Below, piece by piece: positions 1 through 64,000 of a DNA stretch of 64,000 bases (position 1 is the stretch's first letter; each line of letters opens with the position of its first letter). The translations under genes and the position numbers were made by a program. The stretch lies in NCBI GenBank assembly GCA_017416145.1, contig JAFQDD010000023.1, positions 62,001 through 126,000 on the forward strand. The letters are read 5' to 3'. Source of the DNA: Spirochaetaceae bacterium (GTDB taxonomy: Bacteria; Spirochaetota; Spirochaetia; Treponematales; Treponemataceae). The notes beneath the pieces were generated by a model. It saw only the letters and a list, made by a program, of their open reading frames with translations, had not been told where the DNA came from and ran no database searches.

Positions 1-248
1 TCTGGCCCCAAAATTTCTTCTGCTGTAATGCTGCTTCCTTCCTTGCGCATAACAATTAAATCCACCATTCCATTATATTCACCGCTCTCTTTTTTCTGAG
101 GGAAAAAATCTGCACGAGAAACACTTCCCGAAAGAAGAATAGTTTCAATTTCTGATTTATCAATTCGATTTATAAAGTCGTAAGTTATATTTTTAAGATT
201 TTGAATAAAATCTTTTTGTTGTACAATGATTACTTCTTTTGTTTTCAT
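1..248 (-). CDS. Partial nucleotidyltransferase-like protein (N-terminus only)
   Basis: The 5' end of a leftward gene; 82 codons are visible and the rest lies outside the window. The start ATG at 248 follows GGGGAAAT, a good ribosome-binding site, and sits 16 bases after the stop of the metallopeptidase gene, so it is probably the last visible gene of the restriction operon. The residues read LLSGSVSRADFF, then GMVDLIVM, which resembles the GS...D/DhD metal site of the nucleotidyltransferase fold. That assignment is inferred from a short stretch; the second acidic pair is not canonical. If correct it could be a MNT-type accessory gene, but no HEPN partner is seen. Confidence 0.45.
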   Translation of the reverse strand, partial: MKTKEVIIVQQKDFIQNLKNITYDFINRIDKSEIETILLSGSVSRADFFPQKKESGEYNGMVDLIVMRKEGSSITAEEILGP

Positions 249-264
249 ATTTCCCCATATTAAA

Positions 265-963
265 TCATTCATAACAAGCTAGAATTTGAGTATTTAATAG
301 ATTTTTTCTATCTTTCCAATCTGGCATAAATTGATTCATCATTTCTATAAAATCGTTACCATGGTTAGAAATTTTTAAATGAATCAATTCGTGTAGAATT
401 ATGTATTCTAAACACTCTAGAGGTTTTTCAACCATTTGCAGATTTATCCAAATTCGCTTTGCCTTTGAATTGCAAGTTCCCCAACGGGTAGTCATATATT
501 TTGTCTTAAAACTTTCACAATGAAGATTTGTTGTTTCTTCCCACTTAGGAATTAATCGTTCTAATTGTTCAATTAGGATTTTTCTAAACTTTTCTCGAAT
601 AAATTTTTGCCGGTTTTCTACAGAAGAGTTTTCTGGCATATACAAAAGAATTTTTGTTCCATCAATTTTGAAAGTTCTTTTTTTTGAAGGAATAAACTCT
701 AAAAAAAATTGTTTTCCAAAAATATAGTATGTTTCCCCGCTCACATATTGCCTTGCACTCATTCGAGGTTGATTAATAAATTTTTCTTGCTGTTTTTTTA
801 TCCAACCAAGATTTAATCGAACAAAATTTTCTATTGATTTTGTTGATAATAACAAAGGGGCTGATACAACAACTTTCCCAAGAGGAGGTTTTACAGACAA
901 ATGCATATTTTTTATGTTCTTTTTGTTCACTTGAACATCAATTCCACTTACTGTAATTTGCAT
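265..963 (-). CDS. YgjP/DUF45-type M48-like metallopeptidase
   Basis: A 232-aa protein with the zinc peptidase motif HELIH at residues 191-195 followed by an HG pair (about 201). It carries the family signature TRWGTCNSKAKRIWINL at about 159-175. Members of this YgjP/SprT-like family are soluble and are very often encoded beside type I restriction genes; their substrate is not established. The ATG overlaps the hsdR stop by one base (TAATG arrangement), so the two are translationally coupled. Nothing is truncated: HExxH and the preceding WGTC-type strand are both present. Family confidence is high, cellular role unknown. Confidence 0.85.
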   Translation of the reverse strand: MQITVSGIDVQVNKKNIKNMHLSVKPPLGKVVVSAPLLLSTKSIENFVRLNLGWIKKQQEKFINQPRMSARQYVSGETYYIFGKQFFLEFIPSKKRTFKIDGTKILLYMPENSSVENRQKFIREKFRKILIEQLERLIPKWEETTNLHCESFKTKYMTTRWGTCNSKAKRIWINLQMVEKPLECLEYIILHELIHLKISNHGNDFIEMMNQFMPDWKDRKNLLNTQILACYE

Positions 964-3900
964 TAATATTCATCCTGTTCTTTTACAACTTCATATATTG
1001 CTTCTACTTTTTTCATTTGCTCTTCTCTGGATAAATTTAATTCAAATTTACGAATAACTTGATAAATACCACCTTTTATTTGGCGTTCTTTTATTAAATC
1101 ACCTCTAAAATGGTCTTGTTTTGTAGTTAAAATAGATTCATGCAAAGCTAAAGCATATTCTTCATTTTGTGTAAAATTATCATACAAAGCACACAAGGCA
1201 AAACTAGAGCGAATTGATTCTGGGTAAAAATTTGATTTTAGAGGTTCTTCAATATCTGAAACTAGATTTGCATATTTTTCTAACATTTCTTTATAAGAAG
1301 CCACTTCTTCTTTTCTCTCATTTATTAGAATTTGAAAAAGTTCTGACATCTTTTGATAATATTTTGGATTTACGGGAGTTTTTTCAATTATCTTTCGTCT
1401 AATATTATTTTCAATAGTCTCCGCCACGTTTTGTTGTGCTTTATTTTGTTTTTTATTAGAATCAAAATCATTTTTTAAATCTTCAGCTTGTTTCTTTTTG
1501 ATATAAGCAAGTAAAGTGAAATTTTCCATATCACCTATTTTCTCTGAATCTTCGGCTCTAATATAATTATCAATTAAGTGACGCATTGAACTATCGTACT
1601 GCTTAAGATCAATAAAATCTCCACTTGAAAGACCAATCTCATCTTTTAAATCCAAATAATCTTTTACAAGACGATTATACGTTTCTTGTTGTTCTTTTGT
1701 ATAACCAACATCATCAAAAGCAGGTTTTAAATCTGCATAGGCACGAGCAAGACTTGAAACTATTTTATACATTTTACTTCTAAGTTTTGCATATTCTTCA
1801 TCATTTTCTGGATCTACATTTCCACTTTCACCACAGAAAAAGTGTTTAAAAGCTAATTGATCTCGAGGATATTCAACATCATCTGTTAATGTATCAAGTT
1901 CTTGCAATAAAAATTCAAAACGTTTTTTTCCTTCTTCAAGTTTATTCTTTAAAAGTCCCGAAATATCTTCTTCTGAATAACCACTTAAAGCTCCACCAGT
2001 GTAAGATTTTACAGCATCTTTTAAATCACCAAACAATTCTTTATAATCAACAATATATCCAAATTCTTTGTCTTCTCCATCTAGTCTATTTACACGACAA
2101 ATTGCTTGAAAAAGACCATGATCATGCATAGATTTATCAATATAAAGATAAGTACAAGGAGGAGCGTCAAAACCTGTAAGTAATTTATCTACAACAATAA
2201 GTAATTGCATATTTGCAGGTTCTTCAACAAACATATCTTTTATACGTTTTTCAAATGCTTCAATTTTCTTGTAAAAATCATTATCTTCCACAGAAACATC
2301 TGGATTATAACCAAGCATTTTTAAATATGCTTTTTGCTTTTTCCAATTTTCAGAATCTTCAGTTGTACTGGAAAAGTCAGTCCTTAATTCACTACGATTC
2401 GGTTTATAGGAAGAAACGATTGCACAATTTTTAAAGTTTTTATCTTGAAAAATTTCATAATATCTACAAGCTTCAGCAATACTTCCTGCAACCAAAAGAG
2501 CATTTCCACGACCATCACAAAGCCGTTGTTTTGTTTCAAAATCAAAAATAATATCTAATGCAATTTTTTCTAATCTGTCTTTTGAACTGTAAAGCTGTTG
2601 CATTGTAGCCCATTTTTGTTTTAATGCAGCCACAGCTTTTGGCATAAGACCTTTAGTTTTTGATTCAAACCAAGCATCAATTTTTTCTTTGTTACTTACA
2701 TCTTGAGGAATATTCCTAGCTTCATAACGCAAATCAAGAACAACTCCATCATTTACAGCTTGGTCAAATTTGTATGTATGAATAAATCCACCAAACAAAG
2801 TTGCTGTTGTTTTATGTTCCTTATCAACTTTTAAAAGTGGTGTTCCCGTAAAACCTACAAAAACAGAATCTGGCATTATAGATTTCATTGCAAGATGAAG
2901 TTTTCCTGAATTTGTACGATGACATTCATCAACAAAAACAAAAACTTTATCTTTTACGGTAAAATCCGCAGGAATTGTCTTTTTTAATTCTTCAACATAT
3001 TTTTCATAATCAAGGTCACTAACATCACCAGTTCTGCGTCCAAATTTATGGATTAAAGAACACATTAAACGATCATATCCGTCTAATAATTTTAAAAGAT
3101 TATCCGAAGACCTTGAACGCTTAATATTTAAATCAACTCCTGTAAAAATCTTTTCTATTTGATCATCCAATTCTTCTCTATCTGTAATGATAAGAACTCT
3201 TGAATCCTTAATATTTTCCAAAATCCATTTAGCAAGCCAGACCATTGTAAGAGATTTTCCAGAACCTTGAGTATGCCAAACAATTCCACCTTGATTGCGA
3301 GAAAGTCGTTTTTCACAACGCTTAATTGCATAAAATTGATTATAGCGACAGATTTTCTTAATTCCAGAATCAAAAATAATAAAATTATGGATAATATCTA
3401 AAAGTCGTTCTTTTTGAAAAATTCTATAGCATTGTTGTTCTAAAAGATTTAACTGTTTTGAGCATTTTCCTTCAAGAATTTTGTCTAAATCATCTTTATC
3501 TTGAAGCTGATCGGTAAAATTGTCTTCTTTCCATTCAAGATAATACTTTTCTGTTGTGCCACTAGTTCCATATCTAAGTCCTTCACTATCATTAGCTACG
3601 ACACAAATTTGAATTGTAGAAAAAAATCGTTGAATAAACTGTTCTCGCTGATTTGTAACATTTTGTCGAATTCCATCTGCAACACTTACAGTACTTTTCT
3701 TTAATTCCATTACAGCTATTGCAATTCCGTTTATGTAAAGAACAATATCAGGACGTTTTTCTACATTTCCATTTACAGTTACTTCTTCGGCAATATAAAA
3801 GTTATTTTTTTCAGGTTCTTCCCAGTTAATAAAATATACAGTTTTAGGAGCTTCACCAGGAAACTCTGCAAGTTTTAATCCGTATTTTAAAATGCGGTAA

Positions 3901-4148
3901 ACTTCTTTGTTCGTATGATAAGGCGATTTTGAAAAATCATTAAGAGTTTTAAAGAATTCATTTTGAAGAGATTCAACAAATGGGGCACTATACCCTGAAT
4001 CCGAAAGAAACTTTTTCCAGTCACCCCAGCGAATATTGAAATTTTCTTCATCTTCAAGATTACCAAGATATTTATATCCTAGTTCTTTTTCAAAGAATTT
4101 TACAATGCGATTTTGAGTTTCACGTTCAGGATGCAAAGATTTAGCCAT
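963..4148 (-). CDS. hsdR: Type I restriction enzyme, R (restriction/translocase) subunit
   Basis: A 1061-aa HsdR. The N-terminal PD-(D/E)XK nuclease site is visible as D134 and E148-x-K150 (RPDIVLYI...VMELKK). A superfamily 2 helicase/translocase follows with Walker A QGSGKS (about 294-299) and a DECH box (407-410), then the C-terminal RecA lobe with QAICRVNR. HsdR cuts unmodified DNA after ATP-driven translocation in complex with HsdM and HsdS. The start overlaps the end of the AAA ATPase gene by 8 bases. Length is within the normal range and the frame is intact, so it should be active. It is separated from hsdM/hsdS by two unrelated genes and probably has its own promoter upstream of the ATPase gene. 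Confidence 0.96.
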   Translation of the reverse strand: MAKSLHPERETQNRIVKFFEKELGYKYLGNLEDEENFNIRWGDWKKFLSDSGYSAPFVESLQNEFFKTLNDFSKSPYHTNKEVYRILKYGLKLAEFPGEAPKTVYFINWEEPEKNNFYIAEEVTVNGNVEKRPDIVLYINGIAIAVMELKKSTVSVADGIRQNVTNQREQFIQRFFSTIQICVVANDSEGLRYGTSGTTEKYYLEWKEDNFTDQLQDKDDLDKILEGKCSKQLNLLEQQCYRIFQKERLLDIIHNFIIFDSGIKKICRYNQFYAIKRCEKRLSRNQGGIVWHTQGSGKSLTMVWLAKWILENIKDSRVLIITDREELDDQIEKIFTGVDLNIKRSRSSDNLLKLLDGYDRLMCSLIHKFGRRTGDVSDLDYEKYVEELKKTIPADFTVKDKVFVFVDECHRTNSGKLHLAMKSIMPDSVFVGFTGTPLLKVDKEHKTTATLFGGFIHTYKFDQAVNDGVVLDLRYEARNIPQDVSNKEKIDAWFESKTKGLMPKAVAALKQKWATMQQLYSSKDRLEKIALDIIFDFETKQRLCDGRGNALLVAGSIAEACRYYEIFQDKNFKNCAIVSSYKPNRSELRTDFSSTTEDSENWKKQKAYLKMLGYNPDVSVEDNDFYKKIEAFEKRIKDMFVEEPANMQLLIVVDKLLTGFDAPPCTYLYIDKSMHDHGLFQAICRVNRLDGEDKEFGYIVDYKELFGDLKDAVKSYTGGALSGYSEEDISGLLKNKLEEGKKRFEFLLQELDTLTDDVEYPRDQLAFKHFFCGESGNVDPENDEEYAKLRSKMYKIVSSLARAYADLKPAFDDVGYTKEQQETYNRLVKDYLDLKDEIGLSSGDFIDLKQYDSSMRHLIDNYIRAEDSEKIGDMENFTLLAYIKKKQAEDLKNDFDSNKKQNKAQQNVAETIENNIRRKIIEKTPVNPKYYQKMSELFQILINERKEEVASYKEMLEKYANLVSDIEEPLKSNFYPESIRSSFALCALYDNFTQNEEYALALHESILTTKQDHFRGDLIKERQIKGGIYQVIRKFELNLSREEQMKKVEAIYEVVKEQDEY

Positions 4149-5505
4149 TGGATTCCTCCTGATTGTAATAATGAATTTGATTAAAATTTTGAAGATATTT
4201 TTTTAGCGTAAAACAACAAAAATATGGGAATGTGTAAAACTTTCCATTAAATCCTATGTTTTTTTTGCAAAGTTTTATTCCATAATGAATATCACCATAT
4301 TTATCTTTTTCAATCAGATTGCAAAGTGATTTTGTGGCATTGTCACTTGCCTTAACTTCAACAGGAATCAAACTCCTCATATCTCTTACAAAAAAATCCA
4401 TTTCCAAAGTTGATTTTTCATTCTTGTAATAATAAAGATCATATCCCTGTTTTACAAAAGCATCGGCAATTATATTTTCATAAATCGCACCTTTATAGGT
4501 ATTAAAGTTTTTATTCTGCCTAAAATCAATCTGTGCCTCTTCATCGAGAGAAGCAATTAAAAGACCTGTATCACGCCAGTAAATCTTATAATCATTAGGT
4601 TTATAGTTTCCTTTCAAAGGAAGCTCATCATTTTCAAGACAATAACAGATATTTATTATACCTGCATCATTAAGCCAATCTATTGTTCGAACATATTCTC
4701 GATTTCTTGCACCTGGAGCTACTTTTGTAATTTGGTATCGCTTGTTTTCTTTTGCAAGAAAAACCGAAATATGATTATAAACATTCTTGAGTTTTGCCTT
4801 ATCAAGTCCAAAAGCGTATTTTGTAATATCATCTTCATAAGATTTCAAAATTTGTCGCTGCTCTTGCAATGTACCTGAATAATTTTTATTGGTAATGAAC
4901 ATATCGACAACCCGTGGCATTCCACCAAGAGTTACATATTCCATAAAATTATCCATCCAAACTTTATATTCTAGTTCGCTAAACGGAGTTTGATTTATCA
5001 TGTGTTCCAAAATACCGTCTATCTGCTCCTGCTTATAACCTTTTGCCCACAGAAATTCTTCAAAATCAAGGGAATACATTTCATAATCAGTTTTATAACC
5101 TACACTAACAGAAGTAATTTGATTGTAATTGATGCCCAAAAGTGAACCAGAACAGATTACATCATATTTTCCGTCAAGCTTAAAAAACTTAAGGCACGTA
5201 GTACAGTCAGGAAAAACTTGAATCTCATCAAAAAGAATCAAAGTTTCATTTGGAATAAATTCCCAGTCGGGCCTTAAAAGAGTGATTTCCTTTATTATAG
5301 ATTCCGGTGAATACCCATTTTTAAAAATTGTTTTAAACTGCGGATCTGTAATAAAATTAATTTCGATATAATTCTTGTAATTTTTTGCGAAATTCCTTAC
5401 AGAAAAAGTTTTTCCAATTTGTCTAGCTCCTTTTATTACAAGAGGAAGTCTATCCGGATTGTTTTTCCACTGAATCAAATAATCATCAACTTTGCGCTTA
5501 AGCAT
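4141..5505 (-). CDS. DUF4143-family AAA+ ATPase
   Basis: A 454-aa ATPase with Walker A GARQIGKT (26-33) and Walker B LILFDEIQ (89-96), then a C-terminal DUF4143/PD-(D/E)XK-like region (VEVKAS near residue 390). Family members are common, often horizontally acquired, and their function is poorly known; some are listed as putative defence or transposition-related ATPases. The gene sits between the orphan 288-aa gene and hsdR and overlaps hsdR by 8 bases, so it shares the hsdR transcript. A TATAAT lies only six to seven bases before the ATG and no Shine-Dalgarno is visible, so translation may be leaderless. Three 12-bp direct repeats cover the promoter region. Confidence 0.88.
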   Translation of the reverse strand: MLKRKVDDYLIQWKNNPDRLPLVIKGARQIGKTFSVRNFAKNYKNYIEINFITDPQFKTIFKNGYSPESIIKEITLLRPDWEFIPNETLILFDEIQVFPDCTTCLKFFKLDGKYDVICSGSLLGINYNQITSVSVGYKTDYEMYSLDFEEFLWAKGYKQEQIDGILEHMINQTPFSELEYKVWMDNFMEYVTLGGMPRVVDMFITNKNYSGTLQEQRQILKSYEDDITKYAFGLDKAKLKNVYNHISVFLAKENKRYQITKVAPGARNREYVRTIDWLNDAGIINICYCLENDELPLKGNYKPNDYKIYWRDTGLLIASLDEEAQIDFRQNKNFNTYKGAIYENIIADAFVKQGYDLYYYKNEKSTLEMDFFVRDMRSLIPVEVKASDNATKSLCNLIEKDKYGDIHYGIKLCKKNIGFNGKFYTFPYFCCFTLKKYLQNFNQIHYYNQEESNG

Positions 5506-5527
5506 ATTATTATTATAGAACTACACA

Positions 5528-5603
5528 TCACATTTTTCCAGTGTTTTTTGAATTAAAAATCACATTTTTCCTAATATTTCTGGGTTATTTTTCACATTTT
5601 TCC
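5528..5603 (-). promoter_or_regulatory. Three 12-bp iterons at 32-bp spacing upstream of the AAA ATPase/hsdR operon
   Basis: TCACATTTTTCC (GGAAAAATGTGA on the minus strand) is repeated exactly at 5528-5539, 5560-5571 and 5592-5603, a spacing of 32 bases each time, about three helical turns. The repeat nearest the ATPase gene overlaps a -35-like TGGAAA placed 17 bases from a TATAAT at about 5511-5516; the farthest one is inside the last codons of the upstream gene. This spacing suggests a protein bound on one face of the helix. The regulator is not identified. Confidence 0.6.
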
Positions 5604-6451
5604 ATCAAAGAATTAATACAAATGCAATTTTCTTTTTTTAAAAACATATTCAGATTTATGCTATTTATCTCATCTTTTCTAAATATTAAATAGACTATTT
5701 CATCTTTACCATCAGAACTATTAAATGAATGACAAAATTTTAAAATATTACCAAACTCTATCAAAATATCAAGTAAAGTCTTTGAATGAACCAGAAAACC
5801 GACATAGTTTTCCAAAAATTGTTTTTTTATTTCATCATTAATCGGAAATTCTTTGACATTAAACCACTCAGAATCCTGCCGATTTTCTAGCTCATTCCAT
5901 TTACAAAGAAGTGCAAAACGATGGCTCCTATCATAATTACTTGCATAAATTGAATCTCTCCAATTCAGTTTCACCGCATCCTTTAAATAAGTACTACTGC
6001 CAGGTATTTCCGGATTGAAAACATCATATTTAAGGGAAGAATAATCTTTATATCCAAAATCAAGCTGATTCACGTTCCTTTCAAATTGTTTTTCCTTAAA
6101 TTCAGAAAAAGAGATTAATTCAGTCGAATTAGAAGTCATAACACCAACAAAATCAGAAAAGTATAACCGTTGTTTTCCAGCTTCATGTTCTTCAAAAAGA
6201 CGATTCAATAAGTGATAAAGTTTCTCATAACCATTATTTTTCATATAAATAAAATTATTTTTCTCTATAATCTTCATAAAGGCATATAAAGGCTCAAAGT
6301 GTAACATAAAATATTCTTTGGGAAGTAACGCAGAAATATCTTTAAACTGAATTCGTCCTAGAAAATCAACAACATGTCTTCGTTTATAACTATCTTTAGC
6401 AGTTTTTTTTATTTCTTCTTTTATACAATCTAATACAGACCTTAATGACAT
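5585..6451 (-). CDS. Unrecognised 288-aa protein inside the type I restriction operon
   Basis: I do not recognise a family. The protein is soluble, charged and rich in aromatic residues, with no signal peptide, membrane segment, Walker motif or zinc pattern. The start ATG at 6451 follows GGGAGGGGGG, a very strong ribosome-binding site, and is 14 bases after the hsdS stop, so it is expressed with hsdM, DUF1016 and hsdS. The C-terminus (EKCEK) is encoded by one of the GGAAAAATGTGA repeats. Position between hsdS and hsdR is typical of accessory defence or regulatory genes carried in type I loci, but no function can be read from the sequence. Confidence 0.75.
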   Translation of the reverse strand: MSLRSVLDCIKEEIKKTAKDSYKRRHVVDFLGRIQFKDISALLPKEYFMLHFEPLYAFMKIIEKNNFIYMKNNGYEKLYHLLNRLFEEHEAGKQRLYFSDFVGVMTSNSTELISFSEFKEKQFERNVNQLDFGYKDYSSLKYDVFNPEIPGSSTYLKDAVKLNWRDSIYASNYDRSHRFALLCKWNELENRQDSEWFNVKEFPINDEIKKQFLENYVGFLVHSKTLLDILIEFGNILKFCHSFNSSDGKDEIVYLIFRKDEINSINLNMFLKKENCICINSLMEKCEK

Positions 6452-6465
6452 ACCCCCCTCCCTTA

Positions 6466-7626
6466 CTAATTTACCAACCTAATCTTCCCAGTCAAAAGTT
6501 GCTGCATCATGGCAGTTTTTAGCTGGTGGTATTTTTGCAATTTTGCAGAAAGTTTTTCAATTTCTGCATCCATATCACTGAGAACATTTACAATTGCTGT
6601 TTGTTCAGAGATATTTGATGGAATGCACAAGAAAACATCTTCGATATTTTTTGAAGTTAGGCTAGGTACTCCACTTGCTTCATTCATTGATAGCCAATCT
6701 ACTAAACAAAAAGCATAATAGATAAATTTTGGAATACAATTTACAAAATCATAAGTATAGAAAAGAGTATCTACCGTCCAGATCTTTCCAGTATGGAAAA
6801 ACGGTTTATCTATAGTTCCTTTTCTTCCAATACAAACAGTATCACCATCGTAAAGATAATCATTTACAGATGTCATATATCCACCTGTTCCAAAAACAGG
6901 AACAGCACCTTCTTTTAAGTTTTTATAATCTTTTCCATGTCCGATTTTTAATAACGAACTTACAGACTTCACTTCCCAATCTTCAGGGATTTCTCCCAGT
7001 TCGGTCATTTTTGTGTTGTTGGATTTTGCAAAGCCCGGGAGTCGTTTTTTGCCGGTCAGAAGTTCCTGCATTGTACCTTGTTTGATATTTCTTTTCTTTT
7101 GGAGCAGTTTTTCTGTTGTGAAAATAAGAGCATCTACATCAGAAATGGCTTTTGCGATTCGTTGTTGTTCTGGGAGAGGGGGAAGTGGTATAGGACAATT
7201 TAATACATCTATCTTTCTTAAATTAGTTTGTTTGATTCCATCATCAAAAGATAAATAGTACGGATTTCTATTTATAATTCTGTATGCAAACTCTCTATTC
7301 ATTTTGAATTCAGAAAACATACAGATTCGCTGATTTAAAGTTCCCTGAAATTTGGAAGGAACTAAAAAACATTTTGCAATTGCTTTTCCGTTAGGAACAT
7401 CACTCATAACCATTAAAATTGTATTTTCTTCAACCTTTAAAAGTTGTTTTTTAGAGTATTTTTTACTTTTTGTATCAGAAGATATAAATTTAGAATTTAC
7501 CAGTATAAACTCACCATTATCGTCAACATAATCTTCATGAGCAACACCATTATGGAAGGAACACAGTTCCCCCAACCTTTTCACTTCCCAATCATCAGGA
7601 ATCAAGCCAATTTCTGTCTGTTTCAT
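6466..7626 (-). CDS. hsdS: Type I restriction-modification specificity subunit
   Basis: A 386-aa HsdS with the usual two target-recognition half-modules. Each begins with a related start: MKQTEIGLIPDDWEVKRL at residue 1 and MTELGEIPEDWEVKSV near residue 208. Each half ends with a conserved helix segment (PLPPLPEQQRIAKAI near 150 and the paralogous ISEQTAIVNVLSDMDAEI near the C-terminus). It directs HsdM and HsdR to a bipartite DNA site. Its start overlaps the DUF1016 stop by four bases (ATGA). The first 43 bases are repeated exactly at 8686-8728, upstream of the DUF1016 gene, so the reading frame has been reassembled around an inserted gene. Confidence 0.95.
   Translation of the reverse strand: MKQTEIGLIPDDWEVKRLGELCSFHNGVAHEDYVDDNGEFILVNSKFISSDTKSKKYSKKQLLKVEENTILMVMSDVPNGKAIAKCFLVPSKFQGTLNQRICMFSEFKMNREFAYRIINRNPYYLSFDDGIKQTNLRKIDVLNCPIPLPPLPEQQRIAKAISDVDALIFTTEKLLQKKRNIKQGTMQELLTGKKRLPGFAKSNNTKMTELGEIPEDWEVKSVSSLLKIGHGKDYKNLKEGAVPVFGTGGYMTSVNDYLYDGDTVCIGRKGTIDKPFFHTGKIWTVDTLFYTYDFVNCIPKFIYYAFCLVDWLSMNEASGVPSLTSKNIEDVFLCIPSNISEQTAIVNVLSDMDAEIEKLSAKLQKYHQLKTAMMQQLLTGKIRLVN
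7584..7626 (-). repeat. 43-bp direct repeat, copy in hsdS (start codon to codon 14)
   Basis: Identical to 8686-8728. It contains the hsdS ATG and the codons for MKQTEIGLIPDDWE. Flanking bases differ on both sides. Together the pair brackets the DUF1016 gene. Confidence 0.97.
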
Positions 7627-8666
7627 TTTTCAGCCTCATCATTATCTATAATCTGAACCTGTTTCATTTCGTTAAGTATAAGCGTCTGTAATTCATTTTT
7701 AGGGACTAACAACTCATAATCAGAAACAGCAATTGGTTTGTTTATATCTTGCAGGGCAAGTTCAACATCAAGATGGTCTTTTTCGGCACATAAAATTATT
7801 CCAATGGACTGATTTTCAGTTTCTTCTTTTTCAAGTTTATCAAGCAAGGAAAGATACATATTCATCTTTCCTACATATTCACTTTTAAATTCACCGATTT
7901 TTAAATCAATTGCAACAAGACAATTCAGTTTTCTATTGGAAAAAAGCAAATCTACAAAATATTCTTTTCCGTTATATTCAATACGAAATTGATTTCCAAT
8001 ATAAGCAAACCCCTTGCCTAACTCAAGCATAAAAATCTTAATCTTTTCTATAAGTCGTTTTTCAAGTTCTAATTCTGCTACAGGTTCTGTAAGTCCCAAA
8101 AAACCAAGATTATAACTATCCTTTAAGATTTCATTTGCCTGAGAAGCCTGTACAGCAGGAAGAGTTTTTGAAAAGTTATTATCTCTGAACTTATCTTTAT
8201 TCAAAGAAAATGAATCCATTTTAATTGCATTCAAAAGCAAGTCTCTGTTCCAATTCTGTGACACGGACTCCCTTGCATAATAATAGGTTTCTTCATCTGT
8301 AAGTTTTTTATTTATTATAAGGAGATTGTGTCCCCACTGCAAAAGTGCTACAGCTTGTAGCAGTTTCTTATCTGAATTTTTATATCTTTCATAAAACAAC
8401 TTCATGTTCCATAAATTGCGAGGAGATAATCCCATATCAGGAAAACTGGATTTTAAGTCAATTGAAAGACGATTTATAATATTGCTTCCATATCCACCTT
8501 CAATTTTTTTATCATGTAAAAGTTTTCCAAGATTCCAGTAAGTTGAATTGGCTGCGGTATTAATTTGGACAGCAATAGCGTTACGCGATGCTTGAATTTG
8601 AGTTATGGCTGTATTTAATATTTCTTCGTACTCATTTTCTGTCAAATTTTGTATTTCTTTGTTCAT
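7623..8666 (-). CDS. DUF1016/YhcG-type PDDEXK nuclease
   Basis: 347 aa from the ATG at 8666, chosen because TAGGAGAAATT precedes it; an open frame extends nine codons further upstream but lacks a ribosome-binding site. The N-terminal DUF1016 region (about 15-170) is followed by a nuclease-like core with VDLLFSNRKL and VAIDLKIGEF, the D...DxK arrangement of YhcG proteins. These proteins are frequent passengers in type I restriction loci and have been proposed to act in DNA restriction or repair. The gene is inserted between hsdM and hsdS, bracketed by the 43-bp duplication of the hsdS start, and its stop overlaps the hsdS ATG (ATGA). Confidence 0.9.
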   Translation of the reverse strand: MNKEIQNLTENEYEEILNTAITQIQASRNAIAVQINTAANSTYWNLGKLLHDKKIEGGYGSNIINRLSIDLKSSFPDMGLSPRNLWNMKLFYERYKNSDKKLLQAVALLQWGHNLLIINKKLTDEETYYYARESVSQNWNRDLLLNAIKMDSFSLNKDKFRDNNFSKTLPAVQASQANEILKDSYNLGFLGLTEPVAELELEKRLIEKIKIFMLELGKGFAYIGNQFRIEYNGKEYFVDLLFSNRKLNCLVAIDLKIGEFKSEYVGKMNMYLSLLDKLEKEETENQSIGIILCAEKDHLDVELALQDINKPIAVSDYELLVPKNELQTLILNEMKQVQIIDNDEAEK

Positions 8667-8674
8667 AATTTCTC

Positions 8675-8728
8675 CTAATTTTTCCCTTCCCAATCATCAG
8701 GAATCAAGCCAATTTCTGTCTGTTTCAT
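8675..8728 (-). pseudogene. Stranded hsdS start (17-codon remnant) between hsdM and DUF1016
   Basis: A start codon with its own ribosome-binding site (TAGGAGCAGAAG, overlapping the hsdM stop) opens a 17-codon frame, MKQTEIGLIPDDWEGKN, that stops at TAG just before the DUF1016 gene. The first 14 codons are the hsdS start. This is best read as the original hsdS initiation site, cut off from its gene by insertion of DUF1016 and now working at most as a short leader that keeps ribosomes on the transcript. Confidence 0.85.
8686..8728 (-). repeat. 43-bp direct repeat, copy upstream of DUF1016
   Basis: Perfect copy of 7584-7626. Recombination between the two copies would remove the DUF1016 gene and rejoin hsdM directly to hsdS with its native ribosome-binding site. 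Confidence 0.97.
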
Positions 8729-8737
8729 CTTCTGCTC

Positions 8738-11218
8738 CTACAACTTAAATCCCATTTGTGTAAGATGACCAAATACAACTTTTTCTTCTTCTGCAAGTTT
8801 CGTGTTTAATTCCGATAATGTATTTTCGTAGCGTTCATAAAGTTCCACAATTCGTTTTGTAAGATGATTTGCAACTGTGATATAAAGATTTTGGATTCCA
8901 TCATCAATAGCTTTGTACCATTTGCGATTTACAAGTAAATCTTTTATTTCTTCATCTGTAAATGTTTCATATCGATTGCGACAATTATCATCTAAAACTT
9001 TCTTTAATTCTGTAATATGTTTCTTTTGAGATTTTATAGAAGATTCATAATCAACATAATTAATTAAGATTTTATACTCTTCATTTTGAGTTTTCTTTTC
9101 TTTAGTCAAAAGTTTTACACGGGACGTGATTTTCTTTGTATCGATTTTTTCATCATCGCCCATATAGTCTGTAAAATATCCGTTTTCATCAGAATTGTTT
9201 TCAATAAATTCTTCAAACTCACTTTCAGTTTGGCTCAACTTTTCTTCTGCTTTTTCAATTTCTTTTTGTTCCAACGCAAAAAATGCATCAAGTACAATTT
9301 GCTTTGGAATTAAACGACCTTCCCAACCAATTATTTTTGGTTCTTTAGGCTTTTTTTCTTTTGCAGAATCTTTTTTTGCCTTTTTACTTTCCTTTGGTTC
9401 TTCTTTTATATCATCTGTAATTTTTGCAAGATTGTAACCAAGTTCATCTTGAATAATAAGAAGCACATCATCATTCATTGTTTCATTCCAATAAGCAAGA
9501 AGAACCTGATAAACATCATATTTATCTAAAAGTTCAAGTTTTGAAAATTTTTCAAGGATTTCTTCCGAAAGATTTAAAATAATTTCCTTGTTTGAATCCG
9601 TAGAATTTAAATTTGTAAGGACAGGATTTGCAATTTTTTTCCATTCGTTATAAGTATTATTGACTTTTTTATTATATTCAAGAAATTCTGCATTTTCACA
9701 GATTGTTTTGTGAACATCATCTTTATTGATAAGAAGTTTGTAAAAACCATTACGTCCTTCATATTCACCAAATATTTGATTTTTGAGATTTGGAAACACA
9801 TTCCAAAAATTAGGAATATTATCAATATCATCTTGAGGAATTCCCCCATAAAGATGAGCTTCAATACTTTGCAAATCTTCTTTTTCTGTAGAATCAATAT
9901 AACGAGGAATGTTCAAATTATATGAATTCTTGTTAATAATTTCATCAAAAGGAACAAAACGACTAAATCCTGACACCTCTGTCATAGAATTAAAAGTCGT
10001 TACAATTTTGTAAATATCTTGCTCCCGAAGTCTGTTTTTATCACCATCTTTTATAAAACCATGACTTGCATCTATCATAAAAATACCTGTACGATTTTCT
10101 GTATTTTCTTTATCAAGAACTATGATACAGGCAGGAATCCCTGTTCCATAAAAAAGGTTTGCAGGGAGACCAATTATTCCTTTTATTAAATGACGATTAA
10201 TAATATTTTTTCTGATAGTTTCTTCTGCATTGCCCCTAAACAAAACTCCATGAGGTAGAATAACAGCCGCTTTTCCTGTTTGATTTTTCATAGATTTTAT
10301 AATATGCAATAACCATGCATAATCACCATTTTTTTCTGGTGGCATTTCGTCAAAATCATCAAAACGACCATAAGGTTTTAATCCGTCCATCCAGTTTTTC
10401 ATACTAAATGGAGGATTTGCTACAATATAATCAAATTTTCTTAGTTTTGTTTCATCGTTATCATCTTTGTACCATGGATCTGAAAAAGTATTATCTGAAT
10501 GAATTTCTCCTGAGGCTTTGTTATGAAGCACAAGATTCATTTTTGCAAGACCAGCTGTAGAAATATCTTTTTCTTGTCCATAAATTGCAAGAGAAAATGG
10601 AGCTTCATTTGCGGCTCGAACTAAAAGAGAACCTGAACCACAAGCGGGATCATAAATCGTAGCATTTTTATCCTTACACTTTGAAATATCAATTACTTTT
10701 GCAAGAATACGACTCACTTCTGCTGGGGTATAAAATTGACCTTTACTTTTTCCACTGGCAGTTGCAAAATTTCGCATAAGGTATTCGTAAGCATCGCCAA
10801 TAAGATCGTCATCTTCTGCTTTATTGTTTTTAAAATCAAGTTCTGGGCGCTGAAAAATAGAAATAAGCCCTGTTAGCTTATCTATCATTTCTTCGCCTTT
10901 TCCAATTTTTGCCTCATCGTTAAAATGTGCATTATTTATTATGCCTGTAAGATTGTTTGCCTCTGCGAGTTTTGCAATAAGAATATCAATTTTTTCACCA
11001 ATATTTTTGTCGCCTTTTAAATTAACTAAATCTTCAAAACTTGCTCCCTCTGGAATTGCAATTGCTCCATAGGGATCATCTTTATATTTGTCAGAAACAT
11101 ACTTTACAAATAAAAGTGTTAGAATATAATCTTTATATTGAGAAGCATCCATGCCACCACGAAGTTTGTCGCAACTTGCCCAAAGAGAACTGTAAAGTTG
11201 TGATTTTTTAACAGCCAT
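8738..11218 (-). CDS. hsdM: Type I restriction-modification methyltransferase subunit
   Basis: An 826-aa N6-adenine methyltransferase. The HsdM N-terminal helical region comes first, then GQFYTPAEVSR (160-170), the SAM-binding motif DPACGSG (190-196) and the catalytic NPPF (268-271). Residues after about 560 form a long charged, coiled extension with a Lys-rich stretch near 620-640; this makes it longer than classical HsdM (about 500-530 aa) but resembles the long HsdM class. The start ATG lies after TAAGGATAAAAT. Its stop TAG overlaps the ribosome-binding site of the stranded hsdS start. It is the first gene of the leftward operon. Confidence 0.96.
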   Translation of the reverse strand: MAVKKSQLYSSLWASCDKLRGGMDASQYKDYILTLLFVKYVSDKYKDDPYGAIAIPEGASFEDLVNLKGDKNIGEKIDILIAKLAEANNLTGIINNAHFNDEAKIGKGEEMIDKLTGLISIFQRPELDFKNNKAEDDDLIGDAYEYLMRNFATASGKSKGQFYTPAEVSRILAKVIDISKCKDKNATIYDPACGSGSLLVRAANEAPFSLAIYGQEKDISTAGLAKMNLVLHNKASGEIHSDNTFSDPWYKDDNDETKLRKFDYIVANPPFSMKNWMDGLKPYGRFDDFDEMPPEKNGDYAWLLHIIKSMKNQTGKAAVILPHGVLFRGNAEETIRKNIINRHLIKGIIGLPANLFYGTGIPACIIVLDKENTENRTGIFMIDASHGFIKDGDKNRLREQDIYKIVTTFNSMTEVSGFSRFVPFDEIINKNSYNLNIPRYIDSTEKEDLQSIEAHLYGGIPQDDIDNIPNFWNVFPNLKNQIFGEYEGRNGFYKLLINKDDVHKTICENAEFLEYNKKVNNTYNEWKKIANPVLTNLNSTDSNKEIILNLSEEILEKFSKLELLDKYDVYQVLLAYWNETMNDDVLLIIQDELGYNLAKITDDIKEEPKESKKAKKDSAKEKKPKEPKIIGWEGRLIPKQIVLDAFFALEQKEIEKAEEKLSQTESEFEEFIENNSDENGYFTDYMGDDEKIDTKKITSRVKLLTKEKKTQNEEYKILINYVDYESSIKSQKKHITELKKVLDDNCRNRYETFTDEEIKDLLVNRKWYKAIDDGIQNLYITVANHLTKRIVELYERYENTLSELNTKLAEEEKVVFGHLTQMGFKL

Positions 11219-11291
11219 ATTTTATCCTTAATTTTTGTTATCTGATTATAGCATAAAATCCCAATTTAGAGTAAAAAAAAACTTATAACAC

Positions 11292-11320
11292 AAAAAAAAC
11301 GCCCTCCCCGTATGGAGAAG
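11292..11320 (-). terminator. Intrinsic terminator (copy of the gpmI terminator)
   Basis: On the minus strand CCTTCTCC and GGGGAGGG pair around a short loop and are followed by GCG and a run of eight T. It matches the terminator behind the intact gpmI at 16088-16123, so it was copied with the gpmI 3' end. Confidence 0.85.
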
Positions 11321-11330
11321 GTGCTTGATT

Positions 11331-11407
11331 CGACTACGCTCACCAACCGCATCAATCTCTGTAGCTGAGCGTAGTCGTAAGTCGTCATCGGTAGCTGAGC
11401 GTAGTCG
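11331..11407. repeat. CGACTACGCTCA inverted/direct repeat cluster
   Basis: CGACTACGCTCA (11331-11342) is a perfect 12-bp complement of TGAGCGTAGTCG at 11366-11377 and again at 11396-11407; both of the latter are preceded by GTAGC. It could fold as two alternative hairpins. The matching spacer behind the intact gpmI lacks it, so it entered after or with the duplication. Confidence 0.8.
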
Positions 11408-11410
11408 AAG

Positions 11411-12011
11411 CTACTTCAAATTAATAATACTCTTATCATAATCGCTTGGTGGCACAAACCCCATCAAGTTCATCAATGTTGATGGCCAGCTACTAATTCC
11501 AAGCCCTTCATTCAACTTATCAACATCATATTCCCCTTTGTATTCTGGGTCGTAGATGATTCCTGGAACTGGGTTTAAGCTGTGGGATGTTTTTGCTTTT
11601 GGTTCGCCGTCGCCACCTTTTTTAACGCTGCCGTCTTTTGCATGTTCGTACATATCGTCAGAGTTTCCGTGGTCAGCTGTTAAACAAAGGATACCACCAG
11701 CTTCTTCAACTGCTGCCTTTAAGCGACCAAGTTGCAAGTCCATTCCTTCCATAGAACAAACTACAGCATTGAAAACACCTGTGTGCCCAACCATATCACC
11801 ATTTGGATAGTTCAAACGGATGTGGTCATATTTTCCAGATTTAATTGCTTCAATAACTTTGTCTGTAATTTCAGCACATTTCATAGGTCGCTTTGCTCCC
11901 TGCTCTGATAGGAAATTATTTAACTCGCCGCTCTCGCGTCGGGCGAGTCCAAGGGCGTTGTTCAAAAGGAACTACATCAGATGGAACTTCAACATAATCT
12001 TCCAATTTTTC
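11411..12011 (-). pseudogene. gpmI: Degraded second copy of the gpmI 3' end
   Basis: The frame at 11411-11965 reproduces about the last 155 residues of the intact gpmI at 16183, with five differences near the C-terminus and the metal-site segment. Nucleotide similarity continues to 12011, where it stops abruptly at a GC-rich repeat. A 64-bp insert at 11885-11948 adds an in-frame stop between codons for PFEQRPW and MKCAEIT. The catalytic serine half is absent, so no phosphoglycerate mutase can be made. It keeps a copy of the gpmI terminator downstream and marks one edge of the inserted restriction cluster. Confidence 0.93.
11885..11948. repeat. 64-bp insert in the gpmI pseudogene
   Basis: Absent from the corresponding place in the intact gpmI (between the TGG and ATG codons of PW-MKC). 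On the plus strand AACTCGCC and GGGCGAGT form an inverted pair at one end. It is richer in G and C than its surroundings and introduces a TAA in the gpmI frame. It looks like a miniature dispersed element; I found no second copy in the window. Confidence 0.75.
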
Positions 12012-12125
12012 TTTTGGGCGTTCCCTGCCTAAAGGCAGGTCAGGCTTTTCGGGGTTCCGCGCCAAAGCGCTCCATACTTTGCTACGCAAAGTACGCCTTC
12101 GGCGCCCCTACAATCCTTAACGCAA
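12012..12125. repeat. GC-rich structured repeat, copy B
   Basis: Begins TTTTGGGCGTTCCC and ends CTACAATCCTTAACGCA. It contains the perfect hairpins CCTGCC-TAAA-GGCAGG and TACTTTGC-TAC-GCAAAGTA plus CGCC-TTC-GGCG. It shares the internal block GGCTTTTCGGGGTTCC and the end block with the copy at 57791-57914, and more weakly with 17891-18016. It lies exactly at the breakpoint of the gpmI pseudogene. Confidence 0.75.
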
Positions 12126-12130
12126 ATTAA

Positions 12131-13129
12131 TTATTTCTCCAAAATATGCAAATATTCTATCGTTGAATCAGCTTTATTTAGTCGATTGGAATCAGCTTTA
12201 AATCTTTGATAATCTGTCTGTGCTAATTCATAATGACCATACTTTGTCATAATATTTCTTACATCTTCTACAGACATTAAACCTTCATTATTATACGAAA
12301 GAAAAATATATTTAAAATTTGCATTTTGTATAAGACTTTCAAATTCTTCTTTTACAGTATTTGCTGAACAATATTTTGAACGTGAATAATTTCTTAGTCC
12401 AGTTTTTCCTTTTGGTTCAAATGATTTATACTCAGCAATAGTATTTAAAAGATGATAATTTGCACCATATTGCCTTGCGTTATATGGAGGATCCAAGTAT
12501 AAAATATCACCTTCTATTTCTTTTATTAGCTCATTTGCATCCATGTTATAAACTTGGTGTTCGTTTTCATTTATTTCAAAATTGGCAGGTTCTAAAATTA
12601 ATTCTTTTTGTGCAGATTTTTTGAGATTTTTAAGATAAGCTCCGTAAACAGAAGCTGTATTTGCAACTTTATCTGCACATTCTAGAAGGCTGCAAAGAAG
12701 AAAATAATACTGATTATCTGAAATACGACCTTCATCTTTCCAATTTTCTATTGCCGTTCGAATTGTATCAATTTTTTTTCCATTATCATCCGAAAAGTAT
12801 TGACGGTCGCCATTTCCGCCCAAACAATAATTTTTATAAATAAAACCATCATTGATAAGAGGTAATAAATTTAGTTCTTCAAGCATTTCATTTTTATTTT
12901 TTATCTCACGATGGTTTTCAATATAGTTTTTGTTTAAAACATAACTATAATATTCAATATCATTTGAAATTACTTTCTTAACGGAAGTTTTGAAAGTTCT
13001 TCCAACAATTCCAGTTCCTGCAAAAATATCACAAAATATTTTTTGAGTTAAATTTCCACCACATACTGATTTAATTGTAGTTGGGAGAAAATTCTGACAA
13101 AGTTTAAATTTTGATCCAATGTAATTCAT
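12131..13129 (-). CDS. D12-class N6-adenine DNA methyltransferase
   Basis: 332 aa. MNYIGSK at the N-terminus is motif X of Dam-like enzymes, FAGTG (36-40) is the SAM-binding motif and YLDPPYN (about residue 210) is the catalytic motif IV. These enzymes methylate adenine N6 in a short double-stranded target. The gene starts two bases after the stop of the upstream nuclease gene, which makes that nuclease its most likely partner in a type II system. The frame is intact. It is the last gene of the cluster before the gpmI remnant. Confidence 0.92.
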   Translation of the reverse strand: MNYIGSKFKLCQNFLPTTIKSVCGGNLTQKIFCDIFAGTGIVGRTFKTSVKKVISNDIEYYSYVLNKNYIENHREIKNKNEMLEELNLLPLINDGFIYKNYCLGGNGDRQYFSDDNGKKIDTIRTAIENWKDEGRISDNQYYFLLCSLLECADKVANTASVYGAYLKNLKKSAQKELILEPANFEINENEHQVYNMDANELIKEIEGDILYLDPPYNARQYGANYHLLNTIAEYKSFEPKGKTGLRNYSRSKYCSANTVKEEFESLIQNANFKYIFLSYNNEGLMSVEDVRNIMTKYGHYELAQTDYQRFKADSNRLNKADSTIEYLHILEK

Positions 13130-13131
13130 TT

Positions 13132-14274
13132 CTAATATCTCACAGTATTGAAAATAATATTGTTATTTGTAATTTCAAATTCGATATATATTAAAGGTAA
13201 AATTCCATTCCTTTTATTAAAATTATGGAAATTTGATTTTAATTCATCACTTAATGGGTAGTCTTTTTTACATATTAATACTGGCTGAATAATACTTATT
13301 CTATTAGGAATATAATATTGTTCTAGCCAATCTATATATCTATTAAGCTGACGGGTATTATCTTCATAAGCACCCACAGCTTTAAGTTCAATTGGATATA
13401 ACATTCTTTTGCTTTTTGATTCTTCTATTGAGAACATAACATCAATACGTTGCATACCAACACCACAAGAAACTTCATTTCCTAACCATTCAACTTCTTT
13501 ATTGGTAATTCCAAGAGCCCTTTCAAGAGTTAGATTTGTTCCCAAACCAAGATTTTGTGTAATATACATTTGTAAATGCGCTTCAAAAGCTTTCCCTGAA
13601 TTATATTTATTAATCAATCTAGGAATAATATTAATTGGTGTCTGCAGTCCAGTATATTGGAAATGATTATTTATAGAAATAATTGAATTAGTATCACAAT
13701 CATAACTAAAATCTTTTATGTTTTTCGCGAAATATTTAAATTTATTTTTCTTTCTTAATAAATCAATTAATCTCTCAGATTCATAAATTGTAATCATTGT
13801 ATTGCCACGATTACCTTTAAGTTTCCTATAGATTAAACTCCATAACATTTGATTTGGAGAGGTAAGACCTTTTATTTCATCTAAAGCTTCCCATTCTGTT
13901 ACTCCTTCACGATAAACTTCATAAGGTTTTATTAAAAGTCTAAATGTTAAGGATTTACATAATTTTTTTAATAAAAATTGTCGTGGACTATAATTATCTA
14001 GAAAAATACCATCAGCTACAGCCTGAAATGTTCCAAAAAAAGTACCTTCATGTTGCCAACTAGCTTGTAGATAAAAAATTATTAAATCATCTTTTCTAAC
14101 ACGACAGCCATCTGCCATTAATCCAATTAAACTTGATTCTGTAGAATGATGCAATGATGATGTTTGCGAATTATTAAAATCAATTTTATTCTCTTTTGAA
14201 CCAGTCCCAGCAAATAGATATTCAAGATGATATTTGAATGTATTTTCATCTACAATAAAAACATGTGTTGTCAC
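13132..14274 (-). CDS. Putative restriction endonuclease: PUA/EVE-like N-terminus with PD-(D/E)XK core
   Basis: 380 aa. The N-terminal 95 residues (GLMADGCRVRKDDLIIFYLQ, then HEGTFFGTFQA) resemble the beta-barrel of PUA/EVE-like domains, some of which read modified bases. The C-terminal half has the nuclease pattern E231...RID278V...PIE296LK298A followed by the helix DNTRQLNRYIDWL, a convincing PD-(D/E)XK site. It probably cleaves DNA, either as the partner of the adjacent D12 methylase or as a modification-dependent enzyme if the N-terminal domain binds modified bases. The start overlaps the end of the 101-aa gene by four bases. Family assignment is inferred from motifs. Confidence 0.72.
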   Translation of the reverse strand: MTTHVFIVDENTFKYHLEYLFAGTGSKENKIDFNNSQTSSLHHSTESSLIGLMADGCRVRKDDLIIFYLQASWQHEGTFFGTFQAVADGIFLDNYSPRQFLLKKLCKSLTFRLLIKPYEVYREGVTEWEALDEIKGLTSPNQMLWSLIYRKLKGNRGNTMITIYESERLIDLLRKKNKFKYFAKNIKDFSYDCDTNSIISINNHFQYTGLQTPINIIPRLINKYNSGKAFEAHLQMYITQNLGLGTNLTLERALGITNKEVEWLGNEVSCGVGMQRIDVMFSIEESKSKRMLYPIELKAVGAYEDNTRQLNRYIDWLEQYYIPNRISIIQPVLICKKDYPLSDELKSNFHNFNKRNGILPLIYIEFEITNNNIIFNTVRY

Positions 14275-14555
14275 TTTTTTTCACCTTTATTTTTTAATCC
14301 AGCTAATTGTATAGATTGGAGTTTCCCTTTTCCAATTCCATTCTTTTGACTTTCATTTTTGGTATTTATGAAACCTTTTTCGTAATTCTTAATCAAATAA
14401 TATTTTTTATCTAAATATGACCCTTCACGAGAATAACTACTACCATTAGTTACTTTCAAAGTGTCAGGAAGAGATTCTATATCTATAGTTTGAGAAAATC
14501 CTTTTTTATCTGGATTTGCAATTATTTCAAATGCTTTTCCTTTCTTATCTTCCAT
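14271..14555 (-). CDS. Small protein paralogous to the N-terminal domain of the neighbouring HNH nuclease
   Basis: About 94 aa from the ATG at 14555; the frame stays open to 14576 and the start is uncertain because several ATGs lie close together inside the end of the HNH gene. It lines up with residues 8-77 of the HNH protein: NPDKKG / KPDNAG, LKVTNGSSYSREGSYLDKKY / LQLGNGGSWCRASSTLAKKY, and IQLAGLKNK / VRLNGFNTK. It therefore carries the domain that precedes the HNH nuclease, with no nuclease of its own. It could be a separate DNA-recognition or inhibitory subunit. It overlaps both neighbours, so it is translated with them. Confidence 0.75.
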   Translation of the reverse strand: MEDKKGKAFEIIANPDKKGFSQTIDIESLPDTLKVTNGSSYSREGSYLDKKYYLIKNYEKGFINTKNESQKNGIGKGKLQSIQLAGLKNKGEKK

Positions 14556-15243
14556 AATTATCTTCATCATCTCCATACAATTTTTTCATTATAAAATCAG
14601 TAGTATTCTCAGATGCCTCTTTTGAAATTCTTTTCACAGATTGTTTTCTATATTCAACAGGATCATATTGATAACAACCGACACAACCTAATTCCTCTGT
14701 GTAATTTTCATCACCTTCATAAAATGAGTACGGATTACCTTTTAAGTTCTTCGCATTCCATCTTTTGTCAGTTTCTTTGCATTTTTTACAAATTTGACGT
14801 TTTGCATCATTTGCTGCTTTACATAAAGGTTGAAAATCGTCCACATTTTGAGTTCGTACATCTGAAACACGCCAATCATCTTTACGCCCATCTTTATGAT
14901 CAATTTCGATTTTTGTATTTTCAGAATTTCCATGAATACCCAGCATTACACAATTCTGATTTTTATAAAATTCTTTAATGTCTGTGCGAATATTTTGACT
15001 AAAAGTTTTTTTTGTATTAAAACCATTTAATCGAACTGCATCAATAGAATTTCCTGAAGTTAATGATTTATCAAATTCTACAACATATTTTTTAGCCAAT
15101 GTTGAACTTGCACGACACCAACTACCACCATTGCCAAGCTGTAGATCTTTATATTTTCCAACAAATTCTGTTGTTTTTACCCATCGAGATTTACCAGCAT
15201 TGTCAGGTTTTGCAAGTTCTAAAAATAATTCAGTTTTTGTCAT
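14545..15243 (-). CDS. HNH restriction endonuclease
   Basis: 232 aa from the ATG at 15243, which has AAGGA eight bases upstream. Residues 1-80 form the domain shared with the downstream small protein. The nuclease core reads EIDHKDGR, then DDFQPLCKAANDAKR, matching the HNH (beta-beta-alpha metal) pattern, and CKKC plus CVGC probably bind a structural zinc. HNH enzymes of this type are the cutting half of many type II systems. The gene begins after the stop of the upstream methyltransferase with only two bases between, which makes that methylase its natural partner. Target sequence cannot be read from the protein. Confidence 0.87.
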   Translation of the reverse strand: MTKTELFLELAKPDNAGKSRWVKTTEFVGKYKDLQLGNGGSWCRASSTLAKKYVVEFDKSLTSGNSIDAVRLNGFNTKKTFSQNIRTDIKEFYKNQNCVMLGIHGNSENTKIEIDHKDGRKDDWRVSDVRTQNVDDFQPLCKAANDAKRQICKKCKETDKRWNAKNLKGNPYSFYEGDENYTEELGCVGCYQYDPVEYRKQSVKRISKEASENTTDFIMKKLYGDDEDNYGR

Positions 15244-15245
15244 TC

Positions 15246-16082
15246 TCAAAATTCCTTTTTAAAAACAAAAATGTATTCATGCTTAAATAAAAAATAATCA
15301 CTATTTAATGCTCTATATTTCCAAATTCCTTGGGAACCAAGTTTTCCTCTATTCCCTTCAATATTTTTTACAATAATTCCCTTCATTTTTACTTTGAAAT
15401 TCTGTTTTATCAAGTTCATTAAATAAAATCCAAGAGGAATTACTTCACTTTTTTTATATACATCACCAATTACAATAGCAAAGTACCCATTTTTTTTAAG
15501 ATATTTCAAACCATTATCTAACGCCGAATGCATTTTATCAAGGAAAATATCTAAATTTTCAATATGAGATAAATCTTCTTTTTTGTTGGTAAATTTTACA
15601 ATATCCATATATGGAGGATGAGCTATCATAAAGTCAACATTTTCAACATTAATATATTTTAGACTTTGCTCTGTAGATAACTTCATTTTTTCAGAATCAC
15701 AAACATCACAATTATTAATTCTGAAATGAATATTTTGTGTATCTGCCATCTTTTCATTAATATATTGAATCATTTCATCATTAATATCAAATCCAATATA
15801 ATGTCTTTCCAATTTCTCACATTCAAATAATGTTGTTCCACTACCTGTAAAAAGTTCAAGAACTGTATCATTTTTATTTGTATATCTTCTAATCAACTGA
15901 TTAGGGATTTGAGGAATAAAGTTTCCATGATAATTATTTTCGTGTTTTCCAGAACTATCTCGTTTATCAATTATCCAGAGACTATCAGGATTTATATCGG
16001 TAGTTTTCCAATTTTCGTCTTTGTTTAACATAGAAAATATTCTATCACAATACATCTTCTTTTTATAGATAAACAAATCCAT
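15246..16082 (-). CDS. N4/N6 amino-group DNA methyltransferase
   Basis: 278 aa from the ATG at 16082; the open frame runs back through the gpmI terminator to 16127 but that part is not expected to be translated, and an internal ATG at about 16055 is another possible start. PNQLIRRYTNKNDTVLELFTGSGTT is motif X plus I and comes first; the catalytic motif IV is AHPPYMDIV near residue 150. Motif I before IV is the reverse of the common beta class. It modifies cytosine N4 or adenine N6; the PPY motif does not decide which. It leads the cluster and starts just beyond the gpmI terminator. Confidence 0.88.
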   Translation of the reverse strand: MDLFIYKKKMYCDRIFSMLNKDENWKTTDINPDSLWIIDKRDSSGKHENNYHGNFIPQIPNQLIRRYTNKNDTVLELFTGSGTTLFECEKLERHYIGFDINDEMIQYINEKMADTQNIHFRINNCDVCDSEKMKLSTEQSLKYINVENVDFMIAHPPYMDIVKFTNKKEDLSHIENLDIFLDKMHSALDNGLKYLKKNGYFAIVIGDVYKKSEVIPLGFYLMNLIKQNFKVKMKGIIVKNIEGNRGKLGSQGIWKYRALNSDYFLFKHEYIFVFKKEF

Positions 16083-16087
16083 TTTCA

Positions 16088-16123
16088 CAAAAAAAACGCC
16101 CTCCCCATTTTTGGAGAAGGCGT
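16088..16123 (-). terminator. Intrinsic terminator of gpmI
   Basis: Minus strand ACGCC-TTCTCC pairs with GGGAG-GGCGT and is followed by TTTTTTTT. Between it and the gpmI stop lies another hairpin, GGAATTGC-GTA-GCAATTCC (around 16137-16156). Confidence 0.88.
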
Positions 16124-16182
16124 TCATTCACATCAGGGAATTGCGTAGCAATTCCGAATCCGTGTGACTATCTTTTCTAAGC

Positions 16183-17847
16183 CTATTTCATATTAATAAT
16201 AGAAGCATCATAATCACTTGGTGGCACAAATCCCATCAAGTTCATCAATGTTGATGGCCAGCTACTAATTCCAAGCCCTTCGTTCAACTTGTTTGTATCA
16301 TATTCCCCTTTGTATTCTGGGTCGTAGATAATTCCTGGAACTGGGTTTAAGCTGTGGGATGTTTTTGCTTTTGGTTCGCCGTCGCCACCTTTTTTAACGC
16401 TGCCGTCCTTACCGTGTTCGTACATGTCGTCAGAGTTTCCGTGGTCTGCTGTTAAACAAAGGATTCCGCCAGCTTCTTCAACTGCTGCCTTTAATCGACC
16501 AAGTTGCAAGTCCATTCCTTCCATAGAACAAACTACAGCGTTGAAAACACCTGTGTGTCCAACCATGTCCCCATTTGGATAGTTCAAACGGATGTGGTCA
16601 TATTTTCCAGACTTAATTGCTTCAATAACTTTGTCTGTAATTTCAGCACACTTCATCCATGGGCGCTGTTCAAATGGAACTACATCAGATGGAACTTCAA
16701 CGTAATCTTCCAATTTTTCGTCGAATTTACCTTGTTTGTTTCCGTTGAAGAAGTATGTTACGTGTCCGTATTTTTGAGTTTCAGAAATTGCCAAAATGCG
16801 TACGCCAGATTTTGTCAAATATTCACCCATTGTTCTGTCAATGCTTGGTGGATTTACAAGATATTGAGCAGGTACGTGAGCATCCCCGTCATATTCCATC
16901 ATTCCAGCGTATTCAACAGATGGAACTCGTTTTCTATCAAAATATGGGAAATCTGCACTAGCTGGAGTTTCAAATGCAGCTGTCATTTCCAAAGCACGGT
17001 CTCCACGGAAGTTAAAGTAAATTACGCTGTCTCCGTCTTCAATTGTACCAACAGCCTTTCCGTTTTCTGCAATAACAAATTCGTGCATATCTTGATCCAA
17101 AAGCCCAGCATTTTCAGCACGATAAACTTCAATAGCTTCTGTAGCACTTGCAAATTGACGACCTTCACCCAAAACATGAGCTTTCCAACCGCGGTCAACC
17201 ATTGACCAATCAGCATTGTAGCGGTCCATTGTCATATACATACGACCACCACCAGAAGCGATACGATAATCACAACTGTCAAAACCTGCCAAATATTCTT
17301 CAAGTGGGCTAATGTAATTCAAAGCAGAAGTTGGGTCAACATCACGACCGTCAAGCAAAGCATGAACACGGAGCTTTTTAATTCCGTCTTTGTTAGCCTG
17401 AGCAATCATAGCTTTTAAGTGATCAATGTGAGAGTGAACATTTCCGTCAGAAACAAGCCCGATAAAATGTAAGCAAGAATTTTTATCCATTACATTTTTG
17501 CTCAATTTTTGCCAAGTAGCGTCTGTGAACATTTTTCCGCTAGAAATAGATTCACCAACAAGTTTAGCCCCCTGAGCAAAAACGCGACCACAACCAATAG
17601 CGTTGTGACCTACTTCAGAGTTACCCATGTCGTCATCACTTGGAAGCCCAACAGCAGTTCCGTGAGCTTTTAATTTTGTATTAGGACAATTTGCTGTAAA
17701 CCAGTCCAAATATTTCATTTTAGAAGCACGAACAGCATCGCCTTCTTCGTATTTTCCATAACCAACACCGTCCATAATAACCAAAACAACAGGTCCGCGG
17801 CGTCCCTTCCAATTAGGATTTTTTTCCAAAGCTTTAACTTCTGCCAT
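16183..17847 (-). CDS. gpmI: 2,3-bisphosphoglycerate-independent phosphoglycerate mutase
   Basis: A 554-aa alkaline-phosphatase-superfamily enzyme that interconverts 3- and 2-phosphoglycerate in glycolysis. VLVIMDGVGYG near the N-terminus holds the first metal aspartate, DDMGNSEVGHNAIG contains the serine nucleophile, and CLTADHGNSDDM near residue 470 supplies the other metal ligands. TGAGGTAAATAT precedes the ATG. Its own terminator follows. The last third of the gene is duplicated as the pseudogene at 11411-12011, but this copy is complete and should be the functional enzyme. Confidence 0.97.
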   Translation of the reverse strand: MAEVKALEKNPNWKGRRGPVVLVIMDGVGYGKYEEGDAVRASKMKYLDWFTANCPNTKLKAHGTAVGLPSDDDMGNSEVGHNAIGCGRVFAQGAKLVGESISSGKMFTDATWQKLSKNVMDKNSCLHFIGLVSDGNVHSHIDHLKAMIAQANKDGIKKLRVHALLDGRDVDPTSALNYISPLEEYLAGFDSCDYRIASGGGRMYMTMDRYNADWSMVDRGWKAHVLGEGRQFASATEAIEVYRAENAGLLDQDMHEFVIAENGKAVGTIEDGDSVIYFNFRGDRALEMTAAFETPASADFPYFDRKRVPSVEYAGMMEYDGDAHVPAQYLVNPPSIDRTMGEYLTKSGVRILAISETQKYGHVTYFFNGNKQGKFDEKLEDYVEVPSDVVPFEQRPWMKCAEITDKVIEAIKSGKYDHIRLNYPNGDMVGHTGVFNAVVCSMEGMDLQLGRLKAAVEEAGGILCLTADHGNSDDMYEHGKDGSVKKGGDGEPKAKTSHSLNPVPGIIYDPEYKGEYDTNKLNEGLGISSWPSTLMNLMGFVPPSDYDASIINMK

Positions 17848-17890
17848 ATATTTACCTCATTAAAAAAATTACAAATTTTTAGGATTTTTT

Positions 17891-18016
17891 GGAGGTTCCC
17901 GCCTCACAAACTCCGTTTGCTCGTCGGTCGGGCTTTGCGCACTTCGCTAACGCTCATCCTCCTCGGCGTCACGAGTGCCGCCTGCGGTGGACTAAAGGTG
18001 CTCCAATCCCTAACCC
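17891..18016. repeat. GC-rich structured repeat, copy C, in the gpmI upstream region
   Basis: A sharply GC-rich block in an AT-rich spacer: GGAGGTTCCCGCC, then GGTCGGGCTTTGCGC, ending GCTCCAATCCCTAACCCA. The general plan (GGxGxTTCCC start, GGGCTTT middle, CAATCCCTAAC end) matches copies B (12012) and D (57791). The rest of 17848-18127 holds the gpmI leader and a terminator; no gene is seen. Confidence 0.65.
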
Positions 18017-18065
18017 ATTTTATCCATAAATAATATACAAAATTTTATCGTCTTTTACAATGGAT

Positions 18066-18112
18066 AAAAAAAGAGCCACTTCTAGAAATCATCTAAAAGT
18101 AGCTCATTGTTT
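18066..18112 (-). terminator. Intrinsic terminator after the LysM protein gene
   Basis: On the minus strand GAGCTACTTTTAGA pairs with TCTAGAAGTGGCTC and is followed by TTTTTTT. Confidence 0.88.
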
Positions 18113-18127
18113 TTAGTTTATCAAACC

Positions 18128-18826
18128 TTATTTATTTGGATTGTAAGCATCGTAGGATTTTTTGCTATCGTAAGTACCTTCACGATATTCACCTGTGATA
18201 CTTGGGATTTCCATTTTCATACCAGGATAAATCAAATCAGGATTTGAAGGATCTTTCATTTGATTTTTGTTTGCTTGGTACAAGTTTTCCCAAAGAGTTG
18301 GATTGTTGTATACATAAGGACGACCAGAAATATTCCAGTAACAATCTTTTGATTCAGCCCAAGGTTTTACAACGTAATATTGTGGAAGTGGTGTTACTTC
18401 TTTGATTCCAGCAAGATATTTTAGTGATTCTTTTGCAAAAACAGTTGCACTAGCATAATCTTCTTTGTCAAAAGCAGCAACAGCGGCATCTAAAGCAGCC
18501 TTTCCAGCTGTATAAGTCATTGGATAATAAATATCTCCGTGAACTTTTTCAGACCAAGCAAGTTGATTTTGAGCGTATTTAATTTGCTTAGTTGCCTCAG
18601 CCTTTGCAAGCATTGTATTTACGTATTGTTCAGAAAGTTTTGAATTTTCTTCAGCAAGTAAAGAATATTCCACAGCTAAATCGTATTCACCATTATCAAA
18701 AGCAACTTCAGCTTTTTTGTTGTAATCATCTGCTAACTTTTGATAAGGATTGTTTGTGTAACTAGCAGAAAAAGCAGAAGCGACAAGACTCAATAAAATA
18801 AACACAGATAAAATTGATTTTTTCAT
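18128..18826 (-). CDS. Exported LysM-domain protein
   Basis: 232 aa with a signal peptide (MKKSILSVFILLSLVASAFS, cleavage after AFSA). A helical, tetratricopeptide-like middle (about 25-135; repeated xxDYxxAxxxAxxS patterns) leads to a C-terminal LysM domain (about 150-212: YVVKPW..., ending YPGMKMEIPS) expected to bind peptidoglycan in the periplasm. The ATG overlaps the last base of the upstream lipoprotein stop (TAATG), so the two proteins are made together and probably form a cell-wall-linked pair. Its exact role is not known. Confidence 0.88.
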   Translation of the reverse strand: MKKSILSVFILLSLVASAFSASYTNNPYQKLADDYNKKAEVAFDNGEYDLAVEYSLLAEENSKLSEQYVNTMLAKAEATKQIKYAQNQLAWSEKVHGDIYYPMTYTAGKAALDAAVAAFDKEDYASATVFAKESLKYLAGIKEVTPLPQYYVVKPWAESKDCYWNISGRPYVYNNPTLWENLYQANKNQMKDPSNPDLIYPGMKMEIPSITGEYREGTYDSKKSYDAYNPNK

Positions 18827-19773
18827 TATTCAGCCTCTCCTTCTTCTGTAATTGGTGCGATTTCATCAGCCTCCAAAGCATAAGCAGCAGCAGCTTCTGC
18901 CCTTGCCTTTGCTTCAGCTATAGCTTTTTCTGCAGCAGCTCTTTTTTCTGCAACTGCTTCATAAACTAGTTGCATTGCAGCATCTGCTTTTTGGTAACCA
19001 TTATAAGCATTTTCCCATTCCATACGAGAAGCTGATGCGTCAGCGTTAAGCATTATATCGTTTGCAGCCTTATATTCTTCTTTTGCAGCTACAGAAGATT
19101 TTATTCCGTCAGCAGCTTTTTTTGTTACCATATAAGATTCTCTTGCTTCATTTGATAGTGTCTTAAATGCTTTTTCGATAACAGTATTGTAAAGCACAAC
19201 CATTTCCTCAGATTTTCCCAAGAAATAAGCACCCTCAATATTATCAAATGATTCAATAGTTCCAAATTCTCTTGCTATTGTATTTGCTTTTTCGTAATCT
19301 TCTGCATCATATTTTGCAAGTCCAAGTTTTTCAATTCTCTCTTGTGCTTTTGTAGCTATAGAAAGATTTTCAAAACACTTATACATATCTAAAAGATTTT
19401 GAGCTTTCGCTGTAAAATCAGCAGATGATTTTTCTTGTTCAAAAGTTGCATCAATAGAAGCAGCGAAAGCATCCATTGCTAAAAACTCTTCTGGGAAAAG
19501 CATCAAAGCACCAGCATCAACAGCTGCTTCTCGAGCTTTATAAACAGCATCTCTCAAAGCTGTGTTTTCTTCTGTAAAATCAGGAGCAGGTTCTGGTTCT
19601 GGAACTGGCTCTGGTTCCGGTGTTGGCTCAGGAATTGGTTCCGGTTCTGGAGTTGGTTCAACTGGAGCAACAACTTCTGGTTCCTCTGGGGTTTCTTCTG
19701 GTGTAGAACCACAAGATGCAAAAAGCATACAAAGGATACACAAGATTGAAAGCCAGAAATATCTTTTTTTCAT
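18826..19773 (-). CDS. Lipoprotein with Pro/Glu-rich spacer and helical domain
   Basis: 315 aa from the ATG at 19773, chosen because GGAGGAAAT lies directly in front; the six upstream codons overlap that site. The lipobox is LFASC at about residue 20. After the cysteine comes a Pro-Glu repeat spacer (about 30-65, PEPEP units) able to span the periplasm, then a long Ala/Glu-rich alpha-helical region ending in a KAIAEAKARAEAAAAY coiled coil. The gene heads an operon with the LysM protein. Together they look like a membrane-to-peptidoglycan tether; this is inferred from architecture. Confidence 0.88.
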   Translation of the reverse strand: MKKRYFWLSILCILCMLFASCGSTPEETPEEPEVVAPVEPTPEPEPIPEPTPEPEPVPEPEPAPDFTEENTALRDAVYKAREAAVDAGALMLFPEEFLAMDAFAASIDATFEQEKSSADFTAKAQNLLDMYKCFENLSIATKAQERIEKLGLAKYDAEDYEKANTIAREFGTIESFDNIEGAYFLGKSEEMVVLYNTVIEKAFKTLSNEARESYMVTKKAADGIKSSVAAKEEYKAANDIMLNADASASRMEWENAYNGYQKADAAMQLVYEAVAEKRAAAEKAIAEAKARAEAAAAYALEADEIAPITEEGEAE

Positions 19774-19953
19774 ATTTCCTCCAAAATACAATTTTTATAC
19801 AGTCAAAAATTATTTTCCTAAATATACTTTACACGAATTTTATGCAACTTTCAACTTTTAATTATCATTATAGCAAAGATTTTTGCTTTTTTTTCAAACT
19901 GAATGTATAATTTAAACAGAAAACAAAACTTGATTTCAAGGAGATGTTGCATT

Positions 19954-20196
19954 ATGGCATTTAACGATTCAGAATTTTCTTTTGAAATTATGGGAACACT
20001 TGGAACGCTCTCAACTAGCAAAGCAGGATGGACTACAGATTTAAAACTTGTTTCTTGGGGCGGTCGTCCACCAAAATACGACATCAGAAGTTGGTCTCCA
20101 GATGCAAAGAAAATGGGAAAAGGTATCACTCTTTCAACAGAAGAATTAATCGCACTAAAAAACCTTCTTGCTTCTATTGAAATCCCAGAAAACTGA
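19954..20196 (+). CDS. YdbC/PC4-like single-stranded nucleic-acid-binding protein
   Basis: 80 aa starting MAFNDSEFSFEIMGTLG, with AAGGAGATGTTGC as ribosome-binding site; the open frame extends upstream but without support. FSFEIMGTLGTLSTSKAGWTTDLKLVSWGGRPPKYDIRSW and the C-terminal helix GITLSTEELIALKNLL match the YdbC branch of the PC4 coactivator family, small dimers that bind single-stranded DNA. It stands alone and ends two bases before the converging holA gene. Family call from memory of the conserved WGGRPPKYDIR block. Confidence 0.82.
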   Translation: MAFNDSEFSFEIMGTLGTLSTSKAGWTTDLKLVSWGGRPPKYDIRSWSPDAKKMGKGITLSTEELIALKNLLASIEIPEN

Positions 20197-20198
20197 TT

Positions 20199-21224
20199 TT
20201 ACAAGGCTTCCATAGAATAATTTTCGATTTTTTCTCCCTTTTTGATGATAATCGAATAAATCATCAGTTCTAAAAGATTGTCCTCACAGTTGCTTCCAAG
20301 TTGTCTTAGTTGAATATCAGTATCAGCAAGAATACTTATAACTTTGTTAGTTTCTCGATAATTCCAGATTCTCGCTGCATTTTTGTACTGATTTTGTACT
20401 TTATTTGCAGCAAAACCATTTTTCTTTAAGTCTAAATCTCCTAACATTCCTTTTGAATTAAGCTCATGCCACAATTTTAACTTTCTAAAACACCAAGTCA
20501 AACCAGCAATGAACTGAATGCCGTTAGATTCTTTGGAATTTCTAATTTTTTGTAAAATAGAAAGAGCATTATCCAATCGCACTGAAGATGGTTTTGTGTA
20601 ATCACAAACCGAATTAAACAAAGTAAATGGAGATTCTTCTCGATTGTGGGCTAAAATCTGCTCCACATCTTCTTCTGTAATTGTATGATTTTGGTCAAAA
20701 CAAACAAAAAACCGTGAACATTCATTTTTCAAAGCTTCTGTATTGTTTTCAACCATTTCCAAAATCACAGTAATAGCATCTTCTTGGATTTTAAAACCAT
20801 TTTGTTTGAAAAAATTTCTTAGCCATTCTTCTTTTTTATTTTCAAACATTTCCCAAAAAACTTGCTTATTTTCTTTTGGTATAAGGTTTTCCAGTTTTTT
20901 ATCAACAGAGGTTTCATCGCTTACCAAAAATAAAAAAACATCATCATAATTTTGAGATTTTATTCCAGCTATCCAATTTCGCAAAAGCTCAATATCATCC
21001 TTGTTTTTGATAAGTTCTGCATTTCTTAACACTACAAAACGAGCATCTGCAAAGAGATTGCCACCTTGCAAAATGGAAAGAACTTCTCCAAGAGAAACTT
21101 CATGAGCATATAAGAGATGATAATCTAATGTACCAAATTTCTTTTCGGCTGCAATTTTGTGTTTTTCGATAGCCTCATTTCTAAGACCAAATTCTGGACC
21201 AACATACAAATATACTGGAATCAT
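20199..21224 (-). CDS. holA: DNA polymerase III delta subunit (clamp loader)
   Basis: 341 aa, the expected size for HolA. The N-terminal YVGPEFGLRNEAI and the clamp-wrench region VVLRNAELI followed by ELLRNW fit the delta family; a Cys4 zinc is not expected in delta. The C-terminus (LTWCFRKLKLWHEL... QLRQLGSNCEDNLLELMI) is the collar domain. The subunit opens the beta clamp during loading. It starts 17 bases after the lexA stop, in the same direction with no terminator between, so it is very probably transcribed from the SOS-regulated lexA promoter. Confidence 0.9.
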   Translation of the reverse strand: MIPVYLYVGPEFGLRNEAIEKHKIAAEKKFGTLDYHLLYAHEVSLGEVLSILQGGNLFADARFVVLRNAELIKNKDDIELLRNWIAGIKSQNYDDVFLFLVSDETSVDKKLENLIPKENKQVFWEMFENKKEEWLRNFFKQNGFKIQEDAITVILEMVENNTEALKNECSRFFVCFDQNHTITEEDVEQILAHNREESPFTLFNSVCDYTKPSSVRLDNALSILQKIRNSKESNGIQFIAGLTWCFRKLKLWHELNSKGMLGDLDLKKNGFAANKVQNQYKNAARIWNYRETNKVISILADTDIQLRQLGSNCEDNLLELMIYSIIIKKGEKIENYSMEAL

Positions 21225-21241
21225 TCTCTTTCTCTAAGATT

Positions 21242-21853
21242 TTAATAATTTCTAAGAATATTTGATAAGATTCCAAGAATTTGAACTTCTTGGCTATATA
21301 TTGGCTTAAACTCAGGATTTTCTGGTTGCAAACGGATTCTAGTTGATTCTTTGAAAAATCGCTTTAATGTAACTGAATCTTCAATAAGGGCAACAACTAT
21401 ATCTCCGTCTTGGGCAGAATTACATTGTCGGATAATAGCAATATCACCGTCCAAAATCCCAGCATCCCTCATACTTGTTCCGCGAACGTGAAGAGCAAAA
21501 TGCTTTTGTCCATCTTTTACAAAATCCTGTGGCAAAACGATTGTATTTTCGTAATTTTCGTCACAAAACAAAGGTTTTCCAGCTGCAATAGTTCCCAGCA
21601 GAGGAATTTCCACAGTTGCAATTTTGCGAACTTCTGGGCGTGTTTCTTTTAAAACTCGCAAGGAACGAGAGCGTTTTTCAGATTGAGATAAATATCCTTT
21701 TTTTCGTAAAGCGGCAATATGATCTTGAATTGCCTTAATAGAAATAGAAAAATGCTCCGCAATTTCCCTAACAGAAGGAGGACATACGTTTTCCTCTGTG
21801 AAATCTTGAATAAAATGTAATACTTGTTGTTGTCTTGCTGTTAATTCTTTCAT
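21242..21853 (-). CDS. lexA: LexA SOS repressor
   Basis: 203 aa. Residues 1-65 form the winged helix (MKELTARQQQVLHFI... PPSVREIAEHF). The auto-cleavage bond is A91-G92 in GTIAAGKP, and the catalytic pair is S127 (RGTSMRDAG) and K164 (VTLKRFF). All key residues are present, so RecA-stimulated self-cleavage should work. A symmetric operator lies directly upstream, which supports autoregulation. The downstream holA is expected to share the transcript. Confidence 0.97.
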   Translation of the reverse strand: MKELTARQQQVLHFIQDFTEENVCPPSVREIAEHFSISIKAIQDHIAALRKKGYLSQSEKRSRSLRVLKETRPEVRKIATVEIPLLGTIAAGKPLFCDENYENTIVLPQDFVKDGQKHFALHVRGTSMRDAGILDGDIAIIRQCNSAQDGDIVVALIEDSVTLKRFFKESTRIRLQPENPEFKPIYSQEVQILGILSNILRNY

Positions 21854-21854
21854 A

Positions 21855-21887
21855 GATACTATACATAGTACAGTATACTATACATAA
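21855..21887 (-). promoter_or_regulatory. Candidate LexA operator
   Basis: TAGTA-CAGTA-TACTA (21866-21880) is a perfect inverted repeat with 5-bp arms, immediately upstream of the lexA ATG. The 11-mer TACTATACATA also occurs twice in direct orientation (21857-21867 and 21876-21886), so two overlapping repressor sites are possible. The sequence differs from the E. coli CTGT-N8-ACAG box and from the B. subtilis GAAC-N4-GTTC box. Assignment rests on position and symmetry. Confidence 0.6.
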
Positions 21888-21938
21888 ATACAAGTGATAA
21901 AAGCAAATTTTTTGAGATTTTAATTTAATATTTGTAAA

Positions 21939-22214
21939 TTATTCTTCTTCGAATTTATTTTCAAAAAGGTTGTAGATTGCATTCACAGCATCTTCTGCAT
22001 CGCTACCTTCTGCTTTTACAGTAAGAACAGTGTTGTAACCTGCTGCCATTGTAATTACACCCATAATTGATTTTGCGTTAATTACAGTTGAATCATTTTT
22101 TTCGATTAAAACTTCTGATGCAAATTTATTTGCAGTTTGTGCGATTAAAGCAGCTGGACGAGCGTGAATCCCCGCTCTGTTTTTTACAGTTACCATTTTA
22201 TGAGCTGATGCCAT
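21939..22214 (-). CDS. ptsH: Phosphocarrier protein HPr
   Basis: 91 aa from the ATG at 22214, chosen because GGGAGAAAAAAGGGAT precedes it; the six earlier codons lack a ribosome-binding site. GIHARPA contains the phosphorylated His (H17) and INAKSIMGV the regulatory Ser (S48) that HPr kinase modifies. It starts 32 bases after the hprK stop in the same direction. No EI or sugar permease gene is nearby, so in this genome HPr may act mainly as a regulator, as proposed for other spirochaetes with incomplete PTS. Confidence 0.96.
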   Translation of the reverse strand: MASAHKMVTVKNRAGIHARPAALIAQTANKFASEVLIEKNDSTVINAKSIMGVITMAAGYNTVLTVKAEGSDAEDAVNAIYNLFENKFEEE

Positions 22215-22246
22215 ATCCCTTTTTTCTCCCATTATAAATATATCAA

Positions 22247-23236
22247 TTAGTAAGAATCGTCGCCACTATAATATGCGTCTTTAGCAGCACCGTCTTCTAT
22301 CCATTTTAGCACATTTTGATTAAAATCTCTTGCAGAATTGTATCCCATTGATTTTAATCTTTCATTCATTGAAGCAGTTTCCACAATAATTGGAATATTT
22401 CGACCTGGTTTTACAGGAATTTCCAATATTGGAATATTTACCCCAAGAAGTTCTATAGTCGTTTGATTTGTTCCTAGTCGGTCGTAAACCTTGTTTGTAT
22501 CCCATTCTTCTAGTTTTACAACAAGTTGAACTTCCTTTTGTTCCAAAATTGCCCCAACTCCGTAAAGTTGCTCAATATTGATAATACCAAGACCTCTAAT
22601 TTCCATATGGTGGCTAATAATCTTATTTGCACCTTGCCCTAAAAGGGTATTTCCGTTTACACAGCGAAGTTCAACAATATCATCTGCCACCAAGCGATGT
22701 CCACGTTCGATTAATTCAAGGGCGGTTTCGCTTTTTCCAACCCCAGAATCCCCAGTAAGCAAAATCCCAACACCAAAAACTTCTACCAAAACTCCGTGCA
22801 TAGTTTGCTTTGGTGCAAAAATATTTGAAAACAAGCGCAATAAACGACTAGAAAATTCTGTTGATTCTAAATCTGTAGATAAGATTGGACAACCGGATTC
22901 TTCAGCAATTTTGCAAAATTCTTCAGGGACTTCTAAACTATGTGTAAAAATACAACAAGGAATCGGATAACTAAAAAGTTGTCTGATAGAGTCTGTGTTT
23001 CCGCTGTGAATTAGCTTATTTAAATAAGCAACTTCTCCACGACCAAAAACTTGAACTCGTTTAAAAGCAAAACTTTCAAAAAAACCTGATAAAGCAAGTC
23101 CAGGACGATTTATATCAGGAATTGTGATTTCCCGAACAAGACCTCTACGACCGTGTAAACATCGAAGATTAAGAGAATTGTGTCCTTTTAAGTCCAAGTC
23201 AAGCAATGCAAGAACTGAAAAATCTTTATCAGCCAT
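22247..23236 (-). CDS. hprK: HPr kinase/phosphorylase
   Basis: 329 aa. The N-terminal DRTGG-like domain (about 1-130) precedes the catalytic domain with Walker A GDSGVGKSE (162-170), the ADDIVEL acidic site (about 184-190) and the family signature EIRGLGIINIEQLYG. It phosphorylates HPr on serine with ATP or pyrophosphate and reverses the reaction with phosphate. It precedes ptsH in one transcript. The sequence is complete. Confidence 0.96.
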   Translation of the reverse strand: MADKDFSVLALLDLDLKGHNSLNLRCLHGRRGLVREITIPDINRPGLALSGFFESFAFKRVQVFGRGEVAYLNKLIHSGNTDSIRQLFSYPIPCCIFTHSLEVPEEFCKIAEESGCPILSTDLESTEFSSRLLRLFSNIFAPKQTMHGVLVEVFGVGILLTGDSGVGKSETALELIERGHRLVADDIVELRCVNGNTLLGQGANKIISHHMEIRGLGIINIEQLYGVGAILEQKEVQLVVKLEEWDTNKVYDRLGTNQTTIELLGVNIPILEIPVKPGRNIPIIVETASMNERLKSMGYNSARDFNQNVLKWIEDGAAKDAYYSGDDSY

Positions 23237-23280
23237 AATGAAAAATATACACGCATATTATGATTTTTGCAAGGATTTTA

Positions 23281-23613
23281 TTATATCTCGTTTTTTAATG
23301 CGTAAATCTCCCCAGAAATTTCAAATTGGTTTTTGCGTGTGGAAAAAATCTGAATATTATTTTCTTTTGCTATAGAAAGAAAATCCTCTGCAATTTCTCG
23401 ATTATTGCAAATAATAATTGCTGGGCTTTTTTTTAATGTTGCTATTGCCAATGTGTTTTTGTGGGCTTGAATGGTAATAATCAAAGATTTTTCTGGTGCA
23501 TTTGCCAAAATATCACTTAGTAAATCTGATGTGTAAAAATCTTCTATATTTGCTTCCACAATTTCTTGATGAGAAACCAATTTTAGTTTTTCCTGAATTT
23601 TGCTTAATTTCAT
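23281..23613 (-). CDS. DRTGG-domain-like small protein
   Basis: 110 aa resembling the regulatory DRTGG-type domain found alone next to HPr kinase genes in several spirochaetes and Firmicutes: MKLSKIQEKLKLV, then YTSDLLSDILANAPEKSLIITIQAHKN and a final IYALKNEI. No catalytic motif. It lies 44 bases upstream of hprK in the same direction and may be cotranscribed. The resemblance to the N-terminal domain of HprK suggests a sensing or scaffolding role; no ligand is known. Confidence 0.72.
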   Translation of the reverse strand: MKLSKIQEKLKLVSHQEIVEANIEDFYTSDLLSDILANAPEKSLIITIQAHKNTLAIATLKKSPAIIICNNREIAEDFLSIAKENNIQIFSTRKNQFEISGEIYALKNEI

Positions 23614-23662
23614 AACTTAATTATATCATAAAAAAATATTTTAAATTTATTTAAATTATCTA

Positions 23663-23767
23663 TTGACTTTATAATACTATTTTGCGTATATTATAAATAT
23701 AAAAATAATATTACGTTTTTGGTAACACTATTTTATTTATAAGGTGTTATATATTTTGTAACCAAAA
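23663..23767 (+). promoter_or_regulatory. Promoter and symmetric operator of the padR operon
   Basis: TTGACT (23663-23668) and TATATT (23687-23692) are spaced 18 bases apart. Downstream lie two nested inverted repeats: TTTTGGT (23717-23723) with ACCAAAA (23761-23767), and TAACAC (23723-23728) with GTGTTA (23744-23749). The symmetry and position between promoter and padR suggest autoregulation by PadR. Confidence 0.6.
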
Positions 23768-23801
23768 GTTTATTAAAACTTTCCATCAAAATGGAGGATA
23801 T

Positions 23802-24134
23802 ATGGTTTTTAATACGGGCACTGCTCTTTTAGATGCTGTTGTACTTTCTGTTGTGGCACAGGAAACAGAAGGAACTTACGGCTACAAAATCACGCAAGAT
23901 GTTCGAAAAATTATGGAAGTTTCTGAAAGTACTCTTTATCCAGTTTTGCGCAGACTTCAAAAAGATGCTTTTTTGGAAACTTACGATATGGAATATGCTG
24001 GTAGAAACAGACGATATTACAAGCTAACTTCCAACGGAATGATAAAGCTGGATGAATATCGAAAATCCTGGATTGATTACAAGCATACAATCGATGAAAT
24101 TTTACTAGGCACAAAAAGCCAAAACGAGGACTAA
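23802..24134 (+). CDS. PadR-family transcriptional regulator
   Basis: 110 aa, the short PadR class. The winged helix is clear: DAVVLSVVAQETEGTYGYKIT, then SESTLYPVLRRLQKDAFLET and the wing GRNRRYYKLTSNGMIKLDEYRKSW. AATGGAGGATAT precedes the ATG. The downstream HAAS/DUF4097 gene starts at the base after its stop, a common pairing in which PadR controls a membrane-stress gene. Nested inverted repeats upstream are probable PadR operators. Confidence 0.93.
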   Translation: MVFNTGTALLDAVVLSVVAQETEGTYGYKITQDVRKIMEVSESTLYPVLRRLQKDAFLETYDMEYAGRNRRYYKLTSNGMIKLDEYRKSWIDYKHTIDEILLGTKSQNED

Positions 24135-25061
24135 ATGACAAGAGAGGAATATCTAAACGAATTAAAAAGCTGCATTTTAGCTTTGCCTGTGGAAGAACAA
24201 AATGAAGCTTTGGATTATTACTACAATTACTTTGAAGATGCAAATGATGATGAAAAAGTAATTGCAGAACTAGGTTCTCCTGCAAAATTGGCAGAAGAAA
24301 TCAAAGAAAAGTTTTCTTGTGTTCCAGCAACAAAAGAAACTAAAACCCAATCAGAAAATGATGATAAATACAAAGAAAACAGAATTAAGGGCGATCCAAC
24401 TGCTTTGAAATTTACTTTTGAAACTGAAAAAGTTAAAAATCTTGATTTCGCTTTGGGAATCGCTGAGATTGTGATGATTGCGGGAGATTCTTACAAAATC
24501 GAAACTCGAAGCATTGATCCAAACATTTTTAGATGTGAGCTTTCTGAACGTGGAACTTTAATTGTTCAAAATACTCATAAGTTCCCTTCTTTTAAGTTTT
24601 TGGGACACGAAAATCCAAGTCATAAACATCCTCGGATTTTGATTACAATCCCAAAAAATGCAAACTTGGAGATTATTCGGATTTCTGTGGGAGCAGGTTC
24701 TCTAACTTCAAAGGATTCTTGTTTTTCTTGTAAATCTGGAAAAATCGAAGTTAGTGCTGGAAACTTGGTTATCGGAAATATCACAGGCGGGAAAATCGAT
24801 TTCCGCTGCGGTATGGGAAATCTTGTTTTCTCTGGCAAAACAGAAAATACTTGCAATATTGATTGCGGTCTTGGTAATATAGAATTAAACATCAGCGGAA
24901 ATCCAGAAGAATATTCAGCTGATGCAAAGGTTGGACTAGGAGAGTTTAAGTTTAACAACCAAAAGAAAGGCGGAATTGGCGATTTATCTTGTACAGAAAG
25001 AAAGCTAAATCACTTTTCTGTAAATTGTGGTTTTGGAAGCGTAAAGGTTTCCGTACAATAA
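24135..25061 (+). CDS. HAAS (DUF1700) + DUF4097 protein
   Basis: 308 aa. The N-terminal 60 residues (MTREEYLNELKSCILALP...VIAELGSPAKLAEEI) are a HAAS/DUF1700 helical module, and residues about 95-305 form a beta-helical DUF4097 domain with repeated IxVxxGxGxL strands (VSVGAGSL, VSAGNLVIGN, CGMGNLVF, CGLGNIEL, VGLGEFKF). Unlike many relatives no membrane segment separates the two, so this form appears soluble. It follows padR without a gap (TAA then ATG) and precedes the 157-bp repeats and a PspC-like gene, suggesting an envelope-stress unit. Confidence 0.85.
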   Translation: MTREEYLNELKSCILALPVEEQNEALDYYYNYFEDANDDEKVIAELGSPAKLAEEIKEKFSCVPATKETKTQSENDDKYKENRIKGDPTALKFTFETEKVKNLDFALGIAEIVMIAGDSYKIETRSIDPNIFRCELSERGTLIVQNTHKFPSFKFLGHENPSHKHPRILITIPKNANLEIIRISVGAGSLTSKDSCFSCKSGKIEVSAGNLVIGNITGGKIDFRCGMGNLVFSGKTENTCNIDCGLGNIELNISGNPEEYSADAKVGLGEFKFNNQKKGGIGDLSCTERKLNHFSVNCGFGSVKVSVQ

Positions 25062-25069
25062 TTAATTTT

Positions 25070-25540
25070 GGGAGTATAGAAAAACACTTCTCCTAAAATG
25101 GCGTCGAAGTGTTTTTCTGTTAAGTTTGCGTTGCAAACTTACTTATTATCTGCTGTTTTTCACTGCGTTGCAAAACAGCGTTAAAATGTCAAATCGGAAA
25201 TTGATATTTCCTCATTGACTTTTTTTGGGAGTATAGAAAAACACTTCTCCTAAAATAGCGTCGAAGTGTTTTTCTGTTAAGTTTGCGTTGCAAACTTACT
25301 TATTATCTGCTGTTTTTCACTGTGTTGCAAAACAGCGTTAAAAAGTCAAATCGGAAATTGATATTTCCTCATTGACTTTTTTTGGGAGTATAGAAAAACA
25401 CTTCTCCTGAAATGGCGTCGAAGTGGTTTTCTGTTAAGTTTGCGTTGCAAACTTACTTATTATCTGCTGTTTTTCACTGCGTTGCAAAACAGCGTTAAAA
25501 TGTCAAATCGGAAATTGATATTTCCTCATTGACTTTTTTT
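25070..25540 (+). repeat. Three tandem 157-bp structured repeats
   Basis: Copies begin at GGGAGTATA at 25070, 25227 and 25384, and the same GGGAGTATA at 25541 is the ribosome-binding site of the PspC-like gene. The copies differ at only five positions. Each can fold into four hairpins: a 13-bp stem AGAAAAACACTTC/GAAGTGTTTTTCT, a 9-bp stem TAAGTTTGC/GCAAACTTA with a GTT loop, GCTGTTTT/AAAACAGC, and GTCAA..GGAAAT/ATTTCC..TTGAC. The stretch 25062-25551 has no plausible gene; it is filled by these repeats. Confidence 0.95.
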
Positions 25541-25551
25541 GGGAGTATATT

Positions 25552-25842
25552 ATGAAAAAGAAATTGTTTAAATCTAATAACAGAATTGTATGTGGTGTTT
25601 GTGCTGGGATTGCAGAGTATTTTGGAATTGATCCAACAATCGTACGTCTACTTTTAGTTGTACTTGTAATTGCTGGATTTGGAACAGGCATCATTATTTA
25701 CATTGTTGGGGCTGTGATTATGCCAGAACGTCGTTTAGATGATGAAAATCTACGCTCAGCAAATATTGACGATGAAAAAAAATCTTCAAGTTTTACAAGC
25801 AGCGAAGAAGACAAAGATTTCGACAGCCACTTCAAAAAATAA
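25552..25842 (+). CDS. PspC-domain membrane protein
   Basis: 96 aa. KKLFKSNNRIVCGVCAGIAEYFGIDPTIVRLL and one hydrophobic segment (about 32-58) match the PspC domain, a small membrane protein that relays envelope stress in Psp systems. The tail is short, acidic and cytoplasmic. GGGAGTATATT is the ribosome-binding site and is also the repeat start motif of the upstream tandem array. It closes the PadR/DUF4097 unit and is followed by a strong terminator. No PspA is seen in the window. Confidence 0.9.
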   Translation: MKKKLFKSNNRIVCGVCAGIAEYFGIDPTIVRLLLVVLVIAGFGTGIIIYIVGAVIMPERRLDDENLRSANIDDEKKSSSFTSSEEDKDFDSHFKK

Positions 25843-25862
25843 TTTTGTTAAGCTAAAAACTT

Positions 25863-25918
25863 AAAAAAAAGCGATAAAGCAAAACCACCTTGGTTCAAAC
25901 TTTATCGCTTTTTTTTTA
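25863..25918 (+). terminator. Bidirectional intrinsic terminator
   Basis: AAAAAAAAGCGATAAAG and CTTTATCGCTTTTTTTTT form a long stem with flanking A and T runs. It serves the PspC-like gene and, read the other way, hisB. Confidence 0.93.
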
Positions 25919-25961
25919 TTATCTTTGGAAATCCTAAATCCCAAATTCTTAATTCTTAATT

Positions 25962-26582
25962 TTAAACAATCACCCCTTTTGTGCTTGGAATGGCTCCTCC
26001 ACGACGGGAATCGATTTCACAAGCTTGGCGAATTGCTCTAGCTGCGGCTTTGAAAAGCCCTTCCATTTTGTGGTGGTCGCTTCTACCTCGAATTGTATCT
26101 AGGTGCAAATTACATCGAGCTGTGCTTACAAAACCTTGCCAAAAGTCTTCAAAACAATCAGTTTGAAAACTAGCTTCCTTGCCTTGCTGATTTATGCTCA
26201 CAAGAGGGATACCAGAAAGCTCTGCATTGCAAACAAGATAAGGACGACCGCCAAAATCCACAGCGGCTTGGCACAAACATTCATCCATTGGGTAAAGGCA
26301 AGAACCAGAGCGAAAAATACCTGCACAGTTTCCAAGAGCCTTTGCAAAAGCCATGCCCAAAGCAATTCCAGTATCTTCTATCAAGTGGTGTTGGTCAACG
26401 TCTAAATCACCTTTTAGAGAGCCTGAAATATCAAAAAGACCGTGTTTGCAAAAGGAATTTAGCATATGATTAAAAAATCCAATTGGATTTTCCATATCAC
26501 ACTTTCCAGTTCCATCTAAATTGATAGTTAGAGAAATCTCTGTTTCTGCGGTTTTTCTTTCAATAGTTGCAATTCGTTCCAT
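25962..26582 (-). CDS. hisB: Imidazoleglycerol-phosphate dehydratase
   Basis: 206 aa monofunctional HisB. The two metal-binding His clusters are visible: DQHHLIEDTGIALG (about 64-77) and RSDHHKMEGLFKAAARAI (about 168-185); the C-terminal RRGGAIPSTKG is the family end. It dehydrates imidazole glycerol phosphate in histidine synthesis. The ATG is the base after the hisG stop, so it is coupled to hisG and controlled by the same attenuator. Confidence 0.96.
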   Translation of the reverse strand: MERIATIERKTAETEISLTINLDGTGKCDMENPIGFFNHMLNSFCKHGLFDISGSLKGDLDVDQHHLIEDTGIALGMAFAKALGNCAGIFRSGSCLYPMDECLCQAAVDFGGRPYLVCNAELSGIPLVSINQQGKEASFQTDCFEDFWQGFVSTARCNLHLDTIRGRSDHHKMEGLFKAAARAIRQACEIDSRRGGAIPSTKGVIV

Positions 26583-27455
26583 TTATGGTAAAACCTTTCT
26601 TAAATCGTATTCAAGAATATCTGTAGCACCAAGTTCTTTTAGTTTTGGTAAAAGTGTTGGCACTTCGCTTTTTTTAACAGCAATTTTAATTGCATAACCG
26701 TCGTCTCCGTAAAGCGGAGAAATTGTTGGGCTTTTCATTGAAGGAAGACCTGTAACAAGAGTTTCAAAACGTCCCCGAGTTACGTTCATTTCAAGCATTA
26801 CTCTATCTCTTGCGTCTAAAACAGCTTCAAAAAGCATTTTTAGCTCTAAAATCTTCTTTTTCTTTTCTGGATCTGCCATAGCTTTTTTAGAAGCGTACAT
26901 TCTAGTAGAAGATTCCATCAAAGTGTCCACAATTTTTAGACGATTTGCTTTCAATGAAGAACCAGTTGATGTGTTATCAATCAAAATCTGTGCGATAGAA
27001 TCCTCGTTATCTTGTACGAAACCTTCGCTTGTTCCCCAAGTTCTAAAAATTGTTCCATTGATTTTTTTATCATCAACCCATTTTTGGCTTAAAACTTGAT
27101 ATTCAGTTGCAATAGTTACAGGGCCTTTTAGCAATTTTTCATAATCAACAGAATCTGGAATTGCAGCCACGATTTTTACACCGTCAAAGCCCAAATCCAT
27201 AATTTCTTCAACTTTGTCTTCTACGCCGTTTTCGTAAACCCAGTCTTTTCCAGCAAAGCCTACATCAGCTTTGTCGTTTGCCAAAAGATTACTTACAATT
27301 TGTGGTTTTACAACTTGAAAAGCCAAATCTTTTTGGTTAGTTGTAGGAAAATATGTTCTATCTGGAAGATTGATAGAAATTCCCACATCTTTCAAAAGTT
27401 CATATACAGATTCGTAGATTCTTCCTTTTGCTAACAAAATTTTTAATTTTTCCAT
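26583..27455 (-). CDS. hisG: ATP phosphoribosyltransferase, long form
   Basis: 290 aa, the long HisG with its own C-terminal ACT-like regulatory domain (about 215-290), so no HisZ is required. LKILLAKGRIYESV opens the catalytic domain, and DNTSTGSSLKANRLKIVDTL holds the phosphate-binding loop. It carries out the first, feedback-inhibited step of histidine synthesis. GGAGATAAAG precedes the ATG. Upstream lies a histidine-rich leader peptide and attenuator. Only hisG and hisB of the pathway are in this operon. Confidence 0.96.
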   Translation of the reverse strand: MEKLKILLAKGRIYESVYELLKDVGISINLPDRTYFPTTNQKDLAFQVVKPQIVSNLLANDKADVGFAGKDWVYENGVEDKVEEIMDLGFDGVKIVAAIPDSVDYEKLLKGPVTIATEYQVLSQKWVDDKKINGTIFRTWGTSEGFVQDNEDSIAQILIDNTSTGSSLKANRLKIVDTLMESSTRMYASKKAMADPEKKKKILELKMLFEAVLDARDRVMLEMNVTRGRFETLVTGLPSMKSPTISPLYGDDGYAIKIAVKKSEVPTLLPKLKELGATDILEYDLRKVLP

Positions 27456-27492
27456 AAAAATCTTTATCTCCTTTGATTTTTATAATAGTCTT

Positions 27493-27527
27493 AAAAAAAA
27501 AGCCACACTTCCAAACTAGAAGGCGGC
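27493..27527 (-). terminator. His attenuator terminator hairpin
   Basis: Minus strand GCCGCCTTC (27519-27527) pairs with GAAGTGTGGC (27502-27511) with one bulged base, followed by a run of T. Its 5' arm can instead pair with AGAAGGTG at 27562-27569, giving an antiterminator. Confidence 0.85.
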
Positions 27528-27571
27528 CTCTTGTTGAATACTCAACTATAAATTTTCACAACACCTTCTGC

Positions 27572-27625
27572 TTATTTGCAATAATGAGAATGATGGTGAT
27601 GTAAGTGAAGTATTACTAAATTCAT
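27572..27625 (-). CDS. hisL: Histidine operon leader peptide
   Basis: A 17-codon frame, MNLVILHLHHHHSHYCK, with six histidines in eight residues. It sits between a promoter (TTGACA at 27657-27662, 17 bases, TAAATT at 27634-27639) and the attenuator terminator in front of hisG. Stalling of the ribosome on His codons would free AGAAGGTG to pair with CGCCTTCT and block the terminator. No Shine-Dalgarno is visible before the ATG and the promoter lies very close, so the leader may be translated from a near-leaderless transcript. The call is from direct reading and the classical his attenuation model. Confidence 0.88.
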   Translation of the reverse strand: MNLVILHLHHHHSHYCK

Positions 27626-27633
27626 TTAAATAT

Positions 27634-27662
27634 AATTTAACATTATATACTGCTTCTGTCAA
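27634..27662 (-). promoter_or_regulatory. Promoter of the his leader/hisGB operon
   Basis: TTGACA and TAAATT separated by 17 bases on the minus strand. An alternative -10, TATAAT, lies in the spacer. It diverges from the arginase promoter about 50 bases away. Confidence 0.6.
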
Positions 27663-27711
27663 CGATTTTTTCCTTTGTGTTTTTTTCCTTTGTCTCCTTT
27701 GTGTTTTTCCT

Positions 27712-27740
27712 TTGATACAAAATACAAAACATAGTATACT
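27712..27740 (+). promoter_or_regulatory. Promoter of the arginase gene
   Basis: TTGATA (27712-27717) and TATACT (27735-27740) are spaced exactly 17 bases. The ATG at 27748 begins seven bases after the -10, so the transcript would start at or next to the start codon. Confidence 0.7.
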
Positions 27741-27747
27741 AAAACCT

Positions 27748-28656
27748 ATGAACATTAACGTATTTGAAATGCCACTAGATTTGGGAGCCAGTCGTCACGG
27801 TTCTGATATGGGACCATCCGCAATACGCCTAGCTGGACTCAAAGAAAAACTTGCAGAACTAGGACACACCATCACAAAATCCCAATGTCCAATGGAACAA
27901 CATCCCCAAGAATACGAAGACCCAGGCAATCCAAAAGCAAAATATCTTCCAATTATTACAAAAGCCTGTGAACAATTAGCAGAAAAAGTAGAAGAATCCG
28001 CATTAAACCAAAACTTTCCAATAATTCTAGGAGGCGACCATTCCATAGTTCTAGGTTCCCTTGCAGGAATGTCAGCCGCCTGTAAAAAACTTGGAAAAAC
28101 CCTAGGAGTTTTGTACGTAGATGCCCACGGAGATTTTAACACCTGCGAAACTACCCTATCAGGAAATATTCACGGTATGTGCTTATCAGGCTCTTGCGGT
28201 TACGGCATCCCAGAGCTAACAAATCTATATTTCCAAGGAGCAAAAGTCGACCCAAAAAACGTATGTTACGTTGGACTTCGGGACATAGACCCAAAAGAAA
28301 AGCTCCTTATGAAAGAAGCCGGGGTTACAGCCTACACCATGAGCCACATTGACCGCACAGGCTTTCATCACATTATGGAACAAGTAAAAGATTTTTTCAA
28401 AAACAAAGTTGATTACATACACATAAGCTTTGATATGGACTGTATCGACCCACAATTTGCTCCAGGAGTTGGTATCCAAATACCAGGCGGTCTAAATTAC
28501 CGAGAAGCCCTTCTTCTCATGGAAGAAATGTCAGAAACAAATATGGTAAAATCCTGCGACATCGTAGAAGTAAACCCAGTATTAGATTTACGAAATCAAA
28601 CCGCCACAATGGCCGTAAAACTTCTAGCCCGATTATTAGGAGAAAAACTTTTTTAA
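27748..28656 (+). CDS. rocF: Arginase
   Basis: 302 aa from the ATG at 27748; the frame is open to 27712 via TTG, but that stretch is the promoter. The binuclear manganese ligands are all present: H98 (GGDHS), D125, H127 and D129 (DAHGDF), D229 and D231 (SFDMDCIDP). The GNIHGM segment favours arginase over agmatinase. The enzyme hydrolyses arginine to ornithine and urea. No Shine-Dalgarno is found and the -10 ends seven bases before the ATG, suggesting leaderless translation. It stands alone, divergent from the his operon. Confidence 0.92.
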   Translation: MNINVFEMPLDLGASRHGSDMGPSAIRLAGLKEKLAELGHTITKSQCPMEQHPQEYEDPGNPKAKYLPIITKACEQLAEKVEESALNQNFPIILGGDHSIVLGSLAGMSAACKKLGKTLGVLYVDAHGDFNTCETTLSGNIHGMCLSGSCGYGIPELTNLYFQGAKVDPKNVCYVGLRDIDPKEKLLMKEAGVTAYTMSHIDRTGFHHIMEQVKDFFKNKVDYIHISFDMDCIDPQFAPGVGIQIPGGLNYREALLLMEEMSETNMVKSCDIVEVNPVLDLRNQTATMAVKLLARLLGEKLF

Positions 28657-28780
28657 AAGGGGGAGGAGCCCCTCCCTCGCTCCAAAGCCCGAAGCCAGTT
28701 TTTCAAACTAGCTCCGAGCTTTTCCACTACCCACCCTGCGGGGCAACCACTTTCCAAACATCGCCCCGCAACGCCCCACA
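28657..28780. repeat. GC-rich hairpin spacer between arginase and the binding-protein gene
   Basis: Contains GGGAGG-AGCC-CCTCCC (near 28664-28679), AGTTT/AAACT, and GCGGGGC...GCCCCGC (about 28737-28769). Much richer in G and C than the flanking genes. It separates convergent genes and probably stops transcription from both sides, though no classical T-run is present. Confidence 0.6.
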
Positions 28781-28782
28781 TC

Positions 28783-29997
28783 CTACAAATAAGAACGCAA
28801 AGCAGCGAAAAACTCTTTTTTTGCAACAGGATCAGTAAATCCAGAGCCGAAATCCAATCCCAAATAGTCAGAAGATGCACCCCAAAGTCTTACATTATAA
28901 GCTTGTTTATCCTGAGTGTCAGCAGAAGAAGCAACAGGAGCAAGACCTGAGTTTCTAGCCAAGATTCTTTGCTCCTCAAGAGAAACAAAAGTTTCCACAA
29001 TCTTTTTACAGTCTGCACTGGCAACCTTATTTGGAGTTTCAAAACAAGTTGCCATAACAGTTGGAACAATCAAAGACCTGCCAGTGCCAAAATTAGCAAG
29101 ACGACCACTTGGAAAAAAAGTCTCAGAATAATGTTTGATTATTCCATAACTTATTTGCCGATGAGAGTACAAATCCATAAAAACAAAGGCAGCCTTTTTT
29201 GATTCCATAAAGTTTTTAATATCATCAAAAGACATTTCATCCCAAGCAGAGTGAAAAAGTCCAGCTTTTTTTAGAGCCAACATTTCATCACAAACAACTT
29301 TTAATTTTTCCAATTCTGGAATTTCTAAAAAATCTTGCTTTTCATATATTCTTTGGTTTTCAGACAAAAAATCAGTTATCTTGTTTAATTCTTCGATTCC
29401 ATAGCGAGATTCAATATATCCACTCAAAAAATAAGAAAGAATTTTATCATTTTGACCATTTAAAGTCATAATTGAATTAAAATTGCCAGAAGCAGCTTCC
29501 CTATTTCCAGCATCAAAAACCTTTGACAAAGAAGCAATTTCATTTTTTTCAAATTTTACAAAAACCTTGTTATAAACATCCATTTCCAAATGATTTAGTA
29601 AAATCGGAAGAGAATTGTTGCTAACATTTCTCATAGAGCTTGGCATAATACCAAAAATCTTTGAATCAAACTTGGAAGCAGCCTTGCTTATAGAATCTTG
29701 ACTTGCACCATTGTAGGAAAAAACCACTGCAATATGCTTATTATCATCAAGTTGTGATTTTAGAGGAAGTTCTGAATCCAAAATTAAATATTTGTATTTT
29801 TGCTTTTCCTCAGAAAACAACACAGACTTTTCATCAAAAGAAGTTTTTATAGCTTCAATAATGTTTGTTTCTAAGTCATAAAATGCAATTATTGGGGAAG
29901 TGTTTTTAGAAACTGCAAAAACAACAGAAAAAATCAGTAAAAATAGTAAAATTATGCAAAATAGTAAAATAAATAAGTGCTTTTTTTTGAATTTCAT
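28783..29997 (-). CDS. Extracellular solute-binding-protein-like exported protein
   Basis: 404 aa with a strongly hydrophobic N-terminal segment (about 7-30) that acts as signal or anchor. The rest has the two-lobe pattern of family 1 solute-binding proteins, with YYxFMDL-like and FPSGRLANFGTGRSLIVPTV strands and a C-terminal FGSGFTDPVAKKEFFAALRSYL. It is divergent and no transporter genes lie beside it, so ligand and partner are unknown. A TATAAT abuts the ATG. A lipobox cysteine is not seen. Confidence 0.68.
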   Translation of the reverse strand: MKFKKKHLFILLFCIILLFLLIFSVVFAVSKNTSPIIAFYDLETNIIEAIKTSFDEKSVLFSEEKQKYKYLILDSELPLKSQLDDNKHIAVVFSYNGASQDSISKAASKFDSKIFGIMPSSMRNVSNNSLPILLNHLEMDVYNKVFVKFEKNEIASLSKVFDAGNREAASGNFNSIMTLNGQNDKILSYFLSGYIESRYGIEELNKITDFLSENQRIYEKQDFLEIPELEKLKVVCDEMLALKKAGLFHSAWDEMSFDDIKNFMESKKAAFVFMDLYSHRQISYGIIKHYSETFFPSGRLANFGTGRSLIVPTVMATCFETPNKVASADCKKIVETFVSLEEQRILARNSGLAPVASSADTQDKQAYNVRLWGASSDYLGLDFGSGFTDPVAKKEFFAALRSYL

Positions 29998-30071
29998 ATT
30001 ATAATTTTATCACGACAGTACAAAACTAACAATAAACAACCGATACATAAAGCGATAAAAATTAGTGCCTT

Positions 30072-31166
30072 ATGAAAAAAACAACAAAACTTTTTTTTAG
30101 AACAGCATTTATAATTGTCTTTTCTCTGTGTTTTTCTTTTACTTTTGCTCAAAATGCAAGTATTTCACAAAAAGAATCCTCCATTTTCGAGCAAATCGAT
30201 TCAGCTTTTCGTGAAAAAAATCCTGAAGCCGTGTCAAATCTTTTGGCATCTTGCCGTTTAGATAAATCCTATTACGAATACGAAGAATATGTTCTACAAA
30301 AAACAAGAGCTTTGTTATTATCCAATCAATTAGACTTGATTCAGTCAATGTGTTTGGCAATCATCGACAACAACTTGGACAATCAGGACGCTGTAAATCT
30401 TTACACAACAGTAGAAAAGTCCGTTGCCAAAAGAAATGCTCGACAAAAAGCTCTTGAAGAACAACGAAAAGCTGAAGCTGAATACGTTGCTCAAGCTACA
30501 CAGCGAGAAAAAGAGTCTATTCGCAAAGATTACAACACTGTAGAAAATACAACTTCTGGACAAACAGTTTTCGTAGCCCCAGTCACAAGTAAATATTATT
30601 CAGATTTTACTTGGTCAGTCGCTCTAAATATTGCTGAAATTGGTTACCGTTTAGCAAAAAAATCTTCTATAAATTACGGAGTTGGAGTTTCTGGGGATTT
30701 TTACTATCGTTCAGAAGACTTTTCCTTGGGAACTGACTTTTTTATCGATACAAGTGTGTTGAACTTTACTCAAGCCGATATTTCTATGTCAGAAGTTTCC
30801 CTTACCCCAGGAATAGCCTTTACCAGCCTTAATGAAGATTTTTTCTTTAGATTAGGTTTTTCACAAATGAAAACCACAAACGAAAAGTCTTTTATTACCC
30901 CAACTATTGGAGTTAGTTTAAAAAACATTGCTTCCAACAATGTTAGACTTGGCTTCTATGCTGATTATTATCTTGGACATCTTTTCCAAGAAGATATGAA
31001 AACAGGATTTGGAGCAGGACTACAAAGTGCATTTTTGTTAGGAAAACCTGGAAATGTAACCCTTGCACTATTTATCAATTTTAGAGAATCACTTTTTGTA
31101 CTTAACGACGGCATTGACAGTCGATCACGCATAACTATTGGATTTGGAGTAGAAAACAATGAATAA
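30072..31166 (+). CDS. Exported protein with C-terminal beta-barrel-like region
   Basis: 364 aa with a signal peptide (cleavage after FTFA, about residue 26). Residues 30-125 are helical and charged; residues about 170-364 are made of alternating hydrophobic strands with many Tyr, Phe, Gly and Asn and end in a beta strand (ITIGFGVENNE), as in small outer-membrane barrels. I do not recognise a named family. The start of the next gene overlaps its end by eight bases, so both are made from one message and may act in the same envelope process. Confidence 0.75.
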   Translation: MKKTTKLFFRTAFIIVFSLCFSFTFAQNASISQKESSIFEQIDSAFREKNPEAVSNLLASCRLDKSYYEYEEYVLQKTRALLLSNQLDLIQSMCLAIIDNNLDNQDAVNLYTTVEKSVAKRNARQKALEEQRKAEAEYVAQATQREKESIRKDYNTVENTTSGQTVFVAPVTSKYYSDFTWSVALNIAEIGYRLAKKSSINYGVGVSGDFYYRSEDFSLGTDFFIDTSVLNFTQADISMSEVSLTPGIAFTSLNEDFFFRLGFSQMKTTNEKSFITPTIGVSLKNIASNNVRLGFYADYYLGHLFQEDMKTGFGAGLQSAFLLGKPGNVTLALFINFRESLFVLNDGIDSRSRITIGFGVENNE

Positions 31167-32640
31167 AAAGTTTTTCATCACAGCCTGTATATTATTTTGT
31201 CTTAGTTCCTTGATTTTTGGACAAAGCACATTAGTTAATAAATACTTGACGGCTGCAAATACAGAATATTCTGTTCGCAATAATGAAAAAGCTTACACTT
31301 ATATCAATATTGTTTTGGATCAATACGAAGAAGATACTGTTCCAGACAATGCACTTTTATTAGCAGAAGCAATTTATTTTGATTATCTTTCTGATGTTAA
31401 AAAAACTGAAAATGTTGAAGCTTTCCAAGATATTCAACGCAATCTTATAAATTACGAATATTTGGCTAGTGATAGACTAAACAAACAGTTAAATTCTGTT
31501 ACAAATTTCTTCTTGGAAAAATCTAAAGCCGAAGAAGCCGCCCTTGCTCAAAAAAATGCAGAAAAGGCTGCGGTTGCTGCTGCAAAAGCTTCTGCTGAAG
31601 TAACAGCTAGTGCCGCTGCTGAAGCCACTGCAAAGGCTACAACAGAAGCTATTTCAGCTGCCAATGAAGAAATCATTAAGCGTTTTGAAAATATTTCCCA
31701 AGAACAACTTAAACAAAATCAAGAGTTACAAACCAGCCAAAGAGAAATGCTTGGAAATATGCTCTCTGAAATTCAGGACAGCAACCAAGAATCTAGCAAA
31801 AAAACTACAAGTTTAATCGTGATTTTGTTATGTATCGCTGGATTTCTTGTACTTATTGTTTCTGTAGTTGTGGTAGTTACCATCAAAATGGGAAAACGAC
31901 AACAAGAACTTTTCACAGAAACTTTGCGAGTTGTTAGCGAAATGCAACGTATTCCTCTTGAAGCCGCCGACAGTCTCCGCCTTGCAGATGTTTACAGTGG
32001 AATGAGAGCCATTGAAGACGCAGGTCGTCCTCGCCAAAAAGTGAATACTGATTTTGAAGAAAAAGAAGTTGATGATAAATTACGAGCTGAACTTAGAGAA
32101 CTTGCTACAGCCTGTGAAAAAGAGGGCTTAAAAATCGACAAAGCCACAAAACGAAAAAACAATTCCAAAAATGTTGCAGAAATGGTCTTCAAAATCGCAC
32201 AACACATGGGGCTTGGTGAATACAAATCAATGTTATATTTCTGTGCATCTATGGTTTATGACATTGGATTTTTGAGAATTGACCCAAATCTTATGGAAGC
32301 CGAATCTCTCACCGAAGAACAAAAATATCAGATTCGTTCCCACGTTCGAGCAGGGTCTGCTATGTTAGACTTTGTACCAGAAAAGTTCCGCCCAGTTTTT
32401 TTGGAAGCCACTTTAATGCATCACGAAAACTTAGATGGTTCTGGTTATCCAGACGGATTAGTTGGTCAACAAATTCCACCAATTGCAAGAATGATTCGCT
32501 TAGTAGAGTCTTTTATTGCCCAAATTTCTAAACGAAATTACCGTGGCATTTTTGATAAAGAAACAGCCTTGGAAGAACTTAGAAAGCATCCAGAATGGTA
32601 TGACCAAGAAATCGTTGATGTTTTGGATAAGTTGATTTAA
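31159..32640 (+). CDS. Membrane-anchored degenerate HD-GYP-like protein
   Basis: 493 aa. A signal peptide (1-22) is followed by an extracytoplasmic region with an Ala/Lys-rich coiled coil (about 110-215), one membrane helix (about 218-241, LIVILLCIAGFLVLIVSVVVVV) and a cytoplasmic HD-GYP-type domain (about 330-493). HHENLDGSGYP is intact, but the first metal motif reads YDIGF where HDIGK is expected, so the leading His is lost. It may bind rather than hydrolyse cyclic di-GMP. It overlaps the preceding exported protein gene by eight bases. Role inferred. Confidence 0.8.
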   Translation: MNKKFFITACILFCLSSLIFGQSTLVNKYLTAANTEYSVRNNEKAYTYINIVLDQYEEDTVPDNALLLAEAIYFDYLSDVKKTENVEAFQDIQRNLINYEYLASDRLNKQLNSVTNFFLEKSKAEEAALAQKNAEKAAVAAAKASAEVTASAAAEATAKATTEAISAANEEIIKRFENISQEQLKQNQELQTSQREMLGNMLSEIQDSNQESSKKTTSLIVILLCIAGFLVLIVSVVVVVTIKMGKRQQELFTETLRVVSEMQRIPLEAADSLRLADVYSGMRAIEDAGRPRQKVNTDFEEKEVDDKLRAELRELATACEKEGLKIDKATKRKNNSKNVAEMVFKIAQHMGLGEYKSMLYFCASMVYDIGFLRIDPNLMEAESLTEEQKYQIRSHVRAGSAMLDFVPEKFRPVFLEATLMHHENLDGSGYPDGLVGQQIPPIARMIRLVESFIAQISKRNYRGIFDKETALEELRKHPEWYDQEIVDVLDKLI

Positions 32641-32656
32641 TGATTCACTATTAGAT

Positions 32657-32692
32657 TTACAAAGGTCTCTGAAGCTGCTTCGGGGGCTTTCT
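32657..32692 (+). terminator. Probable terminator after the HD-GYP-like gene
   Basis: AAAGGTCTCTGAA and TTCGGGGGCTTT form a stem with G-T pairs and one bulge, followed by CTTTG. Confidence 0.55.
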
Positions 32693-32761
32693 TTGAAAAT
32701 CCACATATTTTTCCTATATCACTTTTCAAAGATATGTAAATTATTTATATTGTACTTTATT

Positions 32762-33160
32762 ATGAAAAAATCACTTATTACTATACTAAAATGGATTCCA
32801 GCTTTTATCATATTTGCAATTAGTTTTTATTTATCAAGTCAGTCCACTATTCAAAAAATCCCAGTTTTCCCTTATGCCGACAAACTTGTACACTTTGTTT
32901 GCTTCGGCGGATTGGCTTTTTGGGTAGCTTTTGGCTGTAATCTTTTTGAAAATCAAAAGATAAAAATCCTTCTTCCAACAATCATCGTTTCAATTTATGG
33001 GATAATCGATGAAATTCACCAAAGTTTTACCCCAGGAAGAAGTTCTACAATTTCCGACTGGATTGCAGACACTCTTGGAGCTTTATTTGGCAGTTTTGTT
33101 TTTTATCTTGTGGTAAAAATAATAACTAAAAACAAGGATAAAAAATCTAATACCAAATGA
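32762..33160 (+). CDS. VanZ-like membrane protein
   Basis: 132 aa from the ATG at 32762 (MKKSLITILKWIPAF). Four hydrophobic segments and the VanZ-type motifs FYLSSQS, DKLVHFVCFGGLAF and GIIDEIHQSFTPGRSSTISDWIADTLGALFG are present. VanZ-like proteins are membrane proteins linked to glycopeptide tolerance in some species, but this wide family has no general function. It overlaps the ATP-grasp gene by four bases (ATGA). Confidence 0.88.
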   Translation: MKKSLITILKWIPAFIIFAISFYLSSQSTIQKIPVFPYADKLVHFVCFGGLAFWVAFGCNLFENQKIKILLPTIIVSIYGIIDEIHQSFTPGRSSTISDWIADTLGALFGSFVFYLVVKIITKNKDKKSNTK

Positions 33161-34431
33161 AAATCCTTTTTTACAATTCAAACACAAATAACACAGATGT
33201 TGCAAACTTTTGCTATTCTTTTTTCCCCAGTGCAAAAACCGATTTTGAAAATCTTGCAGAAAAATATCCTGAACATGAGTTTTTTGTGGTTGCCCAAAAG
33301 CCAGGAGTTTTTTTGTTGGACTTAGAAAATGGAGAGTTAGTTTCCAAAGCAGAAAAAGTCCAATATCACCTTTTGAAAAAGGAAACTTCCCCAAAGGATT
33401 TTGCAAATTTTATCCAAAAACTAAAACCAGATTTAGCAATTTCTACAAGTTACTGGCTTTCCCCCTTTGACTGGCTTTCCTTGCAAGATAGTTTAATTGC
33501 AGAATATCTTTCCGAAAACAATGTAAATATTTTGTGTAATTCTTTAGAAAATCAAGAAATGTGTTTTAATAAATGGGGAACACAACTGGCTTTAGAAGCA
33601 AAAGGATTTACAGTTCCAAAATCAATTTATCTAAGCCACAACTTATTTTGGGCAGAACGAAGCAACAAATCAATTATCCATAACCCTTACAAAGAATTGA
33701 TTTTTTCCAAACTCAAAAAAATGACTTTTCCTGTTGTAATAAAAAGTCTTACAGGTTTTAGCTCTTACGGCATGGACGTGGCAAAAACTTTTTCAGAAGC
33801 TTTGCATTTTTTAACCCAAAAATCTGGCAACGAAGACAAAATTATCCAAGAATACAAAGATGGTCTACATTTTGGACTTGAAATCTATGGCACAAAAGAT
33901 TGTTTTGAAATTAAGCCACCTTTTAAATTCAGCCTAAACAAATACGGAATTACAAGCCCAAAACAAAGCGTAAAAATCGGTCCTTTCAACTGGGAAGAGC
34001 CAGAATATCAAGAAAAATTCAAATTATCCACCCTAAAAAATGATATGAAGCGACTTTGGAAAACCTTTGGCTTTTCTGGTTCAATTCAAGTGGATTTAGT
34101 TTTTTCTGAAGGGAAATGGTACATTATCGAAATAAATCCTCGACTTAGCGGAATGACTTTTACCTATGCCGCTTTAGAAAACTGTAGTCCCCAAGAACTT
34201 TTGCTAAAAGCTGTTTTGCCAAAAGCAGAAAAACCAAAACCAACTTTGGAAAACTTACGCACTTTCAAAATCCCAGCGCAAACAAAAGAAAACTTTGAAA
34301 TCTTAAGCCAAAATCCAAGCATAAAACGGATTTTCCAAATTGATAATAAGGTGGCAAAACAAAAACGGGATGAAGGTTTTTGCGAAATTGTTTCAATCGA
34401 GGATAATCTGGAAATCTGTGAAAAACTCTAA
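33157..34431 (+). CDS. ATP-grasp domain ligase-like protein
   Basis: 424 aa. The ATP-grasp core runs from about 150 to 350: NKWGTQLALEAKGF, the phosphate loop PVVIKSLTGFSSYGMDVAKTF, and the metal site IQVDLVFSEGKWYIIEINPRLSGM. N-terminal residues 1-120 probably form the pre-ATP-grasp domain. Such enzymes join a carboxylate to an amine or thiol. The substrate cannot be read; overlap with the VanZ-like gene hints at an envelope role but this is weak. Confidence 0.85.
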   Translation: MKILFYNSNTNNTDVANFCYSFFPSAKTDFENLAEKYPEHEFFVVAQKPGVFLLDLENGELVSKAEKVQYHLLKKETSPKDFANFIQKLKPDLAISTSYWLSPFDWLSLQDSLIAEYLSENNVNILCNSLENQEMCFNKWGTQLALEAKGFTVPKSIYLSHNLFWAERSNKSIIHNPYKELIFSKLKKMTFPVVIKSLTGFSSYGMDVAKTFSEALHFLTQKSGNEDKIIQEYKDGLHFGLEIYGTKDCFEIKPPFKFSLNKYGITSPKQSVKIGPFNWEEPEYQEKFKLSTLKNDMKRLWKTFGFSGSIQVDLVFSEGKWYIIEINPRLSGMTFTYAALENCSPQELLLKAVLPKAEKPKPTLENLRTFKIPAQTKENFEILSQNPSIKRIFQIDNKVAKQKRDEGFCEIVSIEDNLEICEKL

Positions 34432-34444
34432 TGATTTTTTCCAC

Positions 34445-36442
34445 TTACATCGGCTTTAGAACCCCCAGTTCTTCCCAACGAACATACATTTTTTCAAGAT
34501 TTTCTTCTAAAGTTGCGTATTCTCTTCCGTATTCTGCTAGTTTTTCATGATTGGTTTCGCCTCCAGAAAGCAAAGCCTCTAATTCTTCTTTTCGCTCTTC
34601 GGCTTCAAAAATCTTGTTTTCGATTTCTTCAAACTCTTTTTGCTCTTTGAAAGTTCTTCTTCTCTGAGGTTGATTTTCCCCTGCTCCAGAAACTTGCTTT
34701 GCATCAATGGCTTTTTGCTTTTCTTTTTCTTCAGCTTTTGTGGCTTTTTCTTCTTGTTTCTTTAGTTTTTCTTCTTCACGCTTAAAATCAAGATATTCAG
34801 AGCATTTTCCCACATATCCAGAAATTGAGCCATCATCTTCCAAAATAAAAAGAGTGTCTGCAATTTTATCCATAAAATATCTGTCGTGGGAAACAATCAA
34901 AATACAACCAGCGAAATCTTGCAAAAAGCTTTCCAAAATCGACATTGTAAAGATGTCAAAATCGTTGGTAGGTTCGTCTAAAACCAAAAAATTTGGATTT
35001 GATATTAAAAGACGCACCAAAAATAAGCGTTTTCGCTCTCCACCAGAAAGACTTGAAACAGGAGAATATTGGATTTTTCCTTCAAAGCCAAACTGTTCTA
35101 GCATTTGAGAAGCACTTAAAGTTTTTCCAGCGTTTGTGGTAACATATTCTGCAGCCTCTTTTATGTATTCCAAAACTGTAAGATTTACATTTTTAAACTC
35201 TGGATTTTGTTGATAATAAGCAAAAACTGTGTTTAAGCCCTTTTCCACAAAACCAGAATCAGGTTCCAAATTTCCTGTAATAATATTCAAAAAAGTAGAC
35301 TTACCAGAGCCATTGTTCCCAAAAACCCCGATTCGCTCCCCTTTTTTGAAGGTATAAGAAAAATCCTTTATTACAGAAACTTTTTCCTTTGTGTTTGATT
35401 TCTGATAATCCTTTGATATTCCATTGATTTCAAGAATCTTCCCACCAAGCCGCCTTCCTGCAACTTCAAAGGCAAAAGCCTTGTCCTCTTTTAATTTTTC
35501 CCGATTTATAAGCCTGTGAATATTGTCCACACGAGCTCTTGCCTTTGTGCCTCTTGCACAAGGTCCTCGCATTAACCAATCTCGTTCTGTCCGCAAAACT
35601 GATTCTATACGGCGTTCTGTGTTTTGTGCAATTTCAAGCTCAGTTTGCTTTTTCTCTAAATATGTAGAAAAGTTTCCTTTGTAGTGGTTAAATTTTCCGT
35701 GTTCTAGCTCGTATATGTCTGTACACACCATATCAAGAAAATATCTGTCGTGAGTTACCATCAAAACAGCTTTCTCTGTATTTGCAAGATACTCTTGAAG
35801 CCAGGTAATTGTTTCAATATCTAAGTGGTTTGTAGGCTCGTCCAAAAGCAAAAGTTTAGAATCTTCCACCAAAACTTGAGCCAAGGCAACTTTTTTTATC
35901 ATACCCCCAGAAAGAGAACTCATTTTTCGTTCTAAACTTTTTGAATCTTTCCCGTTGTATATTCCTAAAATCCCCAAAATTGATTTAACTTCAGCTTCGT
36001 AATTCCAAAGATTTTTTTCTGTCATTAAATTTGTTGCAAATTCGTATTCTTTTTGAAGAGAATCACTTTGATTTGATGATTGATTTTCAGCCATCTTTTC
36101 GCACAAATTTTCATAATATTTGATAATAGCTAATTTTGGACTTGTACTAGAGATTTTTCCTTCAAAAATAGAGTCTTTAAAAATGTGTTGACTAATTGTG
36201 GCATCTGGATTAAAAATCGGATTCTGTGGCAAAAAGGAAACTCCAGATTCTTTGTTAAAAATAGCAGTTCCATTATCTGGAGCAAGAACTCCTGCAATAC
36301 AATTTAATAATGTAGATTTTCCACTTCCATTTCGCCCAATAAGAGCTGCTTTTTCACCGAGATTTAGCCCAAAAGTAACATCTGTAAATAGAGGAGCTTC
36401 TCTTCCGATTTTTGTAAGATTTTTAACTGATAAAAGATTCAT
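34445..36442 (-). CDS. uup: ABC-F ATPase, Uup type
   Basis: 665 aa from the ATG at 36442 (MNLLSVKNLTKIG) with AAAAGGAAAA upstream; the open frame extends 38 codons further into a hairpin region and is not expected to be used. Two ABC domains carry GRNGSGKST / LLLLDEPTNHLD and GNNGSGKST / FLVLDEPTNDFD, joined by an ABC-F linker. After the second domain comes a basic coiled coil (about 560-660) typical of Uup, which binds DNA or the ribosome. ABC-F proteins have no membrane part and act on translating ribosomes. Confidence 0.88.
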   Translation of the reverse strand: MNLLSVKNLTKIGREAPLFTDVTFGLNLGEKAALIGRNGSGKSTLLNCIAGVLAPDNGTAIFNKESGVSFLPQNPIFNPDATISQHIFKDSIFEGKISSTSPKLAIIKYYENLCEKMAENQSSNQSDSLQKEYEFATNLMTEKNLWNYEAEVKSILGILGIYNGKDSKSLERKMSSLSGGMIKKVALAQVLVEDSKLLLLDEPTNHLDIETITWLQEYLANTEKAVLMVTHDRYFLDMVCTDIYELEHGKFNHYKGNFSTYLEKKQTELEIAQNTERRIESVLRTERDWLMRGPCARGTKARARVDNIHRLINREKLKEDKAFAFEVAGRRLGGKILEINGISKDYQKSNTKEKVSVIKDFSYTFKKGERIGVFGNNGSGKSTFLNIITGNLEPDSGFVEKGLNTVFAYYQQNPEFKNVNLTVLEYIKEAAEYVTTNAGKTLSASQMLEQFGFEGKIQYSPVSSLSGGERKRLFLVRLLISNPNFLVLDEPTNDFDIFTMSILESFLQDFAGCILIVSHDRYFMDKIADTLFILEDDGSISGYVGKCSEYLDFKREEEKLKKQEEKATKAEEKEKQKAIDAKQVSGAGENQPQRRRTFKEQKEFEEIENKIFEAEERKEELEALLSGGETNHEKLAEYGREYATLEENLEKMYVRWEELGVLKPM

Positions 36443-36986
36443 TTTTTTCCTTTTGAAACAAAACAAGGTAATCCTTGACCTTAGGATATTTTCCCAAGTC
36501 TTTGGGAGGAGACAGCTTTGAAAAGCTGATAAACATATTAGGGGAGGAAAACCCACTCAGAGTCCGAAGGCCGTTGGTTTTCCTCCCCTAAAACCCCACC
36601 TTTCCTTGGCCACGGCTTAGGGTTCCACCCTAAGAACCCGGTTTATTATCAAACTTTTTGTTTCTCCCCTCATAATCCCCTCTTTCCCAAAAGAACGACC
36701 AAAGGGAGTTACACCCCTTTGGAAACCCTGTTTTTTGGGAAAGTTGATATTTAATAAGTTTTAAGAAAAAACTCCCAAAACTATTGTAAATTACACGACA
36801 CGCTTGAAAAGCCGTGTCTGATATCATCTAGCCCGTGAGCTAAAAATATTAAACCAAAAATAAGTTCTCTTTACCCAGAGTCCAGAGGGCGGTTAGCCCT
36901 TTGGTCGTTATTTTGGAAAGAGAGGTGGTATGGAGGAGAGAGAACCTTTTTATCGAAAAAAAGGTTCTCTCTCCTCCATGAAAAAC
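36443..36986. repeat. 544-bp hairpin-rich spacer between the two ABC-F genes
   Basis: No plausible gene. Perfect or near-perfect inverted repeats follow one another: 36538-36553 with 36576-36591 (16 bp); CTTAGGG-TTCCA-CCCTAAG (near 36617); CTTTCCCAAAA...TTTTGGGAAAG enclosing CCAAAGGG...CCCTTTGG (36683-36742, cruciform-like); GACACG...CGTGTC (near 36797); and 36932-36951 with 36958-36977 (20 bp). CCCTTTGGTCGTT-type motifs recur at 38960 and 61170. The last hairpin lies just after ettA and probably ends its transcript. Confidence 0.8.
36932..36977 (-). terminator. 20-bp perfect hairpin after the EttA-like gene
   Basis: GGAGGAGAGAGAACCTTTTT pairs with AAAAAGGTTCTCTCTCCTCC over a short loop. The T-run lies in the loop side rather than after the stem, so it is an atypical terminator or a processing structure. 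Confidence 0.6.
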
Positions 36987-38747
36987 CTAGCGTGTCATTT
37001 TGCGGTACATGGTTTTGTGTGGGCGGTCGGCGTCGGCACCTAGTTGTTTTCTTCGCCATTCTGCATAGTCTGACCAGTTACCTTCAAACCAGATTACGTC
37101 TGAGTTATTTTCAAAGGCTAAAATGTGGGTACAGATTCTGTCTAAGAACCAGCGGTCGTGGCTAACGCAAAGTACACAACCTGCAAAATCTTCAATAGCG
37201 TCTTCAAGAGCTCGAATTGTGGTTACATCTAAGTCGTTGGTTGGTTCGTCAAGAAGCAACACGTTTCCAGCTTGTTTTAGCATCATTCCAAGATTCAAGC
37301 GGTTTCGCTCTCCTCCAGAAAGTACGCCAACTTTTTTACTTTGGTCTGGTCCAGAAAAGTTAAACCAAGAACAGTAAGCTCTAGAATTTACTTCTCGCAC
37401 CTGACCATTCAATGCACGACCTTTTTCGTCAACTGCACCAAGTTTTATAATGTCTAATCCGTCTGAAAGTTGTTCCCAAACTGTTTTGTTGTCGTCCAAA
37501 AGTCCACGCATTTGGTCAACGTAAACAAGTTTTACAGTTTCTCCAACACGAATTGCACCAGAATCAGGTTTTTCACCACCATCACGGCCATCAAGACGAT
37601 CCACAGTTTGTCCTGCGGCATCTGCAATTAAGCGGAAAAGTGTGGTTTTACCAGCACCGTTTGGTCCAACAATTCCCACAACTGCTCCAGCTGGAATCTT
37701 AAAGCTAAGATTATCAAAAAGTAAACGATCTCCGTATCCCTTTGTAAGATTTTCAGCTTCAATTACGAGATTTCCAAGGCGAGGTCCTGCAGGAATTGTG
37801 ATTTTTGTATCTTTTATTTGACCTTTACCTGATTGAGATAAAAGTTGTTCATATTTTGTAATGTGTTCTTTATGTTTTGCTTGGCGACCTTTTACACCCA
37901 TGTGAATCCACTCAAGCTCTTTCTTTAGAGCTTTTTGGCGTTCACTTTCGTGTTTTTCTTCAAGAGCAAGACGTTTTTGCTTTTGGTCTAGCCAACTAGA
38001 ATAATTTCCCTTAAATGGGATTCCTTCTCCACGGTCAAGTTCCAAAATCCAACCAGCCACATTATCCAAGAAATAGCGATCGTGGGTTACTGCAATAATA
38101 GTGCCTGGATATTGTTGCAAGTGACGTTCAAGCCAAGCAACACTTTCTGCGTCCAAGTGGTTTGTTGGTTCGTCTAAAAGTAGGATATCAGGTTTTTGCA
38201 AAAGTAAGCGACAAAGTGCAACACGGCGACGTTCCCCTCCAGAAAGCACATCCACCAATTGGTCAGATGGAGGACAACGCAAGGCATCCATAGCAAGTTC
38301 TAGCTGACTGTCTAAGTTCCATGCGTCTAGGGCATCAAGTTTTTCTTGGATTTCAGCCTGACGAGTGCAAAGTTTATCAAAATCTGCATCAGGGTCTCCA
38401 AAAGTTTCGTTTACTTGGTCAAATTCCTCAAGAAGTGCCACTGTTTCCGCAGCTCCTTCTTTTACAATTTCCATAACAGTTTTGCCTTTTTCAAGTTCAG
38501 GCTCCTGTTCAAGATAACCAATTGTGTATCCAGGTGATATTGTAGTTTCTCCTGTAAAATCTGTGTCTAGTCCTGCAAAAATTTTCATCAAAGATGATTT
38601 ACCAGAACCATTTTCACCAATTACACCGATTTTTGCACCATAATAATAAGAAATGCTAATATCTTTAAGAACTGTTTTTGTGCCATAACTTCGTGACACC
38701 CGATCCATAGTATAAATAATTTTTTTATCGTCAAATGTTGTAGCCAT
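36987..38747 (-). CDS. ettA: ABC-F ATPase, EttA type (translational throttle)
   Basis: 586 aa from the ATG at 38747 (MATTFDDKKIIYTMDRVSRSYG); eight upstream codons lack a ribosome-binding site. Two ABC domains: GENGSGKSS / ILLLDEPTNHLD and GPNGAGKTT / VLLLDEPTNDLD, with the EttA arm between (about 95-140). The end RPHKTMYRKMTR is typical of EttA. It gates translation elongation according to ATP level by binding the ribosomal E site. It is followed by a second ABC-F gene (uup type), an unusual side-by-side pair. Confidence 0.93.
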   Translation of the reverse strand: MATTFDDKKIIYTMDRVSRSYGTKTVLKDISISYYYGAKIGVIGENGSGKSSLMKIFAGLDTDFTGETTISPGYTIGYLEQEPELEKGKTVMEIVKEGAAETVALLEEFDQVNETFGDPDADFDKLCTRQAEIQEKLDALDAWNLDSQLELAMDALRCPPSDQLVDVLSGGERRRVALCRLLLQKPDILLLDEPTNHLDAESVAWLERHLQQYPGTIIAVTHDRYFLDNVAGWILELDRGEGIPFKGNYSSWLDQKQKRLALEEKHESERQKALKKELEWIHMGVKGRQAKHKEHITKYEQLLSQSGKGQIKDTKITIPAGPRLGNLVIEAENLTKGYGDRLLFDNLSFKIPAGAVVGIVGPNGAGKTTLFRLIADAAGQTVDRLDGRDGGEKPDSGAIRVGETVKLVYVDQMRGLLDDNKTVWEQLSDGLDIIKLGAVDEKGRALNGQVREVNSRAYCSWFNFSGPDQSKKVGVLSGGERNRLNLGMMLKQAGNVLLLDEPTNDLDVTTIRALEDAIEDFAGCVLCVSHDRWFLDRICTHILAFENNSDVIWFEGNWSDYAEWRRKQLGADADRPHKTMYRKMTR

Positions 38748-39034
38748 AGTTAAATTGTAGCATAAAAACAAAATGATGTGTATATCTAGTTTGGAATTAG
38801 GAAGAAGGAATGTAATAATTCTAAGAATGGATACTAGGCTTTAGCTCCGATTGGAAGCCCGTAGTTCCCCTTAGGGGGAAGGAAAACCGAACTTTTTCGA
38901 TGCGTAGCAAATTGCTGCGAGTCTCGCAATTTGTCCCTAGAACCCCCAACCTTTCCTGGCAACGACCAAAGGGGATTCCCCTTTGGAAACCCCTTACTTA
39001 TATTTTTGATTTTTTTTCTTACTAAAGTTTTATC
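38748..39034. repeat. Hairpin-rich spacer between the S1-like and EttA-like genes
   Basis: Contains CAAATTGC-TGCGAGTCTC-GCAATTTG (near 38910-38935) and CCAAAGGGG-ATT-CCCCTTTGG (near 38966-38986), the latter preceded by AACGA as in the spacer at 36690. No gene is seen. Confidence 0.7.
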
Positions 39035-40141
39035 TTATTTTTTCTTTAGCAAGGCTGCAAAAGGGTTGTATGTGTCTGAATCATCTTGGGAATTCAAATA
39101 TTCTTCTGCACTTGTATCTTCTTCTTTGGAAGAGGCTTGCATTAAACTTAGGCGATGAGCTTCTGCATCAATTTGTTTGATGATAACAGAAAGTTTATCT
39201 CCAACTTTGAAGGCTTTTCTAAGGTTTGTGTTTGCTTGAATGTCTTCGATTTCTGAAATATGCAAAAGTCCGTCGATACCAGGTTCGATTTCTATAAACA
39301 AGCCAAAATCTGCAATTCGAGAAATTGGGGCGTCTAGTTTGTCTCCAGCTGAATATTTTGTTGCAATTTCATCCCAAGGATCTTTTTCCAAGGTTTTTGT
39401 GCTTAGTGAAACTCGTTCTGTATTCCAATCAATTTTAATGATTTCAGCTTCGATTTCTTGTCCCTCGTGAAGCACTGTTGATAAATCATCGATTCTGGCT
39501 CTAGAAACTTCTGAAATTGGCAAAAGAGCTTGAAATCCCTTAACATCCACGAAAGCTCCGTATTTTTGCAAAGAAATTACAGTTCCCTTCACTTTCATAC
39601 CAACTTTTAGAGACTGTTTTAGCTCATCCATTTTTGCTTGATTTTCAGCTTCTAAAATTGCTCGGTTAGAAACAAGCACATTTCTTCCGTTTTCTTTGAA
39701 TTCTGCAATTTTGAAAGAAAGAACTTTGCCAACATAAAAACTTGGCTCTTCTTTTTGTTTATATCCCATTTGTGAATATGGACAAAATCCACGAACTTCA
39801 CCGATTTTTACTTCAAATCCACCTTTGATTTCTTTTTCAACTTTGCCTTCCACAGGAATTCCGTTTTGATAGGCATTTTCAAGCATAGATTTATCAGCTT
39901 TATCTCCAGCGATTTTTGTTGTGAATCGCATTTCCCCATTTATATAGCCCAAAAAGAAAACCTTAATTTTATCATTTTCTGATATTGTGATTTTTCCGTC
40001 TTTGTCTAAAAGCTCTGCTGTGTCTAAAACACCTTCTGATTTGCTATTTAAATCAAGAAAAACGCTGTCTCCTGAAATAGCCACAACTGTTGTTTCAATT
40101 TCTTGACCAACTTCCAATTTATTCATTTCATAATTACTCAT
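39035..40141 (-). CDS. rpsA: S1 RNA-binding-domain protein (ribosomal protein S1-like)
   Basis: 368 aa with four S1 domains: about 8-75, 92-155 (GFEVKIGEVRGFCPYSQMG), 178-245 (GAFVDVKGFQALLPISEVS) and 265-335 (GLFIEIEPGIDGLLHISEIED). The third and fourth carry the best RNA-binding pattern. Four domains rather than six resembles the short S1 of several non-proteobacterial groups. It helps mRNA bind the ribosome. No clear Shine-Dalgarno is seen before the ATG. It is monocistronic, with hairpins on both sides. Confidence 0.82.
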   Translation of the reverse strand: MSNYEMNKLEVGQEIETTVVAISGDSVFLDLNSKSEGVLDTAELLDKDGKITISENDKIKVFFLGYINGEMRFTTKIAGDKADKSMLENAYQNGIPVEGKVEKEIKGGFEVKIGEVRGFCPYSQMGYKQKEEPSFYVGKVLSFKIAEFKENGRNVLVSNRAILEAENQAKMDELKQSLKVGMKVKGTVISLQKYGAFVDVKGFQALLPISEVSRARIDDLSTVLHEGQEIEAEIIKIDWNTERVSLSTKTLEKDPWDEIATKYSAGDKLDAPISRIADFGLFIEIEPGIDGLLHISEIEDIQANTNLRKAFKVGDKLSVIIKQIDAEAHRLSLMQASSKEEDTSAEEYLNSQDDSDTYNPFAALLKKK

Positions 40142-40215
40142 AATATTATTTTACCAAAATTTTTTGATTTTATAAAGTGATTTTTTTGTTGTGGATTTTT
40201 TGTTGTGGATTCCCG

Positions 40216-40250
40216 AAAAAAAAGCTGCCTTCCAAACTGAAAAGCAGCCT
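40216..40250 (-). terminator. Intrinsic terminator of the sugar ABC operon
   Basis: Minus strand GCTGCTTTTC and GAAGGCAGC form a stem around AGTTTG and are followed by TTTTTTTT. Confidence 0.88.
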
Positions 40251-40286
40251 AAAATCTAGGAAAATATATATGTCAATGAAGGAAAA

Positions 40287-41132
40287 TTATCCCTTAACAG
40301 CTCCAGCTAAAACACCCTTGATAATGTGTTTTTGACAAGCTAGATAGAATACAATAACTGGAAGCATTGCCAAAACAAGCATAGCCATCATTGCACCCCA
40401 GTCAACAGCTCCGTATCCACCACGAAGATATTGAATAGCAATTGGAATTGTTTTGTATTCTGTTCCGATTGTAAGATATGGAAGCAAATAGTCATTCCAA
40501 ACCCACATAATTTCTAGAATACCAATTGTAATTGCCTGGCTTTTTAACATTGGAAGAATAACGTGTCCAAAGATTTGTGGTGGAGTTGCACCGTCAATCA
40601 TAGCAGCCTCTTCCATTGCCAAAGGAATTGATTTGATAAAACCTGCAAACATAAAAGTCGACATACCACAACCAAAACCAATGTAAACAATGATAATACC
40701 AATAGGATTGTCCAAATGTAGAATATTTGCCATTTTACTCATTGTAAACATTACCATTTGGAAAGGAACAATCATTGAAAAAACAAGACAATAGTAAATA
40801 ATGCTGTTTAGCTTGTTTTTTACACGGGTAATGTACCAAGCAAGCATACTTGATACGAGCAAGATTCCTGCAACAGAACCAATTGTAATCCAAAGTGAAT
40901 AACCGAAAGCACTAAAGAAATCAATCTTTTTAATACCTGATACGTAGTTTTTTAATCCTACAAAAGACGCTTCTTCTCCTTCAAATACTGGAAATTTGAA
41001 AGCACCAGTTGAAATGAACAAACTTCCTTTGAAAGAGTTCATAAAAACTACAACAATTGGAAATAGAACAAACAAAGATGCAAGAACTAGAAAGAAAGTA
41101 ATAAATGCTTTTGAAGTTGTACCTGTTTTCAT
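40287..41132 (-). CDS. Sugar ABC transporter permease (MalG-like)
   Basis: 281 aa with six membrane helices and the cytoplasmic EAA loop EEAAMIDGATPPQIFGHVILPMLK (about 182-205) that contacts the ATPase. It belongs to the carbohydrate uptake CUT1 class. The ATG overlaps the stop of the other permease gene. No ATPase gene is in the operon, so a shared MsmX/MalK-type ATPase encoded elsewhere is expected. Confidence 0.93.
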   Translation of the reverse strand: MKTGTTSKAFITFFLVLASLFVLFPIVVVFMNSFKGSLFISTGAFKFPVFEGEEASFVGLKNYVSGIKKIDFFSAFGYSLWITIGSVAGILLVSSMLAWYITRVKNKLNSIIYYCLVFSMIVPFQMVMFTMSKMANILHLDNPIGIIIVYIGFGCGMSTFMFAGFIKSIPLAMEEAAMIDGATPPQIFGHVILPMLKSQAITIGILEIMWVWNDYLLPYLTIGTEYKTIPIAIQYLRGGYGAVDWGAMMAMLVLAMLPVIVFYLACQKHIIKGVLAGAVKG

Positions 41133-41977
41133 TAGTTTTCAATCTCCTTGCTTCTTGTAAGTCTAAGCTGAACTAGTGCAATTGCTGCAACCATAATTGT
41201 AAACATTACAGCCTTTGCTTGACCAACACCTTCATATCCAACACGTCCATAGAATGTGTTGTAAATATTAAGTGCAAGCATTTCAGTTTGTTTTTCAGGA
41301 GCACCAGCAGTTAAAGCTAAGTTCTGGTCAAAAAGTTTGAATCCGTTTGTTAGAGTCATAAACAAACAAATTGTGATTGATGGCATTACTGAAGGAATAA
41401 TGATTTTGAACAAAGTTCTCCAATATCCAGCACCATCAATACTTGCAGCTTCCAGCATATCTGTTGGAATATTTTGAATTGCTGCAATATAAATAACCAT
41501 CATATAACCAACATTTTGCCAATTCATTAGAATAACCAATCCCCAGAATCCGTATTTTGGATCTGATACAATGGTTTGTCCATAATTTAACAAAACACCG
41601 TTGATGATAACTTGCCAAATCCAACCTAGAACAATTCCACCAATTAAGTTTGGCATAAAGAAAATTGTTCTAAAAATATTTGTTCCCTTGATTCCCTTTG
41701 TAAGCAAAAGAGCCAAAGTAAAAGACAATATATTGATTGAAATTACTGTTACAACTGTAAAACGAACAGTAAACCAAAGAGCAGATGAATAATTATTATC
41801 GATTGTAAATGCATCAATATAATTTTTGATACCAACCCACTCTACGTCTGCTAGATTCCTAAATTCACAAAATGAAAGATAGATACCCATAAACATAGGA
41901 ATAAGAAATGCTAGTAAAAAGCAAACAACACCAGGCAATGCGAATAAGGCAAAATATTTTTTTAGTGTCTTTTCCAT
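41132..41977 (-). CDS. Sugar ABC transporter permease (MalF-like)
   Basis: 281 aa from the ATG at 41977 (MEKTLKKYFALFALPG) preceded by AGGAGATT; the upstream 14 codons are not supported. Six membrane helices and the EAA loop LEAASIDGAGYWRTLFKIIIPSVMP mark it as a CUT1 permease. It precedes and overlaps the MalG-like gene by one base. A terminator and an operator-like site lie between it and the binding-protein gene, so the permeases are probably made at a lower level than the binding protein. Confidence 0.93.
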   Translation of the reverse strand: MEKTLKKYFALFALPGVVCFLLAFLIPMFMGIYLSFCEFRNLADVEWVGIKNYIDAFTIDNNYSSALWFTVRFTVVTVISINILSFTLALLLTKGIKGTNIFRTIFFMPNLIGGIVLGWIWQVIINGVLLNYGQTIVSDPKYGFWGLVILMNWQNVGYMMVIYIAAIQNIPTDMLEAASIDGAGYWRTLFKIIIPSVMPSITICLFMTLTNGFKLFDQNLALTAGAPEKQTEMLALNIYNTFYGRVGYEGVGQAKAVMFTIMVAAIALVQLRLTRSKEIEN

Positions 41978-42119
41978 AATCTCCTCGCTACATAATATTG
42001 AGCAATTTTGCTCTTTCAAGAAACCAATTTATTCCTCAAATCGATTTTCTTATGTTTATAATATTATCATCATTTTTAAATTCGACCATATTTTTATTAT
42101 GGTTTTCCGTCAAAAATTA

Positions 42120-42133
42120 CTAAACCGTTTTAT
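42120..42133. promoter_or_regulatory. LacI-type operator ahead of the permease genes
   Basis: CTAAACCGTTTTAT fits the CTAAAnCGnTTTAG pattern found upstream of the binding-protein gene with one mismatch. It lies just beyond the terminator at 42144-42178, near a possible TTGACG-17-TATGGT promoter for the permeases. Confidence 0.5.
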
Positions 42134-42143
42134 CAACTCTTCT

Positions 42144-42178
42144 AAAAAAAACCCGTCCTATTTTTCAAAGACGGGCTA
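42144..42178 (-). terminator. Intrinsic terminator between binding protein and permease genes
   Basis: Minus strand CCCGTC...GACGGG followed by TTTTTTTT. It probably lets most transcripts end after the binding-protein gene. Confidence 0.9.
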
Positions 42179-42216
42179 TCTCAAAATATCGCCTAATTTT
42201 TAGACAATATTCTCAC

Positions 42217-43566
42217 TTATTTTGCAAGACTTCTTTCTACTTTCCATCCGTCAACTGCTGTAGCTTTTACTGTAGCCCAGTCTAGTTTTCCTTCGAAGTA
42301 TTGTAGTAAAGCGTCACCTAGGTTATCTTTCCAAACTTCAGATGGGATAGCATTGAATACCCACATAACTGATGTTACACCAGGTTTGTTCATCCATTTT
42401 GATACTTCTTTTGAAAGTGGATCTGATGGAAGATCGTTATCACTGAATGTGTTAAATGGTGTGATAAAGTTTAGTTTTGTTGAAACTAAGTTTTTACCTG
42501 TTGCAGAAGAGAACAACCATGATAGGAATACATCTGCACCTTTTTGTGCTTCAGGTGAAGCATTTTTGTTGATACATAGATAGTTTTCAGTTCCGATACA
42601 TAGACCGAAGTTTTCTTCACCAGCGATACCTGTGTAGATAGGTAGGAATTTAATATCGTCTGCTGCAACTTTGTTTCCAGCTACACCAAGGATTTGTCCT
42701 GCTGCCCAGTTACCGTTTTGAACCATTGCACATTGACCAAGAGCGAATTCTGCCATTGATTCGTCAACTGTTTTTGCACCTAAAAGTGTTTTAGCTGTCA
42801 AAGAGTTGTTTGTGTATAGATCCATGATGTTTTTGTAGTTATCACTGTATTTGAAAGTGATTGTATCTTGTGCAAGACCTGTTGCTAGAGGGTTAGCATT
42901 AGGTGCATCATCTAAGAATTCTTTGTATAGAGGCACGTTTACTGTGTGTGTTTGCCATCTCCATTGGTTACCTGCTGCCATTGATGTAGAAGCAAATACA
43001 CCTTTGATTCCTAGAGCATCTTTATTAGCTTGCATATCTTCAACAACTGCTTTCAATGTAGCGAAGTTGTTGATTTCGTCCATTGAATTAACTTTTGTGT
43101 TTTTGTTAGGTAATGCAAAATATTTTGCCATAATAGAAGCATTGTAGATAATACCATAACCTTCTACTGCATAAGGAATAGCTGAAACTTTTCCATCTAG
43201 TTTTAGAGCCATTGATTTGTCAGCAAGGATTTTGTAGAAGTTTGTTGATGATAAATCAGCAGCCACTGCTTTTTGGTTGTTTAATCCAACTGGACCGTTT
43301 ACTTGGAAAATAACAGGTGGGTTTGATTTTGCAACTTCACTGTTAAATGTTTGTTCGTAAGTTCCAGAAGCAGCTGTTACAACTTTTAGTTTGTAACCAG
43401 GATTTTCAGCTTCGAATGCTGGAATAACTTCGTTTTCATAGATTTCTGCAACTTCTGGTTTGAAGTTTAAGAAATAGATTTCTGTTGCTTTGTCTTTTGA
43501 CCCAGCAGCAAATACAGTTCCCATTACCATTAAGAGAACTAAAACCACGCTTAGTGCTTTTTTCAT
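42217..43566 (-). CDS. Extracellular sugar-binding protein of a CUT1 ABC importer
   Basis: 449 aa with a signal peptide (MKKALSVVLVLLMVMGTVFA, then AGSKD). The family 1 binding-protein fold is clear: IYFLNFKPEVAEIYENEVIPAFEAENPGY, a WRWQTHT segment, and MVQNGNWAAGQI (the conserved MxxxGxW motif near 285). A classical lipobox cysteine is absent, so it is probably periplasmic. AAAAGGAGAAGAC precedes the ATG. The promoter contains a LacI-type operator between -35 and -10. The sugar is not determined by sequence. Confidence 0.92.
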   Translation of the reverse strand: MKKALSVVLVLLMVMGTVFAAGSKDKATEIYFLNFKPEVAEIYENEVIPAFEAENPGYKLKVVTAASGTYEQTFNSEVAKSNPPVIFQVNGPVGLNNQKAVAADLSSTNFYKILADKSMALKLDGKVSAIPYAVEGYGIIYNASIMAKYFALPNKNTKVNSMDEINNFATLKAVVEDMQANKDALGIKGVFASTSMAAGNQWRWQTHTVNVPLYKEFLDDAPNANPLATGLAQDTITFKYSDNYKNIMDLYTNNSLTAKTLLGAKTVDESMAEFALGQCAMVQNGNWAAGQILGVAGNKVAADDIKFLPIYTGIAGEENFGLCIGTENYLCINKNASPEAQKGADVFLSWLFSSATGKNLVSTKLNFITPFNTFSDNDLPSDPLSKEVSKWMNKPGVTSVMWVFNAIPSEVWKDNLGDALLQYFEGKLDWATVKATAVDGWKVERSLAK

Positions 43567-43626
43567 AAAATGTCTTCTCCTTTTGCGTTACCTTTCTTTT
43601 GAGTAACTGCAACTCGTTATGATTTT

Positions 43627-43655
43627 ATACTAAACCGCTTTAGTTTAGTTGTCAA
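43627..43655 (-). promoter_or_regulatory. Promoter of the sugar importer with operator in the spacer
   Basis: TTGACA (43650-43655) and TAGTAT (43627-43632) are 17 bases apart on the minus strand. The palindrome CTAAACCGCTTTAG (43630-43643) fills the spacer and overlaps the -10, the classical place for a LacI/GalR repressor. Confidence 0.72.
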
Positions 43656-43739
43656 CAAAAAAAATTCTTTTTTTTGCACTTTTTTTACACTTTAACAATA
43701 TTTTGTTATAATAGTTAAAGATACAAAGTTAAAATTTTG

Positions 43740-43801
43740 TAAACCGTTTAACAAATTTTTACATTCGTGTAACATTAAACCAGTTTACTAAATCGTTTTA
43801 G
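43740..43801. promoter_or_regulatory. Three upstream LacI-type operator copies
   Basis: TAAACCGTTTA (43740-43750), TAAACCAGTTTA (43776-43787) and CTAAATCGTTTTAG (43788-43801) share the CTAAAnCGnTTTAG symmetry of the promoter site about 110-160 bases away. Multiple sites suggest looping. The repressor gene is not in the window. Confidence 0.62.
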
Positions 43802-43849
43802 AAAATTTTTCTGTTCTAACAACTAAAATATCAATAAATTCCTAAAAAG

Positions 43850-43882
43850 AGAAATAAAAAAAGCAGATACAAAAGTACCTGC
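43850..43882 (-). terminator. Terminator after the tRNA-Thr array
   Basis: Minus strand GAGCAGGTAC-TTTT-GTATCTGC followed by TTTTTTT, the natural end of the tRNA transcript. Confidence 0.85.
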
Positions 43883-43888
43883 TCATAA

Positions 43889-44153
43889 CTTTTCGCAAAC
43901 ATCCCTGTTTGCAACTGTTAGCCAACTGTCGGACTTGAACCGCGGAAAAGAAAAATACGTCCTGTATTTTCCTTTTCTCAAAGATTTTTTTCAAAAATCT
44001 TTTTGCTTTTCGCAAACATCCTGTTTGCAACTGTTAGCCAACTGACAGACTTGAACCGCGGAAAAGAAAAATACGTCCTGTATTTTCCTTTTCTCAAAGA
44101 TTTTTTTCAAAAATCTTTTTGCTTTTCGCAAACATCCCTGTTTGCAACTGTTA
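43889..44153 (-). repeat. Tandem 116/117-bp repeats carrying the tRNA-Thr 3' end
   Basis: CTTTTCGCAAACATCC... begins at 43889, 44006 and 44122. Each unit holds a GCAAACAGGGATGTTTGC hairpin and then a 22-base match to the tRNA-Thr 3' end (GCCAACTGTCGGACTTGAAC on the plus strand at 43921, 44037 and in the intact tRNA at 44154). The second unit has three changes. The rest of each unit is AT-rich with inverted stretches (GATTTTTTTCAAAAATC, GAAAAATAC/GTATTTTC). No gene is seen in 43802-44152. Confidence 0.93.
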
Positions 44154-44225
44154 GCCAACTGTCGGACTTGAACCGACTACCTGCACGTTACGAGGGTGCT
44201 GCTCTACCTGGTGAGCTAAGTTGGC
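44153..44225 (-). tRNA. tRNA-Thr (anticodon CGT)
   Basis: Full cloverleaf on the minus strand: acceptor GCCAACT/AGTTGGC, D-arm GCTC..GAGC, anticodon arm GCACC-CTCGTAA-CGTGC, T-arm GTCGG-TTCAAGT-CCGAC. The anticodon is CGU, reading ACG. One C-C mismatch closes the anticodon stem next to the loop, which is unusual. CCA is not encoded. The 3' 22 bases are repeated twice downstream. Confidence 0.9.
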
Positions 44226-44243
44226 AAAATATTAAATTATGGA

Positions 44244-45500
44244 TTAACCTTGGCGTTGAACTGATTTTTGGTCAACGAAGCGTTTTAGATCCATAATATT
44301 GTTTACAACCATATATCCATCATAAACATCGATTTTGCGTTTTTCGATAAATTTGTTCATTTCATCACGAACTTCATCCAAAGACAAACCAGCCCAGTGA
44401 GCCAAATCTTGCATAGTTAGATTAAACTGTCTAGAGCGTTCATTTGGATTTGATATTGGACTAATCTCATCAAACATCAAGAAAACATCTGCAATTCTTG
44501 CTTGTTTATCCTGCAAAACAAGAATCTTTAGACGGCGTTTTTGGTCATAAATCCGCTTACAAAATAATTTTAGCAAAATCAAAGCAATTTGAGGATTACC
44601 TGTTATCAATACTTCAAAGTTTTCTTTATTAAACTCCAAAACTTCAACATTATCGATAGCGACACAGGTAGCAGAACGTGGAGAATTTTCCAAAATCGCC
44701 ATTTCCCCAAAAAATTCTGATGGCATCAAAATATCAAGATTTTTCTTTGCACCATTTACACATTTTACCAACTGAACTTGACCTGATTGAATCAAGTAAA
44801 AACAATCTCCAGGTTCATATTCTGAAATAATGACAGAGCCTGGTTCAAATTGTTTTGCAAATCGAGAAAATGCTGGAAGGCTAAACTGTTTCAAAGCTGA
44901 GGCAGCTGGATTTGTAGCAATAACCTTTGAAGCTTCTTTTGGTTTTATTCCTCGAGCTACTTGCATATCAGCACGTTTTTTGGAATCAACATACAATTTT
45001 GCAATATTATTTTTGTTTGGGGCATCAGGAAATCTTTGTAAAAATCTTAAACAAACATCTGCACAAGTTTTGTATTCTTCTGTAGCATAAAAACTCTTTG
45101 CTACAGCTTCCATTCCTGTAAACTGATCTTCAGCTTCATCATCATGTAAAATTGATTCGATTTTTTTGTGAACCTTTCGCAATTGATTTGAAAAAACCTT
45201 CAACATTTTCATAATAATTTGTTTATTACTACTAAAAAGATTTTCAAATTCTTGAACGCTCATAGCAATACAAACGGAATCAACAACAACAGTAGCGTTC
45301 TCTTCTCTTGGAAAATGACCAAGAGCTGATTTTACACCAAAAAATTCACCTTCTTTTATATATTCTGTAACTGGTGCATTGGTTTCCACATCTGTGCTAG
45401 TTAAAATTATCATTCCTTTTTGAAGAATGAAAATTCTATCATCCTTATCACCTGAGAAATAAATTACAGAACCTTTTGAATATTGCATTGCTTTTGGCAT
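44244..45500 (-). CDS. Regulator with two cyclic-nucleotide-binding domains and winged helix
   Basis: 418 aa. Two cNMP-binding beta-barrels (about 8-110 and 205-310); the second has the phosphate-binding cassette FFGEMAILENSPRSATCVA with the key Glu and Arg, while the first (FFGVKSALG...ENATVVV) is degenerate. A helical region separates them, and a Crp-like winged helix follows (about 355-405: LTMQDLAHWAGLSLDEVRDEMNKFI). It probably binds cAMP or a related nucleotide and DNA. It is transcribed alone, towards the tRNA-Thr gene. Dual-domain regulators like this are frequent in treponemes. Confidence 0.88.
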   Translation of the reverse strand: MPKAMQYSKGSVIYFSGDKDDRIFILQKGMIILTSTDVETNAPVTEYIKEGEFFGVKSALGHFPREENATVVVDSVCIAMSVQEFENLFSSNKQIIMKMLKVFSNQLRKVHKKIESILHDDEAEDQFTGMEAVAKSFYATEEYKTCADVCLRFLQRFPDAPNKNNIAKLYVDSKKRADMQVARGIKPKEASKVIATNPAASALKQFSLPAFSRFAKQFEPGSVIISEYEPGDCFYLIQSGQVQLVKCVNGAKKNLDILMPSEFFGEMAILENSPRSATCVAIDNVEVLEFNKENFEVLITGNPQIALILLKLFCKRIYDQKRRLKILVLQDKQARIADVFLMFDEISPISNPNERSRQFNLTMQDLAHWAGLSLDEVRDEMNKFIEKRKIDVYDGYMVVNNIMDLKRFVDQKSVQRQG

Positions 45501-45579
45501 TTTTTACCTCTGTAGATAAATACACAATTTTTCTCTTAATATGATAACACAAAAGTTTAAAATATGCTATTATTTTTTT

Positions 45580-46431
45580 ATGATTGATTTACATTGCCAT
45601 TCCACTGCTTCCGACGGCGAATATTCCCCAAAAGAATTGGTTGCTTTGGCTATTGAAAAAAATATTTCTGTTCTTGCATTAACAGATCACGATACATTTG
45701 ATGGAATTGATGAGGGAAAAAATGCCGCCACAAACTCAGATTTAATTTTTATCCCTGGAATTGAATTAAATATTGAAAGAACTAGAGGGGAATTTCATTT
45801 ATTAGGCTTGGGAATAAAAGAACCCTCTACAAGTTTAATAAAAATCTGCAAAAATCTTCAGGCTGGTAGACTTTCTCGAAATCAGCAAATAATCGAAAAA
45901 ATGCAACAAGATGGTTTTCCAGTTTCTTACGATGAATTGATAGAAAAATTTCCTATCCCAACTTTAGGTCGTCCCCATATCGCTGCCTATTTAGTTGAAA
46001 AGAAAATCGTAAAAAAACGCCAACTCGCCTTTGACAAATATTTGGGGAAAGGACGCCCCTACTACGTAGATCGCTCCTCAGCAAATTTATACGATGCAAT
46101 TTATGCCATAAAGGATTCTGGTGCAGTTCCAGTTTTAGCTCACCCACTTTCTTTGTATGTTTCTTGGGGCAAAATGGAAGAAACTCTTTCTGAACTAAAA
46201 GAAGCTGGTATCGAAGGATTAGAAGCTTGGCATCCCGGAACAAAAGTTGGGGAAGCTATGCGATTAGAAGAGTTGGCAAAAAAACTTGGATTTTTTGTTA
46301 CGGCGGGAAGCGATTTTCACGGTCCAAATGTTCGAGCTGATAGAAAACTAGGTCATACTACTGGTAACAGAAAAATTGATGACAAATTTTATTTTGAAGA
46401 ATTATTGCCAAATCTAGAAAAGAGTAACTAA
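45580..46431 (+). CDS. PHP-domain phosphoesterase (TrpH/RnaAM-like)
   Basis: 283 aa starting MIDLHCHSTASDGEYSP at 45580; 13 upstream codons have no ribosome-binding site. The PHP metal ligands are in place: DLHCHS, LTDHDTFDG, GIELN, VLAHP and the C-terminal GSDFHG. Relatives are 5'-3' exoribonucleases that also act on short oligonucleotides or 3',5'-bisphosphonucleotides. Its last 18 bases overlap the converging yigZ gene. Confidence 0.9.
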   Translation: MIDLHCHSTASDGEYSPKELVALAIEKNISVLALTDHDTFDGIDEGKNAATNSDLIFIPGIELNIERTRGEFHLLGLGIKEPSTSLIKICKNLQAGRLSRNQQIIEKMQQDGFPVSYDELIEKFPIPTLGRPHIAAYLVEKKIVKKRQLAFDKYLGKGRPYYVDRSSANLYDAIYAIKDSGAVPVLAHPLSLYVSWGKMEETLSELKEAGIEGLEAWHPGTKVGEAMRLEELAKKLGFFVTAGSDFHGPNVRADRKLGHTTGNRKIDDKFYFEELLPNLEKSN

Positions 46432-47019
46432 AGTTTTTCCGTTGGTTAAATTGGTTAAAATTGATGTTAAGACTTCTGCTTCAGAAGCGTAGATTTTTCC
46501 ACTAACTACAATGGAAGAAGTGAAATCCTCTTTTAAATCTTGAATGTGTAAGTCTTTTATAGAATGTTTTACTTTGTCAAAAATGTCATAAGGGATTTCA
46601 AACAAAAACTCTTTTTTTTCAATATATTCTTCAAAGGCATTTTCTTCAAAGGCTTTGTCTAGCACAAGTTTTGCAGAATCTCCGTAGGCTTTTACAAGAC
46701 CGCCAGTTCCAAGTAGAGTTCCGCCAAACCAGCGAGTTACAGTTAGCAAAAGATTTGTAACATTTCGGCCTTTTACCACGTCAAGCATTGGTCGCCCCGC
46801 AGTTCCAGAAGGCTCTCCGTCATCAGACATTCCCATAACTTCTCTTCCTAAGCCTGCAATAAAAGCGTGGCAAACGTGGGTTGCATCAGCGTATTTTTGT
46901 TTAAAAGCTTTTAAAGTTTCTCGGGCTTCGGCTTGGCTTTCCACCGGAGTTATTTCTGCCAAAAACCGAGAGCCTTTTACCATCAATTCAGCTTCTACAC
47001 TTCTGGTAAGGATAAGCAT
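46414..47019 (-). CDS. yigZ: YigZ/IMPACT-family protein (UPF0029)
   Basis: 201 aa. The family core AETLKAFKQKYADATHVCHAFIAG...SDDGEPSGTAGRPMLDV...TRWFGGTLLGTGGLVKAYGDSA is unmistakable, followed by the C-terminal ferredoxin-like UPF0029 domain. The biochemical role in bacteria is uncertain. The start overlaps the upstream membrane-protein gene by 25 bases; a later ATG at about 46983 is possible. It overlaps the PHP gene tail to tail by 18 bases. Confidence 0.93.
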   Translation of the reverse strand: MLILTRSVEAELMVKGSRFLAEITPVESQAEARETLKAFKQKYADATHVCHAFIAGLGREVMGMSDDGEPSGTAGRPMLDVVKGRNVTNLLLTVTRWFGGTLLGTGGLVKAYGDSAKLVLDKAFEENAFEEYIEKKEFLFEIPYDIFDKVKHSIKDLHIQDLKEDFTSSIVVSGKIYASEAEVLTSILTNLTNGKTLVTLF

Positions 47020-47915
47020 TCTTCTTCCTCAGAGGAATTTTCTGTTTTTTCAAGATTTTCTTGACTTTCTAGGATTTCTTGATTTTCTAGAGTGCCAGAA
47101 CCGTCTTCTATTCCAAGAAATTCATCATCTTTTGCAGTAAGCTCATAATAATAAGCATTTATTGAAAGAATTACATAAATCACAAGATAGTAAAAACTGA
47201 TTGTAAAAACGAAATCCAAAATTGAAACCACAAATTCATTTGGAATTGCAAAACTCAACCCCAAAGAAAGAATTGCTGTTATCAATGGATATTTTCCAGC
47301 TTTAATACAAAACCAAATAAATTTGAAAAATCTACCTTTTAGAAGTTGGCGGCTTTCTCGTAAAACTTCTTTTAGCTTTAACTTTGGATTGTTTGCCATA
47401 GTTGGAAAAAGCAAAGCGTGAGGCAAAGCCAAAATAAACATAAACAAAAACACACCGCCAACAGCAAACAACATACTGTTAAATCCCAATTCTTGCAAAG
47501 ATTTTAAACCTGATTCTGTGTTTAAGTCGTATTTTTTTAAACCATAAAATAACAAAAAGAATAAAAAGATAAAAATTACAGCCACAAATATTCCCATAAT
47601 AATTAGGGTAATAAAAATCAATCTACGGTTATCTTTTTTTCCGATAAACAAATCACCAATAATTGTTGGTTTTTCTTGATAAAAATTTCCTAGAATCACT
47701 GAAAACCCGTAATACAAAAACAAAGAAACTAAAACCACTAACCATAAAAGCAACAATGCTGTGGAAGGCTGCATCAAAATCATTGTGGTTCCCATTACAA
47801 TTCCACCAATTAAAGAATTGATAATAAGCATAAAAATCAAAGATACAGCCATCTTTGTAAGGTTTTTGTAAAATGTTTGGTTAATTTTCTCAATTATCAG
47901 ATTATCTGCTCTCAA
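46995..47915 (-). CDS. Multi-pass membrane protein, family unknown
   Basis: 306 aa with about six hydrophobic segments (around 22-45, 50-72, 100-122, 148-170, 212-232, 235-255) and an acidic C-terminal tail (about 265-306) of Glu/Asn/Ser repeats. Basic cytoplasmic loops (LFIGKKDNRR) fit the positive-inside rule. I do not recognise the family. It lies between parC and yigZ in the same direction and overlaps the yigZ start, which suggests coupled translation. Confidence 0.7.
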   Translation of the reverse strand: MRADNLIIEKINQTFYKNLTKMAVSLIFMLIINSLIGGIVMGTTMILMQPSTALLLLWLVVLVSLFLYYGFSVILGNFYQEKPTIIGDLFIGKKDNRRLIFITLIIMGIFVAVIFIFLFFLLFYGLKKYDLNTESGLKSLQELGFNSMLFAVGGVFLFMFILALPHALLFPTMANNPKLKLKEVLRESRQLLKGRFFKFIWFCIKAGKYPLITAILSLGLSFAIPNEFVVSILDFVFTISFYYLVIYVILSINAYYYELTAKDDEFLGIEDGSGTLENQEILESQENLEKTENSSEEEECLSLPEV

Positions 47916-47953
47916 TTTTTTGTCCTTTCTGAAGTTTTAGTGTTTTAGTATAG

Positions 47954-49897
47954 TTATAAAAGTTCTGGGTCTGTTTTCATTTCCAAAACCACTTTATCAG
48001 CCTCTTTTGAAGCAAGACGCACTCCAAGAGTTTTTACGCCCTTTTCTTCGTAGTCCCCAGCGTGAAATTCTTGGGATTTTTGCTTTTGCCGAGGTTTTGG
48101 GGTATATTTTACATAGAACTTAAAAGCGTTTCTAGTATCAATGTGGCAAACTTCACAGTTTTCTGGAATAATCGAATAATCCCTGTTCAAAATAAACTGG
48201 GTGATTCTACAGCGTTTTATGTACATGTAGTGGGTTTTGTTATCTCTAAAAATTACTGTAAACAAAACCTTTGAAAGCTCTTCCTTGTCTGAAAGTCCGC
48301 AGTACCACATTTTTTTATCTACGAAAAGTTTTTCTGGCACATCGCAAACATTGTAGATTCCGCTTTTTCTCATAATTAAAATGCGGTCAAATGGAGTAAC
48401 TTTGCAAACTTCTGTTCCTGTGCTTACGTTTGTTCCAAGATAACCAGTTTTGCTGTCGTAACGTAGAGAAATATCTCGTTTTACAACTTCCTTTACATCA
48501 ACTGTTTCAAAGGATTTTATGCTAGTTTTTCGTTTTAGGTAGTCTTCTCCCAAAACATCAGCAATTTTTCCAGAAATTCCATCCAGCCAAGAAATTGCGT
48601 AACCAACTAAATCTTTTAGAAGTTTTCCAATTTCTTTTAATCGGTCGTTAATTTCTTTTACTTCTTGGCGATTTTTGTTGATATCATACAAAGAAATTCG
48701 TCTAATTGGGATTTTTAGCAAATGTTCCACATCTTCATCTGTAATTTCCCGCAAAAGTTCTGCTTTAAATGGCTCAAATCCTTTGATAACAGCCTTGTTC
48801 ACAGCTTCGGCGGTTTTCATTTCTTCTATTGATTTATAGATTCTCTCTTCAATGAAGATTCTTTCCAAAGTTCTAAGATGAAGTTTTTCCTTTAGTTTTT
48901 GTCTTTCAAATTCTAGCTCATCTTTTAAAATATTTTTTAGCTGATTTGCACTATGTTTGATTACCTCTGTGGCAGTCATAACCACTGGCATATTATCCTT
49001 AATAACAAGAAGATTACAAGAAATTGCCATTTCACAGTCTGTGTAAGCATAAAGGGCGTCTATTACATCTTCTGCGTAAACTCCCCGCTGAAGTTTTATC
49101 TCGATTTCCACCTTGTTTGTGGTGTAATCGTTTATAGAAGATATTTTTAGTTTTCCACTTTTTGTAGCCTGTTCAATGGACTGGGTTAGACTTTCTGTGT
49201 TTGTGCCTGGTGGAAGTTCTGTAATAACAATCCGCTTTGGATCAGAAGTGTCTAGTTTTGCTCGACCAATGATTTTTCCGTTTCCGTCATTGTAGTTAGA
49301 AACGTCAATTATGCCCCCAGTTGGAAAATCAGGATAAAGCGTAAAATCCTTGCCAGAAAGATAGGCTTTTTCTGCTTCTATCACTTCTTTTATGTTGTGG
49401 GGAAGAATTTTTGTAGACATACCAACTGCAATTCCCTCAGCTCCCATCACCAAAGCAAGAGGAAGTTTTGCTCTAAAAACAACAGGTTCTTTGCCCCGTC
49501 CGTCGTAGCTTGGCACATAGCGGGTAATATCTGGATTGTACAAAATATCCTTGGTTAATGGTCGGAGGCGACACTCAATATAACGTGGGGCAGAAGCTCC
49601 GTCTCCTGTGTACATATTTCCGAAGTTACCTTGCTTTTCTATGAAAATCTCTTTATTAGCAAGATTTACCAAAGCCCCATAAATTGAAGCATCTCCGTGG
49701 GGGTGATATTTCATTACTTGACCAACAACGTTTGCAACCTTGTTAAAGCGCCCATCATCAATTCCTAAAAGAGTATGCAAAACTCGGCGTTGAACAGGCT
49801 TTAATCCGTCTTCTAAGTCTGGAATCGCTCTGTCTCTAATAACGTAACTTGCGTATTCAATAAAGTTTTTATCAAAAAGATTTTTTACATAAGCCAT
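47954..49897 (-). CDS. parC: DNA topoisomerase IV subunit A
   Basis: 647 aa. ASYVIRDRAIPDLEDGLKPVQRRVL, VMKYHPHGDASIYGALV and the active tyrosine Y106 (SAPRYIECRL) define the type IIA cleavage domain; a coiled-coil tower follows. The C-terminal part (about 490-630) is a short, partial beta-propeller, smaller than that of GyrA, which favours topoisomerase IV over gyrase. It decatenates chromosomes with ParE. The ATG is the base after the parE stop. Confidence 0.85.
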   Translation of the reverse strand: MAYVKNLFDKNFIEYASYVIRDRAIPDLEDGLKPVQRRVLHTLLGIDDGRFNKVANVVGQVMKYHPHGDASIYGALVNLANKEIFIEKQGNFGNMYTGDGASAPRYIECRLRPLTKDILYNPDITRYVPSYDGRGKEPVVFRAKLPLALVMGAEGIAVGMSTKILPHNIKEVIEAEKAYLSGKDFTLYPDFPTGGIIDVSNYNDGNGKIIGRAKLDTSDPKRIVITELPPGTNTESLTQSIEQATKSGKLKISSINDYTTNKVEIEIKLQRGVYAEDVIDALYAYTDCEMAISCNLLVIKDNMPVVMTATEVIKHSANQLKNILKDELEFERQKLKEKLHLRTLERIFIEERIYKSIEEMKTAEAVNKAVIKGFEPFKAELLREITDEDVEHLLKIPIRRISLYDINKNRQEVKEINDRLKEIGKLLKDLVGYAISWLDGISGKIADVLGEDYLKRKTSIKSFETVDVKEVVKRDISLRYDSKTGYLGTNVSTGTEVCKVTPFDRILIMRKSGIYNVCDVPEKLFVDKKMWYCGLSDKEELSKVLFTVIFRDNKTHYMYIKRCRITQFILNRDYSIIPENCEVCHIDTRNAFKFYVKYTPKPRQKQKSQEFHAGDYEEKGVKTLGVRLASKEADKVVLEMKTDPELL

Positions 49898-51895
49898 TTA
49901 TGCATCTACCTCTTCAAGCAAATTGTTTACAATAAATTCTCGACGTTGTGGAGTGTTTTTTCCCATGTAAAATTCCAAAAGTTTTGGAACTGCCTTTAGC
50001 TGAGAAACTTCCACTGGAACAAGTTTTATATCCTCCCCAATAAAACGTCCCATTTCGTTAGAGCTAATTTCACCAAGCCCTTTAAAGCGAGTAACCTCCG
50101 CACTTGCCCCAATTTCTGCAATAGCCTTGTCTCGTTCTTGTTCGCTATAGCAATACCGAGTTTCCTTTTTGTTACGCACCCTAAAAAGCGGAGTTTCTAA
50201 AATAAACACTTTTCCGCTGGTTATAAGTTCTTCAAAATATCCTAAGAAAAAAGTGAGCATTAGGTTTCTAATGTGAAATCCGTCATTATCAGCATCGGTG
50301 GCAATTACAATCTTGCTATAGCGAAGCTCAGAAATATCTTGCTCAATTCCAAGGGCCATCATCAAATTGTAAAGCTCGGCGTTTTTGTAGATTTCAGCCC
50401 GTTTTTTTCCATACATATTTTCTGGCTTTCCCCGCAAACTAAAAAGAGCTTGAGTCATAGCGTCTCGGCTTCCAACCATTGAACCTGTTGCAGAATCTCC
50501 CTCAGTGATAAAAATCATAGAGTTTGCACCCCTTTCCCCGTCTTCAATGTGATATTTGCAATCTTTTAACTTTGGAATACGTAAACTAATTTTTTTAGCC
50601 GCTTCTTTTGCTTCTTTTTTTACAGTGTTTAGCTCTGTTCTAAGTTTTTCGTTAGCTTCGATTTTTTGCTGTAAAAGATTTGCCACTTCTGGATTTTTGT
50701 GCAAAAAGTCGTCTATTGCAGATTTTGTTTCCGCTACAATCCAGCTACGAACCTCTGTATTTCCAAGCTTGTTTTTCGTCTGGCTTTCAAAAATCGGAGA
50801 TTGAACTTTACAAGCGATTGCAGCTGTCATTCCTTCACGAACATCTTCGCTTTTGTAGGGTTTTCGGTAAAAATCCTGCACACCTTTTAAAAATCCCTCT
50901 TTAAAAGCTGCAAGGTGAGTTCCACCGTCGCTAGTGTATTGGCCGTTTACAAAAGAAAAATAGTTTTCGCCATAAGCATTTGAGTGGGTAAAAGAAAATT
51001 CTAGTTGTTTTCCCTTGTAATATCCAAGAGGATATATAGATTCTCCTTCGATTTCACGAGAAAGCAAGTCTAGCAAACCTTTTTCAGAAACATATTTTTG
51101 TCCGTTGTAAACTAAGGTTAAGCCTGTATTTAAGTAAGCGTAATTCCAAATACGTTTTTCAATAAATTCTTGATTAAAATTGTATGGACCAAAAACTTCT
51201 TCATCTGGAATAAACTCCACAAAGGTTCCGTTTTTTGTGCCTTCCTTTGATTTTGCAGTTTTTTCAGATTTTAACTTTCCTCGCTCAAAAATTGCCTCGG
51301 TACACTTTCCATCTCTGCAAGAAACAACTCGAAAATAAGAACTTAGTGCGTTTACAGCCTTTGTACCAACACCGTTTAGCCCAACAGAAAACTGGAAAAC
51401 TTCGTCGTCATATTTTGCACCTGTGTTAATCATAGAAACACAGTCCACAACCTTTCCAAGAGGAATCCCACGTCCATAATCCCGAACTTTTACGTGATTT
51501 TCCTTAACCTCCACGTCAATTCGGCGACCATTTCCCATAATAAACTCGTCAATAGAGTTGTCTATAACTTCTTTTAAAAGGATATAAATACCGTCATTTT
51601 GATTTGTACCATCTCCAAGTCGACCAATGTACATACCAGTTCGTAGACGAATATGCTCAAGAGGACTCAAGGTTTTGATTTTAGACTCATCGTAAACCGC
51701 TGACTTTTTTGTAGCTGATTTTAAAGCGGCTACAGTAGGTTTTCCAGCAGTTTTTGTTGTTTCAGAGGATTTTGCAACAGTTTTTTCACTTGTTGATTTT
51801 TTTGTAGTTTTAGTTTCTGTTTTTGCTTCAGTTTTTTTAGTTGCTTTTTCAACAGATTTTTTTGTTTTCTCTAATTTATTATCATTTCCACCCAT
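49898..51895 (-). CDS. parE: DNA topoisomerase IV subunit B
   Basis: 665 aa. After an unusual N-terminal tail of about 75 residues rich in Lys, Thr, Ser and Ala comes the GHKL ATPase: RLRTGMYIGRLGDG, EVIDNSIDEF, DYGRGIPLG and GLNGVGTKAVNALS. The TOPRIM domain shows ITEGDSATG and IATDADNDGFHIRNL. The tail is probably disordered and could add DNA binding. It is coupled to parC. Confidence 0.87.
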   Translation of the reverse strand: MGGNDNKLEKTKKSVEKATKKTEAKTETKTTKKSTSEKTVAKSSETTKTAGKPTVAALKSATKKSAVYDESKIKTLSPLEHIRLRTGMYIGRLGDGTNQNDGIYILLKEVIDNSIDEFIMGNGRRIDVEVKENHVKVRDYGRGIPLGKVVDCVSMINTGAKYDDEVFQFSVGLNGVGTKAVNALSSYFRVVSCRDGKCTEAIFERGKLKSEKTAKSKEGTKNGTFVEFIPDEEVFGPYNFNQEFIEKRIWNYAYLNTGLTLVYNGQKYVSEKGLLDLLSREIEGESIYPLGYYKGKQLEFSFTHSNAYGENYFSFVNGQYTSDGGTHLAAFKEGFLKGVQDFYRKPYKSEDVREGMTAAIACKVQSPIFESQTKNKLGNTEVRSWIVAETKSAIDDFLHKNPEVANLLQQKIEANEKLRTELNTVKKEAKEAAKKISLRIPKLKDCKYHIEDGERGANSMIFITEGDSATGSMVGSRDAMTQALFSLRGKPENMYGKKRAEIYKNAELYNLMMALGIEQDISELRYSKIVIATDADNDGFHIRNLMLTFFLGYFEELITSGKVFILETPLFRVRNKKETRYCYSEQERDKAIAEIGASAEVTRFKGLGEISSNEMGRFIGEDIKLVPVEVSQLKAVPKLLEFYMGKNTPQRREFIVNNLLEEVDA

Positions 51896-52040
51896 ATTTT
51901 TATTATATCATATTTTTTTTGAAATAAAAACCTTTTACAGATATGTAATTTGTATGGTATACTTAAACTCGCAAGATACTATCTTGAAAGATTTCTATAA
52001 TTGCTTAAAAATATGAAATTATACTATACGAGGTGCTTTT

Positions 52041-54077
52041 ATGAAATTAAATGCGAAATTTTCTTTTTTAATTTTGGGCTTGATTGCAGTAGTTGTATTC
52101 GTAAACGTAACTCTTATCAAACAATTTAATCAATTTTTGGAAGTTAAAAATTATGAACTTTCCACAAAAGAAGCCATTACCTTAGTAAACAAACTTGGCT
52201 CATACAACGACGCAATTTATTCTCGAAAATTTACAATTTCTACTGTAGCTGATGAATGGAAAACCACACTTGCAAGTGCTGATGAAATAATCAATTTTTT
52301 GCAAACTGCTCCAATTCTAAAATCTATACCTTCAGACATCACAAGGGGATTAACTTTTGGAAATGAATTGTGGGTAAACAACTATTATGTTTTTGGCAAT
52401 CTAACACAACAATACGAACGATTAGCTGCTCAGCAACTTAATTTCAACCTAAAACTTTACATAGAAACCAATGGACTCGAAGAAGGAATCTACAAAGCAA
52501 AAGAAGCTGACCTTGATACAGCAAACTTAGAAGCAATAAAAACTAATATTTCAAATAGTCAAGGAAATATTATTACTGTTATCCAAGAGTACTCTAGCTT
52601 TTTGGATGGATTTTCAAAAAATATTTCTGAATATACACAAAAACATTATGATAGTTTGATTGTAACTTTCTATATCACAGTTATTCTTTCCTGTATTTTC
52701 ATTTTTCTAGCAGCAATGGTAATTACTCGAGCTATTACCCGCCGAATAAAAGCTTTGCAAAAAGTGTCAAAGTCTCTTTTGCAAAAAGACTTAACTGTTC
52801 AAGCAAAAATCAAGGGTAAAGATGAAGTTGAAGATTTGGCAAAGGATTTAAACATTACAATTCAAGAATTGGAAGCCGTAATCGAACATGCAAAAGATGC
52901 TGCAAAAGAAGCATCTGAATCTGGAGATACAATTAGAAATTCTGCAACCCAAACTGCTGCAGCTACTCACCAAATCAAAACTAACATTGAATCTTTGCGT
53001 AGACAATTCTCAAACTTGGATGAATCTGTAGAAGATTCTATCAAAAAACTTATGAAAATGTCTGACGTGGCTGTTACTCTTGTTGTGGATAACAACGCTC
53101 AAAGTTCTTCTATCGAGGATAACACAAAGGACATTCGTGATATTACCTCAACAATTCAACAAATTTCTGTAACATCTTCAAAAAGAGCTGAAAACGCAAA
53201 AGATATTCAAAAATTTGTTTCTGACGGTGACGAAAAAATCAATGCCACAGCTGAAGTTTTAGGCGAAGTTACAGCAAAACTAGATGAAATCGGTGAAATC
53301 GTAAGCATAATCAATGCAATCGCTGAGCAAACAAATATTCTTTCAATGAATGCGGCAATAGAAAGTGCTCACGCAGGAGATGCAGGACGGGGCTTTGCGG
53401 TTGTTGCAGAAGAAATCCGTGGTCTTGCAGAATCCACCAGCGAAAACGCAAAACGAATTGCTGCTTCAGTTTCTGGTATCGTGGAAAAAGTTAATTCCGC
53501 AGATAAAGCTAGTGCCCTAGCCGCAGAATCTTTTACACAAGTTGGACAACAAACTCACAGCATTATCGCTTCATTAAATGCAATTACAAATGATATTCAA
53601 CAAGTTGAAAAGAAAATCTCCGTTATCGACAAACGTACTGCTGATATTTCTGACTCTGCAAAAAAAATCAGCGAATACTGCGATACCTTTACACAAGAAC
53701 AAAACGCCGTTTCTGAAGCTATGGCTCAAATGCACAATATTTTCTCAGAAGCAAAAACAGGTGTTGAAGAAATTGCAGCAGGTTCAACAGACATTGTAAA
53801 TAGAACTCTAGAAGTAACAGAATTCTCAAATATCACTTGTGAAAAAATGCAAACTCTTGCTTCCACAATGGAAGAATTTATTACATCAAGTAATTCTGAT
53901 ACAATTAATCAAATTGATGAAACTTCCTTAGATTCCGCTGAAACTCAAGATATTACTCCAGAAGTAGAAAATCTTGACTATCCTATAGAAGAAACAATTT
54001 CACAAGTTGTAGAAGAAACACAACCTACAGAAAATCTTTTAGATGATGATTTTCTAAAAAACATTGAAGAAATCTAG
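52041..54077 (+). CDS. Methyl-accepting chemotaxis protein
   Basis: 678 aa. One N-terminal membrane helix (about 7-27), a helical periplasmic sensor (28-205), a second membrane helix (about 208-230), HAMP (230-285) and a long cytoplasmic coiled coil with the signalling tip [41 protein letters not shown]. The C-terminal 60 residues are acidic and lack a methyltransferase-tethering pentapeptide. It signals to CheA/CheW and flagellar motors. GAGGTG lies before the ATG. The ligand is unknown. Confidence 0.95.
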
Positions 54078-54142
54078 ATTTCAAAACCATTTTCTGTTTT
54101 TTGCGGACTTTGTTTTCATTCTCCTCAAAATCTAAAAAATAC

Positions 54143-54183
54143 AGGTGGTCAAGGGACGTTTCACTTAAACCCTTGACTCACCT
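54143..54183 (+). promoter_or_regulatory. First leader hairpin upstream of the recombinase
   Basis: AGGTGGTCAAGGG pairs with CCCTTGACTCACCT, 13 pairs with one extra base, around a 14-base loop. No T-run follows, so it may be a binding or processing site or the end of the chemoreceptor transcript. Confidence 0.65.
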
Positions 54184-54186
54184 TTG

Positions 54187-54217
54187 TTTCGGTTCTCCAA
54201 ATATTGTAGAACCGAAA
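54187..54217 (+). promoter_or_regulatory. Second leader inverted repeat upstream of the recombinase
   Basis: TTTCGGTTCT and AGAACCGAAA are perfect 10-bp arms separated by 11 bases. The total length (31 bp) is compatible with a serine-recombinase crossover or binding site as well as with an RNA hairpin. Confidence 0.65.
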
Positions 54218-54222
54218 TAAAC

Positions 54223-54256
54223 AAAAATGCACTTCAATTAGGAGGTGCATTTTTTT
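54223..54256 (+). promoter_or_regulatory. Terminator-like hairpin that contains the recombinase ribosome-binding site
   Basis: AAAAATGCAC (54223-54232) pairs perfectly with GTGCATTTTT (54245-54254) and is followed by more T. The Shine-Dalgarno AGGAGGTG (54240-54247) lies in the loop and the first bases of the 3' arm, and the ATG follows at 54257. The fold would both hide the ribosome-binding site and resemble a terminator. Confidence 0.75.
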
Positions 54257-54850
54257 ATGACATACGGTTATATCAGAGTTAGCACAGATAAACAAACAGT
54301 AGAAAATCAGCGGTTTGAGATTCTTCAATACTGCAAAAACAACAAAATCCATATTGATTCTTGGATTGAAGAAACTATCACAGGAACTATGGATCCACAA
54401 AAGCGACGTTTAGGAAAACTTCTAAAAACGGTAAAGAAAGATGATTTAATAATCTGCTCAGAACTTTCTCGGCTTGGAAGAAGTCTTTTTATGATTATGT
54501 CCGTTTTAAATTATCTTATGGAAAAAGAAGTTCGCATTTGGACTATCAAAGACAATTACAAATTGGGAGACGACATTCAATCAAAAGTGTTAGCCTTTGC
54601 CTTTGGACTTTCTGCGGAAATCGAAAGAAACCTAATATCCCAACGGACAAAAGAAGCTCTTGCTAGAAAAAAGGCAGAAGGAGTGATTTTAGGTCGACCA
54701 GCAGGAAAGGCAAAACGGGTAAAGCTTACAGGACGAGAAAGTCAAATCCAAGAACTTTTAAAACAAAAAATTCCTAAAACCAAAATTGCAAAAAAGCTAA
54801 AAGTTTCTACAGCAACTTTATATTCGTTTTTACATAAAATGGGATATTAA
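54257..54850 (+). CDS. Serine site-specific recombinase (Mpi/Pin-like invertase)
   Basis: 197 aa starting MTYGYIRVSTDKQTVENQRFEI; the four codons upstream overlap the leader hairpin. The nucleophile is S9, and the arginine motif SELSRLGRSL follows at about 72-81. Residues 1-140 are the resolvase catalytic domain, then EIERNLISQRTKEALARKKAEG (long helix) and GRPAGK, and a C-terminal helix-turn-helix (PKTKIAKKLKVSTATLYSFL). The N-terminus strongly resembles Mpi, the global DNA invertase of Bacteroides. It may switch promoters elsewhere in the genome; no inverted pair with a promoter is seen here. Confidence 0.93.
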   Translation: MTYGYIRVSTDKQTVENQRFEILQYCKNNKIHIDSWIEETITGTMDPQKRRLGKLLKTVKKDDLIICSELSRLGRSLFMIMSVLNYLMEKEVRIWTIKDNYKLGDDIQSKVLAFAFGLSAEIERNLISQRTKEALARKKAEGVILGRPAGKAKRVKLTGRESQIQELLKQKIPKTKIAKKLKVSTATLYSFLHKMGY

Positions 54851-54922
54851 CACCTTTTGCATTTTATGATATAGTTTAGAAAACTTTACCATATATATGC
54901 AAAATTTAAGGAGTCTGCATTT

Positions 54923-56587
54923 ATGAAGAAAAGAGCGCTTTTAAGTGTTTTTGTTAAAGACGGGATTTTAGAATTAGCCCAATATCTAAATGATTCTGAT
55001 TGGGAAATTCTTTCTACAGGTGGAACAGCTAAATATCTTACAGAAAACGGTATTCCAGTAACAGATGTTAGTAGCGTTACAGGTTTTCCAGAATGTTTAG
55101 ACGGTCGTGTAAAAACATTACACCCAGCAATTCACGCAGGAGTTCTTGCAATTCGTGATAACAAAGAACACATGGCAAAAATCGCTGAATTAGGAGTTGC
55201 TCCAATCGACTTAGTTTGTGTAAACCTTTATCCATTTTTTGAAAAAGTACAAGCTGGTCTAAAATTCGAAGAAACTGTAGAATTTATTGATATTGGTGGC
55301 CCAACAATGATTCGTGCCGCTGCAAAAAATTTCCAAGACGTTATCGTTCTAACAGATCCAGCAGACTACGCAGAAACAATTTCTGGTCTAAAAGCTGGAA
55401 ACGTTCCTTTTGAATTCCGCAGAAAACTAGCTGGTAAAGTTTTTAACCTAACATCAGCTTATGACGCTGCCGTTAGCCGCTTTATGCTAGAAGAAGAATT
55501 ACCAACATACTACGATATGCCACTTGTAAAAAGCCAAAGCCTACGCTACGGCGAAAACGGCCACCAAAAAGCTGCTTTATACGTTACAGCAGACAAAAAA
55601 GGTGCCTTCGCTGGTATGACACAACTTCAAGGAAAAGAGCTTTCTTACAACAATATCCGAGACTTAGACGTAGCATGGAAAGCAGTTTGTGCTTTTAATC
55701 AATTTGTTAAAAATGCAAGTCCAGTAAACGGCACAGATTATTCAGCTTACGAAGGCATTATTTGCGGAAAAGATGCAAACGGCGAAAAAGCCGCTCCACA
55801 AGGTAGCCCAATTACAGCTTCTTTTGGCGGTGCTGCTTCTAGCGTTTTCACAGTTGCATTAAAACACAACACACCATGTGGAGCTTCCCTTGGAAAAACA
55901 GTTTTAGAAAGCTACAAACAAACCTACGATTGTGACCCAGTTTCAATCTTTGGTGGAATCGTAGGATGTTCAGCCACAGTTGACAAAGAAGCTGCTGAAG
56001 AAATGGTAAAATGCTTCCTAGAAGTTATTGTTGCACCAGATTTTACAGAAGACGCACTAAAAGTTTTTGAAACAAAGAAAAACCTACGTATCGTTAAAGC
56101 AGAAATCGATGCAAATGACGATTACGAAGTAATGAGCGTTGCAGGTGGACTTCTTGTTCAAAACAAAGATAACCAACTTTTCGAAAAATGGGATATCGTA
56201 ACAAAAGCAAAACCAACTCAAGAACAAATTGATGAAATGGCTTTTGGTATGACTGTTGCAATGTTTGCAAAATCAAACGCAATCCTAGTTATCAAAAACA
56301 AAACAGCATACGGAATTGGTTGCGGTCAAACAAATAGAATTTGGGCTGCTGACCAAGCTCTAAGCCGTGCAAAAGAAAAAACAGATGCTCTTGGAATTGG
56401 AAACGCAGAAGTTCTTATTTCAGACGCTTTCTTCCCATTTGCAGACTGCGTAGAAAAAGCACACGAATACGGAATCAAAGCAATCGTACAACCAGGTGGC
56501 TCAATCCGTGACCAAGAATCCATCGAAGCTTGTAACAAATACGGCATCGCAATGATTTTCACAGGAACACGCCACTTTAAGCACTAA
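54923..56587 (+). CDS. purH: Bifunctional AICAR transformylase/IMP cyclohydrolase
   Basis: 554 aa. The N-terminal IMP cyclohydrolase domain (1-200) shows STGGTAKYLTENGIPVTDVS, DGRVKTLHPAIHAGVL and IDIGGPTMIRAAAKN. The C-terminal transformylase domain has LRYGENGHQKAALY, KHNTPCGAS and the final QPGGSIRDQE...FTGTRHFKH. It makes the last two steps of de novo IMP synthesis. TTTTGCAT (54855-54862) and ATGCAAAA (54897-54904) form an inverted repeat ahead of the start, a possible operator; AAGGAG precedes the ATG. Confidence 0.96.
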   Translation: MKKRALLSVFVKDGILELAQYLNDSDWEILSTGGTAKYLTENGIPVTDVSSVTGFPECLDGRVKTLHPAIHAGVLAIRDNKEHMAKIAELGVAPIDLVCVNLYPFFEKVQAGLKFEETVEFIDIGGPTMIRAAAKNFQDVIVLTDPADYAETISGLKAGNVPFEFRRKLAGKVFNLTSAYDAAVSRFMLEEELPTYYDMPLVKSQSLRYGENGHQKAALYVTADKKGAFAGMTQLQGKELSYNNIRDLDVAWKAVCAFNQFVKNASPVNGTDYSAYEGIICGKDANGEKAAPQGSPITASFGGAASSVFTVALKHNTPCGASLGKTVLESYKQTYDCDPVSIFGGIVGCSATVDKEAAEEMVKCFLEVIVAPDFTEDALKVFETKKNLRIVKAEIDANDDYEVMSVAGGLLVQNKDNQLFEKWDIVTKAKPTQEQIDEMAFGMTVAMFAKSNAILVIKNKTAYGIGCGQTNRIWAADQALSRAKEKTDALGIGNAEVLISDAFFPFADCVEKAHEYGIKAIVQPGGSIRDQESIEACNKYGIAMIFTGTRHFKH

Positions 56588-56617
56588 TTTCCTAATATCG
56601 TAAAAGAATTCTACCGA

Positions 56618-56658
56618 TAAAAAAGGGATTGTCAAAAACAGGCAGTCCCTTTTTTGCA
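56618..56658 (+). terminator. Intrinsic terminator after purH
   Basis: AAAAAGGGATTGTC and GGCAGTCCCTTTTTT form the stem, ending in a T-run. Confidence 0.88.
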
Positions 56659-56701
56659 AGAAATAACAATTTTCAAATTCATAAACAAGGATAAATAAAA
56701 A

Positions 56702-57763
56702 ATGATATATCAATTAGCTTCTTTACTAGATTTTTTTGGTCCGGCAAGACTTTTACAATCTTATACAGTGTTAATCGGACTTGCATTGTTTACAGGTTTT
56801 ATCATCACAAATCTCTTACTACCAAAATTCTATGACAAACTTCCTCACGACAGAGGAAGAGAGTTTACAGCCCATGCAGAAGCAGCAAAAGGTAAACCAA
56901 CGGGAAGCGGAATCGTTTTTATTACAATTTTTGTATTGGTAACATTTATTTTTATCCCACTAAATTGGTTGCAAGTCGTAATCCTAATATTAACTTGGCT
57001 TACAATGCTTACAGGCTTTTTAGACGACAACAGCGTAAACAGTTGGGGCGAATACCGAAAAGCAATCCTAGATTTAATACTTTCCATTGCAGCCTCTGTA
57101 GCTCTTTTTTACGGCACCCAAAACCAAGTTGGACGAGTTGAATTTTGGCTACCATTTACCTCAAAAACAATAGAAGTTGCACCCTGGTTATTTATCACCA
57201 TATCAACAATAATGATTTGGGCTTCTATCAACACAACAAACTGTACAGACGGAGTTGATGGACTTTCCAGTACTTTAGTTTTAGTTGGCTTAATCACCCT
57301 TGGTTCAATTTTCTACTTTATTCTTGGTCACACAGACATTGCAGAATATTTGCTTGTTCCACACTTAAAAGACGGAGCTTCTTGGGCAGTAATAATATTC
57401 ACCCTTAGCGGTGTTTTAATGGGATATTTATGGCACAATGCTTATCCAAGCAAAGTTCTCATGGGAGATGCAGGAAGCCGAGCTTTAGGATTTTTTATCG
57501 GCGTTTGCGTAATGCTCTCTGGAAATCCATTTTTAATATTCGCCACATCATCTATCATTTTTATAAATGGCGGAATGGGATTGTTAAAAGTCGCTTTGCT
57601 AAGATTTTTCAAAATACACATTTTCCAAAACATTCGTTTTCCACTTCACGACCACATGAGACAAAAAAGAAACTGGTCCGCAACCCAAGTTTTAGTAAAA
57701 TTTATGATTTTACAGATTTTAATTACAGTTGCTATAGTTGGTTTATTATTTAAAGTTCGCTAA
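56702..57763 (+). CDS. mraY: Phospho-N-acetylmuramoyl-pentapeptide transferase
   Basis: 353 aa with about ten membrane helices. The catalytic cytoplasmic loops are recognisable: GFLDDNSVN (DDxxK-like region), NCTDGVDGLSST, MGDAGSRALGFFIG and HDHMRQKRNWSATQV. It makes lipid I from UDP-MurNAc-pentapeptide and undecaprenyl phosphate. It is not beside other mur genes here, which is unusual for mraY; it stands alone between purH and deoD. TAAACAAGGATAA lies ahead of the ATG. Confidence 0.93.
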   Translation: MIYQLASLLDFFGPARLLQSYTVLIGLALFTGFIITNLLLPKFYDKLPHDRGREFTAHAEAAKGKPTGSGIVFITIFVLVTFIFIPLNWLQVVILILTWLTMLTGFLDDNSVNSWGEYRKAILDLILSIAASVALFYGTQNQVGRVEFWLPFTSKTIEVAPWLFITISTIMIWASINTTNCTDGVDGLSSTLVLVGLITLGSIFYFILGHTDIAEYLLVPHLKDGASWAVIIFTLSGVLMGYLWHNAYPSKVLMGDAGSRALGFFIGVCVMLSGNPFLIFATSSIIFINGGMGLLKVALLRFFKIHIFQNIRFPLHDHMRQKRNWSATQVLVKFMILQILITVAIVGLLFKVR

Positions 57764-57790
57764 ATATTATTTTGTGATATAATTATTTTA

Positions 57791-57914
57791 TTGGGCGACT
57801 AAAACTATCTTGCAGATAGTTTTACCGGGCTTTTCAGGGTTCCCTAACGGTCATCGTCCTCGCAAGAAACTTGCTGCGGTCGACGGCTTCGCCGCCCTTA
57901 CAATCCCTGTCGCA
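57791..57914. repeat. GC-rich structured repeat, copy D
   Basis: Starts TTGGGCGACT and ends CTTACAATCCCTGTCGCA. It contains AAAACTATC-TTGCA-GATAGTTTT (9-bp stem), GCAAG-AAA-CTTGC and GGC-TTC-GCC. The block GGGCTTTTCAGGGTTCC matches copy B (12012-12125) at 15 of 17 positions, as does the end block. Confidence 0.78.
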
Positions 57915-57936
57915 AAAAACTTTTTTAGGAGATACT

Positions 57937-58641
57937 ATGAGTACACACATAAACGCACCAGATGGAGCAATCGCAGAAGCCGTACTTCTTCCAGGTGACC
58001 CTTTACGAGCAAAATTTATTGCAGAAACTTTTTTAGAAAATCCTGTTTGCTACAACGAAGTTAGAAATATGTTTGGATACACAGGAACTTACAAAGGGAA
58101 AAAAGTTTCTGTGCAAGGCACTGGAATGGGTCAACCTTCTCTTTCAATTTACGTAAACGAACTTTTTCAATTTTATGGTGTAAAAAAAGCCATTCGTATT
58201 GGAACTTGTGGAGCAATCCATGAATCCACAAAGGTTCGGGACGTTATTTTTGCCATGGGAGCTTGTTCTGATTCTTGCCTACTAAACCAACGATTTGGTA
58301 ATCTTCACTTCGCCCCAACAGCCGACTGGAATCTTTTACAAAATGCTGTAAAAGCCGCTGAAAAAATCGGTGTAAAACCTCTTGTTGGCACCTGTGTTTC
58401 CAGCGACCTATTCTATGACGAAAACGAAAACTGGAAACTTTGGGCAAAATACGGTGTTCTTGGCGTTGAAATGGAAGCTGCCGAACTTTACACACTTGCT
58501 AAAAAGTTTAACCGCCAAGCTCTTGCAATACTAACCGTTTCAGACCACATTGCAAATGGTGAAGCCACCACCGCAGAAGAAAGACAAAAAACCTTCACCC
58601 AGATGATGGAAATTGCCCTAGAAGCAGCTATTGCAGAATAA
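57937..58641 (+). CDS. deoD: Purine nucleoside phosphorylase, DeoD type
   Basis: 234 aa from the ATG at 57937 ([34 protein letters not shown]); TTAGGAGATACT precedes it and the open frame upstream runs through repeat [16 protein letters not shown] and [16 protein letters not shown] are the phosphate and ribose sites, and LTVSDHI holds the catalytic Asp. It splits purine nucleosides with phosphate for salvage. It is monocistronic, followed by a terminator. Confidence 0.96.
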
Positions 58642-58660
58642 AAACTTATTTTCAAAAAAG

Positions 58661-58697
58661 AAAAGCTACCAAGTGAAAAACTTTGGTAGCTTTTTTT
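58661..58697 (+). terminator. Intrinsic terminator after deoD
   Basis: AGCTACCAA and TTTGGTAGCT form the stem, with TTTTTT after it. Confidence 0.93.
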
Positions 58698-58724
58698 GTG
58701 TGGATTTTGTTTTTTTAGATAAAA

Positions 58725-60587
58725 TTATTCCAAGCCTATTAATTCTTTACCAAAGACTTCAAGACCTTTTTTATCTTCTAGATATTCTACAATTTTTTTC
58801 ATAATATCCAAAAACTCAGAATACTGATATTCCCAACAGTCATTAACCACATCTGAAAACGGAAATACCATTTTCGCAAGTGTCCAAAAATGGTCTCCTG
58901 AATGCCATTCTGGATTTTCCTTTTCACATTGAAAACAAGTTATAAAATCTCCATCCGTTCCTTCTCCTGCAGGAATATAGAAATAGATTTCATTGCCAGT
59001 ACGATAAAATCCATAATGTGAAAGTTGTTCATCTGTTAAGTCACCAGAATTCCTACCACAAATAAAATTTATTTTTTCTTCTAAAAAAGTTGGTTTTTTC
59101 TCAAAAATTGGAATCACAATGTTTTTTTCATTCACTAAAACATATACTTCATCAGACATCGGATAATCAACTCGACGTGTGTACTCCCCGTCATTATTTA
59201 CATCTTCAAAAACTTGAACAGGGAGCATATTTACATTTTTTTTATCATAGAATGCTTCTAATGTGCCAGAAGTAGAGGTTAATTTATCTGAGGTTCCTAT
59301 CCAAGATCCATTTTTGTTTACGATTATTAGTGGATTTGTAATCAATGAAGAATCACCATCTAAAGAAACATTAAACTGTGCTTTTTCTAATTCTACTTCA
59401 TAAATAGATTTATACCCAACTTTTATATCAAAAGAACTTCCTAACTGTATATTTTCATCTGATTTTAAATATAAATGATAACAAATACGACAATCTTCCG
59501 TTGTATCTAGAGGAATTTCTGAATCAAATGCGAAATCAATATGGTTACCACCACAATCATAAGAGTTTGTTAATCCATATTTTCCAACAAATTGCTCCGC
59601 ATAATCTCCTATTATTCTAATTTCAAAAGAAGTGGAACTATCTTCATTTTCTTCAAATATACAGTCTCTATTCCGTAAAAAAATAAACTCATCTCCTACT
59701 ATTTTTCCCCATATCGAACCTGACATACCATATTTTAATAGAAACTCATTCCCTAAATTTATTTCCTTTGATTTATCCCCATTTAAATAAGATTCATATA
59801 AAACTTTATCAATTTCAGAAAACCACCCTGAGCCATTTGTAAAATAGTCAAATCGTATTTCTATTTCCTCTTCTTCTAATGGATTTCCATAATACACACC
59901 AATTCCACCATCAAAAAGAACATTCCAAGAAAAATTCTCTATTTCACCAAAATATTTATATATTGCTTTTACAGTATTATCAGAATAAAAATCCATCACA
60001 ACTTGTTCATCAATTCCATCACTCAAAATCGCAGACTTTATCAATACAACAACAGGCTCTGGATTTTCCTCCTCAGCATCACTTACAGAAACTACAATGT
60101 CTACAGAAGGGATGGTTGCTTCAAAAGATGTATCTGATACAATAAATTTAAAAGGAACTGGATTTTTTGCAGGATGTAATTTTCCTGATGAATCAACTGC
60201 ATTTTCAACCTTTAAATCCAAAGATGACATATCATTAGAAATATTACCAGAAAAAGAACCAGAGAATTGTACTATCCCACTTTTGCTATATTGCCAATTT
60301 CCAGACGCAACAACTGATTTTCTTTGACTATTTGGTTGTGTAAAAACATATTCTCCACCGTCAGAATCAGTCACAGTCAATGTAACATTTCCAGAGCCAT
60401 CTACAACAGGAGCTTCCATTTTTCCAGTTGTGACTACAGGTTGAGTTGTGACAACTTTTTCACTTGTTGTTGGTTCTTTCTCTAGATTTTCAGTCTTTTC
60501 AGACTCATTAAGTTTGAAATTACATGAAAAAATGATTGATAAACATAATAGTCCAATAATCATAATGCGTAGTTTTTGTGTTTTCAT
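58725..60587 (-). CDS. Large lipoprotein, family unknown
   Basis: 620 aa with a lipoprotein signal (hydrophobic 9-20, lipobox IIFSC). A Thr/Val/Glu-rich linker (about 28-60) leads to a beta-rich N-terminal part (VTLTVTDSDGGEYVFTQ...) and a large acidic, Cys-poor remainder with many short beta strands. I recognise no catalytic motif. The C-terminal 60 residues are helical. It diverges from the XRE gene and the shared intergenic region holds a nested dyad, so the small regulator may control it. It may be a surface or periplasmic lipoprotein. Confidence 0.78.
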   Translation of the reverse strand: MKTQKLRIMIIGLLCLSIIFSCNFKLNESEKTENLEKEPTTSEKVVTTQPVVTTGKMEAPVVDGSGNVTLTVTDSDGGEYVFTQPNSQRKSVVASGNWQYSKSGIVQFSGSFSGNISNDMSSLDLKVENAVDSSGKLHPAKNPVPFKFIVSDTSFEATIPSVDIVVSVSDAEEENPEPVVVLIKSAILSDGIDEQVVMDFYSDNTVKAIYKYFGEIENFSWNVLFDGGIGVYYGNPLEEEEIEIRFDYFTNGSGWFSEIDKVLYESYLNGDKSKEINLGNEFLLKYGMSGSIWGKIVGDEFIFLRNRDCIFEENEDSSTSFEIRIIGDYAEQFVGKYGLTNSYDCGGNHIDFAFDSEIPLDTTEDCRICYHLYLKSDENIQLGSSFDIKVGYKSIYEVELEKAQFNVSLDGDSSLITNPLIIVNKNGSWIGTSDKLTSTSGTLEAFYDKKNVNMLPVQVFEDVNNDGEYTRRVDYPMSDEVYVLVNEKNIVIPIFEKKPTFLEEKINFICGRNSGDLTDEQLSHYGFYRTGNEIYFYIPAGEGTDGDFITCFQCEKENPEWHSGDHFWTLAKMVFPFSDVVNDCWEYQYSEFLDIMKKIVEYLEDKKGLEVFGKELIGLE

Positions 60588-60644
60588 AAATTCTCCTCGA
60601 ATAACAAATCAGTAAGAATATCCAATCTACTTACTTAATATAAT

Positions 60645-60677
60645 TTAGTATATTTAGTCTGTACTAAATTGTACTAA
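60645..60677. promoter_or_regulatory. Nested dyad operator between lipoprotein and XRE genes
   Basis: ATTTAGT-CTGT-ACTAAAT (60652-60669) is a perfect 7-bp dyad, enclosed by TTAGTA (60645-60650) and TACTAA (60672-60677). Its position between divergent starts suggests the XRE protein as its ligand. Confidence 0.65.
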
Positions 60678-60744
60678 GTATAACATAACAAAAACTAAAT
60701 GTCATTATATTTTACTTACAAATTACTTAATTATAATTAGGATT

Positions 60745-61044
60745 ATGGATAATAGATTTGATGATTTTAGAATGAATATAAAATATTATCGAACAAAAAA
60801 TGGACTTTCACAGGCACAATTAGCAGAAGCAACATCCTGTTCAAACGGTATGATTGGTCTCATAGAAGCCGGAAAAGCCAAACCATCCTTTGATATGATA
60901 ATTTCACTTTCAGAAGCATTAAATGTTCATCCAGCTGATTTGTTTTTACGAAATACATCTCAAACTCAAATTCATATACGAAAATCATTAGAAGATAAAA
61001 TTATTCAAGATATAAAACAAATTTTGCAAGAAAACCTAAACTAA
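60745..61044 (+). CDS. XRE-family helix-turn-helix regulator
   Basis: 99 aa with a Cro/CI-type helix-turn-helix (about 9-65: FRMNIKYYRTKNGLSQAQLAEATSCSNGMIGLIEAGKAKPSFDMIISLSEALNVHPADLF) and a short charged C-terminal helix (about 72-99) that may dimerise. No ribosome-binding site of strength is seen (AATTAGGATT). It diverges from the large lipoprotein gene and shares a symmetric operator with it. Confidence 0.9.
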   Translation: MDNRFDDFRMNIKYYRTKNGLSQAQLAEATSCSNGMIGLIEAGKAKPSFDMIISLSEALNVHPADLFLRNTSQTQIHIRKSLEDKIIQDIKQILQENLN

Positions 61045-61048
61045 ATAA

Positions 61049-61101
61049 AAAAGCCAAACTTCTTTGACGGAGCGGGTCTCTTATCAAAGAAATCTGGCTT
61101 G
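61049..61101. terminator. Bidirectional terminator between XRE and groEL
   Basis: AAGCCAAACTTCTTTGA and TCAAAGAAATCTGGCTT form a 17-bp stem with two mismatches; A and T runs flank it, mainly serving groEL. More inverted repeats follow in 61102-61200 (TTAAGTTT/AAACTTAA, AAGGGAA/TTCCCTT). Confidence 0.8.
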
Positions 61102-61230
61102 TTAATTTTAAGTTTTACAATAATTTGCAAACTTAAAGGGAATATTTGTACAAACGGACAAGGCTCGTTCCCTTTGGTCGTCTTAAAGCCTTGACTCGTT
61201 TTTGCTAATAGTTTTCCGCAGTGTAAACTC

Positions 61231-62883
<1,653 letters not shown>

Positions 62884-63091
62884 CTATTATATAAAAGAAG
62901 TTCAAAAAATTAAGAGAGAACTTCCAAATTTACTATTTTGAATTTACTAATATTTTACAACTTCGGCAATAGAAAAAACAATTTTTTTAAGCAATTTGAT
63001 ACAACTCACTTTTCAAAATTCTGTATGCTTATAAACTCGAAGTTCTTTATGTACTTTTTACTTGTGATATGTAGTCACTGATATCTTAAAA

Positions 63092-63700
63092 TTAATTTTT
63101 TGATATTTTAAAATCACAAAATTCTGCACCGCCACCAATAGTTTTTGTTCTAGTAAATTTAATTCCTGGAATATTGCCGTAAGAATATTCATCGTTTTTG
63201 CAAAAAAGAATCGTAAGTTCAGGACATCCTAATTTTGTTAAATAATGATGATAAGGACAGTGTGTGATATCCATTTTATGTTCCCCATTTTGAACTGGGT
63301 AAATTTTATTTTTAAAACCAGATTTTTCTCCAAACCCATTAATACTCATTGAATCCCAAATTTTTAAGAAAAGTGTTTTAAATCCTGGAATTTTAGACAT
63401 TTTTGCAAAAGACTCTCCAGCTTTTATAGCTCTTTCTTTCATCATTTTTTCCATTACATCAAAAGCTTGGTCAGGAGCGTATTCCTTTATAGAAAGATAA
63501 ATTGCTGCTGCAGGAAAAATAAAAGCATCTGTATGAGAAGCAACTCCTTTGGGTAAATCATTATATTCCTCATAAAATGAAGTAAGTCGTTGATGAATAT
63601 TTTTCCAGATTTTGTTGCAAGTTTCTTCTGGCAGACGGTTTTGTAGTTCCTTTTTATAATTTAATTTTTGTTTGATTATTTTATTAACTTTTTTGTTCAT
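63092..63700 (-). CDS. ATC-hydrolase-family protein
   Basis: 202 aa from the ATG at 63700 (MNKKVNKIIKQKLNYKKEL); AAAGGAATTTT lies upstream. HCPYHHYLTKLGCPELTILFCKNDEYSYGNIPGIKFTRTKTIGGGAEFCDFKI matches the end of the L-2-amino-thiazoline-4-carboxylate hydrolase family, including its conserved Cys residues. Many members are of unknown substrate; the name should be taken as a family label only. It is a single gene upstream of groEL. Confidence 0.8.
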   Translation of the reverse strand: MNKKVNKIIKQKLNYKKELQNRLPEETCNKIWKNIHQRLTSFYEEYNDLPKGVASHTDAFIFPAAAIYLSIKEYAPDQAFDVMEKMMKERAIKAGESFAKMSKIPGFKTLFLKIWDSMSINGFGEKSGFKNKIYPVQNGEHKMDITHCPYHHYLTKLGCPELTILFCKNDEYSYGNIPGIKFTRTKTIGGGAEFCDFKISKN

Positions 63701-63899
63701 TGATAAAATTCCTTTTGAAAAATATAACATTTTTTACATTAGAATTGGAATAGTATTTCTAAAATTGTCATCTTTTCTATTTCATAATTTGACTAGATAA
63801 AAAAAATCTTTCTTCACATTTTCAAAAATGTTTGACTGATTTCCCCAAAATGAGTTGACAATTTTTCCATAAAACCATAGAATAGACTAACACTTTTAA

Positions 63900-63982
63900 G
63901 CCGGCTTGGTGGAATGGTAGACACGGCAGACTCAAAATCTGCTGCTCGTGAGGGTGTAAGAGTTCAAGTCTCTTAGCCGGTA
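63900..63982 (+). tRNA. tRNA-Leu (anticodon CAA)
   Basis: A class II tRNA with long variable arm: acceptor GCCGGCT/AGCCGGT, anticodon arm GCAGA-CTCAAAA-TCTGC, variable stem TGCTCGTGAGGGTGT, T-arm AAGAG-TTCAAGT-CTCTT. The 1-72 pair is G-U. CCA is not encoded. Confidence 0.95.
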
Positions 63983-64000
63983 TAAGCTCCCGATTTTGGG

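Follow-up and report, generated by a model that had tools for sequence, protein, structure and literature searches.

An element upstream of the hisG-hisB operon of a gut spirochaete (Spirochaetaceae bacterium) is very probably a ribosome-mediated transcription attenuator of this operon, working like the classical attenuator. We analysed a stretch of 64 kb from this genome (the window, to which all coordinates refer) and located at 27493-27662, on the minus strand and upstream of hisG-hisB, all the parts that an earlier note had claimed for this place. That description was accurate, but it lacked the strand and overlooked the start position of the leader ORF, i.e. the leaderless geometry; its reading as a classical His attenuator is supported by conservation, covariation, a swap test and folding with defined ribosome positions. 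Promoter-like site, ORF, alternative arms, terminator and gene order, as well as conservation and covariation, can be read from the sequences themselves, and from them we predict a transcription start site, leaderless initiation and a response to histidine. Comparison with other genomes further suggests that the hisG element is one member of a predicted leaderless attenuator family in Spirochaetota.

Architecture and predicted alternative folds of the element

The element begins with a sigma-70-like promoter upstream of the leader ORF. It consists of TTGACA, a 17-nt spacer and TG-TAAATT (27662-27634, minus strand, like all features of the element): the -35 hexamer lies at 27662-27657, and its TTGAC is conserved in 7 of 7 seed leaders; the -10 hexamer TAAATT, with TG before it, lies at 27639-27634 and ends 8 nt before the leader ATG. 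The leader ORF (27625-27572; ATG at 27625, stop codon TAA at 27574-27572) encodes the 17-residue peptide MNLVILHLHHHHSHYCK with the six His noticed earlier, at residues 7, 9, 10, 11, 12 and 14. Six His in 17 codons, in an ORF between a promoter and hisG, represent the leader-codon enrichment of an attenuator. Segment 1 (TTCAC TTACAT CACC, 27609-27595) lies inside the His codons and would pair with segment 2 if the ribosome is absent. Segment 2 (AGAAGGTGTTGTGAA, 27569-27555) starts 2 nt past the leader stop; its part 27569-27562 (AGAAGGTG) is the antiterminator arm, and 27565-27555 pairs with segment 1. In the fold, segments 2 and 3 are separated by a small hairpin (GTTGAGTATTCAAC, 27546-27533); several relatives have a hairpin in this position, and G271 has none. 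Segment 3 (CGCCTTCT, 27525-27518) is the partner of AGAAGGTG and also lies within the 5' arm of the terminator, a hairpin at 27532-27497 (-17.7 kcal/mol according to folding programs) with a run of nine T at its end (27501-27493). Leader ORF and hisG are thus separated by an intrinsic terminator (27532-27493) made, as proposed, from the shared CGCCTTCT arm. It is found by folding programs but was missed by a strict consensus terminator scan; the probable cause of the miss is its bulged stem, which continues into the T-run.

The genes of the operon after the leader are only hisG (27455-26583, minus strand; TIGR00070, TIGR03455), the first structural gene, with an SD-like AAAGGAG before it, and hisB (26582-25962, minus strand), which starts directly after the hisG stop. 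The element sits between hisG and a divergent arginase gene (27751-28656, plus strand). Beside the arginase gene, just upstream of the attenuator promoter, a 22-bp repeat (TCCTTTGTGTTTTTTCCTTTGTC, 27671-27714) occurs in about two copies. A TD-1 RNA (RF03155, 67.7 bits, above gathering) was found at 25268-25387 on the plus strand, between hisB and a LiaG-like gene, with no long plus-strand ORF directly after it.

The whole leader has a predicted minimum-energy fold of -37.5 kcal/mol (z = -2.9; 1 of 200 shuffles as low), which includes the alternative 1:2 stem that the earlier note had drawn between TTCAC..CACC and GGTG..GTGAA. We then folded the RNA beginning at the ribosome's 3' edge, taken to lie 13 nt beyond the first nucleotide of the A-site codon. 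Stalling at His codon 7 or 14 was predicted to yield the antiterminator (-16.3 and -16.2 kcal/mol, respectively) before segment 4 exists. Its outer stem is the 8-bp helix AGAAGGTG/CGCCTTCT (27569-27562 with 27525-27518), i.e. the claimed pairing of a segment after the ORF with the terminator arm. A ribosome at the stop codon is predicted to cover exactly AGAAGGTG and to leave the terminator (-17.7 kcal/mol; -22.4 kcal/mol with other hairpins). Through the shared arm, antiterminator and terminator exclude each other, as in an attenuator, although individual members of the family vary. Antiterminator-type pairing on stalling and the terminator at the stop codon are also predicted for 9 of 9 relatives from three genera with differing arm sequences.

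Swapping arms between genera in a set of 86 leaders weakened both pairings, from -16.3 to -13.8 kcal/mol for the 1:2 arms (p = 1e-5) and from -10.2 to -9.0 kcal/mol for the 2:3 arms (p = 0.004); for the His leaders only, the 2:3 values are -12.5 (own) and -10.4 kcal/mol (swapped; p = 0.0005). The shuffle test was weaker, with a mean z of -1.0 for 1:2 and -0.5 for 2:3: against shuffled segment 2, 2:3 was not better in every one of the 86 leaders (window z -2.1), which does not uphold strong 2:3 pairing in every member. Perhaps this weakness arises because terminator arms are GC-rich and the segment limits crude. We therefore base the pairing claim on the swap test together with the architecture. 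In an alignment of 33 leaders that was fitted to the structure, 13 of 16 pairs of the terminator stem show changes on both sides, and the covariation score of this structure-fitted alignment is 0.494, compared to 0.231 in shuffled (0 of 500) and at most 0.18 in slid versions.

Conservation, predicted start and evolution of the hisG leader

By itself, a His-rich short ORF says little, since the window contains three ORFs of 8-40 codons with at least six His (0.15 expected in shuffled windows). We therefore rely on conservation. HisG was searched in seven genomes of the genus, six of which have hisG, and a His-run ORF precedes the gene in 6 of these 6; these ORFs were reached by way of hisG, not by searching for the leader. 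The congener peptides are MNLVILHLHHHHSHYCK, MNLVLFHAHHHYSHWVSF, MNLVLFHAHHHYSHGKSA, MSLVIMHAHHHHSHEVSQ, MNLVHLHAHHHHSHHEAIR and MTSVRLHAHHHHSHHKGR, and one g20 genome has MKFSVHHLHHHFLNFSA; each of these seven leaders has a promoter-like site in front and a terminator behind. A search for other leader peptides in treponemes, as the earlier note had advised, yielded hisG leaders in six other genera of the family. In total, nearly 50 genomes carry one according to the covariance models described below: congeners, these six genera and three other families (f2, f3 and f12). A gene-first search gave three further leaders in g3 and g13. Chance is ruled out by the conservation of the arrangement in the six congeners with hisG and beyond. 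About 75 other hisG loci fetched by similarity, mostly from the Treponema bryantii group, showed no comparable ORF; as many bryantii-group loci with very similar HisG lack it, the leader is dispensable for hisG. Searching the family with a degenerate His-run pattern was uninformative, as the matches (160 of 274 genomes) were mostly apparent genes for His-rich proteins.

Bacterial transcription starts ~7 nt after the -10 box. In the seven seed leaders, the end of this box lies 6-9 nt before the leader ATG, and the three gene-first leaders of g3 and g13 have the same geometry: they share TTGAC, 15-18 nt, a -10-like box and then 6-9 nt to the ATG, with no Shine-Dalgarno (SD) sequence seen. Because of this short distance, we predict that the leader mRNA is leaderless, with its 5' end at or within ~3 nt of the ATG; with such a start, an SD sequence cannot be part of the leader transcript. 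Promoter-like sites also lie directly before the ATG of ordinary genes in the window's genome (L188, L190, L193, L195, L199), and end a few nt before the ATG of hisG in relatives without leader (L283-L285, L290), a sign that many mRNAs of these treponemes may be leaderless. In Leptospira interrogans, leaderless mRNAs are common, and ~440 mRNAs have a 5' UTR of <10 nt (PMC5243855).

Within the family, hisG leaders are present in g1, g3, g5, g7, g13, g18 and g20; in the genomes looked at from g2, g6, g8, g10, g12, g16, g17 and g19 no hisG leader was found. In the HisG tree, the HisG of the window falls into a distinct, well-supported clade that spans g1, g12, g17 and g20. Leader and HisG similarities disagree. 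G271 shares 86% identity with a g20 relative in the leader but only 61% in HisG, and with the window 74% in the leader but 84% in HisG; the leaders of the window and of G003 are 80% identical (HisGs 64%). Such mismatches are found at L150 (G271) and L147 (G000). In view of this disagreement we rejected a joint transfer of leader and gene; most simply, hisG seems to have been exchanged in g1 and g20 genomes while the leader above it was kept. Because the distribution is patchy, with leaders in some genera, absent from close ones and in places above a hisG that seems to be a replacement, their gain, loss and exchange can be traced.

Leaders for other amino acids in Spirochaetota

Spirochaete genomes were searched with two covariance models, R1 (seven seeds) and R2 (33 leaders), and matches were counted as leaders if they had a terminator and an ATG at a distance of 35-43 nt from the first TTGACA base; the constancy of the promoter-ATG spacing among these matches is partly by construction, because both models contain it. 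Downstream genes were confirmed with NCBIfam for representatives and otherwise identified from their sequences. Besides the hisG leaders, we found leuA leaders with Leu runs in ~30 genomes (e.g. MKTLSLLLLFDFLSK), ilvB leaders with Val/Ile runs in f1 and Ile runs in f4 (e.g. MAVKAGIGVIIISSIIIIPSGEKMEE), ilvC leaders with Ile/Val codons, leaders with Ile runs before the citramalate synthase gene cimA (f5, f7 and f11), and leaders with Phe runs before a pheA-type prephenate dehydratase or a chorismate-mutase-like gene. The codon type of the leader thus changes with the pathway, which argues against chance ORFs. Only the hisG leader turned up in the genome of the window itself; the next matches (E ~0.04) are not leaders. 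Weak R2 matches at L257, L313, L315-L317, L319 and L320 were judged false, as they lack a cognate codon run or lie in a gene or tRNA.

Two further codon types were less expected. Four f3 genomes (L251, L262, L314, L318) have SLAAAAAI leaders (..NSISLAAAAAIPEDRG) with a terminator before an aminotransferase gene (NF005334), whose product has AlaA as its closest solved sequence; these may be alanine-sensing leader-peptide attenuators, predicted to be leaderless. In five genomes, including that of a congener (L256, L311, L312, L321, L322), Thr-run leaders (e.g. MKFFVIETTYTTVSTTVTTTTGIG..) precede a SAM methyltransferase gene, which does not obviously belong to a threonine pathway. In G002, a GNAT-like gene comes next and ABC-transporter genes are located upstream. 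We know of no Ala or Thr specificity in leader-peptide attenuation. We regard it as an evenly balanced question whether Spirochaetota use one leaderless attenuator design for His, Leu, Ile/Val and Phe and also for Ala and Thr, with the leaders kept and the genes below replaceable.

Predicted mechanism, alternatives and known systems

In the proposed mechanism, RNA polymerase would start at or at most ~3 nt from the leader ATG, and a ribosome would load on the predicted leaderless mRNA and read the His codons. With plentiful charged His-tRNA, the ribosome would reach the stop codon and cover segment 2, so that 3:4 pairs and transcription ends at the U-run. With scarce charged His-tRNA, it would stall at a His codon, breaking 1:2 and freeing segment 2 for segment 3; the paired 2:3 would leave no terminator, and hisGB would be transcribed. 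If there is no translation, 1:2 and 3:4 would form and transcription would end.

The element could also be a real attenuator with a transcription start further upstream and an ordinary 5' UTR, a variant compatible with attenuation. A TATAAT at 27647-27642 could serve as a -10 box, giving a UTR of ~10 nt, but it has no good -35 box, and the spacing of TTGAC, -10-like box and ATG recurs in the gene-first leaders, in which no SD was seen; we consider this variant improbable. An action of the leader ORF on hisG translation or by reinitiation, instead of on termination, is very unlikely. Short leader genes in Spirochaetales are indeed statistically linked with reinitiation, with a leader stop ~10 nt from the gene (PMC4833913), but here >110 nt separate the leader stop and the hisG ATG, this interval holds a strong hairpin and the nine-T run, and in relatives the distance from terminator to gene varies widely while the terminator stays.

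That the terminator is constitutive, or part of a small RNA, and the His codons coincidental could be argued from the other His-rich short ORFs in the window; however, several families conserve the His-run ORF together with its start position and the terminator, and the codon type shifts with the downstream pathway, which makes coincidence extremely unlikely. A histidine T-box, or another translation-independent riboswitch that binds tRNA or a ligand, is hardly conceivable: his genes are under T-box control in other bacteria, according to passages of PMC9413887, but neither the T-box models nor the His_leader model (RF00514) gave a match, whether in the window at the gathering cut-off or, with E allowed up to 10, in the region, and ORF and segment 2 occupy most of the space before the terminator. 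Rfam matches at a permissive threshold were dismissed as chance. Translation-coupled attenuation remains our preferred reading.

Leader-peptide attenuation, familiar from textbooks, has been studied in Proteobacteria, Actinobacteria and some Firmicutes, and for his operons it is classical in enterobacteria. With the enterobacterial his attenuator (hisL, RF00514) the element shares a leader with His codons, alternative antiterminator and terminator, hisG as first gene and the same logic. It differs in peptide and arms, the lack of an SD sequence, the predicted leaderless start, its occurrence in Spirochaetota and the restriction of the operon to hisG-hisB; it is not a member of RF00514. The earlier note placed His leader attenuation mainly in Proteobacteria and T-boxes in Firmicutes, a view that is slightly dated: passages of PMC9413887 propose His leader-peptide attenuators for the Bacillus cereus group, Peptostreptococcaceae/C. 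difficile and Erysipelotrichales, and passages of PMC2965389 for hisS/hisZ in bacilli. These combine, outside Proteobacteria, a His-run peptide with terminator and antiterminator as the present element does, but belong to another phylum, and the passages describe no leaderless start for them.

Two other leaders have the mode that is predicted for the element. The Corynebacterium glutamicum ilvBNC leader (ilvL) shows codon-dependent transcription attenuation and has no ribosome-binding site, and its ORF begins one nt from the transcription start (passages of PMC11857589, citing Morbach 2000); amino acids, gene and phylum are different, and we claim no sequence relationship. Sinorhizobium meliloti trpL likewise has a leaderless leader-peptide mRNA before an amino-acid operon (PMC7298713), but it concerns Trp and alphaproteobacteria, and its peptide peTrpL has trans functions that the present leader is not known to share. 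In the literature on spirochaetes and Treponema we found leader-peptide attenuation unreported; the bacteria-wide survey by Lopatovskaya, Seliverstov & Lyubetsky (2010), outside our coverage, may hold spirochaete cases. If true, a spirochaete family with the ATG at the mRNA 5' end would mean attenuation that does not need SD initiation. It would also close a gap in what is known of how an entire phylum regulates amino-acid synthesis, and supply a collection of short ORFs likely to be overlooked by genome annotation; Ala and Thr specificities would widen the range of leader-peptide sensing. The leaderless ilvL/trpL type is a mode and not one homologous family. Taken together, the mechanism is already known, since his leader-peptide attenuation is a classical system of enterobacteria, with later proposals for some Firmicutes, whereas its leaderless form in Spirochaetota and the breadth of the family are apparently new.
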